Shown here: piece by piece, positions 1 to 27,981 of the stretch
How positions within the stretch are numbered: the stretch's first letter is position 1
Layout of the letters: each line of letters opens with the position of its first letter
From: a virus
Strand: one strand, 5' to 3'
IMG/VR virus record: IMGVR_UViG_3300031566_006338
Span: 1-27,981 of that record
DNA: 27,981 nucleotides
The notes under the pieces: generated by a model
Database searches by the model: none
Told to the model about the DNA's origin: nothing
Seen by the model: the letters and a program-made list of their open reading frames with translations, nothing else
Made by a program: the position numbers and the translations under genes

Positions 1-843
1 GGACCGGAAGCTGTCCCTGTCAGCCCTTCTCCGCGGCCGGAAAGCGAAAAGGAACGGCGGACGAACGCCACCTTTGGCCCGCTTTTCTGCGGCTCATCGC
101 CGAGTGCCGGCCTGCAACGGTCTTTGGAGAGCAGGTTGCGAGCAGGCTTGGACGTGAATGGCTCGCCGGAGTACGAACTGACCTGGAAGCATTGGGATAT
201 GCTTTCGGGGCTGCCGATCTGCCGGCTTGCTGCCAAGGCGCGCCGCACATCAGGCAAAGGCTGTTCTGGGTGGCTGACAGCAGCGGCAAGAGATGTATCG
301 GGGAAAAGTGGGGCGGGGCGTCAGGCGAGGAAGGGAAACCCGGACGATACGCTCTCCAATGCTGCGGAACTGGCGGGATACCCGACGCCGAAGGCTCAGG
401 AAATAGTGACTGGCAAAAAAGCACACGGGGGACTCTCGCTAACATCAACAGCAACATTGGCGAACTACGCGACACCCACAATGGCCGATGCGCAGAAGAA
501 GAAACCGTTCCACGATGCGCCGCAACCAGCGTTGGCCTATCAGGCGCACCTGGCGGGCTATGCGACGCCGACCAGACGGGACCACAAGGACGGAGCGGAG
601 TGCCAGAATGTCAAGGAAAATGCGCTACTAGCCAGGCAGGTTTGGGGTTCTGGTTCCCCTTCGACATCATCCCCTTCCGAGACGGAAAAGCGCGGCGCGT
701 TGAACCCGGAACTTTCCCGCTGGCTCATGGGGTTCCCGCCAGAGTGGTCAAGCTGCGCGGATACGGCAATGCAATCTGCCCCCAAGCGGCAGCGGCGTTC
801 ATCAGGGCGTACTGCGAAGCCCCAGGAGGCCCCGCATGAGTGA
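1..843 (+). other. Open overlapping frame on the methyltransferase gene (possible overprinted protein)
   Basis: This frame is open from the window edge to the TGA at 841-843, with a first internal ATG at 124. Its product contains SPEYELTWKHWDM, ICRLAAKARRTSG, three repeats of the form LA(G/N)Y(P/A)TP (codons near 370-390, 457-480 and 550-575) and LNPELSRWLMGFPPEW. From memory, these phrases match a protein type often annotated in phages as hypothetical or methyltransferase-like. It carries none of the C5-methyltransferase catalytic motifs, which are all in the other frame. It may be a real overprinted protein, or a conserved shadow produced by selection on the other frame. I do not claim it is expressed. 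Confidence 0.3.
3..839 (+). CDS. DNA cytosine-5 methyltransferase, 5'-truncated by window edge
   Basis: Catalyses transfer of a methyl group from S-adenosylmethionine to C5 of cytosine in a specific DNA site. The 278 visible residues begin at motif IV (PCQPF, catalytic Cys codon at 18-20). They continue with FGEQV, a variant of the motif VI ENV block (residues 41-45), and motif VIII (PHIRQRLFWVA, 81-91). A variable region that should be the target-recognition domain follows, then the C-terminal motif X-like YGNAICPQ. Motifs I-III lie upstream of the window. The stop overlaps the next start (ATGA at 836-839), which suggests translational coupling and supports this frame as the real one. GEQV in place of ENV is common in phage enzymes as far as I recall. 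Another complete reading frame covers the same DNA and is listed separately. The family call is secure; the target site cannot be read from sequence. Confidence 0.9.
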   Translation, partial: TGSCPCQPFSAAGKRKGTADERHLWPAFLRLIAECRPATVFGEQVASRLGREWLAGVRTDLEALGYAFGAADLPACCQGAPHIRQRLFWVADSSGKRCIGEKWGGASGEEGKPGRYALQCCGTGGIPDAEGSGNSDWQKSTRGTLANINSNIGELRDTHNGRCAEEETVPRCAATSVGLSGAPGGLCDADQTGPQGRSGVPECQGKCATSQAGLGFWFPFDIIPFRDGKARRVEPGTFPLAHGVPARVVKLRGYGNAICPQAAAAFIRAYCEAPGGPA

Positions 844-1672
844 TCGAAACACGAAGACCGCGGAGCGACCCATCAGTTCAAAGATGATCCTCAAACTACT
901 TGCGACAAAGCACGCCAGCGACGTGTTTGTGTCGGAGTGCAAGGATGGCCCGACCTGGGGGAGCGGCCCTTACGGCTCGCACCTTCGCATGGACGCCTGG
1001 GTAATGAAAAGGTCCTGGGCCAACCCGCTCGTGATCGTCTATGAGGCGAAGATCGCGCGCGGGGATTTCCTGGGCGATGAGAAGTGGCACTTGTACTTGC
1101 CTTACTGCAATGAATTCTACTTCGTCTGCCCGACGGGCCTGCTGGCCGTGGAGGAGCTGCCGGCCGAGGCGGGGCTCTTGTACGTGTCCAGGACGGGCAG
1201 CCGATTGTACCTGAAAAAGAAGGCGCAGCGTCGCACGGTCGAAATCCCTGAAGCCCTGTACAGGTACATCTTGATGAGCAGGTCGCGGATTGACCCTGAA
1301 CACGAGATAGACAAAAACCCCGGAGGGACGGCCCAGTATTGGCGCGAGTGGCTCGCCCAAAAGGGAGACAATCGCAAATTAGGATATGAAGTTTCCACGG
1401 CGATACGGCGCAAGGTCGCTGCCGTCGAGGCTGAAAATAGAAGGCTTCGAGACGAAAACGCGGGCGTGGCTGAGACGAAGGCGGCACTGGAGGCTCTTGG
1501 AATCGAATCCTCGCGACATGCCTCGACCTGGCTCGCCGAGACGACGCGGCGCAGGATCGAGGCCCTCAAGAAGTTAATTCCGCCCCACCTTTCGCCGATG
1601 ATCGGCAGGCTCATCGAGGGTTTGACGAAGTGCAGGCAAGCCCTGGACGGGAGCGCCAATGATGACGCGTGA
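836..1672 (+). CDS. MmcB-like PD-(D/E)XK nuclease-fold protein
   Basis: This 278-residue protein resembles the MmcB family of DNA-repair-associated proteins, which have a restriction-endonuclease-like fold. The visible core is DAWVM (D53), followed by VIVYEAKIARGDFLGDEKW, whose E70-x-K72 fits the (D/E)xK catalytic pair. It continues with YLPYCNEFYFVCP (residues 88-99), typical of the family. After about residue 175 the chain becomes charged and helical (EAENRRLRDENAG), probably a coiled coil that ordinary MmcB proteins of about 150 residues lack. It starts inside the end of the methyltransferase gene (ATGA) and ends by ATGA overlap with the next gene, so the three are likely co-translated. 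A role as nuclease or DNA-end-processing partner of the methyltransferase is possible, but a restriction function is only inference. Confidence 0.65.
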   Translation: MSDRNTKTAERPISSKMILKLLATKHASDVFVSECKDGPTWGSGPYGSHLRMDAWVMKRSWANPLVIVYEAKIARGDFLGDEKWHLYLPYCNEFYFVCPTGLLAVEELPAEAGLLYVSRTGSRLYLKKKAQRRTVEIPEALYRYILMSRSRIDPEHEIDKNPGGTAQYWREWLAQKGDNRKLGYEVSTAIRRKVAAVEAENRRLRDENAGVAETKAALEALGIESSRHASTWLAETTRRRIEALKKLIPPHLSPMIGRLIEGLTKCRQALDGSANDDA

Positions 1673-2523
1673 ACGGGCGATTGTGGCGGGGCAACGGCCC
1701 CGGCAGCGACAGGCACCTCCTGGCGAACCTGGCGCAGGTGCGGAACGAGATCGAGAGACGAAAGGAAGCGGCCATGGACGGCGAAGGAATCGACGGCAGG
1801 ACGGGCGCCTGTGAGTATCCGGACTGCGGCCTTACGGCCAGGCGAGAAGGGCTTTGCATCAAGCACCTGGCCGCACTGGTCCACGGCGACGAGGACGCCG
1901 CGGCCGTCGTGAGGAAACATTACACGCTGCGCGCCGCCGCCGACGCGACGGCAGAAAGGAAAGACGAAATGCACATGTGCGAGAAATGCGGGAAGAGCTT
2001 CAAGACGAAAAACGGGCTGAGCCGGCACGGCGGCTGGTGCGGCAAGTCGCTACACGACCCGCAGGGCGGGCCGCCGGCGGCTACCGGGGCGCCATCGCCG
2101 ACCTGTGCGGTGCCGGGCTGCCAGCGGCCGCGAAAAAGCCGTGGGCTCTGCGAGACGCATCTGTTCCGGATTTTCAAGGGCAAAGACGAGGCACTGAGGG
2201 ACGAGGCGATGAAGTACCTGCTTGCGCCGCGCCATCCGGGCCCGGGAAGCCGGCGACGGGCACGCTGCGGCGAGCCGAGCAAGGCTGCGACCGAGGCGCC
2301 AAAACCCGAGGCGAACGTCAGGGCGTCCGACGGGCCGCCCGACGGCATGAGGCGCGAGGGGCACGCCTTCGTCAGACTGGCCGAGCTCCTGGGCTGGGCT
2401 GAAGTGCTGCTCGATTTTCCCTGCCCGGAGGGGCACGCGTTTTTCAACTGCAACAATAGCAAGATGGCGGTGATGTCGGCGGACGGCACGATCAAGGCCG
2501 CGCGCCTGGTGATCGCGGACTGA
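1669..2523 (+). CDS. Multi-zinc-finger protein of unknown function
   Basis: I do not recognise a named family for this 284-residue protein. It has three probable zinc-binding units. The first and third share one pattern, C-x4-C...GLC-x2-H (C48, C53, C63, H66 and C146, C151, C161, H164), so they look duplicated. The middle one is C2H2-like (CEKCGKSF at 104-111, with H120 and C124). A dispersed repeat element encodes GKSLHDP at residues 125-131, exactly in the linker between fingers two and three. The C-terminal 60 residues (RLAELLGWAEVLLDFPC onward) form a separate small domain. The start overlaps the upstream stop (ATGA). The layout suggests a nucleic-acid-binding accessory protein, but nothing shows its target. 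Confidence 0.6.
   Translation: MNGRLWRGNGPGSDRHLLANLAQVRNEIERRKEAAMDGEGIDGRTGACEYPDCGLTARREGLCIKHLAALVHGDEDAAAVVRKHYTLRAAADATAERKDEMHMCEKCGKSFKTKNGLSRHGGWCGKSLHDPQGGPPAATGAPSPTCAVPGCQRPRKSRGLCETHLFRIFKGKDEALRDEAMKYLLAPRHPGPGSRRRARCGEPSKAATEAPKPEANVRASDGPPDGMRREGHAFVRLAELLGWAEVLLDFPCPEGHAFFNCNNSKMAVMSADGTIKAARLVIAD
2044..2070 (+). repeat. Dispersed palindromic element, copy 1 (short form, inside CDS)
   Basis: This 27-base copy of the element begins AAGTCGCTACACGAC and ends with the hairpin CCCGC-AGG-GCGGG. It lies in frame in the zinc-finger gene and is read as KSLHDPQGG, between two zinc-binding units. Related copies are at 4126, 7778, 10518, 14431, 21675 (inverted) and 4501 (inverted, partial). 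Confidence 0.7.
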
Positions 2524-2530
2524 CCGCGGA

Positions 2531-2564
2531 AATTGTCACTCGTCCCGCCGAAGGCGGGTCAATT
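2531..2564. repeat. Intergenic palindrome with CCCGCC/GGCGGG core
   Basis: Just after the zinc-finger gene stop, CCCGCC (2544-2549) and GGCGGG (2553-2558) form a 6-bp stem with a GAA loop. It is bracketed by AATTG (2531-2535) and CAATT (2560-2564). The same core type recurs near 4964, 14371 and 26773. There is no U-run, so it is more likely a REP-like repeat than a classical terminator. Confidence 0.5.
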
Positions 2565-2621
2565 GAACAGACGGCGACGAGCAGGCGCGAACTGCAGCCT
2601 GCAATGTGGAAAGGGAAACAG

Positions 2622-2744
2622 ATGAGCCAGTTACAAACGACGATGGCGCGACCGCCGAACAGCAAGCGGCCGTGGGACGAGCTCGACGCGTGGATGCTGA
2701 TAAGGGACAGCGGCGAGGGGCTGGCCCCCGACGCCGCTGTTTGA
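2622..2744 (+). CDS. Small hypothetical protein (40 aa)
   Basis: A short reading frame starts at ATG 2622 (MSQLQTTMARPPNSK...) and ends at the TGA at 2742-2744, nine bases before the next gene. AAAGGGAAACAG upstream provides a modest ribosome-binding site. The product has no recognisable domain; it is basic and polar at the start and acidic at the end. It fills the only sizeable space between the zinc-finger and PP-loop genes. It could be a small accessory protein or chance in GC-rich DNA. Confidence 0.35.
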   Translation: MSQLQTTMARPPNSKRPWDELDAWMLIRDSGEGLAPDAAV

Positions 2745-2753
2745 GGAGAGCAA

Positions 2754-3644
2754 GTGAGACGATACTTGAACGGCAAATCGATGGACGACGTTGCAATCGC
2801 GCGGATTCGGGAGTTTGAACCAGAAGCGTTGCGGATGCATCCGAACGGCTACTGGCTCGCGTTCAGCGGCGGGAAAGACTCCGTGGTAATTCTCGATCTG
2901 ACGAAACGCGCGGACGTAAGCTTTGAGGCTCACTACAATCTGACAACGGTTGACCCGCCGGAGTTGGTGCATTTCATCAAGACATTCCCCGAAGTCCGAA
3001 TCGACAGGCCGCCGCTGACGATGTGGCAATTGATACGCAAAGAAGGGATGCCGCCGCGCCGCAATGCCCGATTCTGCTGTCAAGAACTAAAGGAACGCGG
3101 CGGCACAGGGCGGCTCACTATAACAGGCGTGCGCTGGGGCGAGTCCAACCGCCGAGCTAAACGCCAGATGAGGGAGGCTTGCTACCGAGACAAGACGAAG
3201 CGGTACTTACACCCGATCATCGACTGGCCGACCGATGCCGTGTGGGAATATATCAGAGAGCGCAGGTTGCGGTACTGCTCCCTCTATGACGAGGGATTTG
3301 AACGCCTTGGCTGTGTGCTCTGCCCGATGACGAGCGACATCGAAAGGCACTTGGCGCGATGGCCGAAATTGTGTGCGGGGTGGGAGCGGGCAATCAAAAG
3401 CACGTTCCGCCCCGGCTACGTTAGCAGAAGCGGCACAACATTCGCGAGCGCGGAAGAATATTGGCGCTGGTGGCTGGACCGCAATGCGCCGGCCAGGCGC
3501 GCCGATGACGCCGCGGTATTGTTCGAAGATGACCCTGCCGCAACCGAGGCCGCCCGGCCCCCGACGCCGCTGGTTGAGGAGAAGCGCCCCGCCGCGTGGA
3601 ATAGCCTGGTTGGGGGAATAATCGCAATGGGAGGCCGCATGTGA
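2754..3644 (+). CDS. PAPS-reductase-like PP-loop protein
   Basis: A 296-residue member of the phosphoadenosine phosphosulfate reductase family, which shares the PP-loop ATPase fold. SGGKDS at residues 38-43 is the nucleotide-binding loop. Cysteines C108/C109 (RFCCQELK), C175, and C187/C190 (GCVLCPM) could hold an iron-sulfur cluster, as in DndC-type relatives. TGVRWGES (125-131) is the conserved arginine region. Phages often encode such proteins; proposed roles are sulfur metabolism or sulfur-containing nucleic-acid modification, and the substrate here is unknown. The GTG start at 2754 is chosen because GAGGAG lies seven bases upstream and the PP-loop follows at the usual distance. The stop overlaps the next ATG. 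No other dnd-type genes are visible, so phosphorothioation is not supported. Confidence 0.8.
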   Translation: MRRYLNGKSMDDVAIARIREFEPEALRMHPNGYWLAFSGGKDSVVILDLTKRADVSFEAHYNLTTVDPPELVHFIKTFPEVRIDRPPLTMWQLIRKEGMPPRRNARFCCQELKERGGTGRLTITGVRWGESNRRAKRQMREACYRDKTKRYLHPIIDWPTDAVWEYIRERRLRYCSLYDEGFERLGCVLCPMTSDIERHLARWPKLCAGWERAIKSTFRPGYVSRSGTTFASAEEYWRWWLDRNAPARRADDAAVLFEDDPAATEAARPPTPLVEEKRPAAWNSLVGGIIAMGGRM

Positions 3645-3739
3645 TGTCGGCGCGAATGATCATCGAGGCCGCCAGCGCGGCTGCGTTCGCCATCTCCGTC
3701 GCGTGGCTGCAAAAGCGCCTGGAGGGCGGCGGGACATGA
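3644..3739 (+). CDS. Small hypothetical protein (31 aa) with hydrophobic helix
   Basis: A 31-codon frame fits exactly between its neighbours: its ATG overlaps the PP-loop gene stop (TGATG at 3642-3646) and its TGA overlaps the ASCH gene start (ATGA at 3736-3739). The product, MSARMIIEAASAAAFAISVAWL followed by a basic end, is one alanine-rich helix that could sit in a membrane. The double overlap suggests real translation. It may act mainly to couple translation of the flanking genes. Confidence 0.45.
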   Translation: MSARMIIEAASAAAFAISVAWLQKRLEGGGT

Positions 3740-4455
3740 AGGCGATCAGCTTGCATCAGCCATGCGCCACGATGATCCGCAATGGCCGAAAGACCATAGA
3801 GACGCGGACCTGGGGCACGTCCTATCGCGGGCCGCTCCTGATTTGCTCGAGCAAGAATCCCCAGGTGGAGGGGCACCTGTGTGGCTTCGCCCTCTGCGTC
3901 GCCGAGCTTGTCGATTGCCGGCCGATGCGGAAGGCGGACGAGGCCCGGGCCGCTTGCGATTTATACGAGGGTGCCTGGGCCTGGATTCTGGAGGACATTC
4001 GGCCGGTCGAACCATTCCGCGTGCGGGGTTTTCAGCGAATCTTTGAGGTCGACTGTGAGTCACGATTACCGAAGCAAGAGAATCAAATACCGCCCCCGGC
4101 GGCCAACCAGGAGAACCCGATGAGCAAGTCACTACACGACCCGCGTAGCGGGGCGAAAAAGAACGAGCAGGGCGCGAGCCTCAAGCAGATCTTCGAGGCC
4201 TACGCCAAGATCGACGTGGCGCGGGGCGAGGTAGCATCCGCGCGGGACGGCTACAAGGAAGCCAAGGACGCGGCCGCCGCGGCCAAGGAACGGCTCACGC
4301 AGGCCGAGGACCGCCTGGAGGCAGTCAGGGAGGCCGTCCTGGGCCTGATCGGCCTGGCCCGCGACGCGGCCGGAGCCAAGGCCAAAGGAGCCCGCCAGCA
4401 AGCCGAGAGCTTCCTGAAGGGCGGCTCGCCGGGCAAGCAGGTCGAAGCGGCGTAA
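3736..4455 (+). CDS. ASCH-domain protein fused to a coiled-coil region
   Basis: Residues 1-106 form an ASCH domain (PUA-like RNA/nucleotide-binding fold), opening MKAISLHQPCATMIRNGRKT, then IETRTWGTSYRGPLLICSSK, and ending in FQRIFEVD. A loose linker follows (residues 107-128), then the dispersed-repeat peptide SKSLHDPRSG. The rest is a helical, Ala/Lys/Glu-rich segment with heptad character (about 150-220). The ASCH start is fixed by ATGA overlap with the 31-residue frame. An internal ATG at 4120 has AGGAG six bases upstream, so a 111-residue coiled-coil protein is probably also made, and the locus may be two genes joined by loss of a stop. ASCH domains may sense modified bases, which would fit the modification genes nearby, but that is inference. 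Confidence 0.75.
   Translation: MKAISLHQPCATMIRNGRKTIETRTWGTSYRGPLLICSSKNPQVEGHLCGFALCVAELVDCRPMRKADEARAACDLYEGAWAWILEDIRPVEPFRVRGFQRIFEVDCESRLPKQENQIPPPAANQENPMSKSLHDPRSGAKKNEQGASLKQIFEAYAKIDVARGEVASARDGYKEAKDAAAAAKERLTQAEDRLEAVREAVLGLIGLARDAAGAKAKGARQQAESFLKGGSPGKQVEAA
4126..4152 (+). repeat. Dispersed palindromic element, copy 2 (short form, inside CDS)
   Basis: AAGTCACTACACGACCCGC followed by GTA and GCGGG. It begins two codons after the internal ATG at 4120 and is read as KSLHDPRSG, in the same frame as copies 1, 3 and 4. It marks the junction between the ASCH and coiled-coil parts of the gene. Confidence 0.7.
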
Positions 4456-4500
4456 GTCGCCATGGGCGACTGGCTGCGGCGAGGAAATTCAGCAGAGGAA

Positions 4501-4535
4501 CAGGCGCGCCTTCGGCGGAGTTCCGCAGGGCGAAC
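4501..4535 (-). repeat. Dispersed palindromic element, copy 7 (inverted, right half only)
   Basis: In the 116-base space between the ASCH and ParB-like genes, the reverse complement of 4501-4535 shares TTCGCCC, GCGGAACTCCGCC and AGGCG, in order, with the copy at 14431. The left half (CACTACACGA part) is not recognisable. No convincing gene was found in the space; a 48-codon frame from ATG 4462 overlaps the next gene and has no support. Confidence 0.5.
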
Positions 4536-4571
4536 AAGCACAGGGCAATCAAGAAACGAAAGGGACACACA

Positions 4572-6824
4572 ATGGAAACGACGCAGACGATGGGAATTAT
4601 CGACGTGAAGAATCCGCCGCCGGCGGGGACTGTATTCGAGATCGAAGTGCCGCTAGGGATGGCCGACCCCGTCAATGGCACAGTGAACGAGGGCCCGGGC
4701 ACCATCGAGATGCGATTTCGGGTTGAGGTGATAAGTGGCAGAGGCATATTGTCCCTCCAGGAGCCGATGAAGGGCGGGACTTGGTCTGCCTCCAACGAAC
4801 CCCTCAGCGTGAAGGCCTGGAACACCGACTTCGCGCCCCTTGTCACCGGCCGGATAGACCCCGAGATCGCCGAGCCGGGGAGGCGAAAGCCGAAATCCCC
4901 AACTCGTGCTTCGCAGCGAAGCGCCGCTTCGCAGAGCAATATCGTCAATCGTCAACCCGCCTGCCTGCCGGCGGCGGGCAGGTCGTCAATTCCCCGGGCC
5001 GACCTGGTCATGGTCCCGATCGACGCGATCGACACGGGCGGCAACGTCCGGGCCGCGATGGACGAGACGTCGCTGTTTCAGCTCCAGCTTTCTATCAGCG
5101 AGCTGGGGATGCTCGAGCCGATCATCGTCCGCAAGGTGGGCAATCGGTTCCGGGTAGTCGCCGGACACCGGCGCCTGAAGGCCGCGACCAACGGGGGCGA
5201 GCAGTTCGTCGAGGCCAGGGTTTTCAGCGGCGATGACGCGGACGAGAAGTGGGAGGCCCGGGCGCGGCTGGCCGAGAACGTCCAGCGCCAGGACCTCAAC
5301 CACGTCGAGCTTGCCGGGATCTTCGGCGCGGCAGTCGAAAGCGGCCTATCGGTGGCGCAGATCGCGGCGGAGGCCCACCTGTCGGACGACATGATCCGCC
5401 GCCATGTGGCGCTATTGAGGCTCGCCGAGCCCGTCCGGCAGCTCGTCGCGTCGGCCCGGCTGCCGGTGCACCAGGCCGAGCTGATAAGCCGCGTCGGCGA
5501 CCAGGGGCGGCAGATCAAACTGGCCGGGCAATGCCTGGCGATTGAATGGACTGGCAAGGCCTGGAAGCACAGGGCCGGCTGGGGCGAGAAAAAGGAGGAT
5601 CCCAAGGATTACATCCAGCCGATGGCCGATCTGCGGAGCGACGTGGCGCGGGCCATGTGCGGGCTGGCCGCCTGCGGCTGGCTGAAGCGCGAGGCCGAGA
5701 GCCGGGAGACCGGCGGCATAGAGACGGGGTTTGCCGACCGGCGGTCGTGCAGCGGCTGCCCGGACAACACGACGACATACGCCGAGCAGCCGATGCTGTT
5801 CGCCGGGATCCGGCCCCAGGGCAGCGACAAGAAGGGCTACTGCACAAACCGGCCGTGCTATGACATCAAGAGGAGGGCCTGGGACAAGGTCCTGACAAAG
5901 CGGCGAGCCGAGGCCGAGAAGCTCCAGGCCGAGAAGATACGCAAGGCCAGGCGGGCCGGCCTGGACATCTGCGAGGACTGCGGCAGGGTCGCCGACGCAG
6001 GCGAGACCTTCAAAGCGCAGGCGGGCCGCAAGCAATGCCCCAAGTGCGTCGATAAGGCCAAGGCGCGCGCCGGCGGGCGCGGAGCGGCGTCGCCGCAACC
6101 CAAGGCCCCGCCGTTTCCGAATACACCAAAGGAGCGCTTCGCGCTGGCGCTGTGGGACTGGGGCGTCGCGGCGGCCAAGGCGGTGATCGTCCACGTCGGC
6201 GGCCTGCCGGCCGAGAAGATCGACTGGCGGGTGCTACTGGGACTGGCCTTCGCCAGCCAGGACGTACAAATCCGTTCAGATGCCCCATGGAAGAACAGGC
6301 AAAAGGTCCAGGCGGCGGCGATTGAAGTCGTGCGGGCAGGGGGTTACCCGGAACTGGCGGGCAAGCAGGCCACGCACCTGCTGGAGCAGATCCTTGCGGG
6401 CATTGCCGGTGAAAATATCTGGCAGAAGCCCAGCGCGGATCGCCGCGACCTTGACGAGGACGCCCGTCTGGACATCGAGGCCGCCGAGGCGCTGGCTGTC
6501 CGCCTGGGCGTCACGGTGGCGCCGCGGCCCCGGTGGGAGACGTTCGACAAGGGGCAGAAGCCGGTCGTGAACAAGGAGGCCAAGGCACCAAAGGCCGAGT
6601 TCTGCACGCGCGCGTGCGATGGCTGCTCGATAGGCTGCGCCGTTCCCGGCGACCGCCACGAGCGGATGAAGATCGCGATCCGGGCCGGCAAGAAGGACGA
6701 GGCACTGCCGGCGATTGAGCGGTGCGCCGACGCGGCATACCTGCGAGGCCTCGAGGGCCTCAAGGGCGACTGGCGGCGGGCGGCAGTGGCGAGGCGAAGC
6801 GAAGAATTGTCAATTGACAATTGA
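4572..6824 (+). CDS. Large ParB-like protein with zinc-binding region
   Basis: The 750-residue product has four visible parts. Residues 1-100 are a small beta-rich domain of unknown role. Residues 108-140 are encoded by inserted repeat DNA. Residues 144-285 are a ParB N-terminal domain, with VVAGHRRLKA (195-204), LAENVQRQDLNHVE (233-246) and a following helix-turn-helix (SVAQIAAEAHLSDDMIRRHV). The C-terminal half is cysteine-rich (CSGCPDNT...YCTNRPCY, CEDCG...CPKC, CTRACDGCSIGC), as in many phage and plasmid ParB-like proteins. Such proteins bind or nick DNA and act in partition, replication or regulation. An ATG at 5010 just before the ParB domain may be an older start. The last codons and the stop are supplied by heptamer repeats. 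No ParA partner is visible, so classical partition is unlikely from this window alone. Confidence 0.75.
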   Translation: METTQTMGIIDVKNPPPAGTVFEIEVPLGMADPVNGTVNEGPGTIEMRFRVEVISGRGILSLQEPMKGGTWSASNEPLSVKAWNTDFAPLVTGRIDPEIAEPGRRKPKSPTRASQRSAASQSNIVNRQPACLPAAGRSSIPRADLVMVPIDAIDTGGNVRAAMDETSLFQLQLSISELGMLEPIIVRKVGNRFRVVAGHRRLKAATNGGEQFVEARVFSGDDADEKWEARARLAENVQRQDLNHVELAGIFGAAVESGLSVAQIAAEAHLSDDMIRRHVALLRLAEPVRQLVASARLPVHQAELISRVGDQGRQIKLAGQCLAIEWTGKAWKHRAGWGEKKEDPKDYIQPMADLRSDVARAMCGLAACGWLKREAESRETGGIETGFADRRSCSGCPDNTTTYAEQPMLFAGIRPQGSDKKGYCTNRPCYDIKRRAWDKVLTKRRAEAEKLQAEKIRKARRAGLDICEDCGRVADAGETFKAQAGRKQCPKCVDKAKARAGGRGAASPQPKAPPFPNTPKERFALALWDWGVAAAKAVIVHVGGLPAEKIDWRVLLGLAFASQDVQIRSDAPWKNRQKVQAAAIEVVRAGGYPELAGKQATHLLEQILAGIAGENIWQKPSADRRDLDEDARLDIEAAEALAVRLGVTVAPRPRWETFDKGQKPVVNKEAKAPKAEFCTRACDGCSIGCAVPGDRHERMKIAIRAGKKDEALPAIERCADAAYLRGLEGLKGDWRRAAVARRSEELSIDN
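4901..4990 (-). repeat. Repeat family 2, copy A, inserted in frame in the ParB-like gene
   Basis: Read on the minus strand it contains GCTCTGCGAAGC (4926-4937) and GCACGAG near its far end (about 4903-4909), the two blocks shared with copies at 15406 and 24142. On the plus strand a heptamer pair TCGTCAA-TCGTCAA (4942-4955) and a palindrome CCTGCC/GGCAGG (4964-4969, 4977-4982) follow. The whole stretch stays open in the host gene and encodes a serine/arginine-rich linker between two domains. Confidence 0.6.
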
Positions 6825-6840
6825 CCATTAGCAATTAGAG
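6806..6840. repeat. Heptamer tandem repeat at gene end
   Basis: Five consecutive 7-base units: ATTGTCA, ATTGACA, ATTGACC, ATTAGCA, ATTAGAG. They supply the final codons and the TGA of the ParB-like gene and run up to seven bases before the next ATG. Related ATTG/GATTG heptamers occur at 24228-24255. Confidence 0.75.
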
Positions 6841-6847
6841 ACCGCAG

Positions 6848-7861
6848 ATGGCTGACCAAGGGCAACGTCGGATGAGCCTTGCTGAGCAAATCTTAGCGAT
6901 TGATCTGTGCGCGGGGGCCGGCGGGTGGGCATGCGCGGCGCGCGGCTTGCCCATCACGATCGTCGCCGCCGTTGATTTGTGGGAGCCCGCCTGCGTCACA
7001 TATCGCTTGAACCACCCGGGGACCGAGGTCATTTGCGGCGATGTCCGCGAGCGCGAGACGCAGGAAAGAATCCTGGAACTAAGCCGGAAAGTGAAGATCG
7101 ATCTGGTCCTGGGCGGGATTCCTTGCGCGTGGCTTTCCATCCGCCGGAACGTGGGTAACCAGCCCGAAGAGGCCGAGATGGAGAACGAGCGAGCCACGCT
7201 GCGGGCCGTGCTGTCCCTGGTCGAACGGATCGGCCCGACGTGGTGGTGCTTGGAGGACGTCAAGCGGCTCGCGGCGGAACTGCCGGCCGGAATGCCGTGG
7301 AGAGAATTGGACGCGGCTGACTTCTCGGCGCAGCGCCGCAAGCGGATCTACGTGGGACGATTCCCGACGCCGCCGGGCTTCGGCCCGCTCCTAGATGCGC
7401 CATCGGAGCGGGTCGCGGCGGACTGCCTGCGGTCTGGGCCTTATCGCATCGGCAAACGGACCTTCGGTCGGGAGCCCTCCATGAGCGACACGTTCGCCGT
7501 TGACAAATGCTACGTCGCGAATCCCGCCAAGAAGGCCCCGACAATCTGCTGCACATCGTCGCGGCGGGATCCGGAATACGTCATCGCCGACGATCGCCTT
7601 CCGGGAGGAATGCGCCAGATCGAGTGGCAGGAGGCCGCGGCGCTCCAGGGCTTCCCGGCCGACTACCTATTCTACGGTAGCCCCACCGACGTCTGGTACA
7701 TGGTCGGGCGCGCTGTCCAAATCGACACGGCGCGGGCGATCCTGCGCGGCATCGTCCAGGCCAAGCAGGACATCGGCAAGTCACTACACGATCCGCCCTT
7801 GGCGCGACTTCGCAAGGCGAGCCCGCGAGGCGGGAAGCTCAGCGGGAAGGAAAGCCAATGA
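6848..7861 (+). CDS. DNA cytosine-5 methyltransferase (second)
   Basis: A complete 337-residue C5-methyltransferase-family protein. Motif I is DLCAGAGG (19-26), motif IV GGIPCAWLS (C93), motif VI LEDV (135-138), motif VIII QRRKRIYVG (162-170), and the C-terminal block LQGFPADY...GRAVQIDTA corresponds to motifs IX-X. Three positions depart from the textbook: PCA instead of PCQ, EDV instead of ENV, and GRAVQ instead of GNAV. All are compatible with a divergent phage subfamily. The C-terminus is extended by a dispersed-repeat peptide (KSLHDPP from residue 311) and a basic tail. ATG 6848 is used; ATG 6872, just before motif I, is an alternative. The stop overlaps the next start. A base other than plain cytosine as substrate cannot be excluded. 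Confidence 0.85.
   Translation: MADQGQRRMSLAEQILAIDLCAGAGGWACAARGLPITIVAAVDLWEPACVTYRLNHPGTEVICGDVRERETQERILELSRKVKIDLVLGGIPCAWLSIRRNVGNQPEEAEMENERATLRAVLSLVERIGPTWWCLEDVKRLAAELPAGMPWRELDAADFSAQRRKRIYVGRFPTPPGFGPLLDAPSERVAADCLRSGPYRIGKRTFGREPSMSDTFAVDKCYVANPAKKAPTICCTSSRRDPEYVIADDRLPGGMRQIEWQEAAALQGFPADYLFYGSPTDVWYMVGRAVQIDTARAILRGIVQAKQDIGKSLHDPPLARLRKASPRGGKLSGKESQ
7778..7834 (+). repeat. Dispersed palindromic element, copy 3 (long form, inside CDS)
   Basis: A 57-base copy starting AAGTCACTACACGATCCGCC and ending CCCGCGAGGCGGG. Unlike the short copies it has a middle segment (about 7798-7821) with its own stem (CCTTG...CAAGG). It is read in frame as KSLHDPP plus a basic stretch, forming the C-terminal extension of the second cytosine methyltransferase. 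Confidence 0.7.
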
Positions 7862-8283
7862 AACGGATTAAGCGGAATCTCATCAGCTCCAGCCTCATCG
7901 GCCGGCGCGGTTGGACATGCTGGTTTGGGCGGGTCTGCGGACGTGGCATAAGCCGAGAGATCGGCGTGAGCTTCGGCGCCCTGGGGATGATCGAGGTCGG
8001 TCGGGATATTTTCCCTGACTGGTCGCGGGGCACGGTGAAGTTCGAGGCCGGGGGAAGGTTCTGGTACTGGACGTTGAGGCCGTGCCCGACGCGCCTGGGC
8101 CTGGTGCGGATCGCCCGGCGCCTGCGCCGGGATGTCGAGCGGCTCTACGAGGCCGAGTGCATGCTCAGGGCCAATGGCCGGTTCATGGGCCGGAAGCGCC
8201 GGGCGAAACTCGCCGAGGAGCTGGCCGCGATGAAGAAACGCCTCCGCGGAACCGCCGAGGCGGCGAAGGACAAGGAGGGATGA
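7858..8283 (+). CDS. Hypothetical basic protein (141 aa)
   Basis: No family recognised. The start overlaps the methyltransferase stop (ATGA at 7858-7861). The N-terminal half is rich in Trp, Gly and aromatic residues (RRGWTCWFGRVCGRG, GGRFWYWTLRPCP) and looks like a compact beta domain. Residues 80-141 are strongly basic and helical with likely coiled-coil content (RLYEAECML, KLAEELAAMKKRL). Net charge is very positive, so nucleic-acid binding is plausible but unproven. Tight packing with its neighbours indicates co-translation. Confidence 0.6.
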   Translation: MKRIKRNLISSSLIGRRGWTCWFGRVCGRGISREIGVSFGALGMIEVGRDIFPDWSRGTVKFEAGGRFWYWTLRPCPTRLGLVRIARRLRRDVERLYEAECMLRANGRFMGRKRRAKLAEELAAMKKRLRGTAEAAKDKEG

Positions 8284-8573
8284 TGCGGCTTCTCTGGCTG
8301 TTGCGCAAATGGTGGAAGCGGATGCTGTGTCGGCTGCGGCTGATCACCATCATAGAGTATTGCGACCGATGTGGGGTGCGCCAGCCGCTCGTCTGGTACA
8401 GCGACGACGGACTTTGGTTCGTCGTGACGGGACAACGAGGCGGGGTGTTGTGCCCCCGGCACTTCGACGAAGCCGCCCTGAGGCGCGGCATTCTGTTGCG
8501 CTGGTGGCCTTACGTTGACGGTAAGTGTCCAGACCAAACCGCCGAGGGCTCGCGGGTGGAGCAGAAGAGATGA
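8283..8573 (+). CDS. Small zinc-ribbon-like protein (96 aa)
   Basis: The protein starts MRLLWLLRKWWKRMLCRLRL, then has CDRCG and, 35 residues on, LCPRH: a C-x2-C...C-x2-H zinc-binding arrangement. AAGGAGG lies at 8272-8278, so ATG 8283 (four-base spacing) is a better start than ATG 8280 (one-base spacing). It overlaps the previous stop. The amphipathic basic N-terminus may contact membrane or nucleic acid. Function unknown. Confidence 0.55.
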   Translation: MRLLWLLRKWWKRMLCRLRLITIIEYCDRCGVRQPLVWYSDDGLWFVVTGQRGGVLCPRHFDEAALRRGILLRWWPYVDGKCPDQTAEGSRVEQKR

Positions 8574-8788
8574 AATATGAAGAGCCCAGGTCCGGCGAAT
8601 GGGTGCAGCCAAGGCGGAGAGGCTACAAAATGCAGTGTTGCGATTGTGGGCTGGTGCATCGGATGGACTTCCGCATAAGGCGCGGCCGCGTTCAGTTTTG
8701 CGTTTGGCGGGACAACCGAGCGACGGCAGCCGTCCGAAGGCGGAAGGCGGCGCAAACGAAGGAGAAGCAGCATGGCAAGCAAGATTGA
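8570..8788 (+). CDS. Small phage protein with CCDCG motif (72 aa)
   Basis: Starts by ATGA overlap at 8570. The sequence GEWVQPRRRGYKMQCCDCG followed by LVHRMDFRIRRG is, from memory, a recurrent small phage protein type with no assigned function; CCDCGLVH could be half of a zinc site. The tail is lysine- and arginine-rich. It overlaps the Gp37/Gp68 gene by 17 bases. Confidence 0.6.
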   Translation: MKYEEPRSGEWVQPRRRGYKMQCCDCGLVHRMDFRIRRGRVQFCVWRDNRATAAVRRRKAAQTKEKQHGKQD

Positions 8789-9905
8789 ATGGCTGCACGT
8801 GCCGGGGTATCGGGCTGAGACCTGGAATCCGTGGATCGGATGCACGCCGGTCTCTCGCGGCTGCGAGCGCTGCTTTGCAAAGCGCGAAGAGGACGGGCGG
8901 TTCAGAGATCTGGGGCACTGCCTCAGGCCGGATACCGTGATTGTGCGAGGGGCGAACGATTGCCCGGAAACCCCCGGCGGCACGCGTGATGTTATTCTCG
9001 GCGATAAATACTTCTGGCGTGGGCCGGTCTACCGGGGCGAGACGGAACTGATGTGCCCGCTTCACTGGCGAGAGCCGCGGGCAATCGGTGTCTGCCTGCG
9101 GAGCGATCTGTTCCATAAGGACATTCCGTTCACGGAGATCAACCGCGTCTTTGCAGTCATGGTGCTTTGCCCGCAGCATCTATTCCTTGTTCTGACGAAG
9201 CGACCGGAACGGGCGGCGGAATACATGGCAACAGCCAAGCCGATCCCCGCCGGCGGCCAGGACCGCGCCTACGGCATCTTGGAGATCGCCGGCCGACTGA
9301 AGGCAAAACTGACCGGCCGGCAATTTGCCAAGTACGCCGTCGGATTTCATTGGCCGCTCCCTAATGTCTGGCTCGGCACGAGCGTCGAGGATCAGCCGAC
9401 GGCCGGTGAGCGGATACCGGAACTGCTGAAGTGCCCCGCGGCCCTGCACTTCGTCAGCATCGAGCCGATGATCGGGTCGGTGGATGTGCGGCGGTACATT
9501 GGCGGTGACGATGGCGATTATGATGAGCGCACGGGGCTGAGTCATTGCGTTCGGTGCGGCACGACTTGGGACGCCGACGAACATGAATGTCCGCCCGGCT
9601 TTGGGCCAAGGTTGGACTGGCTGATCTGCGGCGGCGAATCCGGCACCGGCGCCCGGCCGATGCACCCGGATTGGGCGCGACTGCTCCTCGACGACTGCCA
9701 GGCCGCCGGCGTGCCGTTCTTCTTCAAGCAGCATGGAGAGTGGGCAGGTGTGTCTTTGCGGGCCGAATTGACAGGAGAAAAGGCCACAGTGTTATTGCAA
9801 GTCGCGCCGGGTCGTTGGCAGCCTGAACTGCCGATGCGCCGCGTTGGCAAGAAGCGGGCCGGCCGCCTGCTCGACGGCGTGGAGCACAATGAGTTTCCGG
9901 CCTGA
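8772..9905 (+). CDS. Phage Gp37/Gp68 (DUF5131) family protein
   Basis: A 377-residue protein with the family signature near its N-terminus: TWNPWIGCTPVSRGCERCFA (about residues 17-36), a C-x6-C-x2-C cluster. Further conserved-looking segments are LTKRPERAAEY, WLGTSVEDQ, LHFVSIEPMIG and DWLICGGESGTGARPM, which resemble the beta/alpha-barrel strands of radical-SAM-like proteins. A second Cys pair (SHCVRCG...HECPPGF, about residues 258-276) may be a zinc knuckle insertion. The family is common in phages and usually described as of unknown biochemical function. The usual three-Cys-motif partner (TcmP) is not seen next to it. It closes the run of overlapping accessory genes; a 75-base space follows. 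Confidence 0.85.
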   Translation: MASKIEWLHVPGYRAETWNPWIGCTPVSRGCERCFAKREEDGRFRDLGHCLRPDTVIVRGANDCPETPGGTRDVILGDKYFWRGPVYRGETELMCPLHWREPRAIGVCLRSDLFHKDIPFTEINRVFAVMVLCPQHLFLVLTKRPERAAEYMATAKPIPAGGQDRAYGILEIAGRLKAKLTGRQFAKYAVGFHWPLPNVWLGTSVEDQPTAGERIPELLKCPAALHFVSIEPMIGSVDVRRYIGGDDGDYDERTGLSHCVRCGTTWDADEHECPPGFGPRLDWLICGGESGTGARPMHPDWARLLLDDCQAAGVPFFFKQHGEWAGVSLRAELTGEKATVLLQVAPGRWQPELPMRRVGKKRAGRLLDGVEHNEFPA

Positions 9906-9980
9906 AATAAACAACGTTCCGACGGCAATTGACTTGCCAGGCGCCAAGGAAGGCGGCCCCTTGTCGTGACGAGGTTACGG

Positions 9981-11507
9981 ATGACGAAACACGGTAGAGA
10001 CGGCAGCACGATCCTATACATCGCGGAGATCTGGCGGCTCCTGCCCGAGGATGCGATCAGGAAGGGGCGCTCCACGCCGCTCGATTGGGGAAAGTTCCGC
10101 TCGCCGGCCGACGGCAGCGAAAGCGGCCTGAAATACCAGATGCGCCGTCAGGCCATCAAGGCGATGCCGGAGGGGTTTGCGATCCTCGGCATCTTCGACG
10201 AGCTGCTGGCCCATTATGGCTTTGCCACGATCGCACCGCTGAGGGGATGGCTGGTTAACTACGAGTTCAGCGAGGCGAGCAGCGCCCAGGTCGGCCAGGC
10301 GATAGGATGCGCCGATGTCGAGCTGGTCAAGCGGTCGCTGGAGGCGCTGGAACGCGTCGGGCTGCTGGCCAGGATGGTCCGCCCGGACTTTATGGATCTG
10401 ATCCACCGCGACGCGACGGCGACTGGTGCCGCGCTGGTGCCGGCGCGCCGATCCGATGGGTCCGATGATGGCCTCTCCGAGGGCCGGCGGCAAGGGCGCC
10501 AGCAGATGGCCGAGGGCCAGTCGCTACACGACCCGCGAGGCGGGGCAGAGCGCAAATTATCATGGCGGGCCCGGCGGTACGGCCGGAAAGGTTCCCGACG
10601 GCGTCCGGAGAGCGGCCGGAAGGTTTCCGGACAGCGGCCGGAAAGCGGCCGGAAGGTTTCCGGACAGCGGCCGACGGACGTCTCAAGATCAAGACGGAAG
10701 ACGGCAGACCCGAGACCCGAGACGGCAGACCGGAGACCCCAGACGCCGCCGGCGGCTTCGGCTACGCCTCCGCCTCCGTCGGCAGACGGCTGCGGCCAGA
10801 CGGAAGGAGAGAATCTGACGGCTGCGGCTTCGGCACGGGCTTCAGACCCGAGACCCCAGACGCCGCAGGTGGCTTTGGCTGCGCCTGCGCCGCCTGCGGC
10901 TGACAGGCCGAGCAGAGACGAGCAGGCGGCAACGGGCGACGTTGAGGCCGACAACGGGCAGGCGGGGAACGGGCAGGCCGGCAACGGGCAGGCCAGAGAC
11001 GCCGTCCCAGCCGCCCCCGCCCACCACCCGCCGCAAGCCGATGCCGATGCCGAAGCCGGTAGGCCGACGGAAGCCGACCCAGGCGGGACGAAGGGACACG
11101 GCGAGGCAGAAGCGTTTGAGCCGGCGTCGGCGTGCCTGGACTCGCTGGAGATCATGGTGACAAGCATCGGGAACGCGTTGTACCCGACCCGCGAGGACTT
11201 GGTGGTGGAGGGCCGGAAGGCTCGGCCTATGCAGGGGCCGGACGAGTTTGAGCGGCGGGAACGGGGGGCACTGATGGTCGCGTGGTCGGCAGTGCTGGAC
11301 CTGGGCATGGGGCAGGTCGAACTACTGCGACTGCATCAGCGAGCGCTCAAGGAAGCCAACGCCGTCCGTCGCAAACGGACGAACAAGCCCAAAGGAGCGG
11401 CCTGGATGCACTGGCTGAATGAGCACATGGCGGCCGCGGTTGGCAGTGATGGATGGGCTCAGGCAAGGCGGACGGCGAAGTTCAAGTTGGGTTCGGGTCC
11501 TCCGTAG
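9981..11507 (+). CDS. Probable phage replication protein with repeat-expanded linker
   Basis: The 508-residue product has an N-terminal helical region (10-140) with winged-helix character (YIAEIWRLLPEDAIRKG; APLRGWLVNYEF; SAQVGQAIGCADVELVKRSLEALERVGLLARM), like phage replisome-organiser proteins. Residues 150-375 are a disordered, Pro/Ala/Arg-rich linker built from several repeat types. A C-terminal helical domain (about 389-508) ends the protein. ATG 9981 is preferred over GTG 9966 because GAGG lies 7 bases upstream. The position just before the terminase genes fits an early/late boundary. The replication assignment rests on pattern and position and is moderate; a transcriptional regulator is the alternative. 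Confidence 0.5.
   Translation: MTKHGRDGSTILYIAEIWRLLPEDAIRKGRSTPLDWGKFRSPADGSESGLKYQMRRQAIKAMPEGFAILGIFDELLAHYGFATIAPLRGWLVNYEFSEASSAQVGQAIGCADVELVKRSLEALERVGLLARMVRPDFMDLIHRDATATGAALVPARRSDGSDDGLSEGRRQGRQQMAEGQSLHDPRGGAERKLSWRARRYGRKGSRRRPESGRKVSGQRPESGRKVSGQRPTDVSRSRRKTADPRPETADRRPQTPPAASATPPPPSADGCGQTEGENLTAAASARASDPRPQTPQVALAAPAPPAADRPSRDEQAATGDVEADNGQAGNGQAGNGQARDAVPAAPAHHPPQADADAEAGRPTEADPGGTKGHGEAEAFEPASACLDSLEIMVTSIGNALYPTREDLVVEGRKARPMQGPDEFERRERGALMVAWSAVLDLGMGQVELLRLHQRALKEANAVRRKRTNKPKGAAWMHWLNEHMAAAVGSDGWAQARRTAKFKLGSGPP
10518..10544 (+). repeat. Dispersed palindromic element, copy 4 (short form, inside CDS)
   Basis: CAGTCGCTACACGACCCGC followed by GAG and GCGGG, read in frame as QSLHDPRGG at about residue 180 of the replication protein. 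It marks the end of the folded N-terminal region and the start of the disordered linker. Confidence 0.7.
10611..10676 (+). repeat. 33-base tandem repeat inside the replication gene
   Basis: Two near-identical 33-base units start at 10611 and 10644, encoding ESGRKVSGQRP twice, with a degenerate partial unit just upstream. Each unit contains the palindrome CCGGAA-GGT-TTCCGG (10616-10630 and 10649-10663). Confidence 0.8.
10692..10747 (+). repeat. Eight-unit heptamer tandem repeat inside the replication gene
   Basis: Eight exact-length units: AGACGGA, AGACGGC, AGACCCG, AGACCCG, AGACGGC, AGACCGG, AGACCCC, AGACGCC. Since 7 and 3 are coprime, three units give a 7-residue protein period (KTADPRP/ETADRRP). 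Three more units of the same type lie at 10844-10864. Confidence 0.85.
10950..10994 (+). repeat. 15-base tandem repeat inside the replication gene
   Basis: Three 15-base units encode DNGQA, GNGQA, GNGQA, in phase with the codons. This is the third distinct repeat type in the same disordered linker. Confidence 0.75.
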
Positions 11508-11700
11508 GGGGGGGCCCAGATACGGGTCAACGCGAGTCTCGCGCTTCGCCTGAAAACGGCCCGGAAAAAAACAGTCGCGCAGGGGCGCAAGTGAAAGCGA
11601 CGTAAGTGATTAGGAACTTTGGGAACCCGTTAGCGGGGCCGACGGAGCGTTGGGCGGCCCCAGGAACGATGAAATTGTGAAGCACGGGAAGCGCCCCATC

Positions 11701-12186
11701 ATGGCCAAGTCGATTCGCTCCCTGGGCCGCCAGGTCGGCAAAGCCGAGAGTACGGTGCGCAAATGGATCGCGCGCGAAGACTGGCCCTTCGCCCTCGGGC
11801 CGCCGTGGGAGGTCAGGAAGGTTCGGGCGTGGGCCGAGATCCAGCTCAAGCCCGATCCCGCGGCGGCGTACCGGGCGAAGGTCCAAGCTGCGCAGGAGGG
11901 GCGGGGGGAATTCGCCGGCATGGGCCCGGTCGGTAAGGCGAAGCTGCAATACATCATCGAGCGGGCCCTCGCCGTGCGCCAGCGCCGGCTGACTGATGCA
12001 GGCAAGCTGCATGATGTTGAGGACTGCGACCGTCGGCGCCGGCGGCAAATACACGAGGTGAAATCGGCGCTGCTGGCCCTGGGCCGGTCGATAGCAAATT
12101 CCCTGGTCGGCCAGGACCGCGAGACGATTGAGCGGCTGGTCGACAGTCGATGTGCTCAGATTTGCGAGGAGTTCAGCCGTGGCTGA
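11701..12186 (+). CDS. Terminase small subunit (Nu1-like)
   Basis: Packaging initiation protein that should recognise the viral DNA and recruit the large subunit. The 161 residues begin MAKSIRSLGRQVGKAESTVRKWIAREDWPF, a winged helix-turn-helix like lambda Nu1, followed by a helical region likely used for oligomerisation (AKLQYIIERALAVRQRRLTDAG). It lies immediately upstream of, and overlaps, the large-subunit gene. The start is uncertain: ATG 11701 matches the domain edge, GTG 11677 and TTG 11650 are possible upstream starts. The 190 bases before it hold an eight-G run after the replication gene and no recognisable gene. Confidence 0.75.
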   Translation: MAKSIRSLGRQVGKAESTVRKWIAREDWPFALGPPWEVRKVRAWAEIQLKPDPAAAYRAKVQAAQEGRGEFAGMGPVGKAKLQYIIERALAVRQRRLTDAGKLHDVEDCDRRRRRQIHEVKSALLALGRSIANSLVGQDRETIERLVDSRCAQICEEFSRG

Positions 12187-14356
12187 GAGTAAACATCGCC
12201 CCCCGCCGCCGGCGGCGACCTGGACGGACTTGGAGCGCTCCGCCTGGGCCATCCCGGAGAAGCTCAAGCCAAGCCAGTGGGCTGAACGTCACCGGCATTT
12301 ATACCGCTCCAACATTCCCGGCCCCTTGCGGCACGACAACGCGCCCTACACGCGGGGGATCATGGACATCATCTCGCGCCCGGGCTGTGTGCAGGGCAAC
12401 GTTATAAAGGCCGGCCAAACCGCCGTCTCGGAGGCGATGCGGAGTCTCCTGGGCTACTGGGCTCACGTCGAGCCGGACCCGGTCGGCCTGACGCTGCCGA
12501 GCCGCGACAAGGGGCGTGAGATCGTCAAGAGTGACATCCTGCCGCTGTTCCGCAGGACGCGCGTGCTGCGGGAGCTTATCGGCCGGCCGAGCCGCGAGGC
12601 CCTGATCGAGAGCATCGACCTGCTTAACGGCTTCCATCTCGCCCTGATGTGGTCCGGCTCGGCCACGTCGATGGCCTCGAACCCCTACCGCCGCGTCATA
12701 AACGACGAGGTCGACAAGTTCGAGCCGTGGACGGGCGAGGAGGTCGACGCGATCGCCGCGACGCAGGTGCGGCTGACGACTTACGGCGACCGCCGCCTCC
12801 AGGTGAACGTATCGACCCCGACGACGCAGGCCGGCAAGATCAGCCAGCTCTTCAACGCCTCCACGATCAAGCTGTTCTTTTACGTCCCGTGCCCCCGTTG
12901 CGGCCACTTGCAGCGCCTGATCTGGACGCAGATCAAGTACCTCGGCCGGGCCCAGGTGGAGCGCTGGCTCGGAGCCGCGCGCGCCGCCGCCCATGCTGCC
13001 GCGAAGGACGGCGCGTTTTCGTACCGGCAGGAGGACCACCTCATCATGCTTGATAGCGCCGAAGCCCTCGGCGAGCACGTGGCGCGGCTTGAATCCCTGG
13101 CCGCCCGCATGGGCGAGGTCAAGTGCCGCTCAGACCTGGCCGACGTCCTGACGTCCGAGCGCGAGCGGCTGATCTGGTACGAGTGCGTCCACTGTCATGG
13201 GCGGATCCACGACGCCGAAAAGATCGCCATGATCCGCCGCGGCCGGTGGACGACGGCCGAGGGCTTCGTCGTCGATTACTGGGGAAACGTCCACGAGGAC
13301 GCCGAGCAGGTCGAGCGATGGCCGGACGAGACGCGGGTGGGGCTGCAGATTTCCGCGATCTACTGCCTCTGGATCCACTGGAGCACGCTGGTCAGCGAAT
13401 GGCTGCGGGCCCAGGACGACCCGGAGGCGCTGTTCTTCTTTATCACGAACCGGCTCGGCGAGGCCTTCGAGTTCCGGCTCAAGCGATCGGAGCCGAGCCT
13501 GTATGAAGAGAAATGCGCCCGGGCGACGCTCGAGCCCGGGATCGTTCCGAAGTGGGCGTGGCTGCTGCTGGCCACGGTCGACACGCAGCCCGATCATTTC
13601 TACGTGGTCATCCGCGCCTGGGGCGCGGGCATGAAGAGCCAGCGGGTCTGGCACGGCAAGCTGATGACCTTCGACGAACTTGACCGGCTGGTGTTCGCCA
13701 CGAGCTGGCCGGTCGAGGCCGGCGCCTTCGCGCCGATGGCCGTCACGCTGACGCTCATCGACTCGGGCGGCACGGCGGACAGGCTCATAAACATCTCCCG
13801 CACGCAGCAGGTCTATGAGTACGTCCAGCCCCGCCAGCCCGTCGTGCGGGCCATCAAGGGCGCCAGCCGGCCGGGCCCCGGGCTCTACTGGCCCATGAAG
13901 AACCCGATGGGGGCCGGCGGCAAAGGCACGATTACCGATCTGCGGGCGGTCATGGTGGATACGCACAAGTGCAACGATCTGCTGGCCGACCTGATCGCAA
14001 GCGGCCCGCCTGTGGCCGGCACGGCCGAAGGCCAGCCCGCCAGGCCTGACGAGCCTGAGCGGTGGCTCCTGAACAAGGCCCCCGACCCTGAATACAACCA
14101 GCACATGGCCGCCCTCGTCAAGACGCTGGACCCGAAAACCAAGGCCGAACTATGGAAGCCGCGCCGGCCCGGGACAAGGTGCGACTACCGCGATTGCGAA
14201 GCCTATCAGATCGCCGGCTGCTACCTGGCCAACGTGCATCTGCTCCCGGCGGAGCAGGAAGTGATCGCGTGGAAACAGCAGCTCGCACAGCCCGCGCCGA
14301 AACCTCAACCCGAGCCGCGAGAGGCCGCCGACGCATGGACGCCGAGGTCGCTCTAG
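12179..14356 (+). CDS. Terminase large subunit, GpA type
   Basis: ATP-driven packaging motor and nuclease of the lambda GpA family, 725 residues. The N-terminal ATPase shows WAERHRHL, a degenerate Walker A region (VIKAGQTAVSEA, about 75-86) and Walker B RRVINDEVDKF (D176-E177). Two CxxC pairs (CPRCGHLQRLIW and CVHCHGRI) are the zinc-like insertion typical of this family. ATVDTQPDHFYVVIRAW marks the start of the nuclease domain. GTG 12179 is chosen: it follows GAGGA by eight bases and overlaps the small-subunit stop by eight bases. The next gene is not the portal as in lambda; a ParB/methyltransferase cassette intervenes. Confidence 0.92.
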   Translation: MAESKHRPPPPAATWTDLERSAWAIPEKLKPSQWAERHRHLYRSNIPGPLRHDNAPYTRGIMDIISRPGCVQGNVIKAGQTAVSEAMRSLLGYWAHVEPDPVGLTLPSRDKGREIVKSDILPLFRRTRVLRELIGRPSREALIESIDLLNGFHLALMWSGSATSMASNPYRRVINDEVDKFEPWTGEEVDAIAATQVRLTTYGDRRLQVNVSTPTTQAGKISQLFNASTIKLFFYVPCPRCGHLQRLIWTQIKYLGRAQVERWLGAARAAAHAAAKDGAFSYRQEDHLIMLDSAEALGEHVARLESLAARMGEVKCRSDLADVLTSERERLIWYECVHCHGRIHDAEKIAMIRRGRWTTAEGFVVDYWGNVHEDAEQVERWPDETRVGLQISAIYCLWIHWSTLVSEWLRAQDDPEALFFFITNRLGEAFEFRLKRSEPSLYEEKCARATLEPGIVPKWAWLLLATVDTQPDHFYVVIRAWGAGMKSQRVWHGKLMTFDELDRLVFATSWPVEAGAFAPMAVTLTLIDSGGTADRLINISRTQQVYEYVQPRQPVVRAIKGASRPGPGLYWPMKNPMGAGGKGTITDLRAVMVDTHKCNDLLADLIASGPPVAGTAEGQPARPDEPERWLLNKAPDPEYNQHMAALVKTLDPKTKAELWKPRRPGTRCDYRDCEAYQIAGCYLANVHLLPAEQEVIAWKQQLAQPAPKPQPEPREAADAWTPRSL

Positions 14357-14370
14357 TCTGAATCACAGGC

Positions 14371-14399
14371 CTGCCCGCTTAGAACCGCAGGCAGGCGGG
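14371..14399. repeat. Intergenic palindrome, CCTGCC/GGCAGG type
   Basis: In the 51 bases between the terminase and zinc-ribbon genes, GCCTGCC and GGCAGGC pair across a short loop. The same CCTGCC/GGCAGG core is in the ParB-like gene at 4964-4982. No U-run follows, and the next gene has its own ribosome-binding site (GGGAG) in the right arm. Confidence 0.45.
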
Positions 14400-14407
14400 A
14401 GAATGCC

Positions 14408-14755
14408 ATGAGCAAGGATGCGAAGAAAGACAGTCGCTGCACGATTCGCCCCGCGGAACTCCGCCAGAGGCGAGCTCGCGGGGTGAGCCGCGTGGACCGC
14501 CTCGAGCGTGGGGAGTTTCAGCGCGTGGTGGCGAGCAAGAAGTGCCTGAACTGCACGGCGGTCGGCAGGTGGGAGCGATACTGCACCAAGGGGCGTATCC
14601 GCTACATCCGCTGCGAGGTCTGCGGCTACTGCGATCACGTGGCCGTGATCTCGCCGCCGGCGACGAATCCAAAATTGACAATCGACCCGCCGCAGGCCGG
14701 CCAATTATCGAAGGAGCTATCCCATGAAAAGGACGCAACCGAAGCCCAAACGTAG
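14408..14755 (+). CDS. Zinc-ribbon protein (115 aa)
   Basis: The core KKCLNCTAVGRWERYC and IRCEVCGYCDH provides six cysteines and a histidine (C46, C49, C59, C69, C72, C75, H77), a probable zinc ribbon. The N-terminal 30 residues are mostly encoded by the dispersed palindromic element, here in a different frame (SRCTIRPAE). The C-terminal tail is low complexity and overlaps the next gene by 32 bases. GGGAG stands six bases before the ATG. It could be a small regulator or a co-factor of the ParB/methyltransferase genes that follow; no function is assigned. Confidence 0.6.
   Translation: MSKDAKKDSRCTIRPAELRQRRARGVSRVDRLERGEFQRVVASKKCLNCTAVGRWERYCTKGRIRYIRCEVCGYCDHVAVISPPATNPKLTIDPPQAGQLSKELSHEKDATEAQT
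14431..14487 (+). repeat. Dispersed palindromic element, copy 6 (long form, different frame)
   Basis: CAGTCGCTGCACGATTCGCC, then CCGCGGAACTCCGCC, then AGGCGAGCTCGCG. It aligns over its whole length with the 57-base copy at 7778 and shares its middle with the inverted copy at 4501. The reading frame through it differs from that through copies 1-4, which shows that the DNA, not the peptide, is the conserved unit. Confidence 0.6.
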
Positions 14756-15401
14756 ATCCGCGCATAGAGGCCTGGAGCACATCAGCCGGCCGCTGCGCCG
14801 TTTCGCCGTGGCGATTTCGTCGCTGACGGCTGATCCGGACAACGTGCGCCTGCATCCGGAACGGAACATCGAGGCGATAGCCGCCAGTCTCAAGCGATTC
14901 GGCCAGCAGGCCCCGGTCGTTTTCATGCGGCGGAAAGGCCGGCGGGTGGTCATCAAGGGCAGCGGCCTGCTGGAGGCGGCCAGGAGCCTGGGCTGGAAGA
15001 GGCTGGCCGCCGTCGGGAGCGGCCTTGCCGGCAGCCAGGCCGCGGCCTTCGCCATCGCCGACAACAGGACGAGCGATCTTTCGGAATTCGACGCGGCACT
15101 GCTGGCGGCCCAGCTCCAGGAACTCCGCTCGGCGTCGGTTCCGCTGGAGGAGCTGGGCTTTACGGAGGATGAGCTGGAGGAGCTGCTTGAGCAGGCAGGC
15201 GCGCCGGGCGAAGGGGCGTCCGACGAACCCGTGTCGCGCCGCAAGGCCCCCAGGACCATGCTGATTCTCGTGGGCCAATTCAAGTTCGACGTGCCCCGCC
15301 GCCAGTTCGATCGATGGCTGGAGGGCGTTGAAAACAAGGTGGGCGCCGACGTGGACAAGATCATCGCGGAGATCAGGCGCCGGCTGAAGCTCGGCTGTTG
15401 A
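14724..15401 (+). CDS. ParB-like domain protein without methyltransferase domain
   Basis: A 225-residue protein with a ParB-like N-terminal domain (residues 28-155): VAISSLTADPDNVRLHP, SLKRFGQQAPVV, VVIKGSGLLEAARSLGW, AFAIADNRTSDLSEFD, LEELGFTEDELEELL. The usual GHRR block is replaced by KGSGLLEAA. The same segments, in the same order, appear in the next two genes, so the three are paralogues. After a short linker its C-terminus (MLILVGQFKFDVPRRQF...) is a separate small domain rather than a methyltransferase. AAGGAG at 14710-14715 supports ATG 14724. Role unknown; it may guide or regulate the fused enzymes downstream. Confidence 0.75.
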   Translation: MKRTQPKPKRRSAHRGLEHISRPLRRFAVAISSLTADPDNVRLHPERNIEAIAASLKRFGQQAPVVFMRRKGRRVVIKGSGLLEAARSLGWKRLAAVGSGLAGSQAAAFAIADNRTSDLSEFDAALLAAQLQELRSASVPLEELGFTEDELEELLEQAGAPGEGASDEPVSRRKAPRTMLILVGQFKFDVPRRQFDRWLEGVENKVGADVDKIIAEIRRRLKLGC

Positions 15402-15403
15402 TT

Positions 15404-15484
15404 CTGCTCTGCGAAGCAGCGATTCCAGCCTTCGCAGCCGAAGTTGCTTCGGCCGAGTAGGCTCGCTGCGCAGCACGAGATTGT
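15404..15484 (+). repeat. Repeat family 2, copy B (intergenic)
   Basis: The 275-base space between ParB-like genes opens with this element: GCTCTGCGAAGC (15406-15417), a middle rich in CTTCG/CGAAG inverted pairs, and GCACGAG (15473-15479). The ends match copies A and C; the middle is longer. The rest of the space (15485-15676) has a GTTACC/GGGTAA inverted pair near 15483-15500 and no gene I can support. Confidence 0.55.
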
Positions 15485-15676
15485 TACCTCGCCGGGGTAA
15501 GTACTCCATTGCCCGGCGATTCAGTCCTTGTACGCTTGACGGGCGGACAAGTGCCAGGCGCGGCCGGCGGCGGTCACGCTAGCCGGCAACGCCGTGGAGG
15601 TATCAGCTCCGCGGTATTTTGCACGCCCGACAGTTTCACAACTATCTTCCAGGCGGTCACGGAATGACGGCTGGAT

Positions 15677-17041
15677 ATGAAACATCGGCGCACGTCCGCC
15701 CGGGGCATGACGGCAATCTGCCCGAATCTGCGGGCCCTGGCCGTTCCGATCGACCGGATCCGTCCTGACCGCGACAACCCCCGCCTGCATGGGGATCGCA
15801 GCCTGCATGCGATCCGTGCGAGCCTCAGCAAATTCGGCCAGCAGAAGCCCATCGTAGTATCCGCCGACGGCGTAGCCGTCGCCGGCAACGGTGTGTTGCT
15901 GGCTGCCAGACAGCTCGGCTGGAGCCACGTGGCCGCCGTGCGGAGCAACCTGAGGGCCGCGGCGCTGCGGGGCTATTCCATCGCCGACAACCGGACGGGC
16001 GAGCTGAGCGAGTGGGACGAGCACCGGCTGGCCGAGCAGCTTCGGGAGCTCGCGGCCGCCCAGGTCGACCTTGAATCGCTCGGTTTCACGTCCGACGAAT
16101 TGGCGGATGTGCTTTATGGATCCCAACAGCCGGAGGACGAACCGGCCGCTCCGGCGGTCGAGGCCAAGCGGCCATACAGCCGGCCGGGCGAGATCTATCG
16201 CCTCGGCAGCCACAGGCTGCTTTGCGGCGATTCCCGCAAGGCCGAGAGCTATGCCAGTTTGATGGGCGAGAGCAACGCCGCCGTGTGCATCACGAGCCCG
16301 CCCTACGGCGTGGGCAAATCTTATGAAGAAAAGGGAATCGCGCCGTGGCTGGCGACCGTCACCCCGGCGATCGAGCACATCTGCCGGCGGGCCCGGGTCG
16401 TGGTCTGGAACATCGGGGACCTTTACGCCACCGCCTCGCAGTACATCGAGCCGACCTTCGCCCACAGCATCGAGATATTCCGCCGGCACGGCTTCAGGCC
16501 GCTCTGGATCCGTATCTGGCTCAAGCAGGGGATGAACTTCGGCGTCGGCCCCTATCATCTGGTTTCCGCCAAGCCCGTCCAGCAATACGAATACATGGGC
16601 GCCTTCGGCACGGACGAGGAGGGGGCCGCGATCTCCCGCGAGGATTTCGACGGCACGGACTTTGAATGGATAATCGCCTTGGCCGGGGCGAAGTACCGTT
16701 TCATTCGTCGGCTCAGCCCGCGCCAGCGCCGTCAGTGGGGCTATGCCGGCATCTGGCAGATGAACACGGTCGCCGCGAACGACCAGCACCCGGCCATGTT
16801 CCCCCTCGAGCTGCCGCTGCGGGCAATGCTGATGCACAGCGACCGGGGCGACCTTGTCCTGGATCCCTTCTGCGGAGCCGGCACGACGATCATTGCCGCC
16901 GAGCGGACCGGAAGGACGTGCCTGGCGATCGAACTGAGCCCGCGATTCTGCGACGTCGCCCGGCGGCGGTGGGCCGAGCTGGCCGGCAGCCCGGGCTGCA
17001 ACTGGCGGAAGGCCACGCCGCCGGCGCTGAAGGAACGGTAA
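15677..17041 (+). CDS. ParB-domain / N4-cytosine or N6-adenine DNA methyltransferase fusion
   Basis: Methylates an exocyclic amino group on DNA. Residues 20-150 are a ParB-like domain (VPIDRIRPDRDNPRLH, SKFGQQKPIVV, AVAGNGVLLAARQLGW, SIADNRTGELSEWDEH). A linker leads to GEIYRLGSHRLLCGDSRK (171-188), the usual entry to phage amino-methyltransferases. Catalytic motif IV is TSPPY (206-210) and the AdoMet motif I is DPFCGAGTT (396-404), so motif IV comes first, as in beta-class enzymes. SPPY favours N4-cytosine, but N6-adenine is not excluded. ATG 15677 is used; ATG 15707 is possible. The next gene starts one base after its stop codon. The ParB part may provide DNA binding for target choice. Confidence 0.88.
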   Translation: MKHRRTSARGMTAICPNLRALAVPIDRIRPDRDNPRLHGDRSLHAIRASLSKFGQQKPIVVSADGVAVAGNGVLLAARQLGWSHVAAVRSNLRAAALRGYSIADNRTGELSEWDEHRLAEQLRELAAAQVDLESLGFTSDELADVLYGSQQPEDEPAAPAVEAKRPYSRPGEIYRLGSHRLLCGDSRKAESYASLMGESNAAVCITSPPYGVGKSYEEKGIAPWLATVTPAIEHICRRARVVVWNIGDLYATASQYIEPTFAHSIEIFRRHGFRPLWIRIWLKQGMNFGVGPYHLVSAKPVQQYEYMGAFGTDEEGAAISREDFDGTDFEWIIALAGAKYRFIRRLSPRQRRQWGYAGIWQMNTVAANDQHPAMFPLELPLRAMLMHSDRGDLVLDPFCGAGTTIIAAERTGRTCLAIELSPRFCDVARRRWAELAGSPGCNWRKATPPALKER

Positions 17042-17042
17042 G

Positions 17043-18377
17043 ATGAGGATCCGCATGCGACCCGTCGAAACCCTGCGCCCCTACGATCGGCATGCCAGGA
17101 TTAACGATGCGGCCGTGGCCGGCGTGGCGCGGTCGATAGGCCGCTTCGGCTTCCGCCAGCCGATCGTCGCCGATGCCGCAGGCGTGATCATCTGCGGCCA
17201 CGTCCGATACAAGGCTGCCAGGATGCTGGGGCTGAGGAAGGTCCCGGTCCACGTCGCCGAGGACTTGACCGATGCCCAGGCCCGCGCCTATCGGCTGGCC
17301 GACAACCGGCTGGCACAGATCGCCGAATGGGACGACGAGCTGCTGGGCCGGGAACTGACCGAACTCCAGGCGATGGACTGCGACCTGGAGAGCCTGGGCT
17401 TCGGGGAGATCGAACTGCAGGAATTGCTGGCCGGCGCGGACGGCGAAGGCCTCGAGGACGAAGCGCCGGCGCCGCCGGCGACGGCGGAAAGCAAGCCGGG
17501 CGAGCTCTACGAACTTGGGCGTCACAGGCTCCTGGTGGGCGATGCCGCGAGCGCCGACGACATGGCAAGACTCATGGGCGGGCGCCAGGCCGACCTGCTC
17601 CTGACGGACCCGCCTTACAATGTCCAGTACGAGGGCAAGACGGCCGATGCGCTGACGATTGAAAACGATTCGATGGACGATGAGACCTTCCGGCGATTTC
17701 TGGCCCGGGCGTTCGCCGCCGCCGACGAGGCGATGCGCCCGGGCGCCATCTTCTACGTTTGGCACGCCGACAGCGAGGGGTTCAATTTTCGCGCCGCCTG
17801 CCGCGACGTCGGCTGGCGAGTGCGGCAGTGCCTGGTGTGGGTCAAGAACGCGATGGTCCTCGGCCGCCAGGACTACCAGTGGCGACACGAGCCCTGCCTC
17901 TATGGTTGGAAGGACGGGGCGGCCCACACGTGGCTTGGCGATCGCAGCCAAACGACGATCACAGGCGCGGATCCGGCCTGGGGGCTCGCCAAGGTCTCCG
18001 AAGGCTGGTGCGTGACGATAGCCGGCCGCTCGCACCTGGTGACGGGCAGGCGGGTGAGGATTCGGGAATACGCCAGCAGCGTCCTGGTCTTCGACCGGCC
18101 GTCACGCAGCGAGGATCATCCGACGATGAAGCCGGTTGATCTGTTTGAATACCAGATCCGCAACAGCGCGCGGCGAGGCGAGCTGATCCTGGACCCTTTC
18201 GCCGGCAGCGGCACGACGGTCGTCGCGGCCGAGCGGGCCGGGCGGGTCGCCTGCGTCATGGAACTCGATCCGCGGTACGCCGACGTCATCCGCCGGCGCT
18301 GGGCGGAATGCCTCGCCGGCGAGGGGTGCGATTGGCGGGCGGCGACCCCGCCCGTCAATGGTCGGCGGCGGCGGTAA
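17043..18377 (+). CDS. ParB-domain / N6-adenine DNA methyltransferase fusion
   Basis: A 444-residue paralogue of the preceding gene. ParB-like domain at residues 1-130 (VETLRPYDRHARIN, SIGRFGFRQPIV, CGHVRYKAARMLGL, AYRLADNRLAQIAEWDDE). GELYELGRHRLLVGD follows (153-167), then catalytic motif IV DPPY (189-192) and motif I DPFAGSGTT (384-392). DPPY is typical of N6-adenine methyltransferases. It begins one base after the upstream stop and shares the closing phrase (G)CxWRxATPP with it, which supports tandem duplication. This copy keeps the CGHVRYKAA block of a canonical ParB-like nuclease domain, whereas its neighbours have degraded versions. Confidence 0.9.
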   Translation: MRIRMRPVETLRPYDRHARINDAAVAGVARSIGRFGFRQPIVADAAGVIICGHVRYKAARMLGLRKVPVHVAEDLTDAQARAYRLADNRLAQIAEWDDELLGRELTELQAMDCDLESLGFGEIELQELLAGADGEGLEDEAPAPPATAESKPGELYELGRHRLLVGDAASADDMARLMGGRQADLLLTDPPYNVQYEGKTADALTIENDSMDDETFRRFLARAFAAADEAMRPGAIFYVWHADSEGFNFRAACRDVGWRVRQCLVWVKNAMVLGRQDYQWRHEPCLYGWKDGAAHTWLGDRSQTTITGADPAWGLAKVSEGWCVTIAGRSHLVTGRRVRIREYASSVLVFDRPSRSEDHPTMKPVDLFEYQIRNSARRGELILDPFAGSGTTVVAAERAGRVACVMELDPRYADVIRRRWAECLAGEGCDWRAATPPVNGRRRR

Positions 18378-18527
18378 TTCCTGCGGGAATCTTCGCCAAC
18401 TGCCATAAGTCCGCATGAATGCGAAGGATGTGAGACGCGGGAATCTGCACCTTTGCGGCGGGATTCCCTTGGCTGTAGCGGGCTTTCTTGGCCTGATGTG
18501 GTCATGAACATGCGAAAGGAACACACG

Positions 18528-18776
18528 ATGAAAACGACCAAGAAGAACACGATCAAGATTGCCGGATACGATCAGGCCATCGAGTCAGTGACGGCCGAGT
18601 GGTTGACCGCCCGGATGCGGAACGGCCGCCGCCGGGTCGAGGTCCTCGGTTGGAAGCGCCTGGCTGCGATCTACTACGCCAACCAGCCCGGCAGCGCCGT
18701 CCGCAAGGTCATCAACGCCGCGGCCCGCCGGTGCGGTTACACGCCGAGCACCATCTTGGCCCTGAACGCAGAGTGA
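18528..18776 (+). CDS. Small basic hypothetical protein (82 aa)
   Basis: Starts at ATG 18528 after GAAAGGAACAC. The product (MKTTKKNTIKIAGYDQ...VEVLGWKRLAAIYYANQPG...) is basic and mostly helical. No family recognised. The 150 bases upstream, after the methyltransferase gene, contain three copies of a GCGGGA(A)T(C/T)-like phrase (18386, 18438, 18458) but no recognised promoter or terminator. Confidence 0.5.
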   Translation: MKTTKKNTIKIAGYDQAIESVTAEWLTARMRNGRRRVEVLGWKRLAAIYYANQPGSAVRKVINAAARRCGYTPSTILALNAE

Positions 18777-18788
18777 AGGGAGAAAGCT

Positions 18789-18977
18789 ATGAACGCCAAG
18801 AAGACCACGCGGAAGCAGCGACTGGAACGGATGAACGCCCTGGCGGCTGAGGTGGACACCTGCCTGGCCGAATTGCGGGGCATCAAGCAGCAGCGCGAGC
18901 GTCTGAGCATGGCGCGGCGGCGCGTCATCCAGGAACGCATCGCGGCCCTGGGAGATCAAATGCGGCAGTTGGTATAG
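18789..18977 (+). CDS. Small coiled-coil protein (62 aa)
   Basis: Starts at ATG 18789 after GAAGGGAGAAAGC. The whole product is charged and helical (RKQRLERMNALAAEVDTCL, QQRERLSMARRRVIQER), with heptad-like spacing, so a small coiled coil is likely. No family recognised. It is one of four short genes with strong purine-rich ribosome-binding sites between the methyltransferases and the head genes. Confidence 0.5.
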   Translation: MNAKKTTRKQRLERMNALAAEVDTCLAELRGIKQQRERLSMARRRVIQERIAALGDQMRQLV

Positions 18978-19005
18978 CGGGAACAAGTAAGGAAGGAAAA
19001 CCACC

Positions 19006-19077
19006 ATGAACGACAACCGTGAGGCGGCACGAGGCGAAGGGCAGTACCGCCGCCTCTGCATAAAGGCCGGGCTTTGA
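19006..19077 (+). CDS. Very short reading frame (23 aa), possible leader peptide
   Basis: AAGGAAGGAAAA stands just before ATG 19006; the product is MNDNREAARGEGQYRRLCIKAGL. The DNA itself can fold: GAGGCGG (19020-19026) pairs with CCGCCTC, and a second stem GCCCGC/GCGGGC (19084-19089, 19094-19099) follows the stop. A leader or attenuator for the downstream HARE-HTH gene is possible; a chance frame in a structured repeat is equally possible. Confidence 0.25.
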   Translation: MNDNREAARGEGQYRRLCIKAGL

Positions 19078-19119
19078 GAAACCGCCCGCTGCGGCGGGCC
19101 TAACAGAAAGGAACGTGCC

Positions 19120-19557
19120 ATGAAGACCAAGAAGAGCAGCAAGAAGCAGACGACAAGCAGGACGGAGAAATGCCCGGCCAAGCGGCACAAGGTTGTGTCG
19201 CTGTCGCAATACGAGGCCGAGCGGAAGGCGGCGGGGGCGGCCCAGGGCGGCAAGTCCGCCGCCGAGGCGGCCAAGGACGCGGCCAGGCCGGAAAAGCCCA
19301 CCACGGCCAAACGTGGGGGCAAGGGGGGCAAGCGTGCCAGCGGGCTCGATGCCGCGGCTCAGGTCCTGGCTGAGGCCGGCGAGCCATTGAACACCAAGAC
19401 GATGGTCGAGCGCATGCTGGCCAAGGGCTACTGGACCAGCAATGGGAAGACGCCGGCGGCGACGATCTACTCCGCGATTCTGCGCGAGATCAAGGCCAAG
19501 GGCGACGGGAGCCGTTTCCGAAAGGCCGATCGGGGGAAGTTCGGGCTGGCCAGATAG
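19120..19557 (+). CDS. HARE-HTH (winged helix) domain protein
   Basis: The 145-residue protein has a lysine-rich, disordered N-terminus ([17 protein letters not shown]) and a C-terminal winged helix at about 75-145 ([20 protein letters not shown], then [20 protein letters not shown] and [12 protein letters not shown]). This matches the HARE-HTH/HB1-ASXL domain, also found in bacterial RNA polymerase delta subunits, restriction enzymes and eukaryotic ASXL proteins, where it is thought to link to DNA or its modification state. Stand-alone versions with a histone-like basic tail occur in Planctomycetota as far as I recall. AAAGGAAC precedes the start. Here it may be a regulator of late genes or a sensor of the phage's own methylation. 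Confidence 0.75.
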
Positions 19558-19580
19558 CCCGTTCATGGGCGGCGCCCCCC

Positions 19581-19606
19581 GCACCCCGGCACGGAGGCCG
19601 GGGTGC
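19581..19606. terminator. Strong hairpin after the HARE-HTH gene, possible terminator
   Basis: GCACCCCGGC (19581-19590) and GCCGGGGTGC (19597-19606) form a perfect 10-bp stem with a 6-base loop. No U-run follows, so rho-independent termination is uncertain; it could instead be an RNA-processing or pausing site at the border of the head module. A TTACCC/GGGTAA inverted pair lies shortly after (about 19649-19666). Confidence 0.45.
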
Positions 19607-19702
19607 GGCTCGTCTCATGAAAGGTCGCCTTGGAGGCCCGCAAAAATTCTTACCCGCAGGGGGTAACTAGCCCCTACCGGCGCCCCGCCGCCGCCCTGGA
19701 CA

Positions 19703-19978
19703 ATGGGCGCGATGGCACGGACGCCCGCAGAAATCGACGCGCTGGCCGACTACACCAACGCCCAGATGGTCAGGCTGATCCGCTGGGCGATCGCCGAGCT
19801 CATCAGCGACCCGGAAATGACCGTCACGGTCGCCGCCAACACCTACACGCACCAGGACCTCGACAAGCTCCAGCGAATGCTCGCCCACTTCGAGCGGGCC
19901 GTCATCGATGAGCAGGACCAGGCCGCAGCCGACGCCGGCGGCGCCTGCGCGACTGTCCGCTACCAGGAGGCGAGCTGA
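19703..19978 (+). CDS. Head-tail joining protein, gpW-like
   Basis: A 91-residue protein placed directly before the portal gene, where lambda has gpW. Its middle, VTVAANTYTHQDLDKLQRML, has the hairpin-then-helix pattern of gpW, with a preceding helix (DYTNAQMVRLIRWAIAEL). Family members occupy the connector and help stabilise packaged DNA and accept the tail. The start may be ATG 19703 or ATG 19712. Its stop overlaps the portal start (TGATG), and AGGAGG for the portal lies inside this gene. Confidence 0.6.
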   Translation: MGAMARTPAEIDALADYTNAQMVRLIRWAIAELISDPEMTVTVAANTYTHQDLDKLQRMLAHFERAVIDEQDQAAADAGGACATVRYQEAS

Positions 19979-21720
19979 TGGCACCGAAGGAACAAACCAG
20001 CTCGCTGATCGAAAGGGCCGGCCGCGCCGCGGGCGACTTCGTCCGCCGGTTCCGCCAGGCTTCCGTTCCGCCGATCGAACTCGCCGGCACTTACCACGAG
20101 GCCGCGCGCAAGGACGCCACGACCGCCGACTGGCGGGCGGCGCTGACCTCCGCCGACCAGTCCATCCTCGACGACCTCGACACGATGCTCGCCCGCAGCC
20201 GGACGATGATCGCCAACGACGGCTACGCCGCCAGTATGCAGGGCGGCTACAGGCGCTCAGTCGTCGGCGGCGGCATAACGGCCCGCTCGGCCGCCAGGCA
20301 CCCCGACACGAACGTGATGCTCAAGAGCTTCAACGCCGAGCTTGACGCCCTTTGGAACGAATACTATTGGGACCCGGCAGTCTGCGACGCCGAGCAGACC
20401 AAGACCATGCCGGAAAAACAGCAGCTCTGGATGAACGAGCTGTTCGCCGCCGGCGGAGTGTTCATCGTCGAGGACTACCTGCCTAGAGGCGAGGCCGCGG
20501 CCCTGGTGCTCCAGGAGATCGAGTACGAGCAGCGCGACACGCTGCTGACGGATTTCGAGGGCCGCGCCGTCCGCGGCGGCATCGAGCTGGGAAGCCGGCA
20601 CGAGCCGCTGGCGTACCACCTCTACACGGCGGCGCACCCGCTCGATGACTACGGCAGCAAGTCGCGGCGAGTACCCGCCGACCGCTGCATCCACCTGTAC
20701 CGCCAGGACCGCGTCCGCCAGCGGATCGGTGCGCCGTGGATGCGCCCCATCATGCAATCGATTCGCAACCTGGCGATGTTCGATAACTACACGATGCATA
20801 CCTCGCGGACTCGGGCCGCATACGTCGGCTTCATCGAGCAGCCCGACGCCGGCGGCCCGCCGACGCTGCCGGGCGTTGTGGCCGCGCGCCTCAGTGCGGC
20901 GCGCCCGGGCGGCCAGCCGAGCGAGGCTGAACTTGCCGGCAGGATTGAGATTGCCGTACAGTCCGGCATGTTCGCGGTCCTGAAGCCGGGACAGAAGCCG
21001 CACTTTCCCAACGTCGCCAGCCCCGACACCATGTACCCGCCGTTCGTCCTGGAGCAGCTCAAGCGGATCTCCGCGGGCACCGGCCTGGACCTGACCACCG
21101 TCGCCCGCTGGTACGCAGATGGAAATTTCAGCAGCCAGCGCCAGGCGAAATTGGACATGTGGGCCGAGGTCGACTGGATCCAGGACATCCTCTTCATTCA
21201 CAAGGCGATGCGCCGCATCCGCCGGCGGTTCGTCGAGCTGAACATACTCGAAGGCCGCCTGCGGGCCACGGGCTACGCCGAAAGCCAGCGATGGCGCACG
21301 GCCTACCTGACGACCAACTGGCAGGGCCCGCCGAAACACACGATCGACGAGATCAAGGACCAGGCCGCCTGGAGCATGAAGTTCAAGAACCTGATCGGCA
21401 GCCCCCAGGAATACTGCAACGAACAAGGCAAGGACATCCGCGACGTGCTGGCCGAGATCGACGAGTTCAGGCGGATGGCGCAGAACGATTACAACCTCGG
21501 CGACCTGTTGCCCCTGATCTGGGGAACCTCGATCGCCAACCAGCCCAAGGCCGGGAAAAAGCCCGCCGACCCGTCCAGGGCCGGCGACAACGGAAATGAC
21601 GCGGACGACGGCGACCTGGCCGGCCTCGTGGCCAGGCAGGCGAGGCTTCAGGCGATTCTCGATGACGGAGACGGCCCGCCACGCGGGTCGTATAGCGACA
21701 ATGGCGCGCGCAGATTGTGA
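19978..21720 (+). CDS. Portal protein, lambda gpB family
   Basis: Forms the dodecameric vertex through which DNA is packaged. The 580 residues carry recognisable family features: LDTMLARSRTMIANDGYAAS (about 64-83) followed by RRSVVGGGI, VPADRCIHLYRQDRVRQRIGAPWM, the central FDNYTMHTSRTRAA segment, and SAGTGLDLTTVARWYADGNF and SSQRQAKLDMW. ATG 19978 overlaps the upstream stop and has a perfect AGGAGG eight bases before it. The C-terminus (PPRGSYSDNGARRL) is encoded by an inverted copy of the dispersed palindromic element, suggesting that the natural end was altered by insertion. It overlaps the protease/capsid gene. Confidence 0.9.
   Translation: MAPKEQTSSLIERAGRAAGDFVRRFRQASVPPIELAGTYHEAARKDATTADWRAALTSADQSILDDLDTMLARSRTMIANDGYAASMQGGYRRSVVGGGITARSAARHPDTNVMLKSFNAELDALWNEYYWDPAVCDAEQTKTMPEKQQLWMNELFAAGGVFIVEDYLPRGEAAALVLQEIEYEQRDTLLTDFEGRAVRGGIELGSRHEPLAYHLYTAAHPLDDYGSKSRRVPADRCIHLYRQDRVRQRIGAPWMRPIMQSIRNLAMFDNYTMHTSRTRAAYVGFIEQPDAGGPPTLPGVVAARLSAARPGGQPSEAELAGRIEIAVQSGMFAVLKPGQKPHFPNVASPDTMYPPFVLEQLKRISAGTGLDLTTVARWYADGNFSSQRQAKLDMWAEVDWIQDILFIHKAMRRIRRRFVELNILEGRLRATGYAESQRWRTAYLTTNWQGPPKHTIDEIKDQAAWSMKFKNLIGSPQEYCNEQGKDIRDVLAEIDEFRRMAQNDYNLGDLLPLIWGTSIANQPKAGKKPADPSRAGDNGNDADDGDLAGLVARQARLQAILDDGDGPPRGSYSDNGARRL
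21675..21699 (-). repeat. Dispersed palindromic element, copy 5 (inverted, at gene junction)
   Basis: The reverse complement reads GTCGCTATACGACCCGC then GTG and GCGGG, one transition away from the 17-base consensus. It spans the last codons of the portal gene and ends just before ATG 21701 of the protease/capsid gene. Confidence 0.7.
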
Positions 21721-24073
21721 CAACGCGGTATCGCTGGCCCGCAGCCGCGACGACAGAGAAGTCAACCTCGTCCAGGCCACGGCCTTCACGGCCGAGGGGC
21801 TGAAGATCGAGGACGCGGGCGGCGACCTGGGCGGCGGCGTGATCCGCAACGCGGCGGTGATCACGGCCGGCATGGCCTACCCGCTGCTGGGCGAGCCGTT
21901 CGAGGTGGACGGCGTGATGCTCCGCCAAGTGGCGGATTCCATCAACGCCAACCCCGTCGGGGTCAAGATGCGCCTGACCCACCCGGAACTCCAGGACGGG
22001 CCGATGGGCGGCTACACCGACGGCATCCTGCGGCTCATGGGCCGCAGCAGGAACGCCCGCGTCGAGGCCGGCCGCGTCGTGGCCGACCTGCATATCGGGG
22101 CCTACGCGGACGACTCCCCCACCGGCAAGCTCGGCACCTACGTCCTGGGACTGGCGAGCAAGGACCCGACGGCGATCGGCGTGTCGATACGCTTCATCCG
22201 GGACCAATACATCGAACGCGAAGGTTTGCCGCCGCTGGGCCGGATACTCGGCGTGACGGCGACGGACATAGTAGAAAAACCCGGCGGCAACCCCAACGGT
22301 CTGCTGACCGGAGAGCACAAGGGCAATCAGGGCCAAGGCGATGGAACGCCAGGCCGGAAGAGTTATGGAGAACCAAACATGTTCAGCGAGCGACTGAAAA
22401 AGTATCTGATTTCCATCGGCCTGGCGGCGGATGCGAGCGACGAGCAGGCGACGGCGTTTCTGGCCGGCCTCAAGGACGACCAGAAGGAAATAGCCGAGGC
22501 ACTGGCCGGCGATCCGCCCACGGCGCCCAAGAAGACGAAGCCCAAGGGCAAGCCTCAGCCCCCGGCCGAGGCGGGCGACGCCGACAGCCTTGCGGGCGAT
22601 GACGGCGGCGAGCCGATCGTCAGCGCGGTCGACAGAGAGCGGATCGGCCAGGAGGCGCTGGCCGCCGACGGCACTCGCCGCAAGGACATCATGGCACTCG
22701 CCAAGGCCAAGAAGCTGCCGGAAACCTGGGCGGCCGGCCTGTGCGACCGCGGCGTGAGCCTCACCCATGCACAGGAATTGGCAGGCCTCGCCGAGGCGAT
22801 GCAGCCCCTGGAGATCGGGGCGGGCTCTCGCTTCCAGATGGGCGAGGACCGCAACCTGGCGACCCTCGCTACCGGCATGGTCGACGGCTGGCTGACGGCG
22901 GCGGACGTTCCGCTTTACACGTTCGACCGCTTCGGCCGGGCGGCCCGCGGCGCCGACGGCAAGCCCGTGGCCCGCAAGGCCCACGAGCGGGCGGGCCAGT
23001 TCCAGGCGCTCGGCCTGGTCGGCTCGGCCCGGGCCTACCTGCGCCACGTGGGCGTCGGCGACGTTGACGCCATGGGACTGGAGCAGATCCTCGACCTGGC
23101 GATGAACCCGCGGATGCTGGCCAGCCACCTGGGCAGCGCCGCGTTCCTGGCCATGGGTACGTCGGACTTCCCCTACGCCCTGGGCGACGCGATGAGGCGG
23201 ACCGTCCGGGCCTTCTACGCCGACAGCGAGGCCGCCGTGAGCTGGCCGCTGTGGTGCGGGCGCATGACGGCCCGCGACTACAGGCTGCACGACCTGCTCA
23301 CCATCAGCGAGCTGCCGGACCTGCTGGCGATGGACGAGGGCGAGCCGATCCGCTACGCGGTCCTGAGGGAGACCCGCGAGAGGATACAAGTCGCGCGCTT
23401 CGGCCGCGGGATGAAGATCACACACAAGGCGATCGTCAACGACGACACGGGCATCTTCAGCAACCTGCCCCGCGGCTGGGTCAGCTCGGCCCGGCGCAAG
23501 GAAGAGGTGCTGACCACGGCGATCATCACGGCCAACGCCGAGCTCTCGGACGAGATCCCGCTCTTCGACGAGGATCATGCGAACGTGGCGGTCGGCGGCG
23601 ACATCGGGGCCCCCTCGGTGCTGACCCTGTCGGCCGGCTACGCGGCGATGGCGCTCCAGAAGGGCCTGCAAACGCCCCAGGACGGCGACGCGGGCGCGGC
23701 CGTGCTCAACATCCGGCCCGTCGGCGTGCTCGTACCCGTGCAGCTCGAGATCACCACGCAGCAGCTCATCGCCTCGACGGTCGATCCGGCCAAGACCAAC
23801 CAGACGCCCAACCCGTTCGCCAACCGCCTCCGCGTCGTCGGCAGCGGGCAGCTCGGCATCGCGTCCGCAGCGGCCTGGTACATGTTCGGCGATCCGAACG
23901 GCCCGGGCGGCGGCGTGCGGCTGGCCTTCCTCGACGGCGAGGAAGCCCCGGTCATCAAGACCGAGACCGAGTTCGACAGCGGCGATTTGAAGGTCGCCTG
24001 CACCCACAACCTGGGCGCCAAGGCCAGCGACTATCGCGGCCTGTACGAAAACCCCGGCGAATCGGGCGAGTGA
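21701..24073 (+). CDS. Prohead protease / scaffold / major capsid fusion protein
   Basis: A single 790-residue frame joins three capsid functions. Residues 20-190 resemble a prohead serine protease, with MRLTHPE (H94) and GVSIRF (S162) as likely catalytic His and Ser. Residues 225-330 are helical and charged, like a scaffold (delta) region. The remainder is an HK97-fold major capsid protein (RIQVARFGRGMKITHKAIVND, VSSARRKEEVLTTAI, IPLFDEDHANVA, PVGVLVPVQLEITTQQLI). NCBI uses the name prohead protease/major capsid fusion for such proteins. ATG 21701 overlaps the portal gene by 20 bases; ATG 21662 is also possible. An internal ATG at 22379 with GGAG eight bases upstream could yield a separate scaffold-capsid product, so capsid copies may come from two starts. 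Confidence 0.88.
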   Translation: MARADCDNAVSLARSRDDREVNLVQATAFTAEGLKIEDAGGDLGGGVIRNAAVITAGMAYPLLGEPFEVDGVMLRQVADSINANPVGVKMRLTHPELQDGPMGGYTDGILRLMGRSRNARVEAGRVVADLHIGAYADDSPTGKLGTYVLGLASKDPTAIGVSIRFIRDQYIEREGLPPLGRILGVTATDIVEKPGGNPNGLLTGEHKGNQGQGDGTPGRKSYGEPNMFSERLKKYLISIGLAADASDEQATAFLAGLKDDQKEIAEALAGDPPTAPKKTKPKGKPQPPAEAGDADSLAGDDGGEPIVSAVDRERIGQEALAADGTRRKDIMALAKAKKLPETWAAGLCDRGVSLTHAQELAGLAEAMQPLEIGAGSRFQMGEDRNLATLATGMVDGWLTAADVPLYTFDRFGRAARGADGKPVARKAHERAGQFQALGLVGSARAYLRHVGVGDVDAMGLEQILDLAMNPRMLASHLGSAAFLAMGTSDFPYALGDAMRRTVRAFYADSEAAVSWPLWCGRMTARDYRLHDLLTISELPDLLAMDEGEPIRYAVLRETRERIQVARFGRGMKITHKAIVNDDTGIFSNLPRGWVSSARRKEEVLTTAIITANAELSDEIPLFDEDHANVAVGGDIGAPSVLTLSAGYAAMALQKGLQTPQDGDAGAAVLNIRPVGVLVPVQLEITTQQLIASTVDPAKTNQTPNPFANRLRVVGSGQLGIASAAAWYMFGDPNGPGGGVRLAFLDGEEAPVIKTETEFDSGDLKVACTHNLGAKASDYRGLYENPGESGE

Positions 24074-24115
24074 GACTGAACCCGGGCCGGCCGATGCCTG
24101 AGGCCGGCGCCTGAA

Positions 24116-24255
24116 ATTTCGGATTTGGGATTTCGGACTCTGCTCTGCGAAGCGCTATGCAGAGCACGAGTTGACGATTGAAGACAGGCACGCGGAGGGC
24201 CGGCCGCGAGTTACCGGCCCGACAGACGATTGTCGATTGACGATTGTCGATTCTG
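24116..24255 (+). repeat. Composite intergenic repeat: heptamers plus repeat family 2, copy C
   Basis: This fills most of the 221-base space between the capsid and decoration genes. It opens with three heptamers (ATTTCGG, ATTTGGG, ATTTCGG at 24116-24136). Family-2 blocks follow: GCTCTGCGAAGC (24142-24153) and GCACGAG (24164-24170), with CTCTGC/GCAGAG as inverted arms. A CCGGCCGCGAG...ACCGGCC inverted pair (about 24200-24219) comes next. It closes with four heptamers (GATTGTC, GATTGAC, GATTGTC, GATTCTG at 24228-24255). Confidence 0.65.
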
Positions 24256-24294
24256 CACAGGCCCAGGCGACGAGCCTTGGCCCGGAGAGCGAAG

Positions 24295-25092
24295 ATGAAA
24301 ACGTATCGCAGTGAAGGCAGAAGAGTGAAGTGGACGAACGGGACGGGCTTGACGGTCGCCGGCGGCGACGTGATCGTGCTGGGAGCACTGCTGGCAATCG
24401 CCGTTGTCGACATTATCGACGGCGCCAGCGGCATGGTGGAGATCGGCGGCGAGCACGAACTGCTCGCGACCTCGGCCGAAGACTGGGACCAGGGCGACCA
24501 CCTGTGGTTGAATCCCTCGACCGCGATGCTCACCGATACGGTCCAGCCCGGCTACTACGCGGGCGTGGCCGCCAAGGCCAAGGCCGCACTGGCGCTGACG
24601 GCGTGCGTGGTGCTCAACGGCGGGGCCGAGTCGGCCAAGGCAGCCGACAACGTGGCGGCGCTCGGGGCCATCACGTCCGCGGCGCCGGCGGCGATGACGG
24701 CCGCTCCGGCGGCCCTGACTGCCGCGGACCCGACCCTGGACGCCGCAGACGTGGACGATCAGAGCGGCGGCACGCCCAGCGCGGAACATGAGTTGGCCGA
24801 TTGTGCGACCGGCGATTGGGACACAGAGAAGGCCGACGTCGAGAATAATTTCTCGACGCTGGCGGCCGAGTACAACGGCCTCAAGGACGACACCGAGGCG
24901 CTGGAGACCAGCCTCGAGGCCGCGATAGATGACCTGGGCAGCCAGAAGACCCAGTTCGACAAGCTCATCACCGACACCACGGCCGCCCGTGCGGAGGTCG
25001 TGAAGCTCGTGGCCGACGCGACGGCGGCCTTCGCCAAGGTCAACGCCGAGATCGCGGCCCTCAAGGCCGCGGGCCTCCAGAAGACGGCCTGA
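24295..25092 (+). CDS. DUF2190-type capsid decoration protein with coiled-coil tail
   Basis: The N-terminal 110 residues match the DUF2190 (capsid cement) pattern: GLTVAGGDVIVLGALLAIAV, GEHELLATSAEDWDQGDHLW, DTVQPGYYAGVAAKA. Family members bind the outside of HK97-fold capsids and are usually only about 110 residues long. Here an Ala-rich linker and a long helical tail (about 175-265; AAEYNGLKDDTEALETSLEA, AEVVKLVADATAAFAKVNAE) follow, likely a trimeric coiled coil. ATG 24295 is chosen because it follows CGGAGAGCGAAG and begins the domain. Position directly after the capsid gene fits the role. Confidence 0.75.
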   Translation: MKTYRSEGRRVKWTNGTGLTVAGGDVIVLGALLAIAVVDIIDGASGMVEIGGEHELLATSAEDWDQGDHLWLNPSTAMLTDTVQPGYYAGVAAKAKAALALTACVVLNGGAESAKAADNVAALGAITSAAPAAMTAAPAALTAADPTLDAADVDDQSGGTPSAEHELADCATGDWDTEKADVENNFSTLAAEYNGLKDDTEALETSLEAAIDDLGSQKTQFDKLITDTTAARAEVVKLVADATAAFAKVNAEIAALKAAGLQKTA

Positions 25093-25206
25093 TCCATCGT
25101 GTGCGTGCGGACGGGCGGGCGGCGAGGAACGGATGCCCGCCGCCCCGCCTCCGCAGCCCTGTTCGGTCATCGCGGCGACCGGCTCGCCGAAGGTGGACGT
25201 CGACAA

Positions 25207-25452
25207 ATGAGCAAGAGCAAGAACGGTTTTTTGTGGAAAAGCCTGTCGGTTGTGGTCACCGCGCTCACGGCGATAGTCCTGTGTGTTACGTTCACGGTCC
25301 GGGCGGACAGCAAGGCCCAGGCGGCGATTGAGCGGACGGCGGACCAGGAGGTGCGCCTGCGCAAGGTCGAGTGGGCGACAATCGAAATCGCGGGCGACAT
25401 CAAGGCCATCAGGGCAACGCTCGAAGCATTCGCAAAAAGGGACAAACCATGA
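25207..25452 (+). CDS. Small inner-membrane protein, i-spanin-like
   Basis: The 81-residue protein has a short basic N-terminus (MSKSKNGFLWK), one membrane helix (about 11-31, LSVVVTALTAIVLCVTFTV) and a charged helical periplasmic part with coiled-coil character (AAIERTADQEVRLRKVEW, IKAIRATLEAFAKR). This is the layout of an inner-membrane spanin subunit. Its stop overlaps the start of a lipoprotein gene, as in two-component spanin pairs. The assignment is from architecture and pairing only; it could be another small membrane protein. The 114 bases upstream show no clear gene. Confidence 0.45.
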   Translation: MSKSKNGFLWKSLSVVVTALTAIVLCVTFTVRADSKAQAAIERTADQEVRLRKVEWATIEIAGDIKAIRATLEAFAKRDKP

Positions 25453-25829
25453 AACGCAAGATGATTCTTACGCTGCTCTGCCTGGCCGCCCTGGCGGCCT
25501 CTTCGCTGCTTGCCGGCTGCACGGTCGTTACCCAGGACCAGAAGGACTGGATACGGGATAAGGCCAACCGATCGGGCGCGTTCGTCGCGCTGATGGACAA
25601 GAGCGAGACCGACCGCAGCCAGGAGCAGGCGTGGATTCGCTCGCAGGATGAGAGCTGGCGGCTCTGGTCGCAGAAGATCGATCTGGGCCTGGCCGCCCCC
25701 AACTGGCTGGCGGATGCGAAAAAACAGGCCGTGGTAAATCCCAACGTAGGCGCACAGACCACCACGCAACCGGCGACACAGCCGGCCTGGACCCGGCCGG
25801 ATCCAGCGGAGGAGGACAGTAACCCATGA
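25449..25829 (+). CDS. Lipoprotein, o-spanin-like
   Basis: The 126-residue product has a clear lipoprotein signal: basic MKRK, hydrophobic core, and lipobox LAGC with C24 as the acylated residue. The mature part is charged and Trp-rich (DQKDWIRDKANRSGAFVALM, QDESWRLWSQKIDLG), with a Thr/Pro-rich tail (TTTQPATQPAWTRP). ATG 25449 overlaps the preceding membrane-protein gene (ATGA), so the two are probably made together. An outer-membrane spanin subunit is the best guess; it is longer than many o-spanins, so a superinfection-exclusion lipoprotein is the alternative. Confidence 0.55.
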   Translation: MKRKMILTLLCLAALAASSLLAGCTVVTQDQKDWIRDKANRSGAFVALMDKSETDRSQEQAWIRSQDESWRLWSQKIDLGLAAPNWLADAKKQAVVNPNVGAQTTTQPATQPAWTRPDPAEEDSNP

Positions 25830-26167
25830 TCCCCTGGACCGACATCCGCGAGAAGATACTGGCCAAGGAACCTAAGGCCGCCCCGTTCCTTGAGATCGTG
25901 GCCAAGTATTGGGGCGACGGCAAGCTCACCGAGGACATCGCCAACCGCTTCATCACCGCGTGGATGAACCGGAACTTCGTCGGGGCGCGAAAGCTGCTCT
26001 ATGGCTCGATGACCGCCAATGACCTGATCGCCGTGGACAAGGCGGAGAACCAGCGGCTCGCCGCCATGATCGAGCAGGAACGCAAGCTCTACGACTTCGC
26101 GGCGGAGTTGGAAGCGGCGCTTCTCAAGGTGGCCCTGGGCGTCGTCCTGGCCGCGGTGGGGCTTTAG
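25826..26167 (+). CDS. Hypothetical protein with C-terminal hydrophobic tail (113 aa)
   Basis: ATGA overlap with the lipoprotein gene. The chain is helical and charged (DIREKILAKEPKAAPFLEIV, RLAAMIEQERKLYDFAAELE) and ends in a hydrophobic stretch (LLKVALGVVLAAVGL, residues 99-113) that could anchor in the membrane. No family recognised. Its place between a lipoprotein and a holin-like gene suggests a membrane-related role. Confidence 0.5.
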   Translation: MIPWTDIREKILAKEPKAAPFLEIVAKYWGDGKLTEDIANRFITAWMNRNFVGARKLLYGSMTANDLIAVDKAENQRLAAMIEQERKLYDFAAELEAALLKVALGVVLAAVGL

Positions 26168-26207
26168 CGCCCTGGCCGCTTGGAAACTCATCGTGAGGTT
26201 ATGGCTC

Positions 26208-26426
26208 ATGGACAAGAAACACGTCATCGCGTGGCTGATCCCGATCGTTGTGCGAGGCATCGCCTGGGTTCTGGCGGCCAAGCTCGGCCTGGCTGCGGCC
26301 GAATCGCAGGATCTGGCGACCCAGATCGGCGGCGCCCTGGGCGCGCTGGTGCTGGCGGGCGGCTCGATCTACAGCAGCGTCAGGGGCCGCAAGGTGCTCC
26401 TGGCCACCAAGCCGCCGGAAGGATGA
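26208..26426 (+). CDS. Holin-like small membrane protein (72 aa)
   Basis: Two predicted membrane helices, HVIAWLIPIVVRGIAWVLAA (5-24) and IGGALGALVLAGGSIYSS (about 38-55), separated by a short turn and followed by a basic C-terminal tail (RGRKVLLATKPPEG). Size, topology and basic tail fit a small two-helix holin, which would permeabilise the inner membrane in late infection. ATG 26208 follows GAGG by about nine bases; GTG 26193 is upstream in frame. No endolysin gene is visible nearby, which limits confidence. Confidence 0.5.
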   Translation: MDKKHVIAWLIPIVVRGIAWVLAAKLGLAAAESQDLATQIGGALGALVLAGGSIYSSVRGRKVLLATKPPEG

Positions 26427-26430
26427 ACCA

Positions 26431-26760
26431 ATGGCCTCCGACGGCGCAAAACGACACCTCTCGACGCTCAAGAGGCTCGGGGCGACCGAGCAGGTCACAT
26501 ACCGGCCCTGCAGCGGCCAGGCAAGGCAGATAGACGTGCTTGTCGAGCGGCAGACGCCGGCGGACATGATGCACGCGATGGCGCCGGAGATGACCGTGAC
26601 GGCCCTTAACGACGCGGCCGCCGGCATAGCGACGGGCTCGATCGACGCCGGCGCCGACAGGCTGGAGATCGCCGAGCGGCTCGGCGGGCCGGCCGCCAGC
26701 CGCGGAATACAGCAGATCGCCGGCCAGCAGGCCGACTGGGTTACGCTGAAAATCAGTTGA
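26431..26760 (+). CDS. Probable head-tail connector protein (109 aa)
   Basis: Starts at ATG 26431, eight bases after GGAAGGA. The product has beta-strand segments at both ends (EQVTYRPCSGQARQIDVLVE; ADWVTLKIS) around a helical middle (MTVTALNDAAAGIATGSI), a layout seen in lambda FII-like head-completion proteins. It lies between the membrane-protein genes and a repeat-containing virion gene. The function is inferred from size, layout and position; no specific motif confirms it. Confidence 0.4.
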   Translation: MASDGAKRHLSTLKRLGATEQVTYRPCSGQARQIDVLVERQTPADMMHAMAPEMTVTALNDAAAGIATGSIDAGADRLEIAERLGGPAASRGIQQIAGQQADWVTLKIS

Positions 26761-26772
26761 GGCCTTCGGCTC

Positions 26773-26788
26773 GCCCGCCCAGGCGGGC
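26773..26788. repeat. Intergenic hairpin GCCCGCC/GGCGGGC
   Basis: A 7-bp perfect stem with a 2-base loop, extended by an outer imperfect pairing (CTTCGGC with GCCGAGG). It lies between the connector gene stop and the ribosome-binding site (AGGCGAGGAG) of the next gene. It is the same CCCGCC-core type as at 2544-2558. Confidence 0.5.
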
Positions 26789-26810
26789 CTGCCGAGGCGA
26801 GGAGCAAGCA

Positions 26811-27557
26811 ATGGCGAAATACAAAAAGCTCGGGCTGATCGGGGCGAGCCTGATGATCAACGAGGAGACCGGGGCGGTGCTGCTCGACCTCGGCGGGGCG
26901 GTCATCAATGTCGATATGGTCAAGGTGGACGTCGACGCCTTGATCGACGGCATCGCCGGCGGCAAGAAGATTGAGGATCTTTACGTAAAATTGTCTGCCG
27001 ATCCGGCGACGCAGACGACGCTGGCGGCCATCCTGGCGGCGCTGGCGGACCCCGCCACCGAAACGTCGCTCGCGGCGGTCCTGGCGAAGCTGTCGGACGA
27101 TCCGGCCACGCAGACGACGCTGGCGGCCGTCCTGGCGGCGCTGGCGGACCCCGCCACCGAAACGTCGCTCGCGGCGGTCCTGGCGAAGCTCTCGGCCGAT
27201 CCGGCCACGCAGACGACGCTGGCGGCCATCCTGGCCAGGGTTGACACGCTGGCTCCCCCCGCCGTTCAACTTGGCCTTGCCCAGAAAACCTGCGATGCCG
27301 CACACGTCCGCATCACTCTGGCTGATGTTGGGGTGAACCTGACGGAGCTGCGAGTAACCTGCACGATCGGCGACGCGGAACTGACGTGGACCGATGTCGA
27401 TGAGGACCCGGCCGTTACCGGGGAGCGCATTCTGTCCAACAGCGGCCCCATTCGTATTCCTGTGCCGACGACTGCGGTTTATCTCGATTACGTCGGCGAT
27501 GTCGGCGCGCTGCTGAAGATGAACTTCCTGGCCGGCGCGCAGCCGCCGCCGGAGTGA
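26811..27557 (+). CDS. Virion-type protein with DPATxTxLAAxLA repeats (248 aa)
   Basis: Residues 1-55 are a beta-rich head domain. Residues 60-143 consist of five alternating 16-17-residue units (SADPATQTTLAAILAA, ADPATETSLAAVLAK), each predicted as a helix with DPAT cap, so likely a helical rod. Residues 148-248 are a second beta domain (VRITLADVGVNLTELRVTCT, PIRIPVPTTAVYLDYVGDVG). ATG 26811 has GGAG seven bases upstream. The architecture suggests a tail, collar or fibre-associated structural protein. No named family recognised. Confidence 0.5.
   Translation: MAKYKKLGLIGASLMINEETGAVLLDLGGAVINVDMVKVDVDALIDGIAGGKKIEDLYVKLSADPATQTTLAAILAALADPATETSLAAVLAKLSDDPATQTTLAAVLAALADPATETSLAAVLAKLSADPATQTTLAAILARVDTLAPPAVQLGLAQKTCDAAHVRITLADVGVNLTELRVTCTIGDAELTWTDVDEDPAVTGERILSNSGPIRIPVPTTAVYLDYVGDVGALLKMNFLAGAQPPPE
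26991..27239 (+). repeat. 99-base tandem repeat inside the virion gene
   Basis: Two full units (26991-27089 and 27090-27188) and a half unit (27189-27239), nearly identical at DNA level and in phase with codons, encoding a 33-residue protein period. High DNA identity points to recent expansion. Confidence 0.85.
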
Positions 27558-27569
27558 GGCTTCTAAGGC

Positions 27570-27981
27570 ATGGCCGAGAACAAGTTTCAGCTTGGCGGCG
27601 TAGATAGCCTGGCCAGCACACCGGGCAACTGGTCGCTGGGGCGTATTCTGGAAGCCGGCGATACTGCCAGGTTCGACCCCACAAGCCCGGACTGCACTTG
27701 GGACATTGCCACTTGTCCAGTGACGGGCACTCTGGCCGCTTGGGACATGACGGGATATGCGGGAATACTTACCCCGGCCGACTCAGTACATACCGTCCGC
27801 GTTGCTGGAGACAGTACCCTTAATGGCACATTCGCCGATTCCGAAGAGGATTGGCGTGTTATGTTGTTTCACGTGTATGGGTCCCTTATTGAGGGAGTTG
27901 CCTTTTCATCGAATTTCGGACCAGGCGTGATGTTCCTGGGCACAGGAACGATAACGTGGAGCGTTACTGGGCAGGGCACAC
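27570..27981 (+). CDS. Structural-type protein, 3'-truncated by window edge
   Basis: From ATG 27570 the frame stays open to the end of the window (137 residues). The product, MAENKFQLGGVDSLASTPG then NWSLGRILEAGDTARFDPTS, is rich in Gly, Thr, Ser and aromatic residues with alternating hydrophobic positions (TWDIATCPVTGTLAAWDM, VHTVRVAGDSTLNGTF), as in beta-helical phage tail or adhesin proteins. The ribosome-binding site is weak (GAGG about ten bases upstream). The codon choice is visibly less GC-rich than in the head genes, a possible sign of separate acquisition. Function cannot be fixed from the fragment. Confidence 0.6.
   Translation, partial: MAENKFQLGGVDSLASTPGNWSLGRILEAGDTARFDPTSPDCTWDIATCPVTGTLAAWDMTGYAGILTPADSVHTVRVAGDSTLNGTFADSEEDWRVMLFHVYGSLIEGVAFSSNFGPGVMFLGTGTITWSVTGQGT

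Follow-up and report, generated by a model that had tools for sequence, protein, structure and literature searches.

The window analysed here spans a 27,981-base virus contig that starts at the window edge, and its left end carries two overlapping frames whose 5′ ends are both cut off (Table 1). The frame from base 3 is referred to as alpha, and the frame from base 1, which is +1 relative to alpha, as beta; they are open over 3–839 and 1–843 respectively. Alpha matches PHROG_363 (E = 1.5e-50 in a PHROG profile search) and PF00145 (2.8e-14; 53.7 bits against a cut-off of 22), with the latter match stopping at profile position 162. Beta matches PHROG_1008 (E = 3.7e-25) over most of the protein (residues 2–260 on positions 42–287 of the 329-position profile), and profile searches found no Pfam or NCBIfam model for it. 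PHROG_1008 is thus the widely annotated phage family that an earlier note on this DNA had proposed for the second frame. Both PHROGs carry the label 'DNA methyltransferase', which in the case of PHROG_1008 conceals what is very probably a separate subunit, lacking catalytic motifs and encoded across PHROG_363. The gene that follows has a marginal MmcB-like match (PF06319, 7e-5), and a PAPS reductase domain protein is encoded at 2754–3644 (PF01507, 4.2e-23).

Table 1. Features of the nested alpha and beta frames at the left end of the window
Feature	Position	Strand	Description and evidence
Alpha chain	3–839	+	Putative catalytic subunit of a C5-cytosine methyltransferase, motifs IV–VIII and X; 278 aa; stop TGA 837–839; PHROG_363, PF00145
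Alpha motif IV, PCQPFS	15–32	+	Contains the catalytic cysteine; sequence; matches M.HhaI motif IV via profile A2
Alpha motif VI, variant GEQV for ENV	126–137	+	Sequence; G-E-Q invariant in A2
Alpha motif VIII, RQRLFWV	252–272	+	Sequence; M.HhaI alignment
Alpha variable stretch	282–650	+	Weak constraint (dN/dS 0.73); same DNA as the putative beta recognition region (dN/dS 0.39)
Alpha motif X, GYGNAI	759–776	+	Sequence; near-invariant in A2
Beta chain	1–843	+	Putative recognition region and motif IX; 280 aa; stop TGA 841–843; start codon off contig; PHROG_1008, profile A1, dN/dS in relatives
Beta EYELTWKHWDM	169–201	+	Trp of LTWK invariant in 84 beta sequences; helix-hairpin predicted with good confidence
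Beta recognition-region repeat LAGYPTP (putative)	370–390	+	Sequence; TPT-type repeats in one-chain homologues
Beta recognition-region repeat LANYATP (putative)	457–477	+	Sequence; TPT-type repeats in one-chain homologues
Beta recognition-region repeat LAGYATP, then TRRDHKDG (putative)	550–570	+	Sequence; TPT-type repeats in one-chain homologues
Beta motif IX, LNPELSRWLMGFPPEW (putative)	700–747	+	Sequence; lies between recognition region and motif X in one-chain homologues
Next gene	836–1672	+	Start ATG 836–838 overlaps the alpha stop (ATGA)

Alpha is recognisable as a C5-methyltransferase by the PCQ of motif IV and by a Pfam score above the cut-off. Its motif VI departs from the usual ENV, with the glutamate retained and G-E-Q invariant across this alpha subfamily. 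Motifs I–III of the window alpha lie off the contig, and full-length relatives have the catalytic motifs. A regular-expression search detected no canonical motif IX in any nested alpha (80/80 IMG/VR and 80/80 GTDB loci fetched with alpha); in the window it is found in beta and is absent from the alpha frame, in which the DNA of 700–747 reads VEPGTFPLAHGVPARVV. The claim that the alpha frame carries all of the catalytic motifs was therefore overstated, although motifs IV, VIII, and X are indeed present. In the proteobacterial alpha subfamily (L101:1781–2638, alignment A2) a motif II/III-like stretch (YYNEIDPYAAAWLRNLI...GDVDERSI) precedes motif I (HFFAGIGGW), unlike the Bloom- and WillSterrel-type enzymes, which have the usual motif order. 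The catalytic domain of this subfamily is possibly reordered, a suggestion that a weak local alignment test leaves short of a claim.

The phrases quoted from the second frame in the earlier note are all present in beta at the positions given in Table 1, and related beta sequences share the consensus YxLTWKxWxMPSGxPICALRASARRTS, several LAGWPTP units, and LNPAxSRWLMGxPxEW. Within the window alone, shuffling the synonymous codons of alpha predicts 4.3 stops in the beta frame, where none is present (P = 0.0018), so the openness of both frames that had first drawn attention to the segment is beyond chance; the +2 frame contains 8 stops against 8.0 expected from the same shuffle. The contig is GC-rich and has many long chance-like frames, and openness alone is thus weak evidence here. 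An antisense open frame of 846 codons (21467–24007, − strand) lies opposite an 825-codon frame (21596–24073, + strand).

Relatives were collected by scanning IMG/VR with alpha and with beta (80 loci each) and later with a beta profile, and by scanning GTDB with an alpha profile. Because a beta query selects for an open second frame, statements on openness and universality are drawn from the alpha-fetched sets, with the beta-fetched loci left out. The first 160 loci supplied the profiles, which leaves the GTDB set independent of these; the IMG/VR sets share some contigs with each other. A beta-profile match (E up to 1e-3) overlaps alpha in frame +1 in all 80 IMG/VR and all 80 GTDB loci fetched with alpha. 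The stop count covered the region that begins at the PCQ codons and ends 40 codons short of the match end, with expectations from synonymous shuffles. In the 78 IMG/VR loci counted, 178.7 stops are expected in the +1 frame and 3 are seen; the corresponding numbers for 70 GTDB loci are 136.1 and 6. The +2 frame has about the expected number (635 seen and 620 expected in IMG/VR; 611 and 594 in GTDB). The depletion extends to the 12 loci below 53% GC (3 stops seen, 36.7 expected). Loci at 41–50% GC (Bacteroidota, Bacillota, and others) retain a +1 open frame of ~200–280 codons, most of these ending in LNPxWVEWLMGFPxGW-like motifs; the lowest-GC locus, from Arsenophonus, is degenerate. Individual loci vary, with a stop in alpha and an intact beta in L086, the converse in L157, and apparently frameshifted or degenerate frames in L110, L267, and L287.

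Selection on each frame was measured by sorting the substitutions in related pairs by their effect on alpha and on beta (overlapping-gene site classes), using pairs from both IMG/VR sets in which both frames were required to be open. Across 17 pairs the substitutions per site are 0.073 (NN), 0.169 (NS), 0.170 (SN), and ~1 (SS, a small and saturated class). Over the whole overlap dN/dS is 0.42 [0.37–0.49] for alpha and 0.45 [0.40–0.51] for beta (16 pairs, codon bootstrap; the intervals are somewhat too narrow because several pairs are from one clade). The same 16 pairs give values of 0.10 for alpha and 0.43 for beta over motifs IV–VIII, 0.73 [0.64–0.85] and 0.39 [0.33–0.45] over the variable middle, and 0.40 and 0.41 over the end region. 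Ten neighbouring genes of the same pairs served as a control; they have a dN/dS of 0.23, with 0.97 in their +1 frame, and their codon-position rates (0.100/0.082/0.254) reflect normal behaviour. Purifying selection acts on both frames, and it is chiefly for beta that the variable region is maintained. Relatives were also checked for the outcome named beforehand as refuting dual coding, namely that stops or non-synonymous changes build up freely in the second frame, and this was not found. The substitution pattern excludes a shadow frame.

The identity of beta is illuminated by relatives in which the same parts occur in a single chain. A query of one-chain-like phrases served solely as bait, and the conclusions rest on the records that it retrieved. 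Mycobacteriophage proteins WillSterrel gp071 and DLane gp65 contain in one frame motifs I–VIII, TPT-type repeats, and motifs IX (RLNPAFPEWMMGWPTGW in WillSterrel, RLAAAFPEWMMGWPAGW in DLane) and X. These enzymes have the same catalytic motifs and recognition repeats as the window pair but in a single frame with no nested gene. Both match PHROG_363 over their full length and PHROG_1008 over their second half (2.1e-72 and 1.3e-57 respectively for WillSterrel), and the beta profile A1 matches WillSterrel residues 189–354, between motifs VIII and X. By these matches beta corresponds to the recognition region and motif IX of the one-chain enzymes and alpha to the rest; none of the one-chain enzymes seen here has a part equivalent to the beta N-terminus. 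By this homology the beta repeats and LNPxxxRWLMGFPPEW are assigned as the target-recognition region and motif IX, both of which are absent from alpha. The earlier note set the repeats on top of the first frame's target-recognition region. They do occupy the same DNA, but the one-chain homologues show the relationship to be reversed, in that the repeats themselves are that region and belong to beta.

Several other arrangements are seen among relatives. In Nyxis and Lilbooboo the two genes are adjacent with a short overlap, and in ArV1 (067a/067b) and Leona (41/42) they overlap partly, with the same +1 relation and with motif X kept in the second gene. The nested form is also present in Paenibacillus, Lacticaseibacillus, Mycobacterium, Microbacterium, and Synechococcus phages. 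Two further candidates were rejected: SOVA965 is not a free-standing beta gene since an alpha frame runs across it, and a K. aerogenes plasmid match considered as an EaeI-type system is a broken phage remnant.

Structure predictions were made for the chains of a full-length relative (L101). The AlphaFold model of alpha (pTM 0.72) resembles M.HhaI and M.HaeIII and is good throughout except for residues 188–222, which lie inside the overlap; the variable stretch of alpha is predicted to be disordered in this relative. Beta alone is poorly predicted (pTM 0.30): confidence is limited to the hairpin around LTWK and the helices of motif IX, and residues 66–114 and 207–223 are ordered. The beta model has no fold match, and a sequence search for beta returned no solved structure. 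Poor folding alone would be expected of a subunit that needs its partner, and is not proof of one.

The 5′ truncation of the window places the beta start off the contig, and initiation was therefore examined in relatives whose alpha N-terminus is complete. Of 126 such loci, 122 have a +1 ATG 20–160 nt ahead of the PCQ codons, and in 103/126 it is accompanied by a Shine-Dalgarno-like motif (≥4 bases), compared with 15/126 for the +2 control; the commonest ATG positions are −143, −125, and −113, about 90–130 nt inside alpha. Beta is thus probably translated separately from its own start inside the alpha gene. The alternative is that programmed ribosomal frameshifting after motif VIII joins the frames into an alpha-beta fusion, with no independent initiation of beta. 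A +1 shift predicts the observed order of motifs I–VIII followed by the recognition region and motif IX in +1, and the one-chain homologues indicate that a fused product is viable. However, beta is under selection where it overlies alpha motifs IV–VIII (dN/dS 0.43), upstream of the motif VIII region, and this segment would be untranslated if the shift followed motif VIII. This observation and the conserved ATG with its Shine-Dalgarno-like site both favour separate initiation, and a fusion in the nested forms would moreover be without motif X. Frameshifting is accordingly a very unlikely explanation.

Two further readings of the second frame concern whether it encodes a protein and, if so, of what kind. 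High GC content together with methyltransferase conservation could generate a non-coding shadow, making PHROG_1008 an annotation artefact; high-GC windows do have many long spurious frames such as the 846-codon antisense example, and annotators disagree over the frame, with 12 nested records listing alpha only, beta only, or both. Yet stops are depleted 20- to 60-fold relative to synonymous shuffles, at low-GC loci too, sites that are synonymous in alpha and change beta evolve at 0.17 where sites silent in both are near saturation, and the control +1 frame of neighbouring genes looks non-coding. The beta family also occurs in frame within single-chain enzymes. A shadow is thus extremely improbable, and of the two explanations originally offered, overprinting or a shadow family, dual coding is the one supported by the stop counts, dN/dS, and the neighbour control. 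Beta might instead be a real phage protein with a role of its own, such as regulation or counter-defence, that is overprinted on the methyltransferase gene and is no subunit of the enzyme. Beta has no Pfam family, and its N-terminal part lacks a one-chain counterpart, but its second half is homologous to the recognition region and motif IX of one-chain enzymes, exactly those parts are missing from alpha, and the nested alpha-beta layout is found in every locus fetched. This reading too is unlikely. If overprinting means that a new protein is laid over an existing one, it applies to the N-terminal part of beta alone; the remainder looks like one enzyme divided between frames.

That the second frame is real and functional is nearly certain, and the nested pair very probably encodes a two-subunit C5-cytosine DNA methyltransferase of the M.EcoHK31I kind, with one subunit from each frame. 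Alpha would supply the AdoMet-binding and catalytic motifs and motif X. Beta, from an internal start codon in the alpha gene, would contribute motif IX and the repeats for target recognition. Together the chains would be expected to form a single working enzyme in which beta would set the DNA sequence recognised; their physical association and methylation activity are deduced from motif content and homology. The locus seems to have arisen by splitting of a one-chain enzyme between two frames, and a simple history fits, although the order of the frame changes is conjectural. In a one-chain ancestor the frame may first have shifted between motif VIII and the recognition region, followed by the gain of internal initiation by beta, and then by read-through of alpha and an indel between motifs IX and X that shifted X into the alpha frame. 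It is reasonably likely that such pairs form a class of C5-methyltransferases, spread over several phyla in both phages and bacteria, that is derived from a one-chain split, carries its catalytic and recognition halves in two frames, and has its recognition domain in a frame that often goes unannotated.

Genome annotation tends to retain just one of two overlapping frames, and the records examined here often lack either the catalytic or the recognition subunit. Nested records list alpha only in N15, BcepC6B, R9.1, and others, beta only in PMG1 and phiKX1, and both in K1ind2, PhiXhv-5, and Bloom. Methylation specificity would as a result be predicted from the wrong chain for many phages and prophages. 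In Gordonia phage McKinley, gp4 and gp5 (L266:795–1202 and 1249–2034) are annotated 'DNA methyltransferase' but resemble pieces of a beta chain with TPT repeats, and this stretch has no annotation for the catalytic frame.

The family provides a natural test of overlapping-gene origin, as one-chain, side-by-side, partly overlapping, and nested forms coexist and selection can be measured separately for each frame. If the two-frame class is as proposed, few full-length same-strand gene overlaps known in bacteria would be more widespread, and its intermediates would still be visible. The large natural set of split pairs is also of practical use for targeted methylation tools, and such tools have previously been built from two-chain enzymes of this type (PMC3439449). 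The kind itself has been known since M.EcoHK31I, and it is its breadth and the location of the recognition region in beta that appear under-recognised; a literature search of partial coverage found no paper describing such a breadth of nested pairs. What makes the family of interest is this breadth, together with the selection measured in both frames and the assignment of the recognition domain to beta.

Two known two-chain methyltransferases provide the closest comparisons, M.EcoHK31I, which recognises YGGCCR, and M.AquI, which recognises CYCGRG. The M.EcoHK31I small subunit was reportedly described by Lee et al. in 1995 as encoded in an alternative frame within the large-subunit gene; beta is likewise nested in +1 inside alpha throughout the alpha-fetched sets. 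M.EcoHK31I consists of two polypeptides, a large subunit with motifs I–VIII and X and a small subunit that alone has motif IX, and its predicted recognition domain has been placed in the large subunit (PMC3404938). The window pair similarly has the catalytic motifs and motif X without IX in alpha, and IX in beta. It differs in that the recognition region is more constrained in beta, in contrast to the large-subunit domain of the cited description, and in that the present family occurs in many phages as well as in bacteria of several phyla. M.AquI is also a two-chain enzyme split within the variable region, with motif X in the small subunit (PMC3404938), and its layout is that of the ArV1 and Leona relatives, in which motifs I–VIII are in alpha and the recognition region with motifs IX and X is in beta, in +1. 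In the window and in nearly all nested relatives, by contrast with M.AquI, motif X is in alpha and beta lies almost wholly within the alpha gene. Likened by layout and motif placement, the window belongs by every testable feature to the M.EcoHK31I kind.
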